DNA of 64,000 nt from Arthrobacter sp. NEB 688 (GTDB taxonomy: Bacteria; Actinomycetota; Actinomycetes; Actinomycetales; Dermatophilaceae), in assembly GCF_013201035.1 (NCBI RefSeq), contig NZ_CP053707.1:1674001-1738000 (forward strand). Direction: 5' to 3'. Below the pieces are notes generated by a model that was not told the DNA's origin, made no database searches, and saw only the letters and a list, made by a program, of their open reading frames with translations. The translations under genes and the position numbers were made by a program. Every line of letters begins with the position of its first letter. Positions within the stretch are counted from its first letter, which is position 1. This document shows, piece after piece, positions 1-64,000 of the stretch.

Positions 1-568
1 CGACCTCGGGGGCGAAGGAGAGCATCGCCCGGGGGGTGAGGGCCTCGGGGATGGTCGGGCTGCCCCAGTCGCGGCCGTGCGAGAAGGTCCAGTCGAGGGT
101 GGCGATGACGCCCTGCGCGCCGGCCGAGCGGGCCCGCTCGAGCCGCTCGGTCATCGTGTCGCGGCCGCCGGACCAGTAGATCTGGAACAGCGTGCGGTCG
201 TTGGCGGCCACGACGTCCTCGATCGGGCTGGACCCGAAGGAGCTGAGCCCGACCGCCGTCCCGCGCGCCGCGGCCGCCCGGGCGACGGCGACCTCTCCCT
301 CGGGGTGCACGGCCTGGACCCCGGTGGGCGAGATGATGACCGGCAGGGCGAGGTCCATCCCCATGACGCGGGTGGCGAGCGAGCGCTCGGCGCTGCCGCC
401 CGCGACGTGCGGCGCGAACCCGAGCTCGGCGAACGCGGCGATGTTGTCCTCGTAGGTCTGCCCGCGCTCGGACCCGGCGAGCAGGGCCTTGTAGACGGAG
501 CGGGGGAGCCGCTTCTCGGCGCGGCGCTGGGCCTCCGCGACGGTCTCGAACCATCCGGTGCTGCTCAT
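1..568 (-). CDS. mftD: Pre-mycofactocin synthase MftD, 3' end beyond window
   Basis: FMN-dependent alpha-hydroxy-acid-oxidase-like enzyme. In the known pathway MftD oxidatively deaminates the AHDP ring made by MftC and MftE, producing the redox-active keto-amide of pre-mycofactocin. The visible 189 codons begin MSSTGWFETVAEAQRR and contain the family stretches LPVIISPTG, FQIYW and LDWTFSHGRDWGSP, the last very typical of MftD. The ATG is preceded by GAGAGGTGACC and lies 5 nt after the mftF stop, so it is the last visible gene of the mft operon. The C-terminal half, including the catalytic His region, is off the left edge. It is unusual that D comes after F; in mycobacteria the order is A-B-C-D-E-F. 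Confidence 0.93.
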   Translation of the reverse strand, partial: MSSTGWFETVAEAQRRAEKRLPRSVYKALLAGSERGQTYEDNIAAFAELGFAPHVAGGSAERSLATRVMGMDLALPVIISPTGVQAVHPEGEVAVARAAAARGTAVGLSSFGSSPIEDVVAANDRTLFQIYWSGGRDTMTERLERARSAGAQGVIATLDWTFSHGRDWGSPTIPEALTPRAMLSFAPEV

Positions 569-573
569 GAAGG

Positions 574-1992
574 TCACCTCTCGGGGTGGGTGGTGGGCGG
601 GGCCGGCCGGGGCCGGAGGACGGGGAGGAGTGCGCGGGGGGAGCGGGCGCGCAGGCAGCCGCGCCACAGGCCTGCGCCGTAGGCGAGGTCCTCGGCGCGA
701 CGCAGGGCCGTGTAGCGCAGGACGTCGAGGTCGGGGCGGACCCGGCGGTGGTCGAGCACGCCGTCGAGGACGGCCGCGGCGAGGGCCACCCGGCGCGCCC
801 GGCGCGAGAACGGCACGAGCGCGGCCGTGACCGGCCAGTGGTGGCGCACGACGAGGGCGGTGGTCTGGGTGAGGGTGGCGTGCAGGGCGACGCCGAGGAC
901 GGCCGCGGCGGCCCGGTGCGGGTGGTCGCTGCCGCGCAGCCGGCGCGCGAGGGTCACCTGCGCCACCGCGCTCGCGGCCACGGCGGCCGGGATGCTCCAG
1001 CGGCGCTGCGCGAGGAGGGCGCCGGCGAGCACCGCCGTCCAGGGCGCGAGCACGGCCGGGGCGACGGCCTCACCGTGCCGGGCGGCGAGCAGTGCTGCTC
1101 CGGTGCCGTAGAACGCCTTGCGGGACAGCCACGCCCGCGCGGTCGTGCGGTGCTCGTGCCGGACGACGACGGTCGGGTCGTAGCGCACGTCGTGGTGGCG
1201 GGCGACCCGCCACACGAGGTCGACGTCCTCGGCCACCTCGAGCGACTCGTCGAAGCCGTCACCCAGGGCCTCCCGCCGGGCGAGGAGGACCGCGCTCGGC
1301 ACGTAGGACACCCGCCCGTGCGGGTGCACGCGTGCCGGGGAGGCGCCGAGGTCGAGGGAGGAGCGGGCGGCCTCGTAGCGGGCGAGCACGCCGCGGCCCT
1401 CGTCCAGCCCGAGGACCCGGGGCGCCGCGAGAGCGACCCCCGGGTCCTCGAGGTGGCGTCGGAGGGCCGCGAGGGAGGCGGCGTCGAGGACGACGTCGGA
1501 GTCGACGAACGCGACGACGTCGGTGGTCGCGACCCGCAGCCCGGTGTTGCGGGCGGCCGCCGGGCCCCGGCGCTCGGGGTGGCGGACGTAGCGCGCCCCC
1601 CGGCGTCGGCAGACCTCGACGATCGCGGCCGGGTCGGTGGAGCCGTCGTCGACGACCACGACGGTCGTCCCCGGGAGCCCGCCGAGCAGCCGGTCCAGCG
1701 CGGCCGGGCGGTCGAGGACCGGCACGACGACCGTGACGTCCCCGGTGGTCGACGACGGACGGCTCCCGTTCCACCACGGGTGCGCGAGACCGCGGTCCAG
1801 CAGCATCCGGGCGACGCGTGCGGAGGTGGGGTCGTCGACGCGCAGCACGCCGGCGTCGTCGATGCGTCGCAGGGCGGCCGGGCGCAGGTGCACGAGGCGC
1901 CCCGAGGAGCCGCCGAACAGCGTGCGCCCGTCGTCGCAGCGGTGGGCGTCGTCGGCGAGACGCACCCGGAAGCCGTGGGGGAGGTCAGCCAC
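574..1992 (-). CDS. mftF: Mycofactocin glycosyltransferase MftF
   Basis: 472-aa family-2 glycosyltransferase that, by family, decorates (pre)mycofactocin with a beta-1,4-glucose chain. An N-terminal region of about 85 residues resembling the MftF-specific extension precedes a GT-A fold from residue about 88 (TVVVPVLDRP). The nucleotide-sugar motifs are VVVDDGSTDP and the metal-binding AFVDSDVVLD, with AEDVDLVWRV as the acceptor-side ED motif. The C-terminus has hydrophobic segments suggesting membrane association. It starts at a GTG and overlaps the upstream SDR by 8 bp, so translation is coupled. Confidence 0.93.
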   Translation of the reverse strand: MADLPHGFRVRLADDAHRCDDGRTLFGGSSGRLVHLRPAALRRIDDAGVLRVDDPTSARVARMLLDRGLAHPWWNGSRPSSTTGDVTVVVPVLDRPAALDRLLGGLPGTTVVVVDDGSTDPAAIVEVCRRRGARYVRHPERRGPAAARNTGLRVATTDVVAFVDSDVVLDAASLAALRRHLEDPGVALAAPRVLGLDEGRGVLARYEAARSSLDLGASPARVHPHGRVSYVPSAVLLARREALGDGFDESLEVAEDVDLVWRVARHHDVRYDPTVVVRHEHRTTARAWLSRKAFYGTGAALLAARHGEAVAPAVLAPWTAVLAGALLAQRRWSIPAAVAASAVAQVTLARRLRGSDHPHRAAAAVLGVALHATLTQTTALVVRHHWPVTAALVPFSRRARRVALAAAVLDGVLDHRRVRPDLDVLRYTALRRAEDLAYGAGLWRGCLRARSPRALLPVLRPRPAPPTTHPER

Positions 1993-2755
1993 GGCCGGAC
2001 CCCCCGCCCGCGTCGAGGACGGCCCCGTGCAGCACGGTGCCGGCGCTCGCCGCGAGCTCGACGACGGCGGCGACCTCGTCGGGGTCGAGCGGGCGCCGCG
2101 CCGCCTGGTGCTCGGTCAGGGACCGGACGTCGTCGAGGCCGTAGAGGCGGGCGGTGGCGGCGAGCATCGGGGAGCCGGTCGCGCCGGGGGCGACGCCAAC
2201 GGCCGTGACCCCGGTGCCGACGAGGTCGGCGGCCAGGGCGCGCACGACGCCGGTCGCGGCGTGCTTGGCGACGACGTAGGCCGACAGCCCGTAGAGCCCG
2301 CGCTCGCCCGCGGTGGAGGTGAGAACGACGACCGTCGGTCGGGAGTCCGCGGGACGCCGCAGGAGGTGGGGGACCGCCGCGCTCGCGAGGTTCCACGCGG
2401 TCGCCGCGTCGGAGGCGAAGAGCCCGTCGCGGACCTCGGCAGCGGTCTCCCACAGGGGCGCACCGCCGGCGATGACCGACGCGCACGACACCGCGACGTC
2501 GAGCCCGCCGTGCTCGTCGGCGACGGCGTCCACGGCGGCGCGCGTGGCGTCGAGGTCGCGCAGGTCGACCACGCGGCAGGGGATGCCCTCGGCCGCCAGC
2601 GCGTCGCGGTCGGTGGCCGACGCGTGCGCGTACCCGAGCGTCTCGCCGCCGACGTCGTCGAGGACGGTGACCGGCCCGGAAGCCGTGAGCCGTCGCGCGA
2701 CGGCGGCGCCGATACCGCGAGCCCCACCGGCGACGACGGAGACGCGGCCGCTCAT
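1985..2755 (-). CDS. Mycofactocin-operon short-chain dehydrogenase (SDR)
   Basis: 256-aa classical SDR. The Rossmann motif GGARGIG lies near the N-terminus, and the catalytic Ser and YVVAK (YxxxK) follow STAGERG. It sits inside the mft operon, overlapping mftE by 4 bp (ATGA) and mftF by 8 bp. Mycofactocin-coupled SDRs are nicotinoproteins whose bound NAD(H) is re-oxidised by mycofactocin, so this is probably a client dehydrogenase or an enzyme acting on the cofactor itself. The substrate cannot be read from sequence. A longer in-frame ORF upstream is excluded because it would lie antiparallel-shadowing across mftE and mftC; the ATG at 2755 is the sensible start. Confidence 0.87.
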   Translation of the reverse strand: MSGRVSVVAGGARGIGAAVARRLTASGPVTVLDDVGGETLGYAHASATDRDALAAEGIPCRVVDLRDLDATRAAVDAVADEHGGLDVAVSCASVIAGGAPLWETAAEVRDGLFASDAATAWNLASAAVPHLLRRPADSRPTVVVLTSTAGERGLYGLSAYVVAKHAATGVVRALAADLVGTGVTAVGVAPGATGSPMLAATARLYGLDDVRSLTEHQAARRPLDPDEVAAVVELAASAGTVLHGAVLDAGGGSGRG

Positions 2756-3486
2756 CCCGGCACCCCGGCGGGCGCGGGCCGCACGAGCCGGCCGTGCTCG
2801 TCGACGTCCGCGGCGAGCACCTGGGCGGTCACGCGCTCGGCGACCCGGGTGAGGTGGGAGCGGCCCTCGGCCGCGCTCGCGCCCCGGGGGTCGCCGAGGA
2901 CGCCGGTCGCCGTCACCGCGGCCACGCCGCCCGCGCGCAGCCGGGGCAGCAGCTCGGGCAGCGGTGCGGTGGCCCCGGGCACGGCGGACGCGGGGGACAC
3001 CGCGTCGGGTGCGAGGGCGAGGACGAGCGAGGTCTCGGCGCGGCCGGCGTGGGCGTCCCACCCCGGCTCGGCGCACGAGGTCCACCCGACGTCGTGGCCC
3101 TCCCACCGCAGGCGGCGGGTGGCGGCCGCGACCGCCTCCGCGTTGCCGCCGTGCCCCGTGACGAGCACGACCGGGCCGCACCAGCGACGGGCCGAGCGGA
3201 CGAGCTCGACGAGGACCAGCCGCAGCGCCTCGGTGCCGATGGAGACCGTCCCCGCGAACCCCTCGTGCTCGCCGCTCGCGCCGTACTCGAGCGTGGGGGC
3301 GACGAGCACCCGGCGCCCCGGGTCGCGCTCCGCGAGGAGCACGGCGACCCGCTCGCACACGGCCCCGGCGACGAGGGAGTCGGCGGCGAGGGCGAGGTGC
3401 GCGCCGTGCTGCTCGCAGGCCCCGAGGGGCACGAGCAGCGTCGCCCCGACGAGGTGCTCGCCGCTGGCGGCCGTCCCGAGGTCCAC
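2752..3486 (-). CDS. mftE: Mycofactocin precursor peptidase MftE
   Basis: 244-aa creatininase-family metalloamidase. MftE removes the cross-linked C-terminal Val-Tyr dipeptide from MftC-modified MftA. Family metal-site motifs are visible: GACEQHGAHLALAADS (Glu/His ligands), GHGGN near residue 110, and DAHAGRAETS. The GTG start lies 6 nt after the mftC stop, and the 3' end overlaps the SDR start by 4 bp. The length is normal for the family. Confidence 0.94.
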   Translation of the reverse strand: MDLGTAASGEHLVGATLLVPLGACEQHGAHLALAADSLVAGAVCERVAVLLAERDPGRRVLVAPTLEYGASGEHEGFAGTVSIGTEALRLVLVELVRSARRWCGPVVLVTGHGGNAEAVAAATRRLRWEGHDVGWTSCAEPGWDAHAGRAETSLVLALAPDAVSPASAVPGATAPLPELLPRLRAGGVAAVTATGVLGDPRGASAAEGRSHLTRVAERVTAQVLAADVDEHGRLVRPAPAGVPG

Positions 3487-3492
3487 GAGGCG

Positions 3493-4728
3493 TCAGCGCG
3501 CGCGGAGCGCGTCCCGACCCGGGCCGACCGGGCTCTCGTCGCACGGCGAGGCCGGCGGGCGCCGGGCGATCGTCACCGGGACCGGCGCGTTGCGGACCGG
3601 GCCGCGGTGGCTGTGGTCCTGGCTCGGCGACGGGCGCACCCCGTCCGCCACGGCGGCCAGCGAGGCCTCGGCGTTGCCCTTGACGCACTCGGGGTCGGGG
3701 CCGTCGAGGGGGAGGCCGGTGAAGAACTTCGCCGCCATGCACCCGCCGCGGCAGGCGTCGTACGCCGAGCACCGGGTGCACGCGCCCCCGGTCTGCGGGG
3801 AGCGCAGGTCCGCGAAGAGCGCGGCGTCGCGCCAGACGCTGCCGAACCCGGCGTCGCGGACGTTGCCGGCGAGGAAGCGGTCGTGGATCGCGAAGGGGCA
3901 GGCGTAGACGTCGCCGACGGGGTCGACGAGGCAGACCACCCGGCCGGCGCCGCAGAGGTTGAGCCCGGGCAGGGCGTCCCCGAACGCGGCGAGGTGGAAG
4001 AAGGAGTCACCGGTGAGGACGCCGTCACCGTGCGCCACGAGCCAGTCGTAGAGGACGCGCTGCTGCTCGGCGAGCGGGTGCAGGTCGTTCCACACGTCGG
4101 CGCCGCGGCCGGCCGGGCGCAGCCGGGTCAGGCGCAGGACCGCGCCGTGCTCGTCGGCGATCTCCTTGAACCGGTCGAGCTGGGGGATGTTCTCGCGCGT
4201 GCAGACGACGGAGAGCTTGGTGTCGGTCATCCCCGCGTCGCGCAGGTTGCGCAGGGCGCGCAGGGCGGCGTCGTAGGTGCCGGCGCCGCGGACGGCGTCG
4301 TTGACCTCGGGCGTCGCGCCGTCGAGGGAGACCTGGACGTCGACGTAGTCGGTGGCCGCGAGGCGAGCCGCGCGCTCCTTGGTGATGCGGAAACCGTTGG
4401 TGGAGAACTTGACCCCGACGTCATGAGCCACGGCGTGGTCGACGATCTCCCAGAAGTCGGGGCGGACCGTCGGCTCGCCGCCGCCGATGTTCACGTAGAA
4501 CACCTTCATCCGCTGGAACTCCTCGACGAGCGAGAAGCACTCCTGCGTGGTCAGCTCGCGCGGGTCGCGGCGGCCGGAGGACGACAGGCAGTGGACGCAC
4601 GCGAGGTTGCAGGCGTAGGTCAGCTCCCAGGTGAGGCAGATGGGAGCGTCGAGGCCGTGCTCGAAGTGCTCGACGAGCCGGGTGCCGGGGGCGGGCGGCG
4701 CCGCGGGGCGCTCGGGGGCGAGGGTCAT
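3493..4728 (-). CDS. mftC: Mycofactocin radical SAM maturase MftC
   Basis: 411-aa radical SAM/SPASM protein. The CxxxCxxC cluster motif is CNLACVHC near residue 40, and GGGEPT binds SAM. The C-terminal SPASM region has the expected cysteines (CGAGRVVCL, YACPF, CTRCSAYDACRGGCM, ECV) for two auxiliary 4Fe-4S clusters. MftC decarboxylates the C-terminal Tyr of MftA and cross-links it to the neighbouring Val. The start overlaps the mftB stop (ATGA). The last ~50 residues after the SPASM Cys are a low-complexity basic tail. Confidence 0.96.
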   Translation of the reverse strand: MTLAPERPAAPPAPGTRLVEHFEHGLDAPICLTWELTYACNLACVHCLSSSGRRDPRELTTQECFSLVEEFQRMKVFYVNIGGGEPTVRPDFWEIVDHAVAHDVGVKFSTNGFRITKERAARLAATDYVDVQVSLDGATPEVNDAVRGAGTYDAALRALRNLRDAGMTDTKLSVVCTRENIPQLDRFKEIADEHGAVLRLTRLRPAGRGADVWNDLHPLAEQQRVLYDWLVAHGDGVLTGDSFFHLAAFGDALPGLNLCGAGRVVCLVDPVGDVYACPFAIHDRFLAGNVRDAGFGSVWRDAALFADLRSPQTGGACTRCSAYDACRGGCMAAKFFTGLPLDGPDPECVKGNAEASLAAVADGVRPSPSQDHSHRGPVRNAPVPVTIARRPPASPCDESPVGPGRDALRAR

Positions 4729-4988
4729 CCGGTCCTCCTGGTGATCATCCGCTGGTCGGCGAGGCGGCGCAGGGCCGCGTCGAAGCCGGGGCGGTCGGCG
4801 GCGGGGACGCCGGCCCGGTCGAGGGCGTCGGCCACGGTGGGTGCGGCCTGCAGCCCCTCCACGACGGCGACGAGCCGCGGGTCCTTGAGGAAGGTGAGCC
4901 GGCGGCTGGTGAAGTCGTAGAGCAGGGCACCGAACGGCTCGGGGCGGATCGCCACCGAGCCGTTCAGCTCCCAGGACTGCTCGAGCAC
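4725..4988 (-). CDS. mftB: Mycofactocin RiPP recognition protein MftB
   Basis: 87-aa PqqD-like RiPP recognition element that holds the MftA leader for MftC. Family-typical text is present: VAIRPEPFGALLYDF followed by RRLTFLKDP. It starts at a GTG 10 nt after the mftA stop and overlaps mftC by 4 bp, as expected for stoichiometric A-B-C expression. Confidence 0.94.
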   Translation of the reverse strand: MLEQSWELNGSVAIRPEPFGALLYDFTSRRLTFLKDPRLVAVVEGLQAAPTVADALDRAGVPAADRPGFDAALRRLADQRMITRRTG

Positions 4989-4998
4989 GTCGCCGGCC

Positions 4999-5109
4999 TC
5001 AGTAGACGCCGCACATGCCGTCGATGGACACGTCCTCGACGAGGGTGTCGGCGAGCAGCTCGTCGGGCTCGACCTCGGTGGTCTCCTGCGCCATCTCCTC
5101 GGGGGTCAT
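4999..5109 (-). CDS. mftA: Mycofactocin precursor peptide MftA
   Basis: 36-aa ribosomal precursor, translated by hand. It begins MTPEEMAQETTEVEP and ends IDGMCGVY followed by TGA. The invariant IDGMCGVY tail supplies the Val-Tyr pair that becomes the mycofactocin core; the acidic N-terminal part is the leader recognised by MftB. It is first in the minus-strand operon, directly upstream of mftB. The ATG at 5109 is preceded by GAGAGGAGT. Confidence 0.96.
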   Translation of the reverse strand: MTPEEMAQETTEVEPDELLADTLVEDVSIDGMCGVY

Positions 5110-5168
5110 GGCGACTCCTCTCCCAGCATCGTCGGTAGGTCACGACCCGCGTCACGGGGCGTGCCACC

Positions 5169-5304
5169 ACGCTAGGAACGCACCACAGGGGCGCCCACCC
5201 CTCGCCCGGTCGGTGCCCTCCTGCCGGACCGGGTAGGGCGCCCCCGGGCAGGCGGGCGGTTTCCCGGTCCTCGTCTATGCACGCCGCCGCGGCGCTCCTA
5301 GCGT
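5169..5304. promoter_or_regulatory. Divergent mftA / mno promoter region
   Basis: The same 9-mer TCCTAGCGT occurs on both strands facing outward: plus 5296-5304 toward mno and minus 5177-5169 toward mftA. Each contains TAGCGT, which fits the actinobacterial -10 form TANNNT. Neither has a recognisable -35, which suggests activator dependence. That these are real -10 elements is inference. Confidence 0.4.
5188..5244. promoter_or_regulatory. GC-rich imperfect dyad between mftA and mno
   Basis: GGGGCGCCC (5188-5196) and CCCGGTC (5205-5211) recur inverted as GACCGGG (5227-5233) and GGGCGCCCC (5236-5244). The dyad lies between the two putative divergent -10 elements and could be a regulator site or a hairpin. 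It is not exactly symmetric. Confidence 0.35.
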
Positions 5305-5346
5305 CGAGGCCGCTGACCCCCAGTGCCTCAACGAGGAGGATGTCCG

Positions 5347-6639
5347 ATGCAGGTCGACGAGCTGCTCAAACCGTTCCCCATCAAGGAGTTCCACCCCTTC
5401 CCGCGGGCCCTCATGGGTCCGGGGGCGCACGAGATGATCGGTCCGGAGGCCCTCAAGCTGGGCTTCCGCAAGACCCTCGTCATGACGTCGGGCCTGCGCG
5501 GCACGAACGTCGTGCACAAGATCGTGGAGTCGATGAAGTACCACGGCCTCGAGGTTGTCGTGTACGACAAGGTCGAGTCCAACCCCAAGGACTACAACGT
5601 CATGGACGCGGTCTCGCTCTACCAGGACAACGAGTGCGACTCGTTCGTGTCCATCGGGGGCGGCAGCTCGCACGACGCCTGCAAGGGGGCCCGCGTCGCG
5701 GTGGCCCACGACGGCCGCAACGTCAACGAGTTCGAGGGCTTCAACAAGTCCGAGAACCCGAAGAACCCGCCGCACATCGCGGTCTCGACGACGGCCGGCA
5801 CCGGCTCGGAGACGTCGTGGGCGTACGTCATCACCGACACGACGACCGACCCCGACAACCCGCACAAGTACGTCGCGTTCGACGACGCCTCGGTGACCAC
5901 GCTGGCCATCGACGACCCGGTGCTCTACTACGACTGCCCGGTCGACTACACGGCGCAGTGCGGGTTCGACGTCCTCGCCCACGCGAGCGAGCCGTACGTG
6001 TCGCGGCTCAACTTCGAACCCTCGCTCGGCAACGCGCTGCGGGCCATCAAGCTGACCGCGGAGAACCTGCGCCAGGCGGTGTGGAACGGCCAGGACCTCG
6101 CCGGCCGCCAGGGGATGATGTACGCCCAGTACATCGCCGCGCAGGCGTTCAACTCCGGCGGCCTCGGGATCATCCACTCGATCAGCCACGCGGTGTCGGC
6201 GTTCTACGACACCCACCACGGGCTGAACAACGCGATCGCGCTGCCGCGCGTCTGGGCCTTCAACATGCCGACCCAGTACAAGCGCTTCGCCGACATGGCG
6301 CAGGCGATGGGTGTCGACACCTACGGGATGACCGACGTGCAGGCCGCCGACGCCGCCCTCGAGGCCGCGATCCGCCTCCTGCGCGACGTGGGCATCACCG
6401 AGAAGTTCACCGACGTGACCGCCGACAGCTACTCGAAGAACCGTCTGGGACAGGGCCCGACGAAGTTCTACGAGAACGCGAAGGTCATCACCGGTGACGA
6501 CGCCGACGTCGACCGCATCACCAACCACGTCCTCGGCGACGCCTGCACCCCGGGCAACGCCAAGGAGTGCACCTTCGAGACGGTGCGACCGGTCGTCGAC
6601 CACTGCATGAACGGCGACCTGGACGACCTGCTCTCGTGA
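5347..6639 (+). CDS. mno: Mycofactocin-dependent (NDMA-type) methanol dehydrogenase
   Basis: 430-aa iron-type (family III) alcohol dehydrogenase closely matching MNO/MDO proteins, which hold NAD(H) tightly and pass electrons to mycofactocin (or the dye NDMA in vitro). Visible features are the GGGSSHDACKG nucleotide motif, TTAGTGSETS, the Asp metal ligand in FDVLAHASEPY and the His ligands in IIHSISHAVSAFYDTHHG. I chose ATG 5347 because GAGGAGGA (5333-5340) ends 6 nt upstream; an in-frame GTG at 5323 lies before that ribosome site. It is divergent from mftA, consistent with co-regulation. Likely substrates are methanol or other short primary alcohols. Confidence 0.93.
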   Translation: MQVDELLKPFPIKEFHPFPRALMGPGAHEMIGPEALKLGFRKTLVMTSGLRGTNVVHKIVESMKYHGLEVVVYDKVESNPKDYNVMDAVSLYQDNECDSFVSIGGGSSHDACKGARVAVAHDGRNVNEFEGFNKSENPKNPPHIAVSTTAGTGSETSWAYVITDTTTDPDNPHKYVAFDDASVTTLAIDDPVLYYDCPVDYTAQCGFDVLAHASEPYVSRLNFEPSLGNALRAIKLTAENLRQAVWNGQDLAGRQGMMYAQYIAAQAFNSGGLGIIHSISHAVSAFYDTHHGLNNAIALPRVWAFNMPTQYKRFADMAQAMGVDTYGMTDVQAADAALEAAIRLLRDVGITEKFTDVTADSYSKNRLGQGPTKFYENAKVITGDDADVDRITNHVLGDACTPGNAKECTFETVRPVVDHCMNGDLDDLLS

Positions 6640-6647
6640 CCGGAGCC

Positions 6648-6690
6648 CCGGAGCCACCCGGGCGCGCTCGCTGCGCCCGGGTGGCTCCGG
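6648..6690 (+). terminator. Perfect 18-bp hairpin between mno and moxR
   Basis: Arms 6648-6665 and 6673-6690 are perfectly complementary with a 7-nt loop, 9 nt after the mno stop. No T-run follows, and the next gene starts 40 nt later on the same strand. It may be an attenuator, or a 3' stabiliser that lets mno be expressed above its downstream genes. Confidence 0.6.
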
Positions 6691-6730
6691 CCCCACGGCC
6701 CACCACCGACGACGCTGGAGGACACCGCCC

Positions 6731-7924
6731 GTGAGCACCGACCCCGCCACCACCCCGTCCACGTTCGCGAGCGTCGAGGACGCCCGCGAGCGGCTGCGCG
6801 AGGTCGGCTACCTCACCGACGACCGGCTCGCGACGACCGCCTTCCTCCAGTCGGCCCTCGGCAAGCCGCTGCTGCTCGAGGGGCCCGCCGGCGTCGGCAA
6901 GACACAGCTCGCGCAGAGCGTGGCCGCCGCGACGGGTAGGCGGCTGCTGCGGCTGCAGTGCTACGAGGGGCAGGACGAGACCAAGGCCCTGTACGAGTGG
7001 GACTACGGCAAGCAGCTGCTCTACACGCAGATGCTCCGCGACAAGATCGGGCAGGTCGTCGAGGACGCCCCCGACATCGCGGCCGCGGTCGAGCGGATCG
7101 CCGCCCAGGACAGCGTCTTCTTCTCCGAGCGCTTCCTCGTCGCCCGTCCGCTGCTCGAGGCGATCACGTCGGAGGACCCCGTCGTGCTGCTCATCGACGA
7201 GGTCGACCGGGCCGACGAGGCGCTCGAGGCGGTCTTCCTCGAGCTGCTCGCGGAGTTCCAGGTGTCGGTGCCCGAGGTCGGGACCTTCGTCGCCGAGCAG
7301 AAGCCCCTCGTCGTCCTCACCTCGAACAACACCCGCGACCTGTCGGCGGCCCTCAAGCGCCGCTGCCTCCACCTCTTCCTCGACTACCCGACCGCCGAGC
7401 GCGAGCTCGAGATCATCCGCTCCAAGGACACCGGCCTCGCCGACGCGCTCGCCGAGCAGCTCGTCGGGGTCGTGCGCGGCCTGCGCGGGCTGGAGCTGCG
7501 CAAGGCGCCGAGCATCTCGGAGACGATCGACTGGGCCCGCACGCTCGCCGTGCTCGGCGTGACCGAGCTGTCGGCGCCGGTGCTCGCCGAGACCCTCAAC
7601 GTCGTGACGAAGTACGAGCGCGACCTCGGGCTCGCGACGCGCGAGCTGCCGCGGCTCGTCGACCCGAACCGGGAGGTGCCCGCCGAGCGCGGGTCGGGCC
7701 ACGGGCACGGACATGGCCACGGGCACGGTCACGCGCACGACGGGACCGACGGGACCGACGGCCCCGACGGGCGCGACGTGCGGGCGGGCAAGGACCGGCC
7801 GGGGCGGCACGACGAGGCGTACTACGGGTCGCCGAGCGCGGCGCCGGCCGAGCCGAAGCAGGTCTCCAGCAGCCAGGGCCAGCGCTCGTTCCGCAGCGGC
7901 GGGGCCCGGCGGCGGCCGGTCTGA
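6731..7924 (+). CDS. MoxR-family AAA+ ATPase with His-rich tail, mno-linked
   Basis: 397-aa AAA+ ATPase of the MoxR/CbbQ type. The P-loop is GPAGVGKT near residue 51, Walker B is LLIDEVDRAD, sensor 1 is TSNN and the arginine-finger region is LKRRC. MoxR ATPases work with VWA partners to remodel or load metals into target enzymes. After the ATPase core (residue ~310) comes an alternating Gly-His tract, residues about 322-336 with seven His, then a disordered charged tail. Such tracts occur in metal-storage tails of metallochaperones. It starts at a GTG after GGAGG and is followed 9 nt later by the VWA gene. By position it probably matures or repairs MNO (inference). Confidence 0.88.
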   Translation: MSTDPATTPSTFASVEDARERLREVGYLTDDRLATTAFLQSALGKPLLLEGPAGVGKTQLAQSVAAATGRRLLRLQCYEGQDETKALYEWDYGKQLLYTQMLRDKIGQVVEDAPDIAAAVERIAAQDSVFFSERFLVARPLLEAITSEDPVVLLIDEVDRADEALEAVFLELLAEFQVSVPEVGTFVAEQKPLVVLTSNNTRDLSAALKRRCLHLFLDYPTAERELEIIRSKDTGLADALAEQLVGVVRGLRGLELRKAPSISETIDWARTLAVLGVTELSAPVLAETLNVVTKYERDLGLATRELPRLVDPNREVPAERGSGHGHGHGHGHGHAHDGTDGTDGPDGRDVRAGKDRPGRHDEAYYGSPSAAPAEPKQVSSSQGQRSFRSGGARRRPV

Positions 7925-7933
7925 CGAGGCGTC

Positions 7934-9460
7934 GTGGAGAGCTCGCTGCACCGCTTCATCCGCTTCCTGCGCCTGCACGGGATGCGGGTGAGCGTCGCCG
8001 AGACGGTCGACGCGCTCGAGGCCGCGGCCCAGCCCGGGATCATGGCCGACCGCGAGGTGCTGCGGTCGGCGCTGCGGGTCACGCTCGTCAAGGACCGGCG
8101 CGACCTCGAGGTGTTCGACGCCGTGTTCGACCGGTTCTTCCGGCTGCGCTCGGTCGTCACCGAGGCGCAGGGGCACGGTCACGCCCACGACGACCTCTCC
8201 GACGACGGGGAGCTGAGCGGGCTGACGATCTCGGACGAGCTGTCCGACACCCCGCAGCAGGGGCACAGCCACGGTGCGCCGCAGGACATCCGGGAGTTCT
8301 TCCGCCCCGAGGACCTCGCGCAGCAGTACAACCTCCACCAGGAGGCGAACAAGATCGACATGGCGTCGATGACCGACGAGGTCGTGCTCTCGAAGGACGG
8401 GGTGACGCCGCAGGGTGAGGCCGCCCGGGTGCAGGTGTCGGCGTCGCGGCTGCACAACCCCGGCACGCCCGGTCGGCTGACCGAGGCGCGCGGCGCCGAG
8501 CTCGACGTCGAGCTGACCGTGGCCGAGGAGCTCGCCCTGCTCAGCTGGCTCGGCGAGCCGGACGACGAGCTCGAGGCCCTGCTCGACGACCCCGACACCG
8601 CCCGGCTGCGCGCGCAGCTGGCCCCCCTGCTCGCCTCGCTGCCGGAGCGGATCAAGCAGCACATCGAGCAGCTGATGGCGACGCAGGCCGAGGTCGAGGA
8701 GCGCGAGCTCGACGTCGCGCGGGCGGAGGTGCTCGCGGAGTCCGACCGGCTCGCCTTCGAGGAGGCGGTGCGCCGGCTGCTGCGGGCACTGCGGGGCGCC
8801 CCCCGGCCGCGGCGCCACGTCGCCGGCCGCGGGGTCATCGACAGCCGGCGGACGATGCGCTCGAACATGCGCTACGACGGCGTGCCGTTCCGGCCGGTGC
8901 TCGTGAGCAAGCGGGAGGACCGCCCGCAGCTCCTCGTGCTGTGCGACGTGTCGCTGTCGGTGCGGGCGGCGTCCGGGTTCGCGCTGCACCTCGTCCACGG
9001 GCTGCAGTCGGTGGCGTCCAAGGTGCGCTCGTTCGCGTTCGTCGACGAGGTCGCCGAGATCACCGACCTGTTCGACGACCACCACGTGCAGCAGGCGCTC
9101 GCGATGGTCATGGCCGGTCGCTCGGACGGCGGCGTCGTCGACGTCGACGCCGACAGCGACTACGGCAGCGTGCTGCGGCAGTTCCTCGACGAGTACGGGT
9201 CCGCGATCACCCGTCGGACGACGGTCGTCGTCATCGGGGACGGCCGGGGCAACGGCAAGGACCCGGCGGTCGGGGCGTTCGAGGAGATCGCGCGCCGCGC
9301 CCGGCACGTCGTCTGGCTGACGCCGGAGCCGCGGTACTCGTGGGGACTCGGCCGCTGCGACCTGCCGCTCTACGAGCCGTCGTGCGACCACATCGAGGTG
9401 GTCCGCAACCTCGTTGCGCTGGAGTCGTTCTCGCACCGGATGTCGGAGGTGCTGGTGTGA
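7934..9460 (+). CDS. VWA (CoxE-like) partner of the mno-linked MoxR
   Basis: 508-aa protein with a helical N-terminal region and a C-terminal VWA domain from residue ~325. A MIDAS-like DVSLS follows LLVLC, and GDGRGNGKD lies downstream. It has two His clusters, GHGHAHDD near residue 79 and QQGHSHG near residue 110, matching the His-rich tail of the adjacent ATPase. Proteins of this type pair with MoxR ATPases in metalloenzyme maturation (CoxD/CoxE, CbbQ/CbbO). The next gene starts at GTG 9457 inside the stop (GTGA). Confidence 0.85.
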   Translation: MESSLHRFIRFLRLHGMRVSVAETVDALEAAAQPGIMADREVLRSALRVTLVKDRRDLEVFDAVFDRFFRLRSVVTEAQGHGHAHDDLSDDGELSGLTISDELSDTPQQGHSHGAPQDIREFFRPEDLAQQYNLHQEANKIDMASMTDEVVLSKDGVTPQGEAARVQVSASRLHNPGTPGRLTEARGAELDVELTVAEELALLSWLGEPDDELEALLDDPDTARLRAQLAPLLASLPERIKQHIEQLMATQAEVEERELDVARAEVLAESDRLAFEEAVRRLLRALRGAPRPRRHVAGRGVIDSRRTMRSNMRYDGVPFRPVLVSKREDRPQLLVLCDVSLSVRAASGFALHLVHGLQSVASKVRSFAFVDEVAEITDLFDDHHVQQALAMVMAGRSDGGVVDVDADSDYGSVLRQFLDEYGSAITRRTTVVVIGDGRGNGKDPAVGAFEEIARRARHVVWLTPEPRYSWGLGRCDLPLYEPSCDHIEVVRNLVALESFSHRMSEVLV

Positions 9461-10362
9461 CCGTCGCGCCGATCGACGCCCTCGCCCCGCTGGTGGGGGC
9501 CTGCTACCGGGACGGGGTCGTGACGGTGCGGCCGCGACGCCCCGACACCCGGATGCGGCTCGGGGCGGTGCGCACGCCGCACTTCGACCTCGTCCACGAC
9601 GGCGCCGACCTCGTGGTCGAGCACGGGCTCGGCCTGTCCGACGTCGACGACGACCTCGCCGGGCTGCTCTCCGACGAGCTGTTCGAGGCGGGGTGGCTGC
9701 GCGGGTCCGAGCTCTTCGAGCGGGTGTTCACCGGGGTCGTACTCACGTGCGCCGACCGGCCCGAGGTCGCGTGGGAGGCGTTCTACGCCAACACCCTCGC
9801 GGCGGTCGGCGCGGCCGCGCGCTCGCAGCCGACCCCGGGCACGGCCGCCGGCCACGGGTGCATCCGCGACTACGCACCGGTGTACGCCCGGGCCGAGTCG
9901 CTCGTGCGCGGCCGGTCGGTCCTCGAGCTGGGGAGCTGCTTCGGTTTCCTCGCCCTGCGGGTGGCCGCCGACGGCCGCACGGTGACCGCGTCGGACGTCT
10001 CGGGCGGCACGATGCGGCTGCTCGCCGCGATGGCACCGCGCTTCGGCGTGGACGTGCAGACCCTCGCCTGCGACGCGGCCCACGTCCCGCTGCCCGACCG
10101 CAGCGCCGACACCGTCCTCGCGGTGCACCTGCTGGAGCACCTCGAGCCCGACCACGCGGCCCAGGTGCTGCGGGAGGCCTGCCGCGTCGCGCGCGGGCGG
10201 GTCGTCGTCGGCGTGCCGCTCGAGGACTCGCCGTCGGAGCAGTACGGACACCTGTGGGCCGTCTCGCTCGAGACCCTGCGGGAGTGGGGCCGTGCGGCCG
10301 CGGGCTGGCGGGCGGACGTGTCCGAGCACCACGGCGGGTGGCTGGTGCTCGACCGCGGATGA
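9457..10362 (+). CDS. SAM methyltransferase, probable mycofactocin glycan MftM
   Basis: 301-aa class I methyltransferase. A ~130-residue N-terminal domain precedes the SAM motif LELGSCFGF, motif II-like TASDVSGGT and LAVHLLEHL. The C-terminal PLEDSPSEQYGHLWAVS resembles the MftM family, which 2-O-methylates a glucose of the mycofactocin oligosaccharide in mycobacteria. The GTGA overlap with the VWA gene places it in the mno operon, supporting a mycofactocin role. If not MftM it is an uncharacterised SAM methyltransferase tied to the same system. Confidence 0.62.
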   Translation: MTVAPIDALAPLVGACYRDGVVTVRPRRPDTRMRLGAVRTPHFDLVHDGADLVVEHGLGLSDVDDDLAGLLSDELFEAGWLRGSELFERVFTGVVLTCADRPEVAWEAFYANTLAAVGAAARSQPTPGTAAGHGCIRDYAPVYARAESLVRGRSVLELGSCFGFLALRVAADGRTVTASDVSGGTMRLLAAMAPRFGVDVQTLACDAAHVPLPDRSADTVLAVHLLEHLEPDHAAQVLREACRVARGRVVVGVPLEDSPSEQYGHLWAVSLETLREWGRAAAGWRADVSEHHGGWLVLDRG

Positions 10363-10476
10363 CCTCGGCGGGGGTCGCGTCCGGCTGCTCCGGGGACACG
10401 CTGGGACACCGCTGTCGGGACGGACGGGGAGGGGTTACCCTCCTCGTGTACAGCGGCTTTGACAGGGGAAGGCGCC

Positions 10477-11607
10477 GTGGCACCAACTGGTCGGACCATG
10501 CTCGCGATCGCAGCAGCCATCGGGCTCTGCGCGCCGACGCTCGCTCTCTCGTCCGCGCAGGCGCGGCCCGTGTCGTGGGCCCCGTCGTCGGCCTCCGTGG
10601 CCGCGTCGCCGGGCTACGTCACGTCCGTCCGGACGGGGGTGGGCCTCCTCGGCGCGAGCACCGACATCGGCAACCACTGCGGCAGCTACGACGAGTGGAA
10701 CAACACGAGCGCGTGCACGACGCCGCTCGAGTTCCCCTTCCCGGTCAAGTTCTTCGGGAAGACCTACACGTCGGCGCTCGCCGACACCGCCGGCAACATC
10801 CAGTTCTCCGGTGACGCGACGCGCACCGAGTCGATCGGCTGCTTCCCCGACCCCGAGGTGGGTGCGGCCTTCGCCGTGCACAGCGGGTTCGCCAAGCAGA
10901 CCTCGCAGAAGCCGACCCTCGGCATCTTCACCGGCGTCCACGGCACGGCGCCGCACCGCACGTTCGTCGTCCAGTGGCGGGCCGGCCTCGCCGGGCTCAG
11001 CTACTCCGACCCCTACGCCGAGTGGGCCTTCGAGGCCCAGTTCGTCGAGGGCTCCTCGACGGTCAGGGCGGTCTTCGGCGACAGCTACCAGAACGACCTC
11101 GGGCCGGACGACACGTGGGTGCGGACGAGCCCCGCCCCGTGGCGCGGGACGACGGCCGTCCAGGACGGTCTCGGTCACGCCACCGGCGGATGCGGCGCGA
11201 CTCCGGCCGCCGGCACGGAGGTCAGCTTCACGACGACCCAGGCGGCGCCGACGCTCGTCGAGCAGGACGCCGCGGCGGTCCGCTACTCCGGCACCTGGCG
11301 CACGGGCACGTGCGGCGCGTCGACCTGCAGCCCGGGCAACGTGCAGAAGAACAGCTCGGCGTCGGGGGCGAAGGCCACCCTCACGTGGACCGGGACGCGC
11401 GCCGACTGGGTCGCGTCGACCGGGCCCGGTGGCGGCAAGGTCCGGATGTCCGTCGACGGCCGGTACGTGCGGACGGTGAACCTGTCCAGCCCCACGATCG
11501 TCGACGGCCGGATGGTCGCCGGGCCGACCCTGACGGCGGGCAAGCACACGATGGTGCTCGAGCGGCTGAGCGGCCGCGTCAACGTCGACGCCTTCCGGGT
11601 GCGCTGA
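10477..11607 (+). CDS. Secreted protein of unknown function with C-terminal beta-domain
   Basis: 376 aa. Signal peptide: hydrophobic segment after RTM, cleaved near AQA-RPV. The mature part has paired cysteines (NHCGSYDEWNNTSAC) and PFPVKFFGKTYTSALADTAGNIQF, a motif common in secreted cell-surface beta-sandwich proteins. The last ~110 residues (YSGTW...WTGT...DGRYVRTVNL...GKHTMVLERLSGRVNVDAF) resemble carbohydrate-binding-like modules found after actinobacterial exported enzymes. GTG 10477 is chosen because AGGGGAAGG lies just upstream; an in-frame TTG at 10459 is less likely. No catalytic motif is recognised. Confidence 0.72.
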   Translation: MAPTGRTMLAIAAAIGLCAPTLALSSAQARPVSWAPSSASVAASPGYVTSVRTGVGLLGASTDIGNHCGSYDEWNNTSACTTPLEFPFPVKFFGKTYTSALADTAGNIQFSGDATRTESIGCFPDPEVGAAFAVHSGFAKQTSQKPTLGIFTGVHGTAPHRTFVVQWRAGLAGLSYSDPYAEWAFEAQFVEGSSTVRAVFGDSYQNDLGPDDTWVRTSPAPWRGTTAVQDGLGHATGGCGATPAAGTEVSFTTTQAAPTLVEQDAAAVRYSGTWRTGTCGASTCSPGNVQKNSSASGAKATLTWTGTRADWVASTGPGGGKVRMSVDGRYVRTVNLSSPTIVDGRMVAGPTLTAGKHTMVLERLSGRVNVDAFRVR

Positions 11608-11628
11608 CCCGACCCGCGGTCGTCCGCG

Positions 11629-12186
11629 TCAGACCCCGCCCGGCGGTGCGAGGTCGGGGAGCGTCGGCCAGCGCGTGCTCGCCCAGCGGTGCCACGTCGG
11701 GTGCCCGGCTGGTGGGGCGGGCAGCGGACCGCCCGAGAGCTCGGCGGCGTCCGGCAGCCGGACCGCGGCGAGGAAGCGGTCGTGGTCCGCGTCGGTCATC
11801 TCGAACGTGGTCTCCGGTGCGTCGAGCCAGCGCTGCCGCGCCCGCCGTCGCCGCTCCTCCTCGGCCGCGTGGACCACCTCCAGGACGAAGCGTCCGCCGG
11901 CGGACTCGGTGACGGCGCGGATCGCGTAGCGCTCCTCCGGGGACCAGCAGCCGACGTCGAGGACCACCCCGACGCCGCTGCGCAGCACCTCGTGGGCGAC
12001 CCAGACCATCCGGCCCTCGAGCACGTCGCGGCGGCCGTCGGCATCGCTGTCGCCGAGGAGCGGCGCCATCCAGTCGTCGGGGGTGAGCCGCAGGATGCCG
12101 TGGGTCGCCGCGAGCTCCCGGGCCCGGGTCGTCTTGCCCACCCCCGGGAGGCCGACGGTGAGGAACAGGGTCGGCCGGTCGGTCAC
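11629..12186 (-). CDS. P-loop kinase-like ATP-binding protein
   Basis: 185-aa AAA_33/zeta-toxin-like P-loop protein. Walker A is GLPGVGKTT right after the start, then TPDDWM and a WSPEERYAIR segment as in small-molecule or antibiotic kinases. Start is uncertain: GTG 12186 places the P-loop at residue ~10 as usual; a TTG at 12222 would add 12 residues. The substrate is unknown. It converges with the secreted-protein gene, with 21 nt between. Confidence 0.7.
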   Translation of the reverse strand: MTDRPTLFLTVGLPGVGKTTRARELAATHGILRLTPDDWMAPLLGDSDADGRRDVLEGRMVWVAHEVLRSGVGVVLDVGCWSPEERYAIRAVTESAGGRFVLEVVHAAEEERRRRARQRWLDAPETTFEMTDADHDRFLAAVRLPDAAELSGGPLPAPPAGHPTWHRWASTRWPTLPDLAPPGGV

Positions 12187-12261
12187 GACGCCACTGTGCG
12201 CGCGTGACGCGCCGGCGGGCAACCGATTTCACGGCCGGTACCCCCGGGGCCCGGGCGAGCG

Positions 12262-13686
12262 TCAGGCCACGGCGTCGGCTTGGTCGGGTGGGTGTTCGAG
12301 GGTGTCGAGGTGTCGGTCGTAGGAGTGGGGGGTGAGGTCCCAGGTGACGTGGGTGCCGTGGTCGTCGGGGTGTTGGTGGACTTCTGCCCAGAGGCGGCGT
12401 CGGTGGACGTGGGTGTGGTGGCGTTCGCAGAGGAGGGCGGCGTTGGTGATGTCGGTGGGGCCGCCGTCGGCCCAGTGGTGGACGTGGTGGGCTCGGGTCC
12501 AGGCGGCGGGGGCGGTGCAGCCGGGGTAGGTGCAGCCTCGGTCTCGCAACAGGAGGTGGCGGCGTTGTCCGCGGGTGAACAGGCGCAGGATGCGGGTGAG
12601 GGTCAGGGGTTCGCCGCGGGTGCCGAGGAGGTGGACCAGGAGGGCGGCGTCGCAGCCGAGGCGGCGGGCGGTCTCGGGGGTGAGGAGGGTGCCGTCGGCG
12701 GTGGTGGCGAGCACGGTCCCGGCGCCGCGGGCGGGTGTGCCGGTGGGGGTGGCGAACAGCCCACCGGTGTCGGAGGTGGTGGCGGGGGTGGCGGTGTCTG
12801 TGGTGGTGAGGTCGGCGAGGGGGATGGTGAGGTGGAGGGTGGTGTCGGGGCCGCGGTCGGTGTCGTGGGCGCCGGTGGTGTGGGCGGTGGCGGTGGCGCA
12901 GACGACGGTGAGGGCTTCGACGCGGCGTTGGCCGGCGGGTCGCAGGTCGGCCTCGCCGGTGTCGTCGTTCGGCGCGGGCGCGGACGGCGGCCCGATGGCG
13001 GCTTCGAGGGTGGCGGCCTGTGCGGGGGTCATCCAGAGCTGGTACTCGGTGAGGTCCCCGGACTCCACGTGCGGCATGGACAGGCGGGCTGCGGCGGCCA
13101 GGCGGGTGTGGAGGTCCTCGAGGGCGCCGTCGTGGCCGTGCTCGGCGAGGAGCCGGGGGCGCAGGCGGCGCATCACGGACGGCCCGTACTCGGCGGCCAG
13201 GGCGAGGAGCCCCGAGGTGGCGGTGGGCAGCGCGGCGGACTCGAGCAGTGGGGCGAGGCGGGTGGTCTCGCGCAGGACGGCGCACCCGGTGTGGGCGTCG
13301 ATGTGTGCGTCGTGGACGGCGGCCCAGACGATGCCGAGGGGGGTGTCGGGGCCGGGGTCGTTGCGGTGGGTGGGGGTGTCGTCGGCGGCGACGTCGAGGG
13401 CGAGGCGGGTGACGGCGGCGGCGCCTGACTGTCGCAGGGAGGGGGCGTGGGTGCGGACCCAGGCGTGGGTGGCGGAGCCGGCGACCTCGCCGCGGCGGAC
13501 GGCTTCGAGGGTGACCTGGACGCGGGCGGCGGACGCGCGCGCGGCGAGGGTGTCGAGCAGCTCCATCAGGTCGCCGAGGTCGTCACCCGGTGCGGCGGCC
13601 AAGGCCTCGTCGAGGTCGGTCAGGGCGTCGGTGGCAGCCTTCAGCAGGGAGCGTCGCTCCTCGAGTTCGCCTGTCCCCGTTGCCAT
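12262..13686 (-). CDS. DUF222 / HNH endonuclease domain protein
   Basis: 474-aa protein of the abundant actinobacterial DUF222 (13E12-repeat-like) family. An N-terminal helical DUF222 region is followed by a Thr/Ala-rich linker and a C-terminal HNH nuclease fold from about residue 390: CTYPGC (zinc Cys), TRAHHVHHWADGGPT (His catalytic pair) and NAALLCERHHTHVH. Usually multicopy and of unclear function, perhaps mobile or DNA-repair related. The coding DNA is Ala/Thr-rich repetitive, which creates a long spurious antisense ORF. Confidence 0.88.
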   Translation of the reverse strand: MATGTGELEERRSLLKAATDALTDLDEALAAAPGDDLGDLMELLDTLAARASAARVQVTLEAVRRGEVAGSATHAWVRTHAPSLRQSGAAAVTRLALDVAADDTPTHRNDPGPDTPLGIVWAAVHDAHIDAHTGCAVLRETTRLAPLLESAALPTATSGLLALAAEYGPSVMRRLRPRLLAEHGHDGALEDLHTRLAAAARLSMPHVESGDLTEYQLWMTPAQAATLEAAIGPPSAPAPNDDTGEADLRPAGQRRVEALTVVCATATAHTTGAHDTDRGPDTTLHLTIPLADLTTTDTATPATTSDTGGLFATPTGTPARGAGTVLATTADGTLLTPETARRLGCDAALLVHLLGTRGEPLTLTRILRLFTRGQRRHLLLRDRGCTYPGCTAPAAWTRAHHVHHWADGGPTDITNAALLCERHHTHVHRRRLWAEVHQHPDDHGTHVTWDLTPHSYDRHLDTLEHPPDQADAVA

Positions 13687-13881
13687 GTGACCAATCTGGC
13701 AGGGGCCACCGACAGTCCGTCAGCCCCGGACGCAGACCTGTGGACGACCGACGACCATCACCAAGGCTGTGGAAAACCGCTCTCCCGCAGCAAAGAACAG
13801 GAGTACGCGGCCGGGATCCGAACGTCGTCACGGTGGGCGCGGTGCTCCCGGGTGCACCGCCTGCCGCACCGCCTGCTGCAG

Positions 13882-14568
13882 CTACTGCAGCAGCCCGCGC
13901 TTCGTCGCCTCGTAGACCGCCTCGGCCCGCCCCGACACCTCCAGCTTGCGCAGGATGTTGCCGACGTGGAACTTCGCCGTCGTCTCGGAGATGTAGAGCC
14001 GCTTCCCGATCTCCTTGTTGGACAGCCCTCGGGCCAACAGCTGGAGCACCTCGTCCTCGCGCGCCGACAGCGTCGGCGCCACCGGCTGGGGCGGCGCCTG
14101 CATCCCGCGCACCATCGCCGCGGCCGACCGCGCGTCGAACGCCGACTCGCCCTTGCTCACGTCGTGGATGGCCCGCACGAGCGCGGCGGTGTCGACGTCC
14201 TTGACGACGTAGCCGCGCGCCCCGGCCCGCACCGCCTCGAGGACGAGCGTCTCGTCGAGGAAGGTCGTGAGCACGAGCACCGCGACGCTCGGGTGGCCGG
14301 TGCTGATGGCCTGCGCGAGCTCGAGGCCCTCGGTGTCGCTCGACGACGACAGCTTGAGGTCGAGGAGCAGGACGCGTGGCGTCACCCGCTCGAGGACGGC
14401 CAGCGCCTCGCCGCGCGAGGAGGCCTCGGCGACGACCGTGATGTCCGGTTCCCGCTCGAGCACGGAGCGCAGCCCCTGCCGGACGATCGCGTGGTCGTCG
14501 ACGAGCATCACCCCGATGGTCTCGCGGTCGTCGGGGGCGGTGTCTCGGACGTCGGTGGCGCTCAGCAC
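13882..14568 (-). CDS. LuxR-type (NarL) response regulator, MnoR/MadR-like
   Basis: 228-aa regulator with an N-terminal receiver (IGVMLVDDHAIVRQGL acidic pocket, phospho-acceptor Asp in VLLLDLKL, Lys in VVKDVD) and a LuxR helix-turn-helix (LSAREDEVLQLLARG, SNKEIGKRLYISETTAKFH). The GTG start overlaps the kinase stop by 7 bp. Because the pair is coupled to an ErcA-like ADH and lies 7 kb from mno, it is a candidate alcohol-responsive regulator of mno/mft, like the MnoSR system reported in Mycobacterium smegmatis (inference). Confidence 0.88.
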   Translation of the reverse strand: MLSATDVRDTAPDDRETIGVMLVDDHAIVRQGLRSVLEREPDITVVAEASSRGEALAVLERVTPRVLLLDLKLSSSSDTEGLELAQAISTGHPSVAVLVLTTFLDETLVLEAVRAGARGYVVKDVDTAALVRAIHDVSKGESAFDARSAAAMVRGMQAPPQPVAPTLSAREDEVLQLLARGLSNKEIGKRLYISETTAKFHVGNILRKLEVSGRAEAVYEATKRGLLQ

Positions 14569-15935
14569 GGCGTGGCCTCCTCGGCGGTCGGGGGAGCGAG
14601 CCCGGCGGGGACCCGGACGACGGGCAGGGGGACGCGGAAGGTGAGCCGGACGCCCCCGAGGCGCGAGCGGCGGAACGCGAGCGTGCCGCCGAGGCCGCGC
14701 ACGCGGCAGTCCATGTTGGCCAGGCCCTGGTGCCGGCCGTCGCGCACCGTCCGGCGCTCGAGCTGGAGCATCCGGCGCAGCGCGGCGGGCTCGCCGTCGC
14801 CGTCGTCGGACACCGACACCACGAGCGCGTCCGGCATCCACCGGACCCGGACGACGGCCCGCCGCGCCCGGGCGTGGGTGACGACGTTGAAGAGCGCCTC
14901 GCCGACGACCCGGGCGACCTCGTGGTGCACCTCGTGGCCGAGCGCGGTCGTGCGCCCGGCGACCCGTACCTGGATGTCGAGCGTCGGCCGGTGGTGGTGC
15001 ACGACCTCGCGCAGGAGGTCCTCGAGCGAGGCGACGGAGTCGGTGTGCGGCCGGGTCAGGGCGAAGATCGCGGTGCGCAGCTGCTCGACCGCCGTCTGCG
15101 TCAACGACTTCGCGGTCTGCAGCTGCGCCCCCACGTCGCGCGCACCCATCGCCTCGGCCTCGCCGCGCGCGACCTCGACGGCCATCCCCGCCGAGAGCAC
15201 GTACTGCGTCACGCTGTCGTGCAGCTCGCGGGCGATGCGGTGCCGCTCCGCGTCGACGAGCTCGCGCTGCTCGGCGACGGCGAGCCGGTGCTCGGCCGCC
15301 TCCAGCTCGGCGGTGCGGGCTGCGAGGTCGCGCGCCTGCGCCCGCGTCTCCTCGTGCAGGCGCTGCGCGCGGCGGTGCAGGGAGAGCCCCGCCTGGTACT
15401 GCTCGCTCGTGTGGAGGGAGACGGCCGCCTGGTTGGCGAGGATGCGCAGCACGGCGAGGTCCTCCGGCTCCGGCTCGTCGTGCAGGCCGTGGCGCGCGGC
15501 GAGCCCGCCGACCCGGCGCCCCTCGAGGTACATCGGGACGCGGACCCAGACGTCGGTGCGCGCCGACGGGCCGGCGTACCCGGAGCGCACCGCCGACAGC
15601 TCGAGCCGCACCGCCTCGGGGACCTCGGTGGGGTCGCCGACGCTGCGCCGGTCCGGGCCGATGACGACGAAGCGCGGCCGGGCCCGCTCGAGGTGGCTGT
15701 CGGCGAGCGCGAGGACGGCCCAGTCGGCGTCGAGGTGGTCGGCGGCCGCCCGGGCGACCTCCTCGAGCAGCCCGCGCGGGCCCTCCACGGTGCGCACGAC
15801 CGCCCGCGAGATCGTGTCCATGGCGCGCACGGCCCGCTGCGTCCGCTCGGTCGAGCGCAGGTACGCCGGGTAGTAGGAGTTCTTGCCCGACCGGACCCCG
15901 GTGAGCCGAGAGATGTCGGTGGCGCCCTCGCTCAC
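14562..15935 (-). CDS. GAF-domain sensor histidine kinase, MnoS/MadS-like
   Basis: 457-aa cytoplasmic kinase with no transmembrane segment. An N-terminal region (SYYPAYLRS) precedes a GAF domain (residues ~55-175), a coiled coil, a HisKA_3 dimerisation domain with RHRIARELHDSV and a degenerate-looking HATPase. It starts at a GTG overlapping the ADH stop by 4 bp (GTGA). Absence of membrane helices suggests an intracellular signal such as an alcohol/aldehyde or redox state, possibly relayed by the ErcA-like protein. Confidence 0.88.
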   Translation of the reverse strand: MSEGATDISRLTGVRSGKNSYYPAYLRSTERTQRAVRAMDTISRAVVRTVEGPRGLLEEVARAAADHLDADWAVLALADSHLERARPRFVVIGPDRRSVGDPTEVPEAVRLELSAVRSGYAGPSARTDVWVRVPMYLEGRRVGGLAARHGLHDEPEPEDLAVLRILANQAAVSLHTSEQYQAGLSLHRRAQRLHEETRAQARDLAARTAELEAAEHRLAVAEQRELVDAERHRIARELHDSVTQYVLSAGMAVEVARGEAEAMGARDVGAQLQTAKSLTQTAVEQLRTAIFALTRPHTDSVASLEDLLREVVHHHRPTLDIQVRVAGRTTALGHEVHHEVARVVGEALFNVVTHARARRAVVRVRWMPDALVVSVSDDGDGEPAALRRMLQLERRTVRDGRHQGLANMDCRVRGLGGTLAFRRSRLGGVRLTFRVPLPVVRVPAGLAPPTAEEATPC

Positions 15936-17140
15936 AGCGCGGCCCGGAAGATGCGCTCGATGTCGGCGGCGTCGGTGGGGCGCGGGTTCGTCGTGAGGCA
16001 GGCGTCCTCGAGGGAGTTCTCCGAGAGCGTCACGAGGTGCTCCTCGGTGATGCCGAGGGAGCGCAGCGAGCGCGGCACCCCGACCTCGTCGGCCAGCGCG
16101 CGCACCTTCGTCGCGAGGGCCTCGGCGGCCTCGGCGGGAGGCATCCCGTCGACGGCGATCCCGGCGGAGCGTGCGAGCGGCACGAACCGGTCGGGGGAGG
16201 ACGCGGCGTTGTAGCGGATGACGTGCGGCAGGAGGATCCCGTTGATGACGCCGTGCGGGGCGTCCAGGAGACCGCCGACCTGGTGGCTCATCGCGTGCGT
16301 CGCGCCGAGGATCGCGTTGGTGAAGGCGAGCCCCGCGGCCAGCGCAGCCTCGGCCATCCCGGTGCGGGCCTCGGGGTCGTCGGGCCTGCGCATCGTCTGC
16401 ACGAGGTGCTGGTCGACCAGGCCGACGGCGTTGAGGGCGTGGACGTCGGCGAGGGCGTTGTGCGCCCGCGACACGAAGGCCTCGATCCCGTGGGTCAGGG
16501 CGTCGAGACCGGTGGCCGCGTTGAGCCACTCGGGCATCGTCGTCAGCAGGCGCGGGTCCGTGATCGAGATGTCGGGCACGAGCGCGCGTCCCATGATCGT
16601 CACCTTCACGTGGCGCGTGGTGTCGGTGACGATGCAGAACTGGCTGACGTCGGCGCCGGTGCCGGACGTGGTCGGCACCATGAGCGTCGGCGGGATCTCG
16701 CGGTGCACCTGGTCGACGCCCCGGTAGTCGAGGATCGAGCCGCCGTTGCCGGCGAGCACGGCGACCCCCTTGGCGGCGTCCATCGCGGAGCCGCCGCCGA
16801 GGCCGATGATGACGTCGCAGTCGTTGGCCCGGTAGAGGTCGTGCGCGGCGGCGACCTCGACGTCGCGCGGGTTGGGCGAGACGTCGCTGCACACGACGGG
16901 GGAGAGGCCGACCTCGCGCAGGTGGCCGAGCAGCTCGTGGGCCCAGCCCGCCTCGACGAGCCCGGGGTCGGTGACGACGAACGGCCGGCGTGCCCCGAGC
17001 CGACGGGCGGCGTACCCGGCCTCGGCGAGCGCGCCGATCCCGAAGACGATCTCCGGGGCCTGGAACTTGACGAGCGCGGACGCGTCGAGCGGCCACGTCG
17101 TGGTCGTGGTCCCGGCTCCGTTGCCGCCCAGCGCCGTCAT
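15932..17140 (-). CDS. Iron-containing alcohol dehydrogenase, ErcA-like
   Basis: 402-aa family III ADH. Motifs: GLGGGSAMDAAKG (nucleotide), TSGTGADVSQF, the Asp ligand in TGLDALTHGIEAF, and His ligands in GATHAMSHQVGG and DAPHG, so the metal site looks intact. It resembles ErcA, an ADH-like protein with a regulatory role in alcohol oxidation in pseudomonads. It is translationally coupled to the sensor kinase, making a three-gene regulatory unit. It may be a sensor, an enzyme or both. Confidence 0.85.
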   Translation of the reverse strand: MTALGGNGAGTTTTTWPLDASALVKFQAPEIVFGIGALAEAGYAARRLGARRPFVVTDPGLVEAGWAHELLGHLREVGLSPVVCSDVSPNPRDVEVAAAHDLYRANDCDVIIGLGGGSAMDAAKGVAVLAGNGGSILDYRGVDQVHREIPPTLMVPTTSGTGADVSQFCIVTDTTRHVKVTIMGRALVPDISITDPRLLTTMPEWLNAATGLDALTHGIEAFVSRAHNALADVHALNAVGLVDQHLVQTMRRPDDPEARTGMAEAALAAGLAFTNAILGATHAMSHQVGGLLDAPHGVINGILLPHVIRYNAASSPDRFVPLARSAGIAVDGMPPAEAAEALATKVRALADEVGVPRSLRSLGITEEHLVTLSENSLEDACLTTNPRPTDAADIERIFRAAL

Positions 17141-17247
17141 CCCGGCCCTCCTGGCCCCTCGGGTGCAGCCACGGTAACCCTCGCGGCGAGGTCGCGCACC
17201 CGTCCGCCCGGGTCGTGACCGGGACCGGCCAGACCCTCTCCGATCGG

Positions 17248-17913
17248 TCAGGTCGCGTGTCCTTCGGCGAGGGTCCCACCCTCCACCGAGACGACCTCGA
17301 GGACCGCGATGCGCGCCGGGGGGAGGGAGGTGGCCCCGACGACGCGGATCCGGGCGCGGTCGGTGGCGGACCACGTGGCCCCGGTCTCGCGCGTGCCGTC
17401 GGTCGAGTGCACGACCAGCGCGTAGCGCCCCGTGCTCGGCAGATCGAGCACCTCGAGGGCCAGCTGGGTCCCCCAGGGGCGGGGGGCGAGATCGGCGCGG
17501 CCCGTGGTGCCGGAGCCGGGCGCCGGGGCGAGCGCGATGGCGGCTGCGACGGGGGGTGGGTCCTGGGGACCGTCGAGGCGTGCCCCGAGCGCGACGCCCC
17601 CCACGAGGGCGACGGTCGCCGCGAGCGCGCCCAGGGCGAGCGTGCGGCGGCGACCGGCGCGGCGCTGCGCCGCCACGGCCAGGAGGAGGGGCGCGAGGTC
17701 CCCCGGCGGGGCGCCGTCCGTGGCGGGTCGGGCCCACTCCTGCGGGGGGACGCGGCGCAGGAGGCCCGCCACCGGCGTCGAGGCCTCGACCTCGGCCCGG
17801 CACACGGGGCACCCGTCCAGGTGGGCGCCGAAGCGGGCACGGTCGGCGGCGTCGAGCCCGCCGAGCACCCACGGCCCGAGCAGGTGCCTCAGCTCGTCGT
17901 GGTCCTCGGTCAC
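17248..17913 (-). CDS. RskA-like anti-sigma factor
   Basis: 221-aa membrane anti-sigma factor. A zinc-finger ASD (HLDGCPVC, HxxxCxxC) near residue 30 precedes one TM helix (TLALGALAATVALVGGVALG) and an extracytoplasmic beta-rich domain of the RskA type (PRPWGTQLALEV, TSLPPARIAVLEVV). The GTG start overlaps the sigma stop by 3 bp. It should hold the adjacent sigma factor at the membrane until proteolysis. Confidence 0.88.
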   Translation of the reverse strand: MTEDHDELRHLLGPWVLGGLDAADRARFGAHLDGCPVCRAEVEASTPVAGLLRRVPPQEWARPATDGAPPGDLAPLLLAVAAQRRAGRRRTLALGALAATVALVGGVALGARLDGPQDPPPVAAAIALAPAPGSGTTGRADLAPRPWGTQLALEVLDLPSTGRYALVVHSTDGTRETGATWSATDRARIRVVGATSLPPARIAVLEVVSVEGGTLAEGHAT

Positions 17914-18431
17914 CGGGTGACTCCCATCTCCTCGAAGGCGACGCGCAGGGCGCGCACCGCGTAGTGGCTGCGTGACTTGACCGTGCCCTCCGGCACCCCG
18001 AGCCGGGCGGCCGCCTGGCGCACGGACAGGCCCTCGTGGAAGAGCAGCCGCACCACCTCCCGGTGGTCCGGCCGCAGCCGCCCGAGCGCCTCCGCGACGA
18101 GCCAGCCGTCGACGGCCTCCTCCAGGCCGTCCTCCTCGGGCAGGGCGCCCAGGACCGAGCCGTCGTCGAGGAGCTCGGGCCGGCGGCCGGCGGAGCGCCA
18201 GGCGTCGGTCGCGACGTTGCGGGCGACGGTCAGGAGGTAGGCCCGCACCTCCCGCTCGTCGCGCCCCGCCTCGAGCCGGCCGATGGTCCGCCACACCCGC
18301 AGGAAGGTCTCCTGCAGGAGGTCGTCGGCCACCTGCGGGGAGGCCGCCCGTCGACGCAGGTACGCCAGCACCGCAGGGGCGTGCGCGGCGTACACCGTGG
18401 CGAGGGCGGCCTCGTCCGCCGGAGGGGTCAT
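17910..18431 (-). CDS. ECF RNA polymerase sigma factor
   Basis: 173-aa sigma-70 of the ECF type. Region 2 (AVLAYLRRRA, VADDLLQETFLRVW) and region 4 (LRPDHREVVRLLFHEGLSVRQAAARLG, PEGTVKSRSHYAVRALR). ATG 18431 is chosen; in-frame upstream codons have no ribosome site. Its cognate anti-sigma overlaps downstream, and a secreted protein gene ends 19 nt upstream on the same strand. Confidence 0.9.
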   Translation of the reverse strand: MTPPADEAALATVYAAHAPAVLAYLRRRAASPQVADDLLQETFLRVWRTIGRLEAGRDEREVRAYLLTVARNVATDAWRSAGRRPELLDDGSVLGALPEEDGLEEAVDGWLVAEALGRLRPDHREVVRLLFHEGLSVRQAAARLGVPEGTVKSRSHYAVRALRVAFEEMGVTR

Positions 18432-18450
18432 GGGGGAGATGGTGGCGCGC

Positions 18451-19116
18451 TCAGGGTCCGGTGACCACGAAGTCGACCGAGGCCACGCGCGACGCGAGCC
18501 CGAGGGCCCGCAGGTCACGGGCGTCGACGTCACCGTCACCGTCGGCGTCCGGCACCACGGCCGGCGCGTCGTCGTAGCGGCCGTCCTGGTCGAGGTCGTC
18601 GACGACGGCCGCGAGGATGGTCGAGCGCGTGCTCGTGCCGAAGGACGGGGCGCCGACGATCCACGTGTCCATCACCGACACCCGGTCGGGCCGGAGGTCG
18701 GTCAGGGCGGTGAGGTTGAACAGGCCGGCGAGGTTCTGCCCGGCACCGGCACCGATCGCGGTGGTCGAGTCGAGGACGACCAGGCCGGGCAGCGCCTCGT
18801 CGGCGCCGGGGGCGAAGGCGCCGGGGAAGGGCGCGGTGCTCGCGTGGGCGGCCGGACCGGTCAGCTGCGGGGAGAAGCCCGACCGGGCCAGGGCGTCCCG
18901 GCCGTGCACGGTGACGCGCAGGTCGACCGCCCAGCCGCGGCCCGCGACCCCCACGACGTCCTGCCGGGCGGGGGCCACGATCCGCACCTCGGCGGCCCGT
19001 TCGGTGTGGTGGTCCCCGTCCCCGTCCGCGACGGCGGGTGTCGTGGTGCCCACGGCGACCGCGACGACGGCGGCGGTGCTCGTGACGGCGATGGCCAGTG
19101 CGGTGCTTGGTCCCAT
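18451..19116 (-). CDS. Secreted protein with dockerin/EF-hand-like Ca loops
   Basis: 221 aa. Signal peptide (ALAIAVTSTAAVVAVAVG, cleavage near AVA-DGDG). The mature part contains an acidic DGDGD patch and two calcium-loop-like segments near the C-terminus (DLDQDGRYDD and DADGDGDVDARDLR), like a dockerin or thrombospondin loop pair. There is a strong GAGGAGGA ribosome site. It lies just upstream of the sigma/anti-sigma pair and may be part of that signalling unit or a target. No enzyme motif. Confidence 0.7.
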   Translation of the reverse strand: MGPSTALAIAVTSTAAVVAVAVGTTTPAVADGDGDHHTERAAEVRIVAPARQDVVGVAGRGWAVDLRVTVHGRDALARSGFSPQLTGPAAHASTAPFPGAFAPGADEALPGLVVLDSTTAIGAGAGQNLAGLFNLTALTDLRPDRVSVMDTWIVGAPSFGTSTRSTILAAVVDDLDQDGRYDDAPAVVPDADGDGDVDARDLRALGLASRVASVDFVVTGP

Positions 19117-19218
19117 GGTCTCCTCCTCGGCCGGCGGGTCCGTCCCGCCGTCGCAGGGAGGTACGCCGGCACGGCCCGGACGGTTCACCGGGCGGCCGGG
19201 TCCTCGGCGGGGCCGGCG

Positions 19219-20499
19219 TCAGGCGCCCGTGGGGAGGGCGCGCTCCTGCCGCAGCGCGGGGAGGTAGCACAGCGCTCCGAGGACGCTGAAGGCCCCGGCG
19301 ACGAGGATGCCGGTCGCGGTGCTCGTCGCCTCGGCGAGGGGGCCGAGCACGAGCAGCCCGAGGCTGTAGCAGCCGCCCCCGACCATCGAGTTGATCGACA
19401 GCACCGTCGTGCGGTTGCCGGCGTCGGCCTGCCGGTGCAGGAGCGTGCTGTGCACCGGGCCGGCGGTGCCGTGCAGCGTGTAGACGACGAAGAACGCCGT
19501 GACGAGCCCGACCGGGCCGGTCATGAGCGCCATGACGACGACGAACCCGCCCTGGAGGACGCGGGAGGCGATGGCCGTCCAGGTCACGCCGACCCGCCGG
19601 GCGACCAGGGCCGCGGCGGCCGAGCCGGCCGCGAACAGCCCCCACGCCACGGCGGACACCGGGCCCATGAGCGCGCCGGCCTCGGTCTCGCCCCCGACGA
19701 GCTCGGACAGGCGGACGGGCAGGAAGGTCTCGAAGGCGATCATCCCGACGCTCCAGAAGACCTCGACGAGGACGAGCGCGCGCAGCACGCGGTTGCGCCC
19801 GAGCAGGCGCAGGGCCGCCGCCACGACCCGCGGCGCCTCGCGGGCGGAGTCCAGGGCCCGCCGCACGCCGCGCGCGTCGACGTGGGTGCGCGGCTCGCGC
19901 AGGAGCAGGAGGGTGGCGACGAGGTTGAGGGCGACGAAGACGAGGGAGAGGCAGTAGGCGTTCTCGAGCGCGGTGAGGGTGCCGACGGGGTGCCAGGCGA
20001 TGACGCCGCCGGAGACGACCGCGCCGGTGGCGATGGCCGCGCCGAGCACGGTGCCGGCGCGCGCCAGGCCCCGCTCGACGGCGACCCCGGGGTCGTCGGC
20101 CTGGGCGGTGTCGACGTACCAGGACTCCAGCGGCCCGGAGTCGAGCGCCCGGAAGACGCCCTGGAGCAGCAGGGCCACGCAGAACGCGGCGAAGGTGTGC
20201 GCCGTGACGAAGACGACCGCGGACAGCAGCGCGACGAGGCTCGAGGCGACGAGCAGCGGGCGGCGCCCGAGGGCGTCCGCGAAGCCGCCGGTCGGCAGCT
20301 CGAGCGCGAGGACGACGAAGCCCTGCATCGAGAGGATGACGCCGAGCTGGGCCAGGGACATGCCCCGCTCGAGGGCGAGGAGCGTCGTCACGCCGATGAC
20401 GAGGCCGACGGGGAACCAGCGGGTGAAGGTGAGCAGGAGCAGGACGCGCAGCGCCTGCGCCGCCCCGAGCGTGGCCGTGGTCCGCGCCGGCGCGCTCAC
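19219..20499 (-). CDS. MFS transporter
   Basis: 426-aa major facilitator with about 12 hydrophobic segments. The cytoplasmic loop motif GGFADALGRRPLL (motif A-like) follows TM2. It starts at a GTG overlapping the ArsR-family regulator stop by 4 bp, so the regulator probably controls it. The likely role is drug or metabolite export; substrate unknown. Confidence 0.87.
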   Translation of the reverse strand: MSAPARTTATLGAAQALRVLLLLTFTRWFPVGLVIGVTTLLALERGMSLAQLGVILSMQGFVVLALELPTGGFADALGRRPLLVASSLVALLSAVVFVTAHTFAAFCVALLLQGVFRALDSGPLESWYVDTAQADDPGVAVERGLARAGTVLGAAIATGAVVSGGVIAWHPVGTLTALENAYCLSLVFVALNLVATLLLLREPRTHVDARGVRRALDSAREAPRVVAAALRLLGRNRVLRALVLVEVFWSVGMIAFETFLPVRLSELVGGETEAGALMGPVSAVAWGLFAAGSAAAALVARRVGVTWTAIASRVLQGGFVVVMALMTGPVGLVTAFFVVYTLHGTAGPVHSTLLHRQADAGNRTTVLSINSMVGGGCYSLGLLVLGPLAEATSTATGILVAGAFSVLGALCYLPALRQERALPTGA

Positions 20500-21110
20500 C
20501 GCTGCTCGCCGCCCCGCGGGGCGCGGTCGAGGTCGACCGGGTACATGACGGCATAGACGGCGACCCGGCGGGCCGAGGGGTTGCCCTGGCCGACGCGGCG
20601 GTAGCGCGCGACGACGTCGTCGAGCTCCTGGCGCAGGGCTCGGGCCTGGTCGGGGGTGGCGACGACCCACGAGTCGTCCATCCCCATCGCGTCGCGCCAG
20701 TCGGTGGGCCACGCCGACTCGACGTCGAGCCAGCGCTCGTAGCGCTCGCCGAGGTGGCGGGAGTAGTCGCGCTGGAGCCAGCCGAGCGCGCTCTCGGCGT
20801 CGTCGTCGCCCGCGAAGTCGCTGGGCTCCCACTGGTGGCTCTCGGTGGCGGCGCGCCACAGCCGGCGCTTGCCCTCGCCGTCGCCGGTGTCGGCGACGAG
20901 CCCGACGGACTCCAGGCGACGCAGGTGGTAGGAGGTGGCGCCGGAGTTGGTCCCGAGCGCCGCGGCGAGGTCGGTGGCCGTCGCGGGGCCGCCGACCCGC
21001 AGCGCCGAGAGGAGCCGGCTGCGCAGGGGGTGGGCCAGGGTCTTCAGGGACGCGGCGTCGAGCCGCAGGCCGGTCAGGTGGCCGTCATCGGTGGGCTCCG
21101 GAGGGGTCAT
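20496..21110 (-). CDS. ArsR/HTH_20-type winged-helix regulator
   Basis: 204 aa. The winged helix ([43 protein letters not shown]) is at residues ~18-80, followed by a long C-terminal region with WxxD-rich helices. No metal-binding Cys motif is seen in the recognition helix, so it is probably not a metal sensor. Its ATG lies 1 nt from a four-copy operator array, arguing for autorepression and control of the coupled MFS gene. Confidence 0.88.
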
Positions 21111-21111
21111 G

Positions 21112-21158
21112 TGTGCACAGTACCTGTGCACAGTTTGTTTGCACAAGAGTGGTGCACG
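21112..21158. promoter_or_regulatory. Four-copy TGTGCACA operator array, 13-bp period
   Basis: Palindromic 8-mers TGTGCACA (21112-21119), TGTGCACA (21125-21132), TTTGCACA (21138-21145) and GGTGCACG (21151-21158) recur at exactly 13 bp. A weak fifth copy, TGTGGACG, follows at 21164. A minus-strand promoter (-35 TTGTGC at 21146-21141, 18-nt spacer, -10 TACTGT at 21122-21117) is embedded, so binding would shut off the adjacent regulator/MFS operon. The transcript would be nearly leaderless. Confidence 0.7.
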
Positions 21159-21245
21159 AAGGATGTGGACGGCGTCGGTGCAGGTCAGGTGGCCTGTCGC
21201 GACGATTTGGGGGAGCGGGCCGGGGGTCCGTAGCATGGACGACTG

Positions 21246-21301
21246 GTGTGCCGTGCGCTGTCACGAGGGCCGTCGCTCCCTCGCGGGAGCACTCGGCACA
21301 C
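21246..21301 (+). ncRNA. Structured 5' leader of rplM-rpsI
   Basis: GTGTGCCG (21246-21253) pairs with CGGCACAC (21294-21301) and encloses an inner hairpin, GCTCCC-TCGC-GGGAGC (21275-21290). A -10-like TAGCAT at 21231-21236 would start transcription near the foot of the stem. This resembles a ribosomal-protein autoregulatory leader; assignment to a named family needs a covariance search. Confidence 0.4.
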
Positions 21302-21330
21302 GCCATCCGACCCGCAACAAGAGGACTCTC

Positions 21331-21774
21331 ATGCGTACCTTCACCCCGAAGCCGGGCGACGTGACCCGCGCGTGGCACGTCATCGACGCCACCGACGTCG
21401 TGCTCGGCCGGCTCGCGAGCCAGGCCGCCGTGCTGCTCCGCGGCAAGCACAAGGCGACCTTCGCGCCGCACGTCGACACCGGTGACTTCGTCATCATCAT
21501 CAACGCCGACAAGGTCGCCCTGACCGGCGCCAAGGCCGAGAAGAAGAAGGCCTACCGCCACTCGGGTTTCCCGGGCGGTCTCCGCTCGACCTCCTACACC
21601 GAGCTGCTCGCCAAGAGCCCGGAGAAGGCCGTCGAGAAGGCGATCCGCGGGATGGTCCCCAAGACCTCCCTCGGTCGCCAGCAGCTGACCAAGCTCAAGG
21701 TCTACCGCGGCGCCGAGCACCCCCACGCTGCCCAGCAGCCCAAGCCCTTCGAGATCACCCAGGTGGCCCAGTGA
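21331..21774 (+). CDS. rplM: 50S ribosomal protein L13
   Basis: 147-aa L13, normal length. Typical segments: [45 protein letters not shown], and the C-terminal [17 protein letters not shown]. The ATG at 21331 follows AAGAGGA. The stop overlaps the rpsI start (TGATG), the usual L13-S9 operon. Confidence 0.98.
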
Positions 21775-22286
21775 TGTCCGAGAACGCCCAGATCGACGAG
21801 ACCGCCGGGACGGACGTCAACGACGCCCCCGTCACCGAGTACACCTCCGAGTCCGACGGCACCGTCGCGACCGAGGCGACCCGCCGCCCGAGCGCCTCGG
21901 CGCCCGGTGGCGCGACCGGCCGCCGCAAGCAGGCCGTCGCCCGCGTCCGCATCGTCCCGGGCAGCGGCGAGTGGAAGATCAACGGCCGCTCGCTCGAGCA
22001 GTACTTCCCGAACAAGGTCCACCAGCAGATCGTCAACGAGCCGCTCAAGGTCCTCGAGCTCGACGGCGCCTACGACGTCCTCGTGCGCGTCCACGGCGGT
22101 GGCCCCTCGGGTCAGGCCGGGGCCGTCCGCCTCGGTGTCGCACGCTCGCTCAACGGGGTCGACGAGGAGCTGAACCGCCCGGCGCTCAAGAAGGCCGGCC
22201 TGCTCACCCGTGACGCCCGCGTCCCCGAGCGCAAGAAGGCGGGTCTCAAGAAGGCCCGCAAGGCGCCGCAGTACAGCAAGCGCTGA
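21774..22286 (+). CDS. rpsI: 30S ribosomal protein S9
   Basis: 170-aa S9. The conserved core starts at about residue 46 ([16 protein letters not shown]) and ends with the hallmark RKAPQYSKR, whose C-terminal Arg reaches the P-site tRNA. The N-terminus carries an acidic Thr/Ser-rich extension of ~45 residues, common in actinobacteria and absent in E. coli. Confidence 0.98.
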
Positions 22287-22308
22287 TCCGCCCCTCGCGG
22301 AACGAGCC

Positions 22309-22339
22309 GACGGCGGCACCCCTCGCGGGTGCCGCCGTC
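22309..22339 (+). terminator. Terminator after rpsI
   Basis: 13-bp perfect stem (22309-22321 with 22327-22339), 5-nt loop, 22 nt after the rpsI stop and before glmM. No clear T-run, as is usual at this GC content. Confidence 0.6.
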
Positions 22340-22401
22340 GCCGTGTCCGGGCCCGCCACGCGGTAGGTTCGGTCGCTGCCCCACCACCGAAAGGCCCCTC
22401 C

Positions 22402-23748
22402 ATGTCCCGTCTCTTCGGCACCGACGGCGTGCGCGGTCTCGCGAACCGCGACATCACCGTCGAGCTCGCGCTCGACCTGAGCATCGCCGCGGCCCACGTC
22501 CTCGGTGACGCCGACCGCCGTTCCGGCCGTCGGCCTCGTGCGGTCGTCGGGCGCGACCCCCGGGCCAGCGGCGAGTTCCTCTCCGCCGCGGTCACCGCGG
22601 GCCTGGCCTCGGCCGGTGTCGACGTGCACGACGTGGGCGTGCTGCCGACCCCGGCGGTCGCCTTCCTCACCGCCGACATGGGCGCGACCTTCGGCGTGAT
22701 GCTCTCCGCGTCGCACAACCCGATGCCCGACAACGGCATCAAGTTCTTCGCCGAGGGCGGGCACAAGCTGCCCGACGCGCTCGAGGACGAGATCGCCGCC
22801 CGCATCGGGCAGGACTGGGACCGCCCGCAGGGCGCCGAGGTCGGCCGCATCCAGAGCAACCGCGCCGGGCAGGCCCGGTACGTCGCGCACCTGCTGCGCA
22901 CGCTGCCCAACCGCCTGGACGGCCTGACCGTCGTCATCGACGGCGCGCACGGCGCCGCGAGCGCGGTCTCGCCCGAGGTCTTCCGGCTCGCCGGGGCCGA
23001 CGTCGTCGAGATCGGCACCGACCCCGACGGCCTCAACATCAACGACGGCTACGGCTCGACCCACCTCGACCGGCTCAAGGCCGCCGTCCTCGAGCGCGGC
23101 GCCGACCTCGGCATCGCCCACGACGGCGACGCCGACCGCTGCCTGGCGGTGGGCCACGACGGCCGCGAGGTCGACGGCGACCAGATCATGGCCGTCCTCG
23201 CCGTCGCCCTCAAGGAGCGCGGCGTGCTGCGCGAGAACACCCTCGTCGCCACCGTCATGAGCAACCTCGGCCTCATCCAGGCGATGGAGCGCGAGGGGAT
23301 CAAGGTGCGCCAGACCGGGGTCGGCGACCGCTACGTCCTCGAGGAGATGCGCCGCGCCGGCTACTCCCTCGGCGGCGAGCAGTCCGGGCACGTCATCATG
23401 CTCGAGCACGGCACGACCGGCGACGGGGTCCTCACCGGCCTCATGCTCGCGGCCCGCGTCAACGAGACCGGCCGCCCCATCGCGGAGCTCGCGACCGTCA
23501 TGGCGCGCCTGCCGCAGGTGCTCGTCAACGTCAAGGGCGTCGACAAGGCGCGCGTCGAGAGCGACGAGGTGCTCCAGGCCGCCGTGCGCTCCGAGGTGGA
23601 GGCGCTCGCCGGTTCCGGCCGGGTGCTGCTGCGCAAGTCCGGCACCGAGCCGGTCGTCCGCGTCATGGTCGAGGCCGCCACCGAGGAGCACGCCCGCGAG
23701 GTGTGCGACCGGCTCTGCGCCGTCGTCAAGGAGCGTCTGGCCCTGTGA
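22402..23748 (+). CDS. glmM: Phosphoglucosamine mutase
   Basis: 448 aa. GlmM interconverts glucosamine-6-P and glucosamine-1-P for UDP-GlcNAc and peptidoglycan. Begins [12 protein letters not shown]. The phosphoserine loop is [11 protein letters not shown] near residue 105, the metal loop is [11 protein letters not shown], and the sugar-binding loop is GGEQSGH, with [12 protein letters not shown] at the C-terminus. Location after rplM-rpsI is the normal actinobacterial order. Confidence 0.98.
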
Positions 23749-23750
23749 GC

Positions 23751-23778
23751 GCGGCGTCGTCCGGGACCCGGACGCCGC
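23751..23778 (+). terminator. Hairpin after glmM
   Basis: GCGGCGTC (23751-23758) and GACGCCGC (23771-23778) form an 8-bp stem just after the glmM stop. Confidence 0.45.
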
Positions 23779-23854
23779 CACGACCGGGGAATGACCCCGG
23801 CGGCCGGACGGTTGGCCTCGATGACCACCTTGTCGACATCGAAGGAGAGCCTCC

Positions 23855-24280
23855 GTGCCCCACGAGTCCGTGACCAAGAAGTTCTACAGCATCTCCGCCA
23901 CCTCCACCGGCGGCCGTGACGGCCACACCAAGAGCGCCGACGGCACCGTCGACGTGAAGCTGGGCAAGCCGAGCACCTCGAACCCGGTCGCCAACCCGGA
24001 GACGCTCTTCGCCGCCGGCTACGCCGCCTGCTACAACGGTGCGCTCGCGCACGTGGCCCAGCAGGACGGCGTCGACGTGTCCGGCGCGGAGACGACCGCG
24101 GACGTGACCCTCGGCGAGACCGCCACGGGTGTCGGCCTGGCCGTCGAGATCGTCACGACCATCCCGGGTGTCGACGCGGAGACCGCGCAGGCCCTCGCGG
24201 ACAAGGCGCACGAGTTCTGCCCCTACAGCAAGGCGACCCGCGGCAACATCGACGTCACCGTCGTCGGCAAGCCCGCCTGA
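23855..24280 (+). CDS. OsmC/Ohr-family organic hydroperoxide reductase
   Basis: 141-aa thiol peroxidase of the Ohr type. Both redox Cys are present, in AACYNGAL (residue ~60) and HEFCPYSKA (residue ~125). It detoxifies organic hydroperoxides using lipoyl or bacillithiol/mycothiol-type reductants. A GTG start follows GAAGGAG. Single gene, ended by a bidirectional hairpin. Confidence 0.9.
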   Translation: MPHESVTKKFYSISATSTGGRDGHTKSADGTVDVKLGKPSTSNPVANPETLFAAGYAACYNGALAHVAQQDGVDVSGAETTADVTLGETATGVGLAVEIVTTIPGVDAETAQALADKAHEFCPYSKATRGNIDVTVVGKPA

Positions 24281-24297
24281 CGCCCCCCGCACCACCC

Positions 24298-24335
24298 CAC
24301 CGGCCTCCTCCCGTCACGACGGGAGGAGGCCGGTG
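24298..24335. terminator. Shared terminator of converging ohr and lhgO
   Basis: A 17-bp perfect stem (24298-24314 with 24319-24335) with a 4-nt loop. It overlaps the lhgO stop codon (24314-24316), so it can serve both convergent genes. Confidence 0.65.
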
Positions 24336-25501
24336 ACGTGTCGGGCGATCGCGAAGGCCGCGGTGGCCGCGGGCGAGGGCGCGTTGAGGACGTGCACGCA
24401 GCGCCCCGAGCGCTCGACGAGGAAGTCGTCGACGAGGGTGCCGTCGGGGCGGACGGCCTGCGCGCGGACCCCGGCCGGGGCCGGGAGCAGGTCGTCGTCG
24501 CGCAGCGCGGGGACGAGCCGGCGCAGGTCGTCGGCGAAGCGCCGGGCGTCGAGGGAGCGGGCGACCTCGCGGACACCGGTGCGGGCGTGCCGCCGGGCCA
24601 GCCGCCACAGGCCGGGGTAGGCCAGCGTGCCGGCGAGCTCGCGGGGCCGGACGACACCCCAGCCGTAACCTTCGCGGGCCAGGGCGAGGACGGCGTTGGG
24701 GCCGGCGTGGACGTGCCCGTCGACGCCGCGCGTCAGGTGCACGCCGAGGAAGGGCAGCTCCGGGTCGGGGACCGGGTAGACGAGGCCCCGGACGAGGTGG
24801 GCCGCGGCGGGGGCGAGCTCGCGGTACTCGCCCCGGAACGGCACGATGCGGGCCGAGGGGCGGTGGCCGAGGGCCTCGGCGACGAGGTCGGTGCGCAGGC
24901 CCGCGCAGGTGACGACGAGGTCGGCGGGGACGTCGCCCGCGGTGGTCTCGACGACGACCTCGCGCGCCGACTCGCGCCCGCCGACGACCTCGGTGCCGGT
25001 GCGCAGGTCGGCGCCCGCGGCGCGCAGCCCGTCGACGAGGGCGGAACAGACGCCGGGGTAGTCGACGACCCCGGTCTCGGGGACGTGCAGCGCCGCCAGG
25101 GCCGCCACGTGCGGTTCGTGCTCGCGCGCCCCGTCGGCGTCGAGTCGGGTGACCGCGAGGCCGTTGGCGAGTCCTCGTGCGTGGAGGGCGGCCAGTCGGG
25201 GCAGCTCGTCGGACGTGGTCGCCACCACCAGCTTGCCGGTGACCGCGTGGGCCACCCCGTGCTCGCGCGCGAACGCCGTCAGCTCGGCACCGCCGGTGCG
25301 GCACCAGCGCGCCTTGGCGCTGCCGGGCGGGTAGTACAGCCCGGAGTGCACGACGCCGCTGTTGCGCCCGGTCTGGTGGCGCGCCCAGCCGGTCTCCTTC
25401 TCCAGCACCGTGACCCGGACGCCGGGGTCCTCGGCCAGGAGCCGGTGCGCCACGGCGAGGCCGACGATCCCGCCGCCGACGACGACGACGCGTCGGCTCA
25501 T
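24314..25501 (-). CDS. lhgO: L-2-hydroxyglutarate dehydrogenase/oxidase
   Basis: 395-aa FAD-dependent DAO-family enzyme. Motif VVVVGGGIVGLAVAHRL at the N-terminus, then the LhgO-typical HQTGRNSGVVHSGLYYPPGS, a GKL/VATT segment, and FLGVHLTRGVDG near residue 265. It oxidises L-2-hydroxyglutarate to 2-oxoglutarate at the membrane. ATG start; 29 nt downstream of the GH1 gene on the same strand. Confidence 0.9.
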   Translation of the reverse strand: MSRRVVVVGGGIVGLAVAHRLLAEDPGVRVTVLEKETGWARHQTGRNSGVVHSGLYYPPGSAKARWCRTGGAELTAFAREHGVAHAVTGKLVVATTSDELPRLAALHARGLANGLAVTRLDADGAREHEPHVAALAALHVPETGVVDYPGVCSALVDGLRAAGADLRTGTEVVGGRESAREVVVETTAGDVPADLVVTCAGLRTDLVAEALGHRPSARIVPFRGEYRELAPAAAHLVRGLVYPVPDPELPFLGVHLTRGVDGHVHAGPNAVLALAREGYGWGVVRPRELAGTLAYPGLWRLARRHARTGVREVARSLDARRFADDLRRLVPALRDDDLLPAPAGVRAQAVRPDGTLVDDFLVERSGRCVHVLNAPSPAATAAFAIARHVTGLLPS

Positions 25502-25530
25502 CGACGCCTCATCGCTCGTTCACACCCGGG

Positions 25531-26916
25531 TCACGCGCGGCCGTGGTGCTCCGCGATGACCCGCGCGTACTCGAGTCCGGAGTCCTTGACGGTCCGGACC
25601 TGGGTGTCGTAGTCGACGTGGACGATGCCGAAGCGCTTGTCGTAGCCGTAGGCCCACTCGAAGTTGTCGAGGAGGCTCCAGGCGAAGTAGCCGCGCACGT
25701 CGGTGCCGCCCTCGATGGCGTCCGCGACCGCGCCGAGGTGGTCGCGCAGGTAGCCCACGCGCTCGGGGTCGTGGACCGCGCCGTCGTCCGAGACGGTGTC
25801 GTCCCAGGCCGAGCCGTTCTCGGTGATGTAGATCGGCAGGCCGCACTCGCGGGCGGATCGCTCGATGATCATCCGGTGCGACTCGGGGGACTGCTCCCAG
25901 CCCATGGCGGTGACCGGCGGGCGGGGGGCGATCTCGGAGACGCGCTCGCAGCCGGGCAGCAGGTGGGTGTCGCCGGCCGGCTCGTCACCCTCGGCGGTCG
26001 CGCGCACGCGGGTGGGGAAGTAGTTGTTGACCCCGAGGTTGTCGAGCGGGGCGGAGATCGTCGCGAGGTCGCCGTCGTGGACGAACGAGCCGTCGGTCAG
26101 GTGGGCGACGTCGTCGAGCATCCCGTCGGGGTAGGCGCCGTGGAAGAGCGGGCCGAAGAAGACGCCGTTGAGGGCGTTGTCGGCGCGGCGGACGGCGTCG
26201 AGGTCGGCATCCGTGGGGTCGGCCGGGCCGTGGACCTGGGTCGGGTTGAGGGTGATCGACACCTGGGCGTCGGCGCAGTGCTCGCGGATGACGGGCACCG
26301 CGGTGCCGTGGGCGAGCATCAGGTGGTGGGCGGTGAGCAGGCCCTCCATCGGGTCCCGGTGGCCCGGGGCGTGGGCGCCGATGGAGTGGCTGAGCATCGA
26401 GGAGCACCACGGCTCGTTGAGGGTCGTCCAGTGCGCGACGCGGTCGCCGAGGGTGCCGACGACGTGGGCGGTGTAGTCGGCGAACCAGCCGGCGACGTCG
26501 CGCGAGCGCCAGCCGCCGCGGTCCTCGAGGGCCTGGGGGAGGTCCCAGTGGTAGAGCGTGACGACCGGGCGGATGCCGGCGCCGAGCAGCGTGTCGACGA
26601 GCCGGTCGTAGAAGGCGAGGCCGAGCGGGTTCGCCGGGCCGGTGCCGTCGGGCTGGATGCGCGGCCACGCGACCGAGAACCGGTAGGCCTCGAGCCCGAG
26701 GCGCTGCATGAGCGCCACGTCCTCGTCGACGCGGTGGTAGTGGTCGCACGCGACCTCGCCGGTGTCGCCGTTGGCGACCTTGCCCGGGGTCGCGGAGAAG
26801 GTGTCCCAGATGGACTGGCCGCGGCCGTCCTCCTTCGTCGCCCCCTCGATCTGGTAGCTCGCGGTGGCGGCGCCGAAGAGGAAGCCCTCGGGGAAGGTGC
26901 GCTCGGAGGTCGTCAT
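25531..26916 (-). CDS. GH1 beta-glucosidase
   Basis: 461-aa family-1 glycosidase, full length. Begins with FPEGFLFGAATASYQIEG. The acid/base Glu is in TLNEPW (residue ~166), the nucleophile Glu in YITENGSAW (residue ~365), and YFAWSLLDNFEWAYGYDKRFG is at the C-terminus. No signal peptide, so it hydrolyses imported cellobiose-like beta-glucosides in the cytoplasm. Confidence 0.94.
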   Translation of the reverse strand: MTTSERTFPEGFLFGAATASYQIEGATKEDGRGQSIWDTFSATPGKVANGDTGEVACDHYHRVDEDVALMQRLGLEAYRFSVAWPRIQPDGTGPANPLGLAFYDRLVDTLLGAGIRPVVTLYHWDLPQALEDRGGWRSRDVAGWFADYTAHVVGTLGDRVAHWTTLNEPWCSSMLSHSIGAHAPGHRDPMEGLLTAHHLMLAHGTAVPVIREHCADAQVSITLNPTQVHGPADPTDADLDAVRRADNALNGVFFGPLFHGAYPDGMLDDVAHLTDGSFVHDGDLATISAPLDNLGVNNYFPTRVRATAEGDEPAGDTHLLPGCERVSEIAPRPPVTAMGWEQSPESHRMIIERSARECGLPIYITENGSAWDDTVSDDGAVHDPERVGYLRDHLGAVADAIEGGTDVRGYFAWSLLDNFEWAYGYDKRFGIVHVDYDTQVRTVKDSGLEYARVIAEHHGRA

Positions 26917-26926
26917 GCGGACGAAC

Positions 26927-27766
26927 CTACCGAACGGGCCGCACCTCGTCGCCGACGCGGACCTCGCCCGTGGACTCCGGCACGAGCTGGGCCGCGAACC
27001 AGGTCGAGCCCTCCCACCGCCGGTGGCGGGCCAGGGTGCGGATCGGCTCGTGCCCGCGCTCGCGGGTCACGGGGTCGATCGTCGTCATGACGCAGCGGTC
27101 GACCGGCTTGACGACGCGGAAGGTGACGGCGCCGACGGTGACGGCGCTCCAGCCGTCCTCCTCGAAGGGCTCGAGGCCGCCGTCGACGACGAGGTTGGGC
27201 CGGAACCGGTCGATGCCGATGGTCGTCGGCTCCTCGCCGCGCTCGAGCGCGGTCTCCGCGACCCAGTCGCCCAGTCGGCGCAGCGAGGCCACCGACGCGA
27301 GCGTGACCGGGTAGCCGTCGGCGAACGCGGTCGCCTCCCCCGGGCGGCCGTGCTTCGGGTTGAGCGGTCGTGGGTCGGCGACGTGCACGAGCCGGACGTC
27401 GGTGCGGCGCAGGGCGTCCCGCAGCCAGGCGTGGGCGGCGTCGTCGGCCACGCGACCGGTCAGCGCCCGGCCGTGGACCGTCACCGGCACGGCGTCGCCG
27501 TGCGGGGGCTCGACGAGCAGGTCGTCGACGCCGTCCGCGCGCAGCCGGAGCGCCGTCCCCAGGCCCGGGTCGGTGGCGGGGGTGTCGGCGCTCAGCGCGA
27601 GCAGGGCGTGCTCCTCGCGGGCGGTCAGGCACTCGCCGTCCGGCGTGACGACCATCCAGCGACGGTCGTCGCGCAGACCCCACGGCTCGACCGCGGCCGC
27701 CGCGACCGCGCGGACGGCGGTGCTCTTGACCGGGTGCAGCGCGACCCGGTCCAGCCGGACGCTCAC
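26927..27766 (-). CDS. MOSC-domain molybdenum-type sulfurase
   Basis: 279 aa. An N-terminal MOSC_N beta-barrel (RLDRVALHPVKSTAVRA, LRDDRRWMVVTPDG) precedes a MOSC domain with FRPNLVVDG, VDRCVMTTIDP (conserved Cys) and EPIRTLARHRR. Related to mARC/YcbX, which reduce N-hydroxylated substrates with molybdenum cofactor. The GTG start overlaps the carbonic anhydrase stop (GTGA). An upstream in-frame extension is rejected because it runs through the carbonic anhydrase gene. Confidence 0.85.
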   Translation of the reverse strand: MSVRLDRVALHPVKSTAVRAVAAAAVEPWGLRDDRRWMVVTPDGECLTAREEHALLALSADTPATDPGLGTALRLRADGVDDLLVEPPHGDAVPVTVHGRALTGRVADDAAHAWLRDALRRTDVRLVHVADPRPLNPKHGRPGEATAFADGYPVTLASVASLRRLGDWVAETALERGEEPTTIGIDRFRPNLVVDGGLEPFEEDGWSAVTVGAVTFRVVKPVDRCVMTTIDPVTRERGHEPIRTLARHRRWEGSTWFAAQLVPESTGEVRVGDEVRPVR

Positions 27767-28274
27767 GCCTGCCGGCTGATGCGCCCGCTGTCGACGTCGT
27801 ACATGAAGCCGCCGACGAGGGCCCGCTCGCCGATGAGCGGGTGCGAGCGCAGGACGTGGACGTCGTGCTCGAGGGCCGCCTGCTGGTCGGCGACGACGTT
27901 GAAGTCGTGCCACGACGCGTCGACACCGGCCGACTCGCCGACCCGGCGCTGCAGCTCCTCCTCGCTGTTCGAGGCGACGGCGCAGCGGGTGTGCGGGACG
28001 ACGAGGATGCGGTCGACGTTGAGCAGGTGCACCGCGAGGACGAGCGCCTCGAGCGCCTGCGGCGTGACGCGGCCGCCGGGGTTGCGGAAGATCTTGGCGT
28101 CACCGGGGTGCAGGCCGAGCATCGCCAGCGGCGCGATGCGGCTGTCCATGCACGTGACGATGGCGATGCCCGCGTGGGCGACGCCGTCGAAGCCGGCGAG
28201 GTCGAAGGTCTCGGCGAAGTGCTCGTTGGCGGCGAGCAGGTCGTCGAAGTCGGTGGGGGTGGTGGTGGGCTCGC

Positions 28275-28278
<4 letters not shown>
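27763..28278 (-). CDS. Beta-carbonic anhydrase
   Basis: 171 aa. Zinc ligands and catalytic dyad are visible: CMDSR (residue ~44) and HTRC (residue ~97). It is a short type like mycobacterial Rv1284. The GTG overlaps the fumarase stop (GTGA) and its own stop overlaps the MOSC start. Hydrates CO2 to bicarbonate. Confidence 0.92.
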
Positions 28279-29974
<1,696 letters not shown>

Positions 29975-29978
<4 letters not shown>

Positions 29979-30904
29979 CGGATCTCCTCCCGGGTGGGGG
30001 CGTAGGCGCCGGCGTGGCGGACGGTGACCCCGCTCGTGGCGAGGGCCCGCTCGACGGCGGGGTCGACGTCGGCGAGGCTCGCGCGGGCGAGGCGCTCGCG
30101 GGCGTCTGGGCTGCCGAGCAGCCCCGTGTCGAGGAGGCCGGACACGAGGCCGGCCATGAAGGAGTCGCCGGCGCCGACGGTGTCGACGACGTCCTTGACG
30201 CGGGCATCGGCGCGGCCCTCCTCGCCGGACGCGGCGCGCCAGACGACGCCGTCGCCGCCGAGCGTCACGACGGTGAGCGAGGCGCCGAGGTCGGCCCAGC
30301 GCGCCATGACGGTCGAGGGGGTGTCGCCGGGGTAGAGCCACTCGAGGTCGTCCTCGGAGCACTTGACGACGTCGGAGAGGCCGACGAGGTGCTCGACGCG
30401 GGGGCGGACCGCGTCGACGTCGCCCATGATCGTCGGGCGCACGTTGGGGTCGTACGAGACGGTGCCGTGCTCGCGAGCCCGGCGCATCGCGTCCTCGACC
30501 TCGGCGTCGCCGGGGGTGAGGGTCGTCGCGATGGACCCGGTGTGCAGGTGGCCGGTGCCCTCCGGCAGCCGCACCGGGGGGAGGTCCCAGTGCAGGTCGA
30601 AGACGTAGGACGCCGCGCCGTGCTCGTCGATCGTCGCGAGCGCGGTGGAGGTCGGGTGGTGCGGGCTGCGGCTGCCGGGGAGCAGGTGCGCCCCGCTGGC
30701 CTCGACGTGCTCGGCGCAGCGCTCGCCGCGCGCGTCCTCCCCGACGAGGCACGCGACGTGGGTGTCGTGGCCCAGCCGGGCCAGGCCCACGGCGACGTTG
30801 GCGGGCGAGCCGCCGACGTGCTCGGCCGACCGCCCGTCGGGGTAGCTGACGATGTCGACGAGGAGCTCGCCGACGACGACGACCGGCGGTGCGGAGGCGC
30901 TCAC
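29975..30904 (-). CDS. PfkB-family sugar kinase (fructokinase-like)
   Basis: 309-aa ribokinase-fold kinase. N-terminal [13 protein letters not shown] and [15 protein letters not shown] (substrate side), C-terminal [16 protein letters not shown] (PfkB signature 2 with catalytic Asp). GTG start. First gene of the coupled run kinase-fumarase-carbonic anhydrase-MOSC. The substrate is probably fructose or another ketose. Confidence 0.88.
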
Positions 30905-31032
30905 GGCATCCCAACCTCTCTGGCGGCTGCTGACGGACCGCCCACGCGGCCGGCGCGGCCGAGGGCGGCGTGTCGAACCCTATCGTCGGCACCGATTGGG
31001 CGTCTGCGCCGCCCGTCGGCGACGATGGGGGA

Positions 31033-31590
31033 GTGAGCACGCCGACCGCCCCCAAGAGCCGCTACTCGATGGGGTCGACGAAGAACCTCGTCCTGTCGCT
31101 GCTCGCGGTCCTGGGGATGGTGCTCGTGCTCGTCTTCATGGTGCCGCGGGTGGACCGGGTCGGCGGTCCGGTCGTCGACGTCGCGGCCAAGGCCCAGGAG
31201 ATCAAGCAGTCCTCGGGCTGGCCGATCGTCGAGCCCGAGGGGCTGCCGAGCGGGTGGTCGCCCACGTCGGTGCGGTACGTGCCGGTCACCGACGGCGTCC
31301 GCACGTGGCACGTCGGCTACCAGACCCCCTCCGGCACGTTCGTCGCCGTCGAGCAGGCCAAGGACCCCGGCCGCGGCTGGGTCGCGGCGCAGACCAACCG
31401 GGCCCCGCGCGAGGGCACGCTCGAGATCGCCGGACGGACCTGGGAGAAGTTCGTCCGCGACAACAAGGTGCAGAACAGCCTCCTCTACCTGCCGCCGGCC
31501 GGTTCCGGCGAGCTCGCGACCCTCATCACGGGCACGGCGACCTTCGAGGACATGCAGACCTACATCGAGTCCCTGCGGCCGGTGGGCTGA
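31033..31590 (+). CDS. DUF4245 membrane-anchored protein
   Basis: 185 aa. One N-terminal TM helix ([20 protein letters not shown]), then an extracytoplasmic domain ([33 protein letters not shown]) typical of actinobacterial DUF4245. Function unknown. GTG 31033 after GGGGGA is preferred to the longer in-frame 30970 start. It is divergent from the sugar kinase operon, with 128 nt between. Confidence 0.85.
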
Positions 31591-31762
31591 GGCGCTCGCG
31601 GGAGCCACCGCGGCCGCGGTCGAGGTGATGCGCGACCCTCTCGTGGTCGGGTCTCACCTCGAACGGGGTGGCTGGGGTCCGGGACCGATGAGTTCCGGGT
31701 GGCCGGCGGGTCCATCCCTGCGACACCATCGTCGTCGCCCGACCCCAGCACCGGAGGACCCC

Positions 31763-32314
31763 ATGACCCGCCGCGTCACCGCCCACCTGTTCCACTCCGT
31801 CAACGGCGTCGCCCAGTCGCCCGACCAGTGGCAGTTCGGGCTGTTCGGCCCCGAGGAGGGCGAGGCGATGGGCCGCGCCCTCGCCCCCGTCACCGACGTC
31901 GTCATCGGGCGCGTGCTCTGGCAGGAGTGGTCCGAGTTCTGGCCGGCCGCCGCAGAGGGCGACCCCTTCGCCGCGTTCATCAACCCGGTGCCCAAGCACG
32001 TCGTGTCGACGACGCTCGGTGACGACCTCGGGTGGAACAGCACCCGCATCGACGGGGACCCGGTCGCCTACGTCCGCGCCCTGCGCGAGGGGGAGGGTGG
32101 CGACATCGCGGTCGCCGGCGGCATCGAGACCGTCCGCTCGCTCTTCCTCGGCGGGGTGGTGGACCGCCTCACCCTCACGACGCACCCGGTCGTCGGCGCC
32201 GGGCGCCGCCTCTTCGACGACGGCGTCCCCGTCACCCGCCTCGAGCTGCTCGAGTGCACCTCGACCCCGGCGGGCAACGTCATGACCACCTACGGCCTGC
32301 GCGCCGGCGACTGA
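31763..32314 (+). CDS. RibD/DHFR-like reductase domain protein
   Basis: 183-aa dihydrofolate-reductase-like fold (RibD C-terminal family). VTAHLFHSVNGVAQSPDQWQ at the start, VVIGRVLWQEW, and DIAVAGGIETVRSLFLGGVVDRL near residue 115. Such stand-alone proteins are annotated deaminase-reductase-like; the substrate is unknown. The ATG follows CCGGAGG. Confidence 0.82.
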   Translation: MTRRVTAHLFHSVNGVAQSPDQWQFGLFGPEEGEAMGRALAPVTDVVIGRVLWQEWSEFWPAAAEGDPFAAFINPVPKHVVSTTLGDDLGWNSTRIDGDPVAYVRALREGEGGDIAVAGGIETVRSLFLGGVVDRLTLTTHPVVGAGRRLFDDGVPVTRLELLECTSTPAGNVMTTYGLRAGD

Positions 32315-32351
32315 CCCGGCCGCGCGGCCGCGCCCATCCGGAGCGGAGGGG

Positions 32352-32383
32352 GCCGGCCCGCGGGCTCAGTCCTGCGGGCCGGC
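32352..32383. terminator. Convergent hairpin at the xseB stop
   Basis: GCCGGCCCGC (32352-32361) and GCGGGCCGGC (32374-32383) form a perfect 10-bp stem around the xseB stop codon, between xseB and the converging reductase gene. Confidence 0.5.
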
Positions 32384-32599
32384 GACCCGCTGCTCGGCCT
32401 GGTCGAGCCAGCGGCCGCAGTGGGCCGCGAGTGCCTCGCCGCGCTCCCACAGCACCATGCTCTCCTCGATGCCGACCTGCCCGCTCTCGAGCCGGGCGAC
32501 GATGTCGACGAGCTCGTCGCGCGCCTGCTCGTACCCGAGCTCGGCGACGTCGGCGTTCGCGCCGGTGCCGGCGTCGGGGGCGGGGGCGTCCTTCGGCAT
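32366..32599 (-). CDS. xseB: Exonuclease VII small subunit
   Basis: 77-aa XseB with the signature LGYEQARDELVDIVARLESG and ESMVLWERGEALA, forming the paired helices that wrap XseA. xseA normally lies next to it; here it is 1.3 kb away, with a membrane protein and a TetR regulator in between. Confidence 0.95.
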   Translation of the reverse strand: MPKDAPAPDAGTGANADVAELGYEQARDELVDIVARLESGQVGIEESMVLWERGEALAAHCGRWLDQAEQRVAGPQD

Positions 32600-32608
32600 G
32601 CGGCGAGA

Positions 32609-33157
32609 CTACCGACGCCCACCGACCCCCGCTGGTCGAGGGCGCACGGAGTAGCCGAGGCTGACGACCCCGTCGACCACGACGACGACCGACCACAGGC
32701 GCAGCATCCCGAGGAGGGCCTCGGTCCGTGCGGAGTCACCGATGACGAGGATGCCGACGCCGAGCAGCGACGCCCCCACGGCGTACGCGACGAGGTGGCG
32801 CAGGAAGCCGCGGCGCTCGTGGGCCGCGTGCGCCCGGCCGGCGCGGGGGCGAGGAGCCGGGGCGGGGCCACCCGCGAAGCGGTGCGCGAAGCGCGCGTCT
32901 GCCCACCGGACCATCGAGTGCCCGAACCCGACGGAGACGCCGAGGTAGACCGCGGCGAGGGCGTGGGCCGTCGTCGCGCTCGCCCCACCGCGCAGGTCGA
33001 GCACGGTGGCGACGAGGAGCACGAGGTCGACGAGCGGGGCGGCGAGGAGCAGCCACCCGCCGAGCCGCGGTCGGCGCAGCAGGTAACGCGTGGCGAGGCC
33101 CGCGAGGACGAGGACCCAGAACAGGACCTCGCAGGTGACGATGACGGCGACGAGCAC
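32609..33157 (-). CDS. Integral membrane protein, TetR-linked
   Basis: 182 aa with about four or five hydrophobic helices (LVAVIVTCEVLFWVLVLAGL; WLLLAAPLVDLVLLVATVL; AYAVGASLLGVGILVIG; LWSVVVVVDGVVSLGYS) and an Ala/Arg/Pro-rich loop. No recognised family. GTG start. Divergent from a TetR regulator with a dyad operator between, so it is probably its target. Confidence 0.72.
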   Translation of the reverse strand: MLVAVIVTCEVLFWVLVLAGLATRYLLRRPRLGGWLLLAAPLVDLVLLVATVLDLRGGASATTAHALAAVYLGVSVGFGHSMVRWADARFAHRFAGGPAPAPRPRAGRAHAAHERRGFLRHLVAYAVGASLLGVGILVIGDSARTEALLGMLRLWSVVVVVDGVVSLGYSVRPRPAGVGGRR

Positions 33158-33179
33158 GGTGGTTCCCTCCCCTGTATCT

Positions 33180-33193
33180 GGTACGAGCGTACC
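33180..33193. promoter_or_regulatory. TetR-type operator dyad
   Basis: GGTACGAGCGTACC has 6-bp inverted arms around 2 nt and sits between the divergent membrane-protein and TetR genes. Confidence 0.55.
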
Positions 33194-33234
33194 AAAAACG
33201 AGGACGACGGGCGCGGTGCTGCTAGACAGGGTCC

Positions 33235-33834
33235 GTGCCCAAGGTCGTCGACCACGCGGCGCGTCGCGAGCTCATCGCCGACGCGTTGCTCGCCGTCGTG
33301 CGCCGCGACGGTGTCGGGGCGGTGTCCGTCCGGACCGTCGCCGCCGAGGCCGGCCTGTCCGTCGGGTCGATGCGCAACACGGCCGCGAGCCAGGACGAGC
33401 TCGTCGCGTTCGCGATGCGCGTCGTCGCGGACCGCGTCGGGCAGCGGGTCGCGGCCCGGGTGGGGGGATGGGACGCCGCGCGGGTGCCGAGCACGGACGA
33501 CCTCGCCGACCTCTGCGGCGAGGTGCTGCCGCTCGACGCCGAGCGACGCGCGGAGGCCGCCGTCTGGCTCGAGCTCGTGACCCTGGCGCGCACGGACACC
33601 CGGCTCGCGGAGGTGTCGGGGCAGGCGCACGCCGGCATCCGCACCCTCGTCGACCGCGTGGTCGGTGCGCTGCTGCCGGCCGGCGACACGGCGCGGCACG
33701 AGGCGGAGGCGGTCCGCCTGCACGCCCTGCTCGACGGCCTCACGCTCCACGTCGTGCTGCACCCGGGGGCCACGGACGTCACGGCCGTGCGCGCGGTCGT
33801 GCGCGACCACCTGGCCGGCCTCGCCACGCGCTGA
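33235..33834 (+). CDS. TetR-family transcriptional regulator
   Basis: 199 aa. N-terminal HTH (RELIADALLAVVRRDGVGAVSVRTVAAEAGLS is spread over residues ~9-41, then VGSMRNTAASQDELVAFAM). The variable ligand domain is helical. GTG start. Probably represses itself and the divergent membrane protein. Confidence 0.88.
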   Translation: MPKVVDHAARRELIADALLAVVRRDGVGAVSVRTVAAEAGLSVGSMRNTAASQDELVAFAMRVVADRVGQRVAARVGGWDAARVPSTDDLADLCGEVLPLDAERRAEAAVWLELVTLARTDTRLAEVSGQAHAGIRTLVDRVVGALLPAGDTARHEAEAVRLHALLDGLTLHVVLHPGATDVTAVRAVVRDHLAGLATR

Positions 33835-33864
33835 CCCCTGGGGGCCGACACTGGGGGAGCCCGG

Positions 33865-35109
33865 TCAGGACCCGAGGACGCGGACCCCGAAGTCGCCGCG
33901 CGCGACGCGGACCCGCAGCAGCTCGTCGGGGGCGAGCTCCGCGGGGTCGGTGACCAGTCCGCCACCCACCTGCTGCACGACGGCGTACCCGCGGTCGAGC
34001 GTGGACTGCGGCGAGAGGGCCCGGGCCTGCGCCCGCAGGTGGTCGACGCGGTCGCGCTGGCGGTGCAGGCCGGCCTCGACGCGGTGCAGCGCCCGCGAGC
34101 GCAGGGCCTGGACCACCTCGCGCTGCGAGCGGACGAAGGCGCCCTTGTCGGCGAGCACCGGGCGGCTTGCGAGCTCGGCGAGGCGCCGGCGCTCGTGGTG
34201 CAGCCGGCCGGCGAGCGCCCGGTGGCCGCGGTCGCGGGCGGCCTCCAGCCCGCTCCGCTCGGCCTCGGCGTCCGGGACGATGGCCTTTGCGGCGTCCGTG
34301 GGGGTGGAGGCGCGGTGGTCGGCGACGAGGTCGAGCAGCGGGGTGTCGACGTCGTGGCCGATGGCGCTGACGACCGGGGTGGTCGCGGCGGCGACCGCAC
34401 GCAGCATCGTCTCGTTGGAGAACGGCAGGAGGTCCTCGACGCCCCCACCGCCGCGCGCGATGACGACGACGTCGACCTCCGGGTGGGCGTCGAGCTCGGC
34501 GAGGGCGGCGGTGACCTCGGCGACCGCGTTCGTGCCCTGGACCGCGACCTGCCGGATCTCGAACCGGGCGCTCGGCCAGCGGCGCAGCGTGTTCTCGACG
34601 ACGTCCTTCTCGGCCGCGCTGGCCCGGCCGCAGACGAGGCCGATGCGCCGGGGGAGGAAGGGCAGCGGACGCTTGCGGTCGCGGTCGAAGAGGCCCTCCT
34701 GCCCGAGGTGGCGCTTGAGGTACTCCAGCCGGGCCAGCAGCTCGCCGACGCCGACCGGCCGGATCTGGCGGGCGTCCATGACGAGCGAGCCGCGCTGGCT
34801 CCAGAACGACGGCTTGGCCTGGAGGACGACGCGGGCGCCCTCGGCCAGCGGCCCGGGCATCGCGTCGAGCGCGTTGACGTGGACCGAGCACGAGAGGCTC
34901 ATGTCGACGTCGGGGTCGCGCAGCGTGATGAAGGCGGTGCGTGCGCCGGGACGGCGGGTCAGCTGGACGACCTGGCCCTCGACCCAGAGGACCGACATCT
35001 TCTCGACGTACTCGCCGATCTTCATCGAGAGCAGGCGGACCGGCCACGGGTTCTCCGCCGTGGTGTCGACCGCCCGCTCGGGCAGGGGCGCGCGCGCCGG
35101 GGTGCTCAC
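33865..35109 (-). CDS. xseA: Exonuclease VII large subunit
   Basis: 414-aa XseA. An N-terminal OB-fold ([33 protein letters not shown]) precedes the catalytic domain with [34 protein letters not shown] and [17 protein letters not shown]; the C-terminal half is coiled coil. Degrades single-stranded DNA with XseB. GTG start; divergent from ispH. Confidence 0.96.
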
Positions 35110-35190
35110 GGGGCCACCCTAGGCGGCACCGCCGTCAGCCCGGCCGTGCGCGATTCGGGGTCGGCCGGTGGCCCGACCTACGATGGACGT

Positions 35191-36204
35191 ATGTCTGAGA
35201 CGACCAAGCGCGTGCTCCTCGCGGCCCCCCGCGGCTACTGCGCCGGTGTCGACCGGGCCGTCGTCACCGTCGAGAAGGCCCTCGACCTCTACGGCGCGCC
35301 CGTCTACGTCCGCAAGGAGATCGTCCACAACAAGCACGTCGTCACGACGCTGCAGCAGCGCGGCGCGATCTTCGTCGACGAGACCGACGAGGTGCCCGAG
35401 GGTGCGACCGTCGTCTTCTCGGCGCACGGCGTCGCGCCCGTCGTCCACGAGGAGGCGCGCGCGCTCAGCCTGCGCACCATCGACGCCACCTGCCCGCTCG
35501 TCACGAAGGTCCACCGCGAGGCCGTGCGCTTCGCCGACGCCGACTTCGACATCCTCCTCATCGGCCACGAGGGCCACGAGGAGGTCGTCGGCACCGCCGG
35601 CGAGGCCCCCGAGCACATCCAGCTCGTCGACGGCCCGGACGACGTCGACAACGTGACCGTCCGCGACCCCGAGAAGGTCGTGTGGCTGAGCCAGACGACG
35701 CTCTCGGTCGACGAGACGATGGAGACCGTCCGCCGGCTGCGCGCGCGCTTCCCGAAGCTGCAGGACCCGCCGAGCGACGACATCTGCTACGCCACCCAGA
35801 ACCGCCAGCTCGCCGTCAAGCAGATGGCCTCCGACTGCGACCTGATGATCGTCGTCGGCTCGCGCAACTCGTCCAACTCGGTCCGCCTCGTCGAGGTCGC
35901 GCTCGAGCACGGCACGCGCGCCGGTCACCTCGTCGACTACGCCGACGAGATCGACGAGACCTGGCTCGACGGCGTCTCGACGGTCGGGGTGACCTCCGGC
36001 GCGTCGGTGCCCGAGATCCTCGTGCGCGGCGTGCTCGACTACCTCGCGACCCGCGGCTTCGAGGACGTCCGCCCCGTAGTCGCGGCCGAGGAGTCGCTGA
36101 TGTTCTCGCTGCCCAACGAGATCCGGCGCGACCTCAAGGCCGCCGGGATGTCGGACAAGATGCGGCACGACGGCTCGTTCGCCGAGACCAGCGCCCTGCA
36201 CTGA
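35191..36204 (+). CDS. ispH: HMB-PP reductase
   Basis: 337-aa IspH, last step of the MEP isoprenoid pathway (HMB-PP to IPP/DMAPP). The three cluster Cys are in GYCAGV (residue ~17), DATCPLV and [12 protein letters not shown]; catalytic Glu/His text HGVAPVVHE and [12 protein letters not shown] is present. ATG start. Confidence 0.97.
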
Positions 36205-36214
36205 CGGGCCCGCC

Positions 36215-36670
36215 GTGGACGACCGGGTGGAGCTCGCGACGACGGACTCCGCCCTCGCGCTCGCGGGCGACCTGCTCGACGCCTTCAACGCGGAGTACGG
36301 CGACCCCTCGCCCGGGGCGCAGGCGCTCGCGGCACGGCTGCGCGGGCTGACGGCACGGGGCGACACCGAGGTCCTGCTGGCCGGCCGGCACGGCGTGGCC
36401 GTGCTCCGCTACCGGCCGTCCCTCTGGAGCGACCGCGACGAGGCCTACCTCGCCGAGCTCTGGGTGGAGCCGGGCACCCGGGGACGGGGCCTCGGGCGGG
36501 CGCTCCTGCGGGCCTGCCTCGAGCGGGCCCGGGGGCGCGGCTGCGACCTGCTCGACTTGTCGACGAGCGCCGACGACGTCGCGGCCCGGGCCCTCTACGA
36601 GAGCGAGGGGCTGCACGCCACCGAGGGGCCGGGTGGCCCGACGACGTACCACTACGAGATCGACCTCTGA
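36215..36670 (+). CDS. GNAT N-acetyltransferase
   Basis: 151-aa GNAT fold. The acetyl-CoA motif A is ELWVEPGTRGRGLGRALLRACLE, followed by ARALYESEGL (motif B). It starts at a GTG 10 nt after ispH. Its 3' end overlaps the converging rmuC by 19 bp. Substrate unknown. Confidence 0.87.
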   Translation: MDDRVELATTDSALALAGDLLDAFNAEYGDPSPGAQALAARLRGLTARGDTEVLLAGRHGVAVLRYRPSLWSDRDEAYLAELWVEPGTRGRGLGRALLRACLERARGRGCDLLDLSTSADDVAARALYESEGLHATEGPGGPTTYHYEIDL

Positions 36671-37845
36671 GCCTCCCCGTCGTCGGTGCGGGGGTCGTCG
36701 AGCACCAGCTGCGGCCGGGCGTCGGCCTCGGTGACGGCGTCGATGAGCTCCTGCGCGGTGAGCGGCCGCGGGCCGGTGCGCACCGGCTCGAGGACGGTCA
36801 GCTCGTCGGTGACGACCTCGAGGTCGCGCATCCGTCGGGCGGTGACGAGCACGCGCGACTCCAGCGCGCCGACCATCGCGTTGTACGCCTCGACGCTGGA
36901 CTGCAGGGAGCGGCCGACCTTGGCCGTGTGCGCGCCGAGGGTGCCGAGCCGCGCGTAGAGCTCGCGGCCGAGGTCGAGCAGCTCGCGGGCGCTGGCCGAG
37001 AGCGCGTCCTGCTGCCACGTGAAGGCGACAGTGCGCAGCAACGCCATGAGCGAGGCCGGACCCACGAGGACCACGCGTCGCGCGAGGGCCTTCTCGTGCA
37101 GGCCCGGCTGCGCGGCGAGGGCGGCGGCGAGCATCGCGTCGCTGGGGACGAAGCAGACGACCATCTCGGGGCCGTCGCGGAACGCGGCCCAGTACTCCTT
37201 GGCGGCGAGCGTCGCGACGTGCCCGGAAACGGCGTCGGCGTGCCGGCGCAGCAGGGCGGTGCGCTCCTCGTCGGTCAGCTCCTCGGCCTGCGCGTCGAGG
37301 AAGTGGGTCATCGGGGCCTTGGCGTCGACGACGAGCGACTTGCCACCGGGCAGCCGCACGACGACGTCGGGCCGGACCTGACGGTCGTGGGCGCCGAGGG
37401 CCGTGACCTGCTCCTCGAAGTCGCAGCGCGGGAGCATCCCCGTCGCCTCGAGGACCCGGCGCAGCTGGACCTCGCCCCAGGCGCCGCGCACCGAGGACGA
37501 GCGCAGCGACCCGGCGAGCGAGGCGGTGGCGCGGCCCAGCCCCTGCGTCTCGGCCTCGACCCGCCCGAGCAGCGCCCGCAGCGAGCCGTACTGCTGCGAC
37601 CGGTCGCGCTCGAGGACGCCGACGTGCTCCTCGACCCGCACCAGCGCGTCCTTGAGCGGCGCGAGCAGGGCGGCGGTCTCCATGTCCTCGGCGAGCGAGG
37701 TCTCGAGGTCGAGCACGCGTTCGCGCAGGAGGTCGCGCTCGGTCTCGACCCCGGCCACGGCCGCCCGGTGCACGAGCCGCGCCACCATCCACGCCACGGC
37801 TGCGCCGACGACCAGCCCCACCACGCCCCACGTCATCCCGTCCAT
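36652..37845 (-). CDS. rmuC: DNA recombination protein RmuC
   Basis: 397 aa. An N-terminal TM helix (GVVGLVVGAAVAWMVARLV), a coiled coil to residue ~105, then the RmuC nuclease-like core: RGAWGEVQLRRVLEATGM, DVVVRLPGGKSLVVDAKAP (PD-(D/E)xK-like D and DAK), MVVCFVPSDA. Limits illegitimate recombination. ATG 37845 chosen. Confidence 0.93.
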   Translation of the reverse strand: MDGMTWGVVGLVVGAAVAWMVARLVHRAAVAGVETERDLLRERVLDLETSLAEDMETAALLAPLKDALVRVEEHVGVLERDRSQQYGSLRALLGRVEAETQGLGRATASLAGSLRSSSVRGAWGEVQLRRVLEATGMLPRCDFEEQVTALGAHDRQVRPDVVVRLPGGKSLVVDAKAPMTHFLDAQAEELTDEERTALLRRHADAVSGHVATLAAKEYWAAFRDGPEMVVCFVPSDAMLAAALAAQPGLHEKALARRVVLVGPASLMALLRTVAFTWQQDALSASARELLDLGRELYARLGTLGAHTAKVGRSLQSSVEAYNAMVGALESRVLVTARRMRDLEVVTDELTVLEPVRTGPRPLTAQELIDAVTEADARPQLVLDDPRTDDGEAQRSIS

Positions 37846-37958
37846 GCGAGGACCATGGCAGAGGCCGCCGACAGCCCCGGCAATCCGCGCCGGTGCGCCG
37901 GTCCGAACCACGCGCCGACCCGCGCCCCCGCGCGTCGTGCCACCGGAAGGACCACCCC

Positions 37959-38444
37959 GTGCCCGTGCTCCAGGACTTCTCCGCCACCTCGCTCTCCGGC
38001 GCCCCGCAGACCCTCGACGACTACGCCGGCCAGGTCGTGCTCGTCGTCAACACCGCGTCGCAGTGCGGCTTCACGCCCCAGTACGACGGGCTCGAGGCCC
38101 TCTGGCAGGAGTACAAGGACCGCGGGCTCGTCGTCCTCGGCTTCCCGTGCAACCAGTTCGGCGGCCAGGAGCCCGGCAGCGCCGAGGACATCGGCGAGTT
38201 CTGCCGGGTCAACCACGGCGTGACGTTCCCGCTCTTCGACAAGGTCGAGGTCAACGGCGACGGCGCCCACCCGCTCTTCCGGTGGCTGCGCAGCGAGGCG
38301 AAGGGCGCGCTCGGGAGCGAGAAGATCAAGTGGAACTTCACGAAGTTCCTCGTCGGCCGCGACGGCACGCCGATCAAGCGCTTCGGCTCGAGCACCAAGC
38401 CCGAGAAGCTGCGCGGCGCCATCGAGAAGGCGCTCGCCGCCTGA
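37959..38444 (+). CDS. Glutathione peroxidase family thiol peroxidase
   Basis: 161 aa. Catalytic Cys in NTASQCGFTPQY, Gln in PCNQFGGQEPGS and Trp-Asn in KWNFTKFLV. Actinobacterial members use thioredoxin or mycothiol systems. GTG 37959 is chosen after GGAAGG (37945-37950). Confidence 0.92.
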   Translation: MPVLQDFSATSLSGAPQTLDDYAGQVVLVVNTASQCGFTPQYDGLEALWQEYKDRGLVVLGFPCNQFGGQEPGSAEDIGEFCRVNHGVTFPLFDKVEVNGDGAHPLFRWLRSEAKGALGSEKIKWNFTKFLVGRDGTPIKRFGSSTKPEKLRGAIEKALAA

Positions 38445-38464
38445 CGCGACCTACTGTCGGGGGC

Positions 38465-39103
38465 ATGCCCGAGAGCGCCGAGGACTACTTCGCCCGCATC
38501 GCCGCCGCCCAGGACGCCGACGGGCGCATCCCGCTCGACCCCGAGGGCGTCCTCGCCTGGGACGTCTTCCCGTTCGAGGCCGAGGGGCTGCGCCTCAAGC
38601 CCGGGCCGGTGCCCGGCCCGGAGCGGGTGCGGTCGGGGGAGGACCCCGCCACCTGCCAGTGCGCGCAGCCCCCCGCCCGCGGCCCCCGGGAACCCTTCGG
38701 GGTGGTCTGGGAGGACGAGCACTTCCTCGTCAAGGCGCCGCCGCCCTCCGGCGCCCCGCTGATGCTCTCGGTCGTCACGCGCGAGCACCTCGACGTGCCC
38801 GAGATGGACGCCGACCTCGCGGCCGCCTTCGGGCGGCTGCACGTCGCCCTGGTCGCCAGCGTCGAGGAGCTGCCGAGCGTCGGCCGCTGCCACGTGATGC
38901 GGATCGGCGACGGCGGCGCCCACGCGCACTGGTGGTTCCTCGCCCGCCCGGTGAACCTGCCGCTGGTCCTCGGGTCCTTCATGGTCGACTGGGACGACTT
39001 CCTCCCTCCGCTGCCGCTCGACGTCTGGGCCGAGAACGCCGCCTTCGTCGCGCAACGGCTGCACGAGCGGCTCGGCGGCCGGGCCGTCACCGCGCTCACG
39101 TAG
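38465..39103 (+). CDS. HIT-like conserved protein
   Basis: 212 aa. An N-terminal region with a CQCAQPP Cys pair is followed by a HIT/GalT-fold-like half (WEDEHFLVKAPPPSG, MLSVVTREHLDVPEMD, GGAHAHWWFLARP). The HxHxx motif is HAHWW rather than HVHLH, so nucleotide hydrolase activity is uncertain. 20 nt after the peroxidase gene. Confidence 0.68.
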   Translation: MPESAEDYFARIAAAQDADGRIPLDPEGVLAWDVFPFEAEGLRLKPGPVPGPERVRSGEDPATCQCAQPPARGPREPFGVVWEDEHFLVKAPPPSGAPLMLSVVTREHLDVPEMDADLAAAFGRLHVALVASVEELPSVGRCHVMRIGDGGAHAHWWFLARPVNLPLVLGSFMVDWDDFLPPLPLDVWAENAAFVAQRLHERLGGRAVTALT

Positions 39104-39113
39104 GGTCGCGGCC

Positions 39114-39629
39114 ATGGCACGACGCGAGGAGACCGAGGCCGAGCGCCTGCGGCGGATCGCCATCCTCAACGCCCGGCTGCCCAAGAAGCGCAACATCGCC
39201 CAGGGGCTGCTGCGCAACCCCGCCGGCGAGGTGCTGCTGTGCGAGCTGTCGTACAAGCAGGAGTGGGACCTGCCGGGCGGCGTCGTCGACCCGGGGGAGC
39301 CGCCCGCCGTCACCGTCGCCCGCGAGATCGACGAGGAGCTCGGGCTGCACGTCGCGGTCGGCGGTCTCGTCGCCGTCAACTGGCTGCCGCCGTGGCGCGG
39401 CTGGGACGACGCCCACCTCTTCCTCTTCGACCTCGGCGTCCTCGACGGCGAGCTCGACCCGGCCCGCTTCCTGCCGCGCGAGATCGCCGACGCCCACTGG
39501 GTCCGCCCCGAGGCCGCGGCCGAGCACGTCGCGCCCTACACGGCGCGGATGCTCGAGGCCGTCGCCGGCTGGACCCCCGGCACGACCCTCTACCTCGAGG
39601 ACGGCGAGCCCACCGGTGGGGCGGCGTGA
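39114..39629 (+). CDS. Nudix hydrolase
   Basis: 171 aa with a perfect Nudix box GX5EX7REUXEEXGU starting at GVVDPGEPP and ending AREIDEELGL. N-terminal basic segment ARREETEAERLRR. Hydrolyses a nucleoside diphosphate derivative; substrate unknown. The stop overlaps a microprotein gene. Confidence 0.92.
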   Translation: MARREETEAERLRRIAILNARLPKKRNIAQGLLRNPAGEVLLCELSYKQEWDLPGGVVDPGEPPAVTVAREIDEELGLHVAVGGLVAVNWLPPWRGWDDAHLFLFDLGVLDGELDPARFLPREIADAHWVRPEAAAEHVAPYTARMLEAVAGWTPGTTLYLEDGEPTGGAA

Positions 39630-39727
39630 ACCGGGAGCACCGCCTCGCCCTCGTGCTGCTCGGCGGCCTCGTGCTCGTGAGCGTCGGCATCCTCGGGTAC
39701 ATCCTCGTGTCCGCCCTCACGGCCTGA
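39626..39727 (+). CDS. 33-aa single-span membrane microprotein
   Basis: GTG start inside the Nudix stop (GTGA). Starts MNREHR and continues with one hydrophobic helix (LALVLLGGLVLVSVGILGYI) and LVSALTA. The coupling and clean TM helix argue that it is translated; function unknown. Confidence 0.55.
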   Translation: MNREHRLALVLLGGLVLVSVGILGYILVSALTA

Positions 39728-39848
39728 GCGCCGTCCGCGCGCCCGGCCGGGCCGCGATTTCGCCGCCCCCGGGGCGGTGCGGCACGATGGGTGGTCGCGT
39801 CGCCCCACCGGCGACGTCCTGCACACGTGGTCGGAGAGAGGACGCGCC

Positions 39849-40934
39849 GTGGCGCTCACCATCGGAATCGTCGGTCTGCCGAACGTCGGCAAGTCGACGA
39901 TGTTCAACGCCCTGACGAAGAACGACGTCCTGGCGGCGAACTACCCCTTCGCGACCATCGACCCCAACGTCGGCGTGGTCCCGCTCCCGGACGTCCGGCT
40001 GCAGCGGCTCGCCGAGATCTTCGGCAGCGAGAAGATCCTGCCGGCCACCGTCTCCTTCGTCGACATCGCCGGCATCGTCCGCGGCGCGTCCGAGGGGGAG
40101 GGGCTGGGCAACAAGTTCCTCGCGAACATCCGTGAGGCCGACGCCATCTGCCAGGTCGTGCGGGCCTTCGAGGACGGCGACGTCGTGCACGTCGACGGCC
40201 AGGTCTCGCCCGAGTCGGACATGGAGACCATCCACACCGAGCTCGTCCTCGCCGACCTCCAGACCCTCGAGAAGGCCGTCGTCCGGCTCGAGAAGGAGGC
40301 GCGGATCAAGAAGGAGTCCAAGCCGCTCCTCGAGAACGCGCTCGCGGCCCAGAAGGTGCTCGAGGACGGCAGGACCCTCTACGCGCACGGCGCCGCGGCC
40401 GGGGTCGACCTCGGGATGGCCGCCGGCCTCGGGCTGCTGACGACCAAGCCGTTCATCTACGTCTTCAACCTCGACGAGGACCAGCTCGGCGACACCGACC
40501 TGCACGCGCGCCTCGCGGCCCTCGTCGCACCGGCCGACGCGGTCTTCCTCAACGCGAAGCTCGAGATGGACCTCATGGAGATGTCGCCCGAGGACGCCGC
40601 TGAGATGCTGCAGTCCTTCGGCGCCGAGGAGTCGGGCCTGGACCAGCTGGCGCGCGTCGGCTTCCACACCCTCGGCCTGCAGACCTACCTCACGGCCGGC
40701 CCCAAGGAGTCGCGCGCCTGGACCATCCGGCAGGGATGGACCGCGCCGCAGGCCGCCGGGGTCATCCACACCGACTTCCAGCGCGGCTTCATCAAGGCCG
40801 AGATCGTGTCGTTCTCCGACCTCGACGAGCTCGGCTCGATGGCCGCCGCGAAGGCCGCCGGCAAGGCGCGCATGGAGGGCAAGGACTACGTCATGCAGGA
40901 CGGCGACGTCGTGGAGTTCCGCTTCAACGTCTGA
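39849..40934 (+). CDS. ychF: Redox-regulated ATPase YchF
   Basis: 361-aa Obg-family P-loop protein. GLPNVGKST (G1) after the GTG start, then [21 protein letters not shown] (G3), FNLDED (variant G4 giving ATP preference) and the C-terminal TGS-like domain with [15 protein letters not shown]. Universally conserved, ribosome associated. Confidence 0.97.
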
Positions 40935-41115
40935 TGTGACACGCCTTGGCAGGTCAGACGGGGTGTGGGTCTCCGTAGTCTGCACACGGTCCGCAGGAGA
41001 CTGAGCAGGGGGGGCTGACAACGGTCAGCCCGAGGGCGCGTGTCGCCGCTCCGGAGTAACCGTGTAATCGGCCGCGTGGCAGCCCCTTGCTGGCATTGTC
41101 AGAAGGTGAAGCGGT

Positions 41116-41137
41116 GCGCCGCGAAGGTTTTCGCGCC
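41116..41137 (-). terminator. Weak hairpin downstream of the bpX-type operon
   Basis: GCGCCGCGAA (41116-41125) and TTCGCGCC (41130-41137) pair with a bulge. The only candidate terminator for the minus-strand operon ending at 41198; there is no T-run. The 263-nt gap holds nothing else I can name. Confidence 0.25.
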
Positions 41138-41197
41138 TCCCCTCGTCAGGTGATGGCCCGCGGCAGCCACGCTATTCCGCACCTCGTCGGTGGCGAG

Positions 41198-43675
41198 TCA
41201 GAGTCCGAGAGTCAGTCGCGCGATCAGCTCCCGGCGACGAAGGTCGACGACTGCGAGGCCGCCCGTCGGTTCGAAGACGGTCAACAGCCCCTCGTGGATC
41301 CGTGGGTGCAGTTCCACGCCCATGGCCGTGTGGACGTGGACGCCGGCAGGCCCGGCAGCAGCCGGAAACACGGTCAGCAAAGCATCGGGCCCGGTTTCGT
41401 CGAGGAGGGCCATACCGTCTCCGACGGTGCAGAGCGTCGACTGGGGGTGGACGGTCCTGTCTGCACACGCGTGCGCTCCAGCCAAGCTGGTCACCGAAAG
41501 CCGGTCCTCGACCCTTTGCACCACCTCACCCCGTGCCGTGAGCACCATCGTGTCCTCCGGCTCAAGCAGACCCCTGCCTCTCAGCAGCGGTGACGCAACG
41601 TCCCAGTGCCAACCTTGCAGGCCCTCGGCCGAGGCGAACACCGCCGACATCGACGTGGCGGTCCGTGCGACCTGATAGATCCGCGTGCCAGGGTCCTTGA
41701 GTTCAGCCCAGCTGACTCGCCAACGGTTGTGGTGGTGCTCCAGCCACTGGATTCCGTCATCGCCGATCACGATGGGGCGGGCACCGTCGTAGGTGTCCAA
41801 AGGCGGCCCCGACCGCAACGGTGGCAGCGTGACGGGTGTGGACATCGGAAGGTCCAAGCGGTGCAGGACTTGGACGGGTCCGCGTGACCGGGCGAGGAGA
41901 ACCTGGCCTCCCCCGTCAGCCACGAGGATGCGATCGGCCGGGGTGTCCCAGCGAGCACGCACTTTGCCGCGACGGTCGAGGAGGCGCACGCCCAGTTCGC
42001 CCAGTGCCACCAGGACCGTGTTGAGACCCAGTGCGACCGCGTCGTACACGTGGGCCTGGCCATCGCCGGGCAGCTCGACCTGCACCGTGTCGACGCGCGC
42101 GTCGAGGCGTTGCGTCTGACCGCGTGGGAGGTCGGCGACCACAAGACCATCGGCGCGACGGCGAAGATCTCGGCGGACATCCATGGCCTCGCGGCTGGAC
42201 TCGAAGAGACCCGCTCTCAACGTGGCCATGACGCCGATGGTCGCGAGCTCGCGGTCCAGCACCGGGTCGGCGGTCGGCATGACAGCCAGTGCGAGGAGAA
42301 ATGCTCGGCGCTGCGGGACAGCGTCGGGGGCCTCGTCCCGTACGAGGCGTCGCGCCGCATCGGCGGCCGGCCCTCCTGGCTGGATACTCAGCAGGTGCGC
42401 CAGCATGGTGCCCGCCCGACGACCACCCAACGCCATCCCCGTCGCGATGTCTGGCAGCAGCTCATGTCTCAGGTCGCTCTCGGGCCAGCCCGCCTGGACG
42501 GCGCCGAGGGGGTCGCCTGCCTGCCTTCTCTCGGCCACCCACTCCCGCCGCAGCGCCAGCGCGGCGTCCCGATCGACCCGCTCCAGAGCCTGGACCGCGG
42601 CGGCGAAGGCGCCGCGCGCCCGGCCGACACTCACTGCGCGAGATCGGTTCCCAGCTCGCCACCACAGTCGCACGACGAGGGCCGGGGACAGCGACCAGCC
42701 CTCGGCAAGGGTCGCTGCGCGCTCGTGGACGCCGTGGCGTTCGAACAGCTCGACAGCTGCCAGCGGCTGTTGAAGCAGGTCGGCATGGACGAAGGCGGCC
42801 AGTTGCAGCTGTCCCTCGGATTCCAAGCGTCTTGCTGCTTGCCGGTAGACCTCGGAGAGGTGGGACTGCAAGGTCGGCCCGTAGGGGACGCTGCCGCCGA
42901 CCGTCGTCCGCCTGTCCGCCGGCCCTCGGACGGTGTCTCTGGGGCGCGGAAGGCGCAGGGACAGCGCGCCGCCCTCGCCGCCGAGCGCGATCGCCGACCG
43001 CAGGGCTGAGTCCCAGTCCTGCTGTTCGAACATCCTCGTGAGATCGTCGACGTAGCGCTTGTGCCGGCGACCGAGAACATCCTTGGCGGGCGTTCGCATG
43101 AGTAGCCGGACCAGCGACCATCGGGGTTCGGGCCGAGGACCTCGGCTGAAGGACCCCTGGCCGCCGCGTCGCGCGCGAACAACGCCGCGAGGTGATCCCT
43201 CGAGTTCCCTCTTCGACTTGGCAAGCGATCGGATGGCCTCGCCCACCCCGGCGTCGCTCCGGAGGTCGGGTGCCGTCGGGGTGGCGGGTGTCTCCGGGAC
43301 CGCGGTGACGTCTTCGTCCGGCAGGGCCGTAGGCGCCGGGGCGAGGATCTCGAGGACGAGATCGGCCCAACCGAGAACCGACCAGAGGTCCGCGTCCTGA
43401 AGGTGGGACGGGTCGAGCGCCTGTTGGACTCCCGCCCACGGGAAGCACAGCTTCCCACCGTCGAGGTGGACCGGTAGGCCAGGCGCACGTTCGGAACGGA
43501 TGTCAGCCGGGCTGCCCAAGAGGAGGATCAGGAGTTCATTCCATCTGAGCAGTCGGGAATCGTCCTGCCAGTGCTCCCGTATTCGACGACGCACCGTATC
43601 CGCGCCGAGTACGGAACGATCGAAAAGGAAACCGTCGCAGGGTCGTTGGCCGACGAACCATGCGTCAGTCGGCAT
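41198..43675 (-). CDS. Large helical/beta-propeller protein, bpX6-like, of a MoxR ternary system
   Basis: 825 aa. The N-terminal ~115 residues (DAWFVGQRPCDGFLF, REHWQDDSRLLRWNELLILLL) form a small domain like the bpX6 proteins of MoxR-vWA-propeller systems. A disordered linker to ~residue 190 is followed by a helical-repeat section to ~525 (RRLESEGQLQLAAFVHADLL, LPDIATGMALGG), then ~300 residues of beta-strand repeats (GLNTVLVALGELGVRLLDRRG, GGQVLLARS, GDDGIQWLEHHHNRW, GDGMALLDETG) that read as a propeller. No catalytic motif. The start overlaps the upstream stop by 11 bp. The DNA is less GC-rich than its flanks. The bpX6 label comes from recalled family text, not a search. Confidence 0.65.
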   Translation of the reverse strand: MPTDAWFVGQRPCDGFLFDRSVLGADTVRRRIREHWQDDSRLLRWNELLILLLGSPADIRSERAPGLPVHLDGGKLCFPWAGVQQALDPSHLQDADLWSVLGWADLVLEILAPAPTALPDEDVTAVPETPATPTAPDLRSDAGVGEAIRSLAKSKRELEGSPRGVVRARRGGQGSFSRGPRPEPRWSLVRLLMRTPAKDVLGRRHKRYVDDLTRMFEQQDWDSALRSAIALGGEGGALSLRLPRPRDTVRGPADRRTTVGGSVPYGPTLQSHLSEVYRQAARRLESEGQLQLAAFVHADLLQQPLAAVELFERHGVHERAATLAEGWSLSPALVVRLWWRAGNRSRAVSVGRARGAFAAAVQALERVDRDAALALRREWVAERRQAGDPLGAVQAGWPESDLRHELLPDIATGMALGGRRAGTMLAHLLSIQPGGPAADAARRLVRDEAPDAVPQRRAFLLALAVMPTADPVLDRELATIGVMATLRAGLFESSREAMDVRRDLRRRADGLVVADLPRGQTQRLDARVDTVQVELPGDGQAHVYDAVALGLNTVLVALGELGVRLLDRRGKVRARWDTPADRILVADGGGQVLLARSRGPVQVLHRLDLPMSTPVTLPPLRSGPPLDTYDGARPIVIGDDGIQWLEHHHNRWRVSWAELKDPGTRIYQVARTATSMSAVFASAEGLQGWHWDVASPLLRGRGLLEPEDTMVLTARGEVVQRVEDRLSVTSLAGAHACADRTVHPQSTLCTVGDGMALLDETGPDALLTVFPAAAGPAGVHVHTAMGVELHPRIHEGLLTVFEPTGGLAVVDLRRRELIARLTLGL

Positions 43676-45347
43676 GGTCGGTCACCACACGGAGCAGCTG
43701 TGAGTTGGTTGCCAGATCCACCACGCGCACGTCGGTGTCGGTGCTCCTCACGATCCACGGCATGCGCGGGTGCAGCGAGAAGTGCGCGGGCCCTGCGAGG
43801 TCGGTCAGTGTCTTGGTGTGCCTCGCAGACACCAGACGTACGACCAGGGTGCTGTCGCTGACCGTGAGCAGCGCCGGATAGCCGTCGGACATCACGACCC
43901 CGGCCACCCGATCGTGCTCACCCACACCAATGGGTTCCCAGTCGCGGCCGGAGCCCTGGACGGTCCACACCCGGTGGCGCAGGGAGCAGGCGACCAGGCC
44001 CGCAGGCCCGAAGACCGCCCGTGGAGGGGCGTCCGCGTCGTCAGCCCGGAACCTGTACCTCCCGGCATGAACAACTCGTGCGAACTGATACGCGCGATCG
44101 GGTGCGTCGAGGGTGGGGCTCGATGAGGCGGCGATCAGGGATGGCGCCCTCGTCAGCCCATCCCGACCGAGCTGCCACCACGAGTCACCCAGGCTGAACA
44201 GCAGGTCCCCTCCGAGAAGCCAGAGCGGTGTGAGTGGCGCCGAAAACAGGTCCGCGAGGTCGAGGGGCACCTCGTGGAAGTTCTCGACCGGTGCCTCGAC
44301 ACCGCGCAGAGACTTCAGCTCCTTTCCGATGACGTGTGGCCAGACCTTCTCCCCGTCGTGAAGCAGTGTGACCAGCCGCCGGTTGAGCCATGCGGCCGCC
44401 AGCACGTCACCGGGAAGGTGGTGTGCCTTCACGCGCGGGGGCTGAGGCGGAAGAGAGACCGTGGCAGAGAACAGCTTCGAAGCCTGCGGACCGCGCCAGA
44501 GCAGCGTAGGGTCCGCCGATCCGAACACGGCACCTCGAGCGGTCGTGGGCACGGTAGGACGGTCGGTCGGCCGCGTGTGGGGCTGTTTGGCCAAGAGCCC
44601 CTCGCCTCGAAGAGCGCGCACTGCCGCAGGCCCATCGGGGACGTGGAGAACCGCGTGACTGTTCGCGACCCGGATCGAGACTGCGTCCACACCATCCTCG
44701 CTCCACGTCGAGACCTCCGACTGGAGCAGACGAGCCCGTCCTCGGAGCAGGCTCGCCGTGGCCGGGCCGCAGAGGACCCACGCGCGATCGGGTTCCTCGA
44801 TCGACGCCAGCACCTCGGGCAGTCGGTCCTCTCCGCCCTCCGCCGAGCGTGACTCGAGCCACCTCGGGACCACTGCTTCGAGCGGACCTTCGAATCGCTC
44901 ACCCGACTGCAGGACTGCCACGACCAGCTCGCTTCCTGCCGTCACAGCACGCCGGTGCAGCACCACCAGAGCGGCGAGCTGGACCAACCGACCCGCGCCG
45001 ATCTGGTCGGGACCGACATCGACCACCGCCACGGTCTGGCCCCGCGCCCGTGTGTCAGGGGTCGAAGGATCGAGGTAGAGAAGCTCCCCGTCGGCTGCTC
45101 GGCGCAGGAACTCCAAGGGCGCCTCGCCCGCGAGGAGCCACTCGCTGGCCAGCAGTCGCTCAGGGATTCCCCGGTGGGTGGTGCCGTCGTAGCCGTCGAA
45201 CACGCCGTCCCCGGCGCTGGGTCGTTCGACGCGACCGATGAGGTCGTCGAGCACGTGCAGCATCGGCCCCAACGCCGTGGCCAGCGCGGGATCAAGAGAC
45301 GCAAGCGAGCTCGCCCACGGCGCCAGGCTGGGCGGAAGTCCGGTCAC
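43665..45347 (-). CDS. vWA-like plus beta-propeller protein of a MoxR ternary system
   Basis: 560 aa. The N-terminal ~75 residues (LLASEWLLAGEAPLEFLRRAADGELLYLDP over ~55-95) precede a vWA-like Rossmann segment (TVAVVDVGPDQIGAGRLVQLAALVVL) with a divergent, probably metal-less MIDAS (DVGPDQ instead of DxSxS). The last ~330 residues carry propeller-like strands (DVLAAAWLNRRLVTLLHDGEKVW; LWLLGGDLLFSLGDSWWQLG; RVAGVVMSDGYPALLTV). It would be the vWA arm of the MoxR system, recognising clients through the propeller. Coupled to the 134-aa gene (4-bp overlap). Confidence 0.65.
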   Translation of the reverse strand: MTGLPPSLAPWASSLASLDPALATALGPMLHVLDDLIGRVERPSAGDGVFDGYDGTTHRGIPERLLASEWLLAGEAPLEFLRRAADGELLYLDPSTPDTRARGQTVAVVDVGPDQIGAGRLVQLAALVVLHRRAVTAGSELVVAVLQSGERFEGPLEAVVPRWLESRSAEGGEDRLPEVLASIEEPDRAWVLCGPATASLLRGRARLLQSEVSTWSEDGVDAVSIRVANSHAVLHVPDGPAAVRALRGEGLLAKQPHTRPTDRPTVPTTARGAVFGSADPTLLWRGPQASKLFSATVSLPPQPPRVKAHHLPGDVLAAAWLNRRLVTLLHDGEKVWPHVIGKELKSLRGVEAPVENFHEVPLDLADLFSAPLTPLWLLGGDLLFSLGDSWWQLGRDGLTRAPSLIAASSSPTLDAPDRAYQFARVVHAGRYRFRADDADAPPRAVFGPAGLVACSLRHRVWTVQGSGRDWEPIGVGEHDRVAGVVMSDGYPALLTVSDSTLVVRLVSARHTKTLTDLAGPAHFSLHPRMPWIVRSTDTDVRVVDLATNSQLLRVVTDHAD

Positions 45348-45748
45348 GCTGCACCCTGTTCTGCGAGTGCAGTCAACCAGCCGATGTCAACGGGCTCGGT
45401 AGCGATGTCGAAGCCGAACACGGCCCCCGGAAGGACCACGAATCGTCGGGCGCCGAAGCGTTGGCGCAGCGCAGCGGCCGCCAGTGCTGGGTGGCTGTCG
45501 TTGGCCAGGGTCGTCGGGACCAGCACACCGCTCGCGTGTCCCAGATAGATGACGCCTTCAGCCCAGGGAAGGACGTCCGCGGCTCCGAGGAGCAGCAACG
45601 CCGACGGGCCGCCCGCGGCGCGGAGGTGCCGGTCGGCGACCCCTCTCGCCGCCGCGGCAGCCAGACCAGGGACGGCTCGGCCCTGCGCAAGGACTGCCGT
45701 GGGTTGCAGGGGCGGCTCCCGGGGTCGCCAGTCGCCGGTAGGCGTCAT
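45344..45748 (-). CDS. 134-aa bpX5-like component of a MoxR ternary system
   Basis: Small soluble protein. The recognisable stretch is ALLLLGAADVLPWAEGVIYLG followed by LVPTTLANDSHPALAAAALRQRFG and FVVLPGAVFGFDI, which resembles the small domain (bpX5-like) seen in other MoxR-vWA-propeller operons. No Cys, no signal peptide, no catalytic motif. ATGA overlaps on both sides place it strictly between the ATPase and the vWA protein. The name is tentative. Confidence 0.55.
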   Translation of the reverse strand: MTPTGDWRPREPPLQPTAVLAQGRAVPGLAAAAARGVADRHLRAAGGPSALLLLGAADVLPWAEGVIYLGHASGVLVPTTLANDSHPALAAAALRQRFGARRFVVLPGAVFGFDIATEPVDIGWLTALAEQGAA

Positions 45749-46920
45749 CGCGCTTCCGGCTCGCCGGCCATCTCCGGCAGTGCGCTGGCCAGCTCCGAGC
45801 GGATCTCGGCGAGGTCCGCGGGCAGGGTCTCCGGCCCGAACGACGCGTCGATCTCCCGGAGCAGTGCCTCGGCCCGCAGAGCCCGATCAGCGGCGTGCTC
45901 GTCCGCGAGCAGGTCCAGGGCCGCGTTGCGCATCCTCGCGGCTCGTGCCGCTGGTCCGTGCGAGAAGGCCTCTGCCGCATGCGGCAGCCCCAGGTTGCTG
46001 GACGACGAGATGAGCTCGGCGAGGACCTCACTCGCGAGCGCCTGGGCATCCGCAGTCGGCGCGATCAGCGGGAGCACCCACAGGTCTCGCTGGTCCGCGC
46101 GGACGCGACCGTCCAGGACGGAGGCAGCAGCGACAAGTCGTTGTGCTCGGACCACCCTGCGGTCACTGAGCAGGATGCCTGCCGTGCGCAACGTGCGCAC
46201 CGCTGTGCCCACCAACGGCACCACGTCGACCAGCTCGACCGACCGGGCTGCGGCCGAGAGCCGATCCAGCTCCGCAGCCATCGAGCTGGGCGATGCCTCG
46301 CTCTGGTGGGCGTCGCCCTGCCAGCCGAGCTCGAGCAGTTCCTCGAGGCGAGCATCGGGTACGGGGTCGACGAACACGTGCGCGAGGAACCGGTCGGCGA
46401 ATGCGGCGAGCGAGGGATCTTCGGGGAGCACGTTGCAGGCGCCCACGCAGGTCCGGAGCGGACTGTGCACGTGCGTGCTGCCCCGCCGGTACTCCCTCTC
46501 GTTGAGCAGCCCGAGCAGCGTGTTCAGGATCGCTGTCGAGCCGAGGAACACCTCGTCCAAGAAGACGAGCTCGGCCTCAGGGAGCATGCCGCTGGTCTCG
46601 ACGCGTACGACTCCGTCACGCAGAGCGGTCAGGTCGATCGGGCCGAAGATCTCGTTCGGTTCGGTGAACCGGCCGATGAGGTACTCGAAGTAGCTCTCAC
46701 CCAGGTGCCTCGCGACCCGGCGGATCGCTTCGGACTTCGCCGTCCCCGGAGGACCCACCACGAGCACGTGCTCCCGAGCCACCGCGCACAGGACCACAAC
46801 GTCGACGAGAACCTCACGGTCGACGAGTCCGGTGCGGGCGGCGGCGGTCGCCGACGCCACCGTCGCTGCGTCCCCCCGAATCTGCTCAAGTTCCTCCACG
46901 CCGGCGAGTGTATGAGCCAT
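45745..46920 (-). CDS. MoxR-family AAA+ ATPase of the bpX-type ternary system
   Basis: 391-aa AAA+ ATPase, RavA/MoxR branch. Walker A GPPGTAKSEA (residue ~55), then FEYLIGRFTEPNEIFGPIDL, Walker B AELVFLDEVFLG, the pore/insertion text LLNEREYRRG, sensor-1-like GACNVLPED and the arginine-finger region FADRFLAHVF. A helical bundle fills the C-terminus. First gene of the operon. ATG 46920 is chosen; a longer upstream reading frame has no ribosome site. Distinct from the mno-linked MoxR at 6731 (no His tract, different branch). Confidence 0.85.
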   Translation of the reverse strand: MAHTLAGVEELEQIRGDAATVASATAAARTGLVDREVLVDVVVLCAVAREHVLVVGPPGTAKSEAIRRVARHLGESYFEYLIGRFTEPNEIFGPIDLTALRDGVVRVETSGMLPEAELVFLDEVFLGSTAILNTLLGLLNEREYRRGSTHVHSPLRTCVGACNVLPEDPSLAAFADRFLAHVFVDPVPDARLEELLELGWQGDAHQSEASPSSMAAELDRLSAAARSVELVDVVPLVGTAVRTLRTAGILLSDRRVVRAQRLVAAASVLDGRVRADQRDLWVLPLIAPTADAQALASEVLAELISSSSNLGLPHAAEAFSHGPAARAARMRNAALDLLADEHAADRALRAEALLREIDASFGPETLPADLAEIRSELASALPEMAGEPEAR

Positions 46921-47006
46921 GCCCTCACCGGCCCGGCGGTTTGCGGCTTTCGTGTCGGGCGCTCGGATTTGCTGCGACGGCATGCGGCGCGGGGGGCGCG
47001 TCCTGA

Positions 47007-47246
47007 CGCGCACCGACCAGGTCGCCGCCCAGCTGGTCGCCAAACGACGACCGGTGGGCAGACACCTCGACGTTCAACCGCGGCCTCATCGACCTGGCCC
47101 TGATGAACCCGCACACAACCTCGCTGAGCGCCGGCGCCGAGACGGCGGTCGCTGCGTACTGCGGAACGGTCGGTCAGAGCCTCGACAAGGCGGTCGCCCA
47201 CCGCCGGGACCGCCCGCCCGTCTCGACGACTGCCTCCGAGCGCTGA
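47007..47246 (+). pseudogene. Possible C-terminal remnant of a lost gene
   Basis: An open frame with no usable start encodes DDRWADTSTFNRGLIDLAL, then MNPHTTSLSAGAETAVAAYC and VGQSLDKAVAHRRDRPP, ending TGA at 47244. The text reads like a real helical protein end rather than GC-rich shadow. It lies in the 444-nt gap between the MoxR operon and the VOC gene; nothing else is seen in that gap. It may mark an insertion junction. Confidence 0.25.
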
Positions 47247-47364
47247 GGGTCGACGTGCCCCGAGCGGTGGTCTGTCAGAGCATCCGCGAGCGCTCCGCAC
47301 GGTGCGCCGCGCTCGACGGAGTGCGCCCAGGGTCGGACTGACGTGACCCACGGCGCCGGCCGGG

Positions 47365-47733
47365 TCAGGCCGGGGCGGTGAGTCCGACCCGGTTGCCCTC
47401 GGTGTCCTCGACGTAGGCGAAGACGCCACGGCCGCCGCCGATCTCGGTCGGCGGCACCAGGACGCGGCCGCCGGCCTCCTCGGCGCGGCCGACCCAGGCC
47501 TGGAGGTCGGGGCCGGCGTCGAAGTAGACGCGCGACCCGCTGTGCGACGGATGGTCCTCGGGGGCCAGGAAGAGGCACCCGGCCGACCCGCCCTCCTGCG
47601 CGGGGAAGAGGGCCGTCTCCTTGTCGGCGCCGACGGGCAGCCGCACGAGCGCCTCCCCGGTCAACGCCTCGTAGAACGCCACCGCCCTGCCCATGTCACC
47701 GACCGGGATGTCGAACCACACCACACGCGCCAT
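47365..47733 (-). CDS. VOC (glyoxalase-like) protein
   Basis: 122 aa, a vicinal-oxygen-chelate fold with two beta-alpha-beta-beta-beta modules: VVWFDIPVGDMGRAVAFYEALTG and GCLFLAPEDHPSHSGSRVYFD, ending FAYVEDTEGNRVGL. ATG 47733 is chosen after AAGGAG; a GTG 9 nt upstream is possible. Substrate unknown. Confidence 0.87.
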   Translation of the reverse strand: MARVVWFDIPVGDMGRAVAFYEALTGEALVRLPVGADKETALFPAQEGGSAGCLFLAPEDHPSHSGSRVYFDAGPDLQAWVGRAEEAGGRVLVPPTEIGGGRGVFAYVEDTEGNRVGLTAPA

Positions 47734-47742
47734 CGTCACCAC

Positions 47743-48047
47743 TCCTTCTCGAGGACCTGCCGACGCATCCTCGCCGCGACCACCGACATCCTCCGGCAGG
47801 ACTCGAGAAGAGGTCCCGGACGGGCGTCAGGGCGAGAATCTTGACGTTCCGTTGAAGCACGGAATGCCCCGGGTTGACCCTCGCGGTGCTTTCCACGGGG
47901 CCTCCGGACACCCTCCGGAGGCCGCGCGGACAGGGCGCCGAGACGCCTCGGACGCTGCAGATCGGACGTGAACGGTTGTGCGCCAGCCATCTACGGCGAA
48001 ACGCGAAGCACCGGTGATCGACGCCGCTGCCCTGCCGGGACCCGCGC
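47743..48047. other. Non-coding stretch upstream of the secreted copper locus
   Basis: No convincing gene. It contains a hairpin (47899-47923) and leads into the 11-bp repeat array that follows. Confidence 0.4.
47899..47923. terminator. Intergenic 10-bp hairpin
   Basis: GGCCTCCGGA (47899-47908) and TCCGGAGGCC (47914-47923) form a perfect stem with a 5-nt loop. A weaker AAGCAC/GTGCTT pair brackets its upstream side. It could end or insulate transcription into the locus. Confidence 0.4.
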
Positions 48048-48146
48048 ATGACGACTTCCTGACGACGACCTGAGGGCCTGGTGACGGTCGGCTGAGCGGT
48101 CGGTGACGGTCGGCTGACGGGCGCCTCACGTCTGCGTGACAAGTGG
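48048..48146 (+). promoter_or_regulatory. Nine-unit 11-bp direct-repeat array (regulator binding)
   Basis: Nine consecutive 11-mers in strict register: atgacgacttc, ctgacgacgac, ctgagggcctg, gtgacggtcgg, ctgagcggtcg, gtgacggtcgg, ctgacgggcgc, ctcacgtctgc, gtgacaagtgg. The consensus is (C/G)TGA(C/G)GGTCGG; units 4 and 6 are identical. An 11-bp same-face period suits head-to-tail binding by an OmpR/PhoB-type response regulator. It ends 94 nt before the start of the giant secreted protein. Confidence 0.6.
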
Positions 48147-48240
48147 CCTCCAGCCCTCGGCACGGAGGGGTCCCGGGCTGTCACATGGTCCGCGTGGAGC
48201 GCCGCAGGGGGCGCTCCCGAACATGCAGGGGTTGGTCGTG

Positions 48241-51200
48241 ATGCAGGGACACCACCTTGTCGACATGCAGGGCACGGACGGCGCGTCGCGTCGGTCGGGG
48301 CGCCGGCGGGCGCCGCGCGCGCTGCTCCGGCGGGCCGTCACGCTCGTGGGGTCGCTCGCGCTGACGCTGGGGTCGGCCGTCGCCGTGCCCGTGCTGACCG
48401 CGGCGCCCGCGCAGGCCGCCACGACCAACAGCGTGTCGCTGCGGGTCACGAGCGCCCGCGACGGGCTGCACCCGCCGAACGACACCGTGCGCAAGGGTGA
48501 CCCCGTCACCGGCTACCGCTACATGATCAACGTCGACGACACCGGGACCGGCGACCCCGTCGGCGCACCGACGCCCGGCTCCGGGTGCTCGGCCGACGAC
48601 GCCGGCTACCCGGCGAGCTGCACCTGGGCGTCGCTCCACGAGGTGACCGGGGCCCCCATCTACACCCAGGGCACCGCGCAGGACTTCGCGGACGGCGCCG
48701 CGCTGGACCTCCCCGACGGCCGCTACGTCGTCAGCGTCCTCGCCGACGGCTTCAAGCTCGACGGTGCGCACTTCACGGTGCCGCTGACGGCCACCGACGC
48801 CGGTCCCGGCGTCGTCGACGTCACCGTCCAGCCCGACCCGCTCGTCGACTCGACGCTGCGGGCCTTCGTCTACCGCGACGAGGGCTCGACCAACGGCGCC
48901 ATCGACAACGGCGAGGACGGCCTCGCGGGCTTCCAGGGGCACATCAACGACATCCTCGGCGAGGTCACGACCGACGTGTACGGCAACCCGCTGTGCACCC
49001 GGTACAAGAACGAGGACGCGAGCCACCAGATCCCCTGGGACGCCGCCTCGCGCGACGCCGACGGCGCCCCCATCGTCGCCACGGTCGGCGGCAAGTGCTT
49101 CAGCGACAGCACCGGCATGCTCGTCATCCCGCACCTCGGGACCAACCGCTACACGACGTGGATCAGCGCGCCGGAGGGCCAGGACTGGATCCAGACGACG
49201 ACGCTCGAGGGCAACCACGACTGGGACACCTGGCTGATGGAGGGAGCCACCGGCTACGACACCGAGTTCACCCTCGCCGGCGAGCCGGTGCCGACCCCGC
49301 AGTTCGGGTTCGTCCAGCCGAAGAACCAGCTCGGTTCCACCGCAGCCGGATCCGTCACCGGGACGATGGTCGCCGTCAAGCAGTACTACCCGCCGCGCGG
49401 TGGCAGCTTCAACCAGTACTGGGGCAGCATCGGCAGCAAGCTCGACAAGCCGATCTCGGACGGCGTCCTCTCGCTCAACGACCTCGACAGCGGCGACCGC
49501 GCCGTCTGGGTCGGCCGCGCGGCGAGCAACGGCACCTTCACGATCCCGCACGTCCCCGACGGCAACTACATGCTGACGTGGTGGGACGAGGCGCAGAACT
49601 ACATCCTCCAGCTGACCAACGTCACCGTGACCAACGGCGAGACGGTCGACCTCAGGCAGCTGCCGCTCAACGGCTGGTGGACGCCCATCTCGGGTCACGT
49701 CTTCCTCGACGCCAACAACAACGGCAAGCGCGACTCCGGTGAGCAGGGCGTCGCCCAGTTCCCGCTGACGCTGCGCAAGAAGGACAACTCGCTGATGGAC
49801 CGCGGCTCGACCGCGGCGTCGACGGACAGCGCCGGCTACTACGAGTTCCCGAGCGGCTACCCGCTCGCCGAGTGGCTCGTGCTCGAGGCGTACTCCGACA
49901 GCTTCTACACGACCGGGATCACCTACCAGGCCGACAACCAGCCGACGCCGACGACCGTCAAGGGCTCGGGCGTCGACGTGAGCGTCCTGCCGATCATCGG
50001 CCTCGGCGGCACCGTCGACTGGGGCGTCCAGAAGTACGACGCGACGGGCCGCACCAGCCGCCCGCGCAACGGCGGCATCGTCGGGTCGGTCTCGTACGAC
50101 ACCACCCGCAACGAGCTCGACCCGCAGTACGCGGCGACGGAGGACTGGCAGCCCGGTATCTCCGACGTCCCGGTCAAGCTCTACGCCCCGGTCCGGTGCG
50201 GCACGAACGCCGGCACCCCGTGCGACGCGAGCGGCACCTACGAGCTCGCCCCCGACGGCTCCTACGCCAAGGGGAAGCTGCTCAACTCCTACGTCTCCGA
50301 GCGCTGGAGCCGACCGACCGGCTGCACCGCGCGGGACGCCGACGGCGTGGCCTACGCGCACGGCACCGACGAGAACGTCACCGCGCACGACCAGGACACC
50401 ACGGGCGAGTGCATCTCGGCCCTCGTCCAGGGCTTCCAGGTGGGCACGTACGCCACCGACCAGGGCACCGCCGACGCGAGCTTCGGTGCGGCGGTGGACG
50501 GCAACTACGGCTTCGGCGACGCGTGCACCGGGACGCTCGACGCCCACGACCCGGCGAACCCCTCCTGCACCAGCACCTTCGCGCCGCTGGCCGCCGGTGA
50601 CTACCTCGTCTCCGTCGACGTGCCGAAGGACGCCCGCGGGCGCCCGATGTACGACGTGACCTCGGAGGAGGACATCAACATCGGACGCGGCGACCAGGTC
50701 GTGCCGCAGGTCCCGCCGCCCGCGTGCGTCGGTGCGCTGCACACGGTCGACGTCAAGGACGTCGCCGACGACGGCTACGCCGCGCGGTCGGGGACGGCCG
50801 ACGGGCTGCCGGCCGGCGTCAGCGTCCCGGCCTCGACCTCGGTCGACAACGCGACCTTCGCCGACATCGGCGGGTCCCCCTACGAGGGGATGGTCAAGCC
50901 GCGCTGCGACACCAAGCTCGTGAGCCTCAACAACGGCAAGTCGATCGTGCCGATGTTCCACCTGTTCACCGACGTCCCGGTGCCCTCGCGGATGCGCGGC
51001 ATCGTCGTCGACGACCTCAACTACTCGACGGACAAGCGGACCGTGCTCTTCGGCGACAAGGCCGGCCTGGCGAACGCCCCCGTCGGCATCTACGACTTCG
51101 CCGGCGACCTCAAGTACACGGCGCACTCGGACTACAACGGTTCCTACGACGTCCTCATGCCGTCGACCGACCACATCAGCTGCCCCACGCCCTCCGGTGT

Positions 51201-54200
51201 GTGCCAGGGGATGTACCGCTTCGTCGGCAACGACCCGGGCGTCCCCGGCGCCCTCAACGCGGACTACAACCCGCGCTTCCGGACGATCGCCACCGAGTTC
51301 GAGGCGACGCCCGGTGTGACGATCCCGACCGACCTCGCACCCACCCAGGTGGGGGTCAGCCTCGGGACGCCCGGCACGAGCCCGACGACGGTCAAGTGCC
51401 TGGTCAACCCGGTCCGGCCGCAGCTGCTGTCCGTCGACAAGCCGGTGCTCACCCCGGCCGACACGACCACGGCCCAGCGGCGGGTCACCCTCGAGGGCAC
51501 CGGGTTCGGCGCCACGCGGGGGACCGGCTCCGTGCGGCTCGGCTCCACCGCGCTGACGGTGGCGAGCTGGAGCGACACGAGGATCCAGGTCGACGTCCCG
51601 GCCGCCGGGTCGGGCACCGGGCAGGTGCCGGCCGGGTCGCTGCAGCTGGCCGTCACCGCCGGCAACGGGCTCGCGTCCGTCACCGGGCTGTCCTTCCAGC
51701 TCCTCGGCGCCGTCACCACGACGAGCTCCTACCTCCCGACGGTCTACCGGGTCGGGCCGGGCGCGGCCGTCGCGAAGTACGACCCCACCAGCGCCGCGAG
51801 CCAGACGGGCACCGCCGGTGTCCCGCACGCGATCCAGAACGCGATCGACGACGCGGTGCGGGCCGGTGGCAACGCGGTGGTCGTCGTGTACCCCAACACC
51901 CCGACGACCACGAACCCGCGTGGCGCGTACTACGAGAACCTCGTGGTCAACGGCCCGGTCAAGCTGCAGGGCGTCGGGGCCGGAGGCTTCCGGGGCAGCG
52001 GCAGCACCGCGACCTGGGTTCCCGGGTCCGTCGTCGACGGCAGCGCCTTCGGCGGTGACACCGACCTCGCGACCGACTGGTTCACCAAGGTGGGATCGCT
52101 CGACTGGTCGGGCAACCAGACCGTGAGCGACGGCGCCGTCGTCTACCTCCTCGGCTCGGCCGGCGGCTCGTCCACCGTGCGGACCTACCCCCTCGGCGCC
52201 GCGTTCAAGCCGGCCGTCGACGGGTTCGACCTGCGCGGCGGCGACCAGACGGGCTTCCCCGGCAACATCAACGACCTCACCGGGCAGGCGACCGGCCTGC
52301 CGCCGAACATCACGACGCAGGGTGGTGCGGTGTTCGCCAACGCCTACGTGCGTGAGCTCCAGGTGACCAACAACGTCGTCGAGAACAACGGCGGCGGGTA
52401 CGGCACCATCCGCGTCGGCACCCCCGACCTCACCGGGGCCGACGAGAGCCAGCACAACGAGAACCTCCGGATCGCGAACAACCGGATCGTGCAGAACGCC
52501 GGCACGAACTACGCCGGGGCGATCGGCCTCTTCGCCGGCACCGACGGGTACGAGGTGTCGGGCAACGAGATCTGCGGCAACTTCTCGCTGGAGTACGGCG
52601 CGGGCATCACCCACCTCGGGTACAGCCCGAACGGCCGGATCCACCACAACCGGATCACGCTGAACAACTCCAACGACGAGGGCGCGGGGATCATGGTCGC
52701 CGGTGCGCTGCCGGCCGACCCGACGACCCTGTCGCACGGCGCCGGCGCGGTCGAGATCGCCGCCAACGAGATCCAGGGCAACCTCGCCAACGACGACGGC
52801 GGCGGCATCCGCTTCCTCATGGCGGGCAACTACCGGATGTCGGTGCACGACAACGTCATCACCAGCAACGTCTCGACCCACGAGGGTGCCGGCATCGCCA
52901 TCGACGACGCCCCCGACGTCCGGATCGTCAACAACACGATCATGGACAACATCACGACCGCGACGGCCGTCACCTCCGACGGCTCGGCGGCCCCGTCCGG
53001 CATCGCCACGGGGCAGAACAGCGACCAGTTGCAGGCAACCCTGCCGCCCGGCTCGCCGACCGCCAGCACCCCGGTCCTGCTCGACAACGTCCTGTGGAAC
53101 AACCGCGCCGGCACCCGGGCGGGCACCACCGTCACGGGCATCGGCCTGGGCGGCGCGGGCGACGTCGAGACCTGGGACGTGGGGTCGCTCGACCCGACGG
53201 TCTCGCTGGCCCCGGTGGGGTCGGTCCTCCAGCAGGACCCGGCGCTCCACCCGTACACGGACGCGGCCTCCAACCGCCACGCCGACCCGAAGGTGGTCCG
53301 CACCTGGCCGGTCTCGGTCTCGTTCGCCACCTGGCGGCAGAACCCGGCCTTCGTCGACGCGAACATCGCGGTCGTCGAGGTCCCGGCCGACCTCATGGGC
53401 GACTACCACCTCCTCGGCTGCGGCGCGGGCCAGTCGCCCGCGTGCGACATCGGCCTCGCCTCCGCGGGCGGTGCCTCGGTCGCGACGGTCGACATCGACG
53501 GTGACGCCCGCCCGGCGACGACGGCCGACCCGGTGGACGCCGGCTCGGACGAGGTGCCCCGCGTGCCGCCGCCGCCGCCCCCGCCGCCGTCGTTCGACTT
53601 CTCGATCACCGGTACCGGGACCATCCCGGGCGTCGCCGGCACGGCCAACGGCTCGGACGTCCACCACTACGACGGCGTGACCAACGCCTACTCGCGGCTG
53701 GTCGACGTGCAGGCGACGCCGCGGCCCGGCCTGCCCACGACCGCCCTCGTCGACGGTCTCGCGGTCGTGGACGCGACGCACTTCTACGTGTCGTTCGCCG
53801 AGAACACCTCCGTCCCCGGCATCGGCACGGTGCAGGACGAGGACGTGGCCTACTACAACGCCGGGACGTGGTCGGTGTGGTTCGACGGCACCGCCCGGGG
53901 CCTGACGACGGCGGCGCTCGACATCGACGCGATCTCGGTCAAGGGCGGCGTCCTGTCGTTCTCGACGACCGGCAACGCCAACCCGCCGGGCGTGACGGGA
54001 ACCGCCGACGACGCCGACGTCTACAGCTGGAACGGCAGCAGCTTCAGCCGGGTCTGGGACGCCACGACGAAGGGCGTCCCCGGGACGGCCCGGGTCGACG
54101 GAGCCGTCTACGACACACCGACCCACGCGTGGTTCTCGTTCTCCGGCAACCTCACCGTGGCCGGCCTCGGCACCGTCCAGGACGAGGACGTCCTCGAGTA

Positions 54201-54348
54201 CACCAACGGGACGTGGAAGGTCTGGTTCGACGGCACGTCGCACGGGCTGACCACGGACGGCCTCGACATCGACGCCTTCTCGCTCCCGGGCACCACGACC
54301 ACGACGACCACCGCCCTCCGCGCGCTCACCACCAAGGGGACCCGATGA
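48241..54348 (+). CDS. Giant secreted right-handed beta-helix protein
   Basis: 2035 aa. Twin-Arg-rich leader and signal peptide cleaved near residue 59 (AAPAQA-ATTN). Then carboxypeptidase-regulatory/SdrD-B-like modules (LRAFVYRDEGSTNGAIDNGEDG about residue 205; ISGHVFLDANNNGKRDSGEQG about 480), an IPT/TIG domain (~1060-1155) and a parallel beta-helix (~1165-1755) with an Asn ladder (ITNN-like: LRIANNRIVQNAG, RIHHNRITLNNS, VEIAANEIQGN, MSVHDNVITSN, VRIVNNTIMDN). A PPPPPPPP linker (~1778) leads to two C-terminal repeats with VDATHFYVSF, GTVQDEDV and GTW..WFDGT. Start chosen at ATG 48241 after AGGGG; in-frame ATGs at 48223 and 48265 are alternatives, and the GTG at 48136 lies in the operator. 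The ATGA overlap couples it to the first cupredoxin gene. No LPXTG. Role unknown; the beta-helix suggests a surface or polysaccharide-binding scaffold. Confidence 0.85.
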   Translation: MQGHHLVDMQGTDGASRRSGRRRAPRALLRRAVTLVGSLALTLGSAVAVPVLTAAPAQAATTNSVSLRVTSARDGLHPPNDTVRKGDPVTGYRYMINVDDTGTGDPVGAPTPGSGCSADDAGYPASCTWASLHEVTGAPIYTQGTAQDFADGAALDLPDGRYVVSVLADGFKLDGAHFTVPLTATDAGPGVVDVTVQPDPLVDSTLRAFVYRDEGSTNGAIDNGEDGLAGFQGHINDILGEVTTDVYGNPLCTRYKNEDASHQIPWDAASRDADGAPIVATVGGKCFSDSTGMLVIPHLGTNRYTTWISAPEGQDWIQTTTLEGNHDWDTWLMEGATGYDTEFTLAGEPVPTPQFGFVQPKNQLGSTAAGSVTGTMVAVKQYYPPRGGSFNQYWGSIGSKLDKPISDGVLSLNDLDSGDRAVWVGRAASNGTFTIPHVPDGNYMLTWWDEAQNYILQLTNVTVTNGETVDLRQLPLNGWWTPISGHVFLDANNNGKRDSGEQGVAQFPLTLRKKDNSLMDRGSTAASTDSAGYYEFPSGYPLAEWLVLEAYSDSFYTTGITYQADNQPTPTTVKGSGVDVSVLPIIGLGGTVDWGVQKYDATGRTSRPRNGGIVGSVSYDTTRNELDPQYAATEDWQPGISDVPVKLYAPVRCGTNAGTPCDASGTYELAPDGSYAKGKLLNSYVSERWSRPTGCTARDADGVAYAHGTDENVTAHDQDTTGECISALVQGFQVGTYATDQGTADASFGAAVDGNYGFGDACTGTLDAHDPANPSCTSTFAPLAAGDYLVSVDVPKDARGRPMYDVTSEEDINIGRGDQVVPQVPPPACVGALHTVDVKDVADDGYAARSGTADGLPAGVSVPASTSVDNATFADIGGSPYEGMVKPRCDTKLVSLNNGKSIVPMFHLFTDVPVPSRMRGIVVDDLNYSTDKRTVLFGDKAGLANAPVGIYDFAGDLKYTAHSDYNGSYDVLMPSTDHISCPTPSGVCQGMYRFVGNDPGVPGALNADYNPRFRTIATEFEATPGVTIPTDLAPTQVGVSLGTPGTSPTTVKCLVNPVRPQLLSVDKPVLTPADTTTAQRRVTLEGTGFGATRGTGSVRLGSTALTVASWSDTRIQVDVPAAGSGTGQVPAGSLQLAVTAGNGLASVTGLSFQLLGAVTTTSSYLPTVYRVGPGAAVAKYDPTSAASQTGTAGVPHAIQNAIDDAVRAGGNAVVVVYPNTPTTTNPRGAYYENLVVNGPVKLQGVGAGGFRGSGSTATWVPGSVVDGSAFGGDTDLATDWFTKVGSLDWSGNQTVSDGAVVYLLGSAGGSSTVRTYPLGAAFKPAVDGFDLRGGDQTGFPGNINDLTGQATGLPPNITTQGGAVFANAYVRELQVTNNVVENNGGGYGTIRVGTPDLTGADESQHNENLRIANNRIVQNAGTNYAGAIGLFAGTDGYEVSGNEICGNFSLEYGAGITHLGYSPNGRIHHNRITLNNSNDEGAGIMVAGALPADPTTLSHGAGAVEIAANEIQGNLANDDGGGIRFLMAGNYRMSVHDNVITSNVSTHEGAGIAIDDAPDVRIVNNTIMDNITTATAVTSDGSAAPSGIATGQNSDQLQATLPPGSPTASTPVLLDNVLWNNRAGTRAGTTVTGIGLGGAGDVETWDVGSLDPTVSLAPVGSVLQQDPALHPYTDAASNRHADPKVVRTWPVSVSFATWRQNPAFVDANIAVVEVPADLMGDYHLLGCGAGQSPACDIGLASAGGASVATVDIDGDARPATTADPVDAGSDEVPRVPPPPPPPPSFDFSITGTGTIPGVAGTANGSDVHHYDGVTNAYSRLVDVQATPRPGLPTTALVDGLAVVDATHFYVSFAENTSVPGIGTVQDEDVAYYNAGTWSVWFDGTARGLTTAALDIDAISVKGGVLSFSTTGNANPPGVTGTADDADVYSWNGSSFSRVWDATTKGVPGTARVDGAVYDTPTHAWFSFSGNLTVAGLGTVQDEDVLEYTNGTWKVWFDGTSHGLTTDGLDIDAFSLPGTTTTTTTALRALTTKGTR

Positions 54349-55751
54349 CCAGCCTCGACCCGCGGCGCGGTGCCGCGACCACCCGTGAGCGGACCGACAC
54401 CCGGGGGATGACCCGGCGCCGGGCCCTCGGCCTGGCGGGCAGCGCCGTCGCCGTGGCCGGCGTCGGGTCCTGGGCCGGTCGGGTCCTCGCCCCGGAGCAG
54501 GTGGCCTCGGCGAGCGACGCCCCGCCGAACCTCTACCTGGCCGGCACCGACGGGTGGATCCACCTGCCGCCGACCCCGGCCATCCCGCCCTACCACCCGG
54601 ACCCGCTCGCTCCGGGCGGAGGGGCCACGACGTACGTCTTCGGCTTCCGCAACGTCACCGGGATGAGCGACGTGCAGCGCCTCGGGCAGAAGTACCACGC
54701 CCAGCACTCGGCGCCGCTCTTCTGGGTCGACGAGTACGACGGCGACCCGGCGCACGAGTTCCGGGTGCGGCTGACCAACCTCGGCCTCGAGCTGCGCCCC
54801 GACCTCTTCGACGCGCACACCCTGCACTGGCACGGCTTCCGCAACGTCATCCCGTTCTTCGACGGGGAGCCGAGCGGCTCGGTGTCCGTGCGGGCCGGCG
54901 GCGAGTTCACCTACGTCTACCGGCCGCGCGACCCCGGGACGTACATGTTCCACTGCCACGTCGAGGACGTCGAGCACGTGCACATGGGCATGACCGGAAT
55001 GGTCTTCGTGCGGCCGAAGCAGAACGGGCAGAGCAAGACCCACGACGGCCGCACCTACACGAGCTTCCTCTACAACGACGGCGACGGCAGCACCGGCCAC
55101 GACCGCGAGTTCTCGATGTTCCTCTCCGAGGTCTGGGCCGAGGCGCACTGGGCGGACGCGCACATCCAGCTGCCGGAGTGGAGCGACTACCGGGCGGACT
55201 TCGCGCTCCTCAACGGGCGCGTCCACCCCGACACGCTCGCCCCGAACGGCCCCGGGGTCGACGCGTTCGACGTCGCCGAGGGCCGCACCTTCGACGCCGA
55301 CGGCGACCTCATCGCGCCGCCGGGACGACCGGACCTGAAGTACCAGCCGATCTCGTCGCTCGTCACGTGCGTCGAGGGCGAGCGGGTCGCCCTGCGCTTC
55401 GCCAACCTCGGCTTCCGGGAGGCGGCGATGACCGTCGCGGGCCTGCGGATGCGCGTCGTCGGCCGCGACGCGACGCCGATGCGCGGACGCACCGGTGCCG
55501 ACACCTCGTACGAGACCGACACGCTGAACATCGGCCCGGGCGAGAGCTACGACGTGCTCGTCACCGCCCCGCCGAAGACGGGGTCCGGCGACTACGACAC
55601 CTACCTCCTCTACAACCGGTCGTTCACCCGCTCCGACAACCTCGCTCCCGGAGGCCTCGGCGGACAGGCGACGGAGATCAGGGTCTACGCCGACGGGCCC
55701 GGAGCGCCTGCGGCACAGTCCTTCCCGAACGACTGGGGGTTCTCGGCATGA
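54345..55751 (+). CDS. Tat-exported multicopper-oxidase-like protein A (domain-1 ligands only)
   Basis: 468 aa. Tat signal TRRRALGLAGSA at residues ~23-34. Cupredoxin domain 1 has HWHG (His161, His163) and HCHVEDVEHVHMGM (His203, Cys204, His205, His211/213, Met214/216), that is two trinuclear-site HxH motifs plus a type-1 Cys/His/Met, as in two-domain oxidases with T1 in domain 1. Domain 2 (VALRFANLGFREAAMTVAGLRM) lacks the usual HPxHxHG and C-terminal HxH. Starts at ATG overlapping the giant gene stop (ATGA); its own stop overlaps the next gene. Alone it should not assemble a complete trinuclear site. Confidence 0.85.
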   Translation: MTSLDPRRGAATTRERTDTRGMTRRRALGLAGSAVAVAGVGSWAGRVLAPEQVASASDAPPNLYLAGTDGWIHLPPTPAIPPYHPDPLAPGGGATTYVFGFRNVTGMSDVQRLGQKYHAQHSAPLFWVDEYDGDPAHEFRVRLTNLGLELRPDLFDAHTLHWHGFRNVIPFFDGEPSGSVSVRAGGEFTYVYRPRDPGTYMFHCHVEDVEHVHMGMTGMVFVRPKQNGQSKTHDGRTYTSFLYNDGDGSTGHDREFSMFLSEVWAEAHWADAHIQLPEWSDYRADFALLNGRVHPDTLAPNGPGVDAFDVAEGRTFDADGDLIAPPGRPDLKYQPISSLVTCVEGERVALRFANLGFREAAMTVAGLRMRVVGRDATPMRGRTGADTSYETDTLNIGPGESYDVLVTAPPKTGSGDYDTYLLYNRSFTRSDNLAPGGLGGQATEIRVYADGPGAPAAQSFPNDWGFSA

Positions 55752-57076
55752 CCACCGACCAGCGATCCGTCCGACGCGGCCTGCGCCGCGGCGCGGTCCT
55801 CGCCACCGGCGCGCTCGTCGCGCTCGCCGGGGCCGTCGCCCCCGGCGCCGCCTCGGCCGGGGCGGCCACGCCGCCCCGCAACGGCATCGTCTGCACGACG
55901 GGTGGGCCCGGCGCCGCCGACCACCACCCCGTCTTCGACCTGACGACCCGCACCGGCTACATCGACCTGCCGGACGGCAACACGGCCTACATGTGGGGCT
56001 ACTCGAGCGGCTTCGACGACTTCCAGCACCCCGGTCCCGTCCTCTGCGTCACCGAGGGTGACGTCGTGACGGTCATCCTCCACAACACGCTCGACGTCCC
56101 CGCGTCGGTCGTCTTCCCCGGCCAGGACGACGTGCTCGCCGACGGCGTCCCGTCGCAGCCGCAGACCGGGTCCGGAGGCTTCATGACCAGCCTCGCGCAG
56201 CCGGCCACGGCGCAGACCGGGACCGTCACCTACAGCTTCACGGCCGGTCACGCCGGGACCTTCCTCTACGAGTCCGGGACCGACCCCGAGACCCAGGTGC
56301 GGATGGGCCTGTTCGGGGCGCTCGTCGTCCGCCCGTCGCTCGGGCCGGACTACGCCTACGACTACGCCGACACGCAGTTCGAGCCGACCGAGGAGTTCAT
56401 GGTCCTGCTCTCCGAGATCGACCCGTACCAGCATGCGGCCGTCGAGCAGGGCAAGCCCTTCGACCTCACCCGCTACAAGGCCCGGTACTGGCTGATCAAC
56501 GGGCGCGGCTACCCCGACAGCATCGCCGACAACGGCGCCTCGTGGCTCCCGTCGCAGCCCTACGGCTCCCTCGCCACCGTCAAGCCCTACGACCCGGTGA
56601 CGCACCCCCGCTCGGGGATGGCGCGCTACCTCAGCGTCGGCAGCGAGGACTACCCGTTCCACCCCCACGGCAACAACGGGCTCGTCGTCGGGCGCGACGG
56701 CCGGCCCCTGCGGGCGCAGTCCAGCGGGCACGAGGACCTCTCGATGGAGAAGTTCGCCGTGAACATCGGCCCGGGCCAGACGTGGGACGTGCTCTTCCGG
56801 TGGAAGGACGCCGAGGACTACAGCGTCGCGAACCCGGTGACCGTCACCGTCCCCAGCCTGGCCAACCAGGTGGTCGGCACGTTCTACAGCGGGAGCCCCT
56901 ACCTCGGGAACACCCACGACCTGCCACCGGGCGTCCAGACGCTCAACCAGTGCGGCGAGTTCTACATCATCTCGCACAACCACGCCCTCTTCCAGATCAC
57001 CTCCTGGGGCGTGAACATGACCGGCCCGATCACGTACATGCGGATCGAGCCCCCCGAGCCCAACACCTGTCCGTGA
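55748..57076 (+). CDS. Exported multicopper-oxidase-like protein B (domain-2 ligands only)
   Basis: 442 aa with an N-terminal export signal (LRRGAVLATGALVALAG, cleavage near ASA-GAA). Domain 1 keeps the fold (GTFLYESG, RMGLFGALVV) but has VFPG where HWHG should be and YESG where HCH should be. Domain 2 has FHPHGNN (His305, His307) and ISHNHALFQ (His410, His412), the two HxH motifs that protein A lacks. ATGA overlap with protein A gene. The complementary ligand sets suggest a heteromeric oxidase with protein A. Confidence 0.83.
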   Translation: MTTDQRSVRRGLRRGAVLATGALVALAGAVAPGAASAGAATPPRNGIVCTTGGPGAADHHPVFDLTTRTGYIDLPDGNTAYMWGYSSGFDDFQHPGPVLCVTEGDVVTVILHNTLDVPASVVFPGQDDVLADGVPSQPQTGSGGFMTSLAQPATAQTGTVTYSFTAGHAGTFLYESGTDPETQVRMGLFGALVVRPSLGPDYAYDYADTQFEPTEEFMVLLSEIDPYQHAAVEQGKPFDLTRYKARYWLINGRGYPDSIADNGASWLPSQPYGSLATVKPYDPVTHPRSGMARYLSVGSEDYPFHPHGNNGLVVGRDGRPLRAQSSGHEDLSMEKFAVNIGPGQTWDVLFRWKDAEDYSVANPVTVTVPSLANQVVGTFYSGSPYLGNTHDLPPGVQTLNQCGEFYIISHNHALFQITSWGVNMTGPITYMRIEPPEPNTCP

Positions 57077-57090
57077 GAGAGGGGACGACG

Positions 57091-60000
57091 ATGACGAAGC
57101 ACCTGCGCACAGCCGCTCTCTCGACGCTCGGTGGCGGGGCCCTGGTCGCCCTCGGCCTGCTGTTCGGGCCGGTCGGGACGGCGAGCGCCGCCGACGTGGA
57201 CATCCACCTGGAGGCGACGAGCGGCACGACGAGCCTGCCGTCCAAGAGCGGGCCGGTCACGGTGCCGGTCTGGGGCTACTGCGTCCGCCCGGACGCCGGG
57301 ACGGCCTGCGGGCCGCTCGAGCGCCCCGGTGGGCCGACGCTGACCGTCGACGAGGGCGACCACGTGACGATCACGCTGCACGACGCCCTGACCGAGCGCA
57401 CCTCGCTGCTCCTCGGTGGCCAGCAGATGGTGCCGGACACCCAGGGTGCGGCCGCCGGCGGCGAGCGCACCTACACCTTCACCGCCTCGCGCCCCGGCAC
57501 CTACCTCTACCAGGCCGGACCCACCGGGAACTTCCAGCACCAGGTCGCGATGGGGCTCTACGGCGCGCTCGTCGTGCGTCCCGCGACGGCCGGACGCGCC
57601 TACGACGACGCGGCCTCGGCCTACGACACCGACCAGGTCCTCGTCGTCGGCGAGCTCGACCCCGCGCTCAACACGGCGAACGACCCCGCGGCCTTCGACA
57701 TGCGGAAGTTCTCCGCGGCCTACGAGCTCGTCAACGGCCGGGTGCACCCGGACACCCAGCCCGTCGTCGCCGCCTCCGGCCAGGAGGTCCTCCTGCGCTG
57801 GGTCAACGCGGGGGTCGGCTACCACTCGATGGCCGTGCTCGGCGCCGACCAGCGCGTCATCGCCTACGACGGCAGCCGCCTGCTCAACGACGGTGGCGCA
57901 CTGGACATCTCGCGGAGCCTGGTCGCCGACACCTTCGGCCCGGGGCAGACCGCGGACGCGATCGTCCACGTGCCGACGACGACCACCGACCGGCGCCTGG
58001 CCGTCTACGACGCCGGGCTCGGCCTGCACAGCGGCACGGCCGCGAAGGCGGGCGGGGCGCTCACCTTCATCGAGGTGGCCGCCTCCGGCGCCGCCGTCGA
58101 CAACACCGGGCCGGTGACCAGCGGGGCCCGCTGGGACGCCGGCTCGCTGTCGGCCGACGTCAGCGACGAGACGACCGGCGGCGGCACCGTCGAGGCCGTC
58201 GAGTACCTCGTCGACACGACCGTCGGCAGCGGGACCGCCATGACCGGCACCTTCGGGACGAGTCCGGTCCACGTGACGGCCGCGTACGACGTGCCGGCCG
58301 GCCCGCACGTGCTCTACGTCCACGGCCGCGACGCCGACGGCGCGTGGGGCCCGTGGAGCTCGGTCCTCGTCCAGGGCAGCGACACCGTCGGGCCCTCGAC
58401 GACGGGTCTCGAGCTGACCCCGGACCACACGAACGGCGCTGCCGCGGTCGCGCTGTCCGCCACCGGCAACGACTCGGCGACGGGCAACCACGAGATCGCC
58501 GCGGCGGAGTGGTCCGTCGACGGCGGCGCCGCGAGCCCGATGACCGTCGCGACGAGCGGTCCGGTGGCCAGCCTCACGGCCACCATCCCGGCCGGTGCCC
58601 TCTCCGGGCTCGCGGACGGCCTGCACACCGTCGGGGTCCGCTCGCGCGACAGCGCCGGCGCCTGGGGGCCGGTCTCGGGCGTCCAGCTCGCGGTCGACCG
58701 CGCGGCGCCGGTGGCGAGCGGCCTCTCGCTCTCGCCGAACCCGAACAACGGGACCCTCGCGATCAGCTCCACGACCCCGGCGGTCCGTCTCGTGGCGACG
58801 CTCACCGACGAGATGACGGGCGACGGCGCCGGGTTCGACCCGGTCCAGAGCGTCGTCGACCGCGGCGAGGTGTTCCTCGACACCGTCGGGCCCACCGGCA
58901 GCGGCATCCCGGTGGAGGCGTCGGACGGCGCGTTCTCGACGAGCACGGAGAACGTCTACCTCGACATCCCGCTCGCGACCGTGCGCCAGCTGTCCGCCGG
59001 CACCCACAAGGTCTGGGTGCGCGGGCACGACGCCGCGGGCAGCTGGGCGACGCCCGTCTCGGTCGACCTCGTCATCGACAAGACGGCCCCGACCCTGGCG
59101 GCCTTCTCGGTCTCCGCGAACCCCACGGCCGGCGCGACCCGCGTCACCGTCACGGGGGGAGCGGGCACCATCGGCGCCGACCCCTCCGGCTTCGGGCTCG
59201 TCGAGGTCTTCGCGGGCGCCGACCCCGGTGTCGGCAAGGGGACCGCGGTCTCCCGCAACGCCGACGGGTCGTTCAGCGCGACGCTGCCGGTCGACCGGGT
59301 GGCCGAGGGAGCGACGACCGTGCGGCTGCGCGTCCGGGACGGCGCCGGCAACACGGCCACCCGCTCGGCGCCCCTGACCGTCACGCACCCGCTGTGGTTC
59401 ACGACGAACCCCGCGGTCGCCCCGACCGGCGTCCCGGCCCCGGCCCGCACCACGGACGTGTTCCGGTGGGACGGAGCGGCGGCGAGCAAGGGCTACCAGC
59501 TCTCCACGCTCGGGGTGCCGGCCACGGCGGACGTCGACGGTTTCGCCCGGGTGGACGCGACGCACTTCTACGTGTCGTTCTCCAACCCGAGCGTCACGGT
59601 CACCGGGCTCGGGGCGGTCAACCCCCGCGAGGTGATCTACCGGGACGGCACCACGTGGCGCCGCTGGTTCAACGGCGCGAGCGCGGGCATCGTCGCGACC
59701 GCCAACGTCGACGCCATCGACGTGGTCGGCAGCTGGCCGAGCCCCACGCTGTACGCCTCGGTCAGCACCTTCGCGGTGCCGGGCGGCGCCGCGACCGGTG
59801 GCACCGGCAGCCCGTCGGACGTCTACCGGTGGAACGGCGGCAACGCCTGGACGCGGGTCGTCGACGCGTCGACGATCGGGATCCCGGACGCCGCCAACAC
59901 GGACGGCTTCGTGTGGCTCGGCGCCGACGACTGGGCGTTCTCGTTCGCCGCCACCACCACCCGGGTCACCGGGCTCACCGCCCTCGTCGCCGACGAGGAC

Positions 60001-60102
60001 GTCGTCCGCCGGACCGCCGGCACGTGGTCGACGTACTTCGACGGCTCCACCCACGGGCTCGGCGGCACGAACGTCGACGTCGACGCGGTCGACCTGCCCT
60101 GA
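57091..60102 (+). CDS. Exported cupredoxin-fold protein C with Ig-like and C-terminal repeats
   Basis: 1003 aa. Signal peptide cleaved near residue 33 (GTASA-ADV). Residues ~35-330 follow the same two-cupredoxin plan as protein B (GTYLYQAG, MGLYGALVVRP, YELVNGRVHPDTQ) but no HxH copper motif remains. Residues ~345-765 hold several Ig/Big-like modules opening DNTGPVTSG, DTVGPSTTGLEL, DRAAPVASGLSLSPNPNNG and DKTAPTLAAFSV. Two C-terminal repeats (VDATHFYVSF, VADEDVVRR, GTWSTYFDGS) match those ending the giant protein. Strong ribosome site GAGAGGGGA; 14 nt after gene B. Probably a structural partner or adhesin of the A/B oxidase. Confidence 0.8.
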   Translation: MTKHLRTAALSTLGGGALVALGLLFGPVGTASAADVDIHLEATSGTTSLPSKSGPVTVPVWGYCVRPDAGTACGPLERPGGPTLTVDEGDHVTITLHDALTERTSLLLGGQQMVPDTQGAAAGGERTYTFTASRPGTYLYQAGPTGNFQHQVAMGLYGALVVRPATAGRAYDDAASAYDTDQVLVVGELDPALNTANDPAAFDMRKFSAAYELVNGRVHPDTQPVVAASGQEVLLRWVNAGVGYHSMAVLGADQRVIAYDGSRLLNDGGALDISRSLVADTFGPGQTADAIVHVPTTTTDRRLAVYDAGLGLHSGTAAKAGGALTFIEVAASGAAVDNTGPVTSGARWDAGSLSADVSDETTGGGTVEAVEYLVDTTVGSGTAMTGTFGTSPVHVTAAYDVPAGPHVLYVHGRDADGAWGPWSSVLVQGSDTVGPSTTGLELTPDHTNGAAAVALSATGNDSATGNHEIAAAEWSVDGGAASPMTVATSGPVASLTATIPAGALSGLADGLHTVGVRSRDSAGAWGPVSGVQLAVDRAAPVASGLSLSPNPNNGTLAISSTTPAVRLVATLTDEMTGDGAGFDPVQSVVDRGEVFLDTVGPTGSGIPVEASDGAFSTSTENVYLDIPLATVRQLSAGTHKVWVRGHDAAGSWATPVSVDLVIDKTAPTLAAFSVSANPTAGATRVTVTGGAGTIGADPSGFGLVEVFAGADPGVGKGTAVSRNADGSFSATLPVDRVAEGATTVRLRVRDGAGNTATRSAPLTVTHPLWFTTNPAVAPTGVPAPARTTDVFRWDGAAASKGYQLSTLGVPATADVDGFARVDATHFYVSFSNPSVTVTGLGAVNPREVIYRDGTTWRRWFNGASAGIVATANVDAIDVVGSWPSPTLYASVSTFAVPGGAATGGTGSPSDVYRWNGGNAWTRVVDASTIGIPDAANTDGFVWLGADDWAFSFAATTTRVTGLTALVADEDVVRRTAGTWSTYFDGSTHGLGGTNVDVDAVDLP

Positions 60103-60115
60103 CCCACCCCGACCC

Positions 60116-60153
60116 GGGGCGCCGACCGCGAGAGCACTCGCGGCCGGCGCCCC
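60116..60153 (+). terminator. Long intra-locus hairpin
   Basis: Arms 60116-60132 and 60137-60153 pair over 17 nt with one mismatch, loop AGCA. It lies between gene C and the next same-strand gene and may end or attenuate the upstream operon. Confidence 0.6.
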
Positions 60154-60172
60154 GGCACCACCTGGAGGACCG

Positions 60173-60685
60173 ATGAGCACCGCAGCCGCCACCGCCCCCG
60201 TCCGGCCCACCCCCGAGACCCCGGAGCCGCGCGCTCGGCGACGTCTCCTGCTGCTCGCCGCCCTCGTCGTCCTCGCCCTCGCGGCCACGCTCGGCGTGCG
60301 CGCCGTCATGGCCCACGCCGACGACGTCCGGTCGGGCACCGAGGCCGTCTCCGCCGAGGCGTTCGCGAGCCGGACCGGCGCCAAGATCACGCTCCTCGGG
60401 GTGACCGGGGGAGGCGGGATGGTCGAGCTGCGCTACCAGGTGACCGACCCCGACAAGGCGAGCCTGCTGCTGCACCAGGAGGACAAGCGGCCGGTCCTCG
60501 TCGTCGAGGACACCGGGGCCGTCCTCGCGATGGTCTCGCGCCCCCACAACCACAAGGCCGAGCTCACCCTCGGCGGCACCTACTTCTTCCTCATGGCCAA
60601 CACGCGCAACGCCCTCCACGACGGCACACGGGTCACCGTCATCGTCGGGGACGTCCGGCTCGAGCACGTGGTGGCGCAGGCGTGA
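60173..60685 (+). CDS. Membrane-anchored His-containing protein of the copper locus
   Basis: 170 aa. One TM helix (LLLLAALVVLALAATLGVRAV) and an extracytoplasmic beta-rich domain. RPHNHKAELTLGGTYFFLM has a His-x-His pair suited to copper binding; MVELRYQVTD and DVRLEHV flank it. GGAGG ribosome site. Overlaps the CopC-CopD gene (GTGA). No named family recognised. Confidence 0.72.
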   Translation: MSTAAATAPVRPTPETPEPRARRRLLLLAALVVLALAATLGVRAVMAHADDVRSGTEAVSAEAFASRTGAKITLLGVTGGGGMVELRYQVTDPDKASLLLHQEDKRPVLVVEDTGAVLAMVSRPHNHKAELTLGGTYFFLMANTRNALHDGTRVTVIVGDVRLEHVVAQA

Positions 60686-62547
60686 GCGGGCGGCGGCGCG
60701 GGAGCGGCCCGGGGGCACGGCGGGCCGTGCTGCCGGCGGTGCTCGCGCTGCTCGCGCTCCTGCTCCTCGCGCCGGCCGCCTCGGCCCACGCGACGCTCGA
60801 GCGGTCGGACCCCCCGAACGGCGGGATGGTCGCGACCGGCCGGACCTCGCTCACCCTGTGGTTCGGCGAGGACATCGCGCCCGCCGCGAGCAGCATCAGC
60901 CTCGAGGGCGCCCAGGGCCGGGTCCCCGTGACCGTGACGGTGGAGCCGGGGGATCGGGTCGTCCACGTCGCCACCCCGCCCCTGACGCGCGGCACGTACA
61001 CCGTCACCTGGGCGGTCGTCGCCGCCGACGGGCACCCGACCCGGGGGACCCTCGTCTTCGGGAGCGGCTTCCGCCCGGACGGGCTGCCGGAGGCCGACAG
61101 CCCCCTGCCACCGGTCACGCCCGTCCTCCTGCGCGCGCTCGACCTCGCCGGGACGCTCGTCGCGCTCGGGGCCCTGCTCGCCGTGCGTCGGGTCGTCCCG
61201 GCGCTCGGTGCGCTCGCCGGCCCGACCCGTCGCCGGGTCGTCCGGGCCGGTGCGCTCGGGGCGACCCTCGCGCTCGTCGCCGCGCTGGCGACGCCGCTCG
61301 TCACGACGACGACGCAGACGGGGGCCGCGGTGGGGTCGGGGGAGTGGGTGGCCGCGCTCGGCGACGTGCTGCTCGACAGCACGTGGGGTCGGCTGTGGCT
61401 GTTGCGGCTCGCGCTCCTCGCCCTGGCCTACGCGGCCCTCTGGCGGGGCCGTCTCGGGCTCGCCGGCGCGGGGCTCGTCCTGGCCGTGGCCCTCGACGGG
61501 TGGGCCGGGCACGCCTCGGCCCTGCCGAGCGGCGTCCTCGTCGCGTGGGTCGCGGCCACGCTCCACGTGCTCGCGGCCGGGGCCTGGGCCGGCGCCCTGC
61601 TCGTCCTGGCCGTCACGCTGCGCCCGCTGGCGCGGGTGGACGGGCCGGACCGCGGCCCGCTCGTGCTCGACGCGTGGCGGGCCTTCAGCCCGGCTGCCGC
61701 CGTCTCCTCGCTCGTGCTCCTCGCGACCGGGCTCTACGAGGCGGGGGTGCACGTCGCGACGTGGCCGGCCCTCCTGCGCGGGGTCTACGGTCCCGCGGTC
61801 CTCGGCAAGGTGCTCGTCGTCGCCGTCGCGCTCGCGCTCGCGGCGTGGAACACGGTGCTGGTCAACCCGCCGGTCGCCCACCGGGTCGGACGGCTCCTCG
61901 GGCTCGGACGGAGCTGGCGGCCCTCGACCCGGCGGCTGCGCACGACCGTGCTCGTCGAGGCCCTCGTCCTCGTCCTCGCGGTCGGGCTCGCCGCCCTCAT
62001 GACGGCCGTCCCGACCGCGCGCGAGGTGACCGCGGCCCGCTCCGCCGACGCCCCGCAGAGCGCTCGCGCCGACGGCGTCTTCGTCACGGTCGACGCGGTC
62101 CCCACCGGTGACCGGCTGCGGCTCGTCGTCCGGGCCCAGCCCGTCGTCCGCCCGGTCGGCGCGCCGGTCACCGGGGTCGACGTCGCGGTGTCCGACGGTG
62201 TCGTCACGGCCCCGACATCGGCGGGCACGGACCGGGTCGCGCTCTCGCGCACCGAACCCGGGCGCTGGGAGGCGACCGTCGCCGACCCCGGAACGCGCGA
62301 CTGGACCGTGGAGGTCCTGCTCCACCGCGCCGGTGCCCGCACCACCGTCGTCCTCGTCCCGTGGAGCAGCGCCCCCGAGCGGTCGGGGCTGGGCACGGCC
62401 GCGACCTCGGCCTCCCTCGTCCTGCTGGCCGTGCTCGCCACGGCGCTCGGGTGGGCCCGCCTGCGCCGTCGCCGGGCCGACCCGCCGGAGCCCACGGGCC
62501 CCGCGCCCGCCGTCGTCCCCGTCCTCGAGGAGGTGGGTCGCCGATGA
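60682..62547 (+). CDS. CopC-CopD fusion, copper import protein
   Basis: 621 aa. Signal peptide ends ASA, leaving HATLERSDPPNG as the mature CopC N-terminus, so His1 is the Cu(II) ligand; ADGHPTRGT supplies the other Asp/His ligands. A linker leads to a CopD membrane domain of about eight helices (from LALGALLAVRRVV near residue 155 to ~450) and a C-terminal periplasmic domain with a final TM. It should bind copper outside and move it across the membrane. GTG start; stop overlaps the subtilisin start (ATGA). Confidence 0.9.
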   Translation: MSGRRRGSGPGARRAVLPAVLALLALLLLAPAASAHATLERSDPPNGGMVATGRTSLTLWFGEDIAPAASSISLEGAQGRVPVTVTVEPGDRVVHVATPPLTRGTYTVTWAVVAADGHPTRGTLVFGSGFRPDGLPEADSPLPPVTPVLLRALDLAGTLVALGALLAVRRVVPALGALAGPTRRRVVRAGALGATLALVAALATPLVTTTTQTGAAVGSGEWVAALGDVLLDSTWGRLWLLRLALLALAYAALWRGRLGLAGAGLVLAVALDGWAGHASALPSGVLVAWVAATLHVLAAGAWAGALLVLAVTLRPLARVDGPDRGPLVLDAWRAFSPAAAVSSLVLLATGLYEAGVHVATWPALLRGVYGPAVLGKVLVVAVALALAAWNTVLVNPPVAHRVGRLLGLGRSWRPSTRRLRTTVLVEALVLVLAVGLAALMTAVPTAREVTAARSADAPQSARADGVFVTVDAVPTGDRLRLVVRAQPVVRPVGAPVTGVDVAVSDGVVTAPTSAGTDRVALSRTEPGRWEATVADPGTRDWTVEVLLHRAGARTTVVLVPWSSAPERSGLGTAATSASLVLLAVLATALGWARLRRRRADPPEPTGPAPAVVPVLEEVGRR

Positions 62548-64000
62548 GGCGCTCGCTCGTCGTGTCCCTCGTCGCCCTGACCGCCGCGGCGCTCGCGGCG
62601 CCCTCGGCGGCCGCGCTCCCGTCGAGCGCCCCCACGCCACCCTCGTCGCCGGCCGTCGAGGCGCTGCTGGCGCACGTCCCGCAGGACGGGACCGTCAAGG
62701 TCCTCGTGCGGATGCGGCCGACCGGACCTGTTCCCCGCAGCCTCGCCGGGGCAGGTCCCGCGCGCCGGAGGGCCCTGGTCCGCGGCCTGCGCGACGGGGC
62801 CGCGGCGCACCAGCGGGGCGTCCTCGACGCCGTCGACCGGCTGGCCCGCCGGGGGGAGGTGCGGGCGCACACCGCGCTGTGGGTCACCGACGCCGTGGCC
62901 GTCACCGCCTCGCCCGCGGCGGTGCGCGAGCTCGCCGCCCGCCCGGACGTCGCGTCGGTCGTCCCGGACCGGGTCGTCGTCACCCCGGCGGCGGTCTCCG
63001 TGGAGCCGACCATCGACGCCACCGGCGCGCCGGCGCTCTGGGCGGGCGGGCGCACCGGCACCGGCGTCGTCGTCGCGTCGCTCGACTCCGGCGTCGACCT
63101 GACCAACCCCGACCTCGCGGCGTCCTGGCGCGGGGGAGCCGGCTCGTGGTTCGACCCCTACGGCGAGCACCCCGACACCCCGACCGACCTCCTCGGGCAC
63201 GGCACGGCCGTCACCGGGACGATGGTCGGCGGCACCGACGCCGGCTCCGCCTACGGGATGGCCCCCGGCGCCCGGTGGGTCGCGGCGCGGATCTTCGACG
63301 ACCGGGGTGCCTCCTCGCTCACGGCGCTCCACCAGGCGTTCCAGTGGGTCCTCGACCCCGACCACGACCCGACGACCGACGACGCCCCCGACGTCGTCGA
63401 CCTGTCCTGGTCGCTCGGCACCGGACCCGGCTGCGACCTCGCCGTCCAGCCCGACGTCGCCGCCCTGCGCGCCGCCGGCATCCTGCCGGTCGCCGCGGCC
63501 GGGAACTTCGGCCCGGGCGCGGCGACCAGCGCGAGCCCGGCCAACTACCCGGAGGCCCTGTCGGTCGGGGCGGCCACCGCGGACGGCGCGGTCTGGGCGT
63601 TCTCGAGCACCGGTCCGAGCGGGTGCGGGGGCCGCACGCGCCCGTTCCCGGACCTCGTGGCGCCGGGCGTCGACGTGCTCACCGCCGACCTCTACGGCTC
63701 CTACCAGGCCGTCGACGGCACCTCCATCGCCGCACCCCACGTCGCCGGCGCCGCGGCGCTGCTGCTCCAGGGCCGGCCGACCACGACGCCGGACGTGCTC
63801 TCCGCGGCCCTCGCGACGACGGCACGGGACCTCGGTGTGCCGGGTCCCGACGACGTCTTCGGCTCCGGCCTCGTCGACGTCGCGGCCGCCGACACCGCGC
63901 TGGGGCCGGTCGCGCCGACCGGTGACTTCACGGTCGTGGTGCGCCCCACCCGCCTGGTGCTCGCCCCCGGACCCACCGCGTCCGTCATCGTGCGCGTCGC
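62544..64000 (+). CDS. Secreted subtilisin-like (S8) protease, 3' end beyond window
   Basis: At least 485 codons. Signal peptide (LVVSLVALTAAALAAPSAAA), an inhibitor-like propeptide to residue ~150, then the S8 domain with catalytic Asp in VVASLDSGVD, His in LLGHGTAVTG and Ser in DGTSIAAPHVAGAAAL. A beta domain begins at the right edge. GAGGAGG upstream; ATGA overlap with copCD. It may process the large secreted proteins encoded upstream (inference). Confidence 0.92.
   Translation, partial: MRRSLVVSLVALTAAALAAPSAAALPSSAPTPPSSPAVEALLAHVPQDGTVKVLVRMRPTGPVPRSLAGAGPARRRALVRGLRDGAAAHQRGVLDAVDRLARRGEVRAHTALWVTDAVAVTASPAAVRELAARPDVASVVPDRVVVTPAAVSVEPTIDATGAPALWAGGRTGTGVVVASLDSGVDLTNPDLAASWRGGAGSWFDPYGEHPDTPTDLLGHGTAVTGTMVGGTDAGSAYGMAPGARWVAARIFDDRGASSLTALHQAFQWVLDPDHDPTTDDAPDVVDLSWSLGTGPGCDLAVQPDVAALRAAGILPVAAAGNFGPGAATSASPANYPEALSVGAATADGAVWAFSSTGPSGCGGRTRPFPDLVAPGVDVLTADLYGSYQAVDGTSIAAPHVAGAAALLLQGRPTTTPDVLSAALATTARDLGVPGPDDVFGSGLVDVAAADTALGPVAPTGDFTVVVRPTRLVLAPGPTASVIVRV

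Follow-up and report, generated by a model that had tools for sequence, protein, structure and literature searches.

In the types A, B, and C of two-domain multicopper oxidases, the trinuclear copper site sits at the interface of domain 1 of one subunit with domain 2 of the adjacent one (cited part of PMC13151041). Six-domain oxidases are built of three two-domain units and have one trinuclear site, at 1/6 or 2/3, and the link proposed between two-domain and six-domain copper proteins is a triplication followed by loss of sites (cited passages of PMC3600357). Tandem arrangements have also been noticed: a section of a 2017 study of Sideroxydans lithotrophicus ES-1 describes three tandem, predicted extracellular multicopper oxidase genes adjoined by a mofC-like (cytochrome c) gene and a copper chaperone gene (PMC5566968), and the context of MofA is treated in a part of PMC8218464.

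The present analysis concerns three adjacent genes, A, B, and C, in Arthrobacter sp. NEB 688, within a stretch of 64,000 nucleotides that is called the window throughout. The genome that contains the window measures 4.08 Mb and is a single contig. The explanation that we favor, with a probability of roughly 0.78, is that the three proteins would be paralogues of one ancestral two-domain multicopper oxidase among which labor has been divided, A and B making up one enzyme with one shared trinuclear site, probably in an A:B:C pseudo-trimer served by surface partners and copper suppliers.

Three genes and the division of their predicted copper ligands

Subunit A (468 aa; positions 54345..55751, + strand) and subunit B (442 aa; 55748..57076, + strand) each have two cupredoxin-like domains, as judged from their translations, Pfam matches, and ligand conservation. 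The coordinates and the ATGA coupling given in a preliminary description of this DNA are correct: the stop codon of A (TGA, 55749-55751) overlaps the start codon of B (ATG, 55748-55750), the four bases together spanning 55748-55751. Fourteen bases separate the end of B from the start of subunit C (1003 aa; 57091..60102, + strand), a ligand-free two-domain multicopper oxidase paralogue that the preliminary description did not include and that is recognized from its translation, Pfam, the tree, and blast. Pfam assigns Cu-oxidase_2, Cu-oxidase_3, and Cu-oxidase to A, Cu-oxidase_3 to B (with Cu-oxidase_2 under its cut-off), and Cu-oxidase_3 and Big_13 to C, in which the oxidase part (approximately residues 36-335) is followed by Ig-like repeats and then by a C-terminal part shared with the neighboring protein D. 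Two cupredoxin domains per chain are indicated by Pfam and by structural matches to 2zwn and 3g5w at TMt 0.74-0.78; among solved structures, A is matched best by these two-domain oxidases and B by two-domain laccases, the latter via domain 1. The signal of A is of the twin-arginine type: of 74 rows that extend far enough upstream, 72 show the motif and the other two show SRRAIL.

The HxH motifs of the window's A begin at residues 161 (HWH), 203 (HCH), and 211 (HVH) and those of its B at 305 (HPH) and 410 (HNH), and a search of all 1003 residues of C found none. Within A, H158-T-L-H161-W-H163 (54816..54833, + strand) would supply a type-1 histidine and two trinuclear histidines, and H203-C204-H205...H211...M216 (54951..54992, + strand) two further trinuclear histidines along with the type-1 Cys, His, and Met. 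The type-1 set (H158, C204, H211, and M216) and the trinuclear set (H161, H163, H203, and H205) thus all fall in domain 1, and domain 2 of A has no ligand. B has the opposite arrangement, with predicted trinuclear ligands H305-P-H307 (56660..56668, + strand) and H410-N-H412 (56975..56983, + strand) in domain 2 and none in domain 1. The role of each ligand in A and B is one that we presume from homology to known multicopper oxidases. A type-C layout, in which the type-1 ligands lie in domain 1, is seen in A only, and no chain of the three has both trinuclear half-sets, A having no domain-2 set, B no domain-1 set, and C neither.

Conservation was assessed over 79 rows of A and 81 rows of B, which come from the window and from 80 named loci, two of them without A at a contig end; these 80 were analyzed out of 91 relatives found by a pattern scan of named genomes, and there is some overlap in strains with the 17 family loci described below. 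Among the rows with a residue at the position, A keeps H158, H161, H163, C204, and H205 in 78 of 78, H203 in 77 of 78, and H211 and M216 in 79 of 79. B keeps H410 and H412 in 80 of 80 rows and H305 and H307 in 81 of 81, the latter count being partly selected for, as one of the two patterns with which the named loci were found contains HPHG. In 21 of the 80 loci B is without the HPHG-containing pattern, and both HxH motifs are kept in all 21. No variation occurs at any of the twelve ligand positions among the 17 family loci. At the A-ligand columns the six commonest residues of B and C are others, apart from one His among 81 B rows (H203 column) and Met in some B and C rows (M216 column); at the columns of B H305 and H307 the six commonest residues of A and C are likewise others, and neither protein has residues aligned to B H410 and H412. 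The preliminary description had placed HWH and HCH in domain 1 of A, a protein that it also credited with type-1 Cys, His, and Met, HPH and HNH in domain 2 of B, and no His pairs in the remaining two domains, with eight trinuclear-type histidines supplied jointly, four by each protein, and the near-invariant rows bear out this division.

The same split extends to more distant relatives. Eight further loci came from whole-profile searches, although one (L157) is apparently the same record as L096 and B of another (L156) is interrupted by masked bases; HxHG and HCH of A and the first HxH of B are present in all eight, and the second HxH of B in the six whose contig reaches it. A divergent lineage (L155) has HSVHWHG and WHCH in A and HPMHHHG and FHSH in B, and the megaplasmid of Cupriavidus metallidurans CH34 (L143) has HTVHFHG and WHCH in A and HPFHEHG and WHSH in B, with HxH absent from residues 1-450 of its third protein. 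As controls, type-B two-domain oxidases were taken from two of the Chloroflexota genomes that figure among the relatives, and a single chain bears both half-sets in all five (L135-L139); the same is true of a type-C-like oxidase of a methanotroph genome (L141), and the fetched piece of one more control (L140) stops before the last motif. Since the control oxidases hold both halves per chain, the split marks the A/B/C family, and it argues against a working homotrimer, so far as ligands predicted from sequence allow.

Occurrence, gene order, and neighbors

Matches to B below 1e-100 were found in 17 of 149 genomes of the family, at 18 places, and A, B, and C lie side by side in all 17 family loci that were fetched. 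The system is rare in wider genome samples: in the phylum, 3 of 396 genomes match B at 1e-30; in the class, 5 of 197 match A below 1e-160; and in the phylum to which a Methylobacter genome belongs, 7 of 398 match B at 1e-12, two of the seven (that genome and G957) being below 1e-70. By title, the 80 named relatives belong to Actinomycetota, Chloroflexota, Methylobacter and other Pseudomonadota, and one 'Deltaproteobacteria' MAG. No relatives of A were found in phages at 1e-10, and plasmids yielded only divergent relatives of B at 1e-20, in eight records of Cupriavidus and Paraburkholderia.

A was found in 78, B in 80, and C in 78 of the 80 named loci, and all four gaps are contig ends; in L068 and L070 only low-scoring pieces of C precede the end. 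Order and strand from A to C are kept in 75 of the 76 named loci with all three genes, the exception being L071, in which the fetched locus ends within C and another C-like ORF is present elsewhere. A and B are separate ORFs in the loci scanned, and A, B, and C of the window lie on three genes, so the six cupredoxin domains are not in one chain. In 13 whole genomes, which were picked for having B, there are 14 orthologues of A, and immediately downstream of every one, at the position of B, there is a further match; the informative results from such a set are the second copy in G709 and the absence of orphan A, as no copy of A without B was found in the 13.

The three genes belong to a conserved operon, likewise absent from the preliminary description, of a giant gene D, A, B, C, a small gene F, and often a CopC-CopD fusion, in which the position of D upstream of A was seen in the example loci laid out. 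Protein D (48136..54348, + strand; approximately 2070 aa, the start codon position and hence the length being approximate) has SdrD_B, CarboxypepD_reg, and TIG modules and a weak beta-helix match in Pfam. Protein F (60173..60685, + strand; 170 aa) has one hydrophobic N-terminal segment, identified by eye, and no Pfam match above the cut-off, and the CopC-CopD fusion (60682..62547, + strand), with its Pfam CopC and CopD matches, is predicted to act in copper handling. Over the 80 named loci and the window, many of which are too short to show all neighbors, the beta-helix part of D was matched in 71 of 81, F in 67, and CopC-CopD in 30. Six loci were laid out by size and position, and five (L051, L047, L039, L042, and L078) run D, A, B, C and then a gene of the size of F; in the sixth, L030, D is broken into two ORFs, and so is C. 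The same order is found in L155, and in CH34 C-like and D-like parts are joined in one protein of 2698 aa (blast E 1e-11 to 4e-26). Among the other neighbors, a subtilase occurs in L042, L051, and L039, accompanied by SCO1 in L042, and cytochrome c is weakly matched in L039 and L047; L078 has CopC-CopD, and CH34 has a secretin with two pseudopilin genes. Together, the twin-arginine signal and these neighbors point to an exported, probably copper-loaded surface enzyme.

Contacts and descent of the subunits

For the analysis of covariation, the three proteins were paired across 94 loci, and rows with at least 25% gaps or at least 95% identity to a kept row were left out, resulting in 75 rows (an effective number of approximately 30 at 70% identity). 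Column pairs were scored by mutual information with background correction, and the null consisted of 60 simulated alignments that followed the inferred tree, with rates and frequencies specific to each site. Pairs between domain 1 of A and domain 2 of B (A1-B2) made up 48 of the top 100 inter-subunit pairs in a first run and 42 in the run matched to the simulations, for which the null had a mean of 12.5 and a maximum of 27; the count thus exceeds all 60 phylogeny-only simulations. The alternative contact, A2-B1, shows no excess (7 of the top 100 vs. a null of 8.2), and no tie of C to A or B was seen among the top 100, where B1-C2 has 2 pairs and A2-C1 has 3.

The strongest A columns are 166-178, after the HWH motif, and the B columns of the A1-B2 pairs include 407-430, which flank HNH, and 254-261. 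Within 16 residues of a ligand lie 83% of the A columns vs. 40% of all and 67% of the B columns vs. 37% of all, but within 10 residues there is no enrichment for A (0.29 vs. 0.29). When the three strongest A columns are removed, A1-B2 falls to 23 pairs against a mean of 12.4, a count that one of 60 simulations reaches; clustering of the rows gave 74 and 1, and without the outlier A1-B2 takes 49 of the top 100 (a count made without simulation). The A1-B2 signal stands above the null yet rests on few columns. An excess is also present for A2-B2, with 67 of the top 300 pairs vs. 41.2 (reached by 1 of 60 simulations) and 192 of the top 1000 vs. 132.5 (0 of 60), and this contact is not directly predicted by a ring.

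A tree of 42 rows (LG+C20, midpoint root), with long branches and one row of odd composition (C of L046), recovers A, B, and C each as a single branch (100/100, 100/98, and 100/99), groups B with C (100/99), and sets the three apart from ordinary oxidases (97/92). Such a topology fits a single early triplication rather than repeated splitting.

Two chain models were produced with AlphaFold, and their geometry was read from Foldseek scores alone, without aligned ranges. The stretch of L042 from A to C is in a single reading frame with one stop at each gene boundary, which allowed it to be read through and folded as one chain, from 50 alignment rows of which five full rows and three B-C rows cover C; this A-B-C model has a mean pLDDT of 81, a pTM of 0.83, and disordered linkers. 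It aligns to ceruloplasmin over its full length, but at a TMq of 0.21, which is the value of one unit (3g5w, 0.21), and it matches the three-domain Thermus laccase 2xu9 at TMt 0.71 over 743 columns. Because the latter match covers three domains over a span that would fit domain 1 on domain 2 of the next gene product, we infer that the model places A1 on B2, with the ring running A-C-B. The A-B model (pTM 0.85) was built from the chain of L064, whose B is 79% identical to that of the window, with 74 rows. Its TMq to ceruloplasmin is 0.45-0.47 (0.30 for one subunit, 2zwn) and its TMt to the factor VIII chain 4bdv_A is 0.62, which suggests two consecutive ceruloplasmin-like units with A2 on B1, an arrangement that would part the ligands. 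The order of units in ceruloplasmin is accordingly one that the A-B-C model does not fit (0.21) and that the A-B model appears to fit (0.47). Confidence is low in the copper loops of A in both, with block means of 62, 58, and 49 over residues 101-130 of the A-B-C model and values of 54 and 57 over residues 111-120 and 151-160 of the A-B model. The structural evidence is therefore mixed, as the two models disagree on the A-B face. The preliminary description had named His pairs on distant surfaces as the outcome that would speak against it; the A-B-C model agrees with the proposed shared site, and the A-B model, which seems to use the other face, counts against it. We rely more on the A-B-C model and the covariation, assuming that six-domain proteins in one chain draw the predictor toward the consecutive order.

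Proposed assembly, rival readings, and known oxidases

That A domain 1 and B domain 2 form one trinuclear center, as first proposed for this DNA, gains support from the near-invariant complementary ligands, the constant pairing of A and B, and the A1-B2 covariation above the phylogeny-only null. In the enzyme that we propose, A domain 1 would keep the substrate-oxidizing type-1 copper and four trinuclear histidines, B domain 2 would keep the other four, and C would keep none; with A domain 1 docked on B domain 2, the eight histidines would hold the cluster, at which O2 would be reduced to water with electrons entering through the type-1 copper of A. A heteromer, presumed to be obligate, had also been claimed, as an A/B trimer or hexamer. 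The shared A/B site is the part of the claim that gains support; as C follows B wherever the fetched piece reaches, the assembly is more likely to be A:B:C, with C most likely closing the ring through copper-free B1-C2 and C1-A2 contacts. The product would be a pseudo-trimer with one active site, located beyond the cytoplasmic membrane; D and F are putative surface partners, CopC-CopD or SCO1 proteins are probable copper suppliers, and the presumed substrate is a metal ion or a phenol at the surface of the cell. For a still broader picture, that of a ceruloplasmin-like enzyme in three pieces that arose from a type-C ancestor, with an A/B O2 center, a copper-free C, and D as scaffold, forming a widespread but rare extracellular metal-oxidizing machine, we see the odds as even.

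A trinuclear site could instead be borne by an A:B heterodimer or an A3B3 ring, with C a separate surface or anchoring protein whose oxidase domain is dead and which stays outside the catalytic ring. The absence of covariation of C with A or B would agree with this, as would the long Ig-like tails of C and its joining to a D-like part in CH34; C nevertheless shares a branch with B in the tree, comes after B in the loci fetched far enough to include it, and folds with A and B as one confident assembly (pTM 0.83), and we consider its exclusion from the ring unlikely. Much less probable still is that A is an electron-transfer cupredoxin with type-1 copper only and B a copper-binding partner, with no trinuclear cluster between them. 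Such a reading can draw on the cluster being a prediction from sequence and on the other face seemingly used in the A-B model, but all eight trinuclear-type histidines are kept, where those of A could drift if the type-1 site alone mattered, and the A1-B2 covariation likewise opposes it. We give almost no credence to a decayed tandem duplication with degenerating copies and an enzyme no longer made: C and half of both A and B are without ligands, and D and C each occupy two ORFs in L030, yet the frames are open and the remaining ligands are near-invariant across several phyla at 43-82% B identity.

The closest counterparts of A among solved structures are mgLAC (2zwn) and the Nitrosomonas blue copper oxidase (3g5w), which we take from aligned sequences to be type C and which, like A, have their type-1 copper in domain 1. 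They are homo-oligomers with a full ligand set per chain, whereas A and B hold their halves on different genes and C has no ligands. The Mnx complex (MnxE3F3G) resembles A-B as a multicopper oxidase that needs other subunits, but there MnxG alone is a multicopper oxidase, and MnxE and MnxF, of approximately 12 kDa, are unlike characterized proteins (cited part of PMC5622069). The ES-1 trio and the OmpB/MofA clusters are similar to those A-B-C loci with a cytochrome c or SCO1 gene nearby; the section on the trio has neither a ligand analysis nor a shared site (PMC5566968). That the trio is A, B, and C would be no more than a guess, ES-1 itself lying outside the named loci. In the open-access literature, as far as the sources cited here extend, we found no description of trinuclear ligands shared by different genes, although the tandem trio had already been noticed (PMC5566968).

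Ceruloplasmin, hephaestin, and MnxG share with the proposed A:B:C assembly three two-domain units and one trinuclear site, but they are single chains with type-1 copper in domains 2, 4, and 6 or in domain 2 (cited passages of PMC3600357), whereas A, B, and C lie on three genes and their joint model does not superpose in the ceruloplasmin order (TMq 0.21), although the A-B model appears to (0.47). A reading chain by chain would label A and B broken enzymes. If the proposed assembly is correct, the two offer a clean genetic test, with two genes for one copper cluster, and a heteromer with one surviving site would be the natural, never-fused counterpart of these six-domain proteins, in which site loss need not have awaited fusion.

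Conserved residues of the putative oxidase subunits A and B

Three cysteines, an odd number, are conserved in subunit B (55748-57076), with Cys49 and Cys100 present in 81 of 81 alignment rows and Cys402 in 80 of 80, and Cys342 of the adjacent paralogue A (54345-55751) is present in 15 of the 17 loci from the same taxonomic family. A disulfide between the subunits is possible. Two additional histidines are conserved in A, H268 (78/79 rows) and H273 (79/79), both of which sit between the two domains of the protein; they are not expected to be copper ligands, and may form a substrate-metal site.

Relationship of C and D

Sequence comparison across loci found the C-termini of the giant protein D (48136-54348) and the third oxidase paralogue, C (57091-60102), to be homologous over ~230 residues, and in Cupriavidus metallidurans CH34 a single protein of 2698 aa (L143, 10536-18632) joins C-like and D-like parts, a hint that C and D work jointly. 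In the Cryobacterium breve locus (L030, 1548-14250), D and C are each divided into two ORFs and A and B are intact.

Neighboring genes

The small protein F (60173-60685), encoded downstream of C, has counterparts in 67 of the 81 loci and matched no Pfam family above the cut-off; it is possibly a new accessory protein of the copper enzyme. Elsewhere in the window, a minus-strand protein (41198-43672) matches Pfam bpX6, a domain of the MoxR-vWA-beta-propeller ternary system. On the CH34 megaplasmid, a secretin gene and two pseudopilin genes (L143, 3361-6542) lie immediately 5′ of the divergent A-B-C(D) genes, and may constitute a dedicated exporter.
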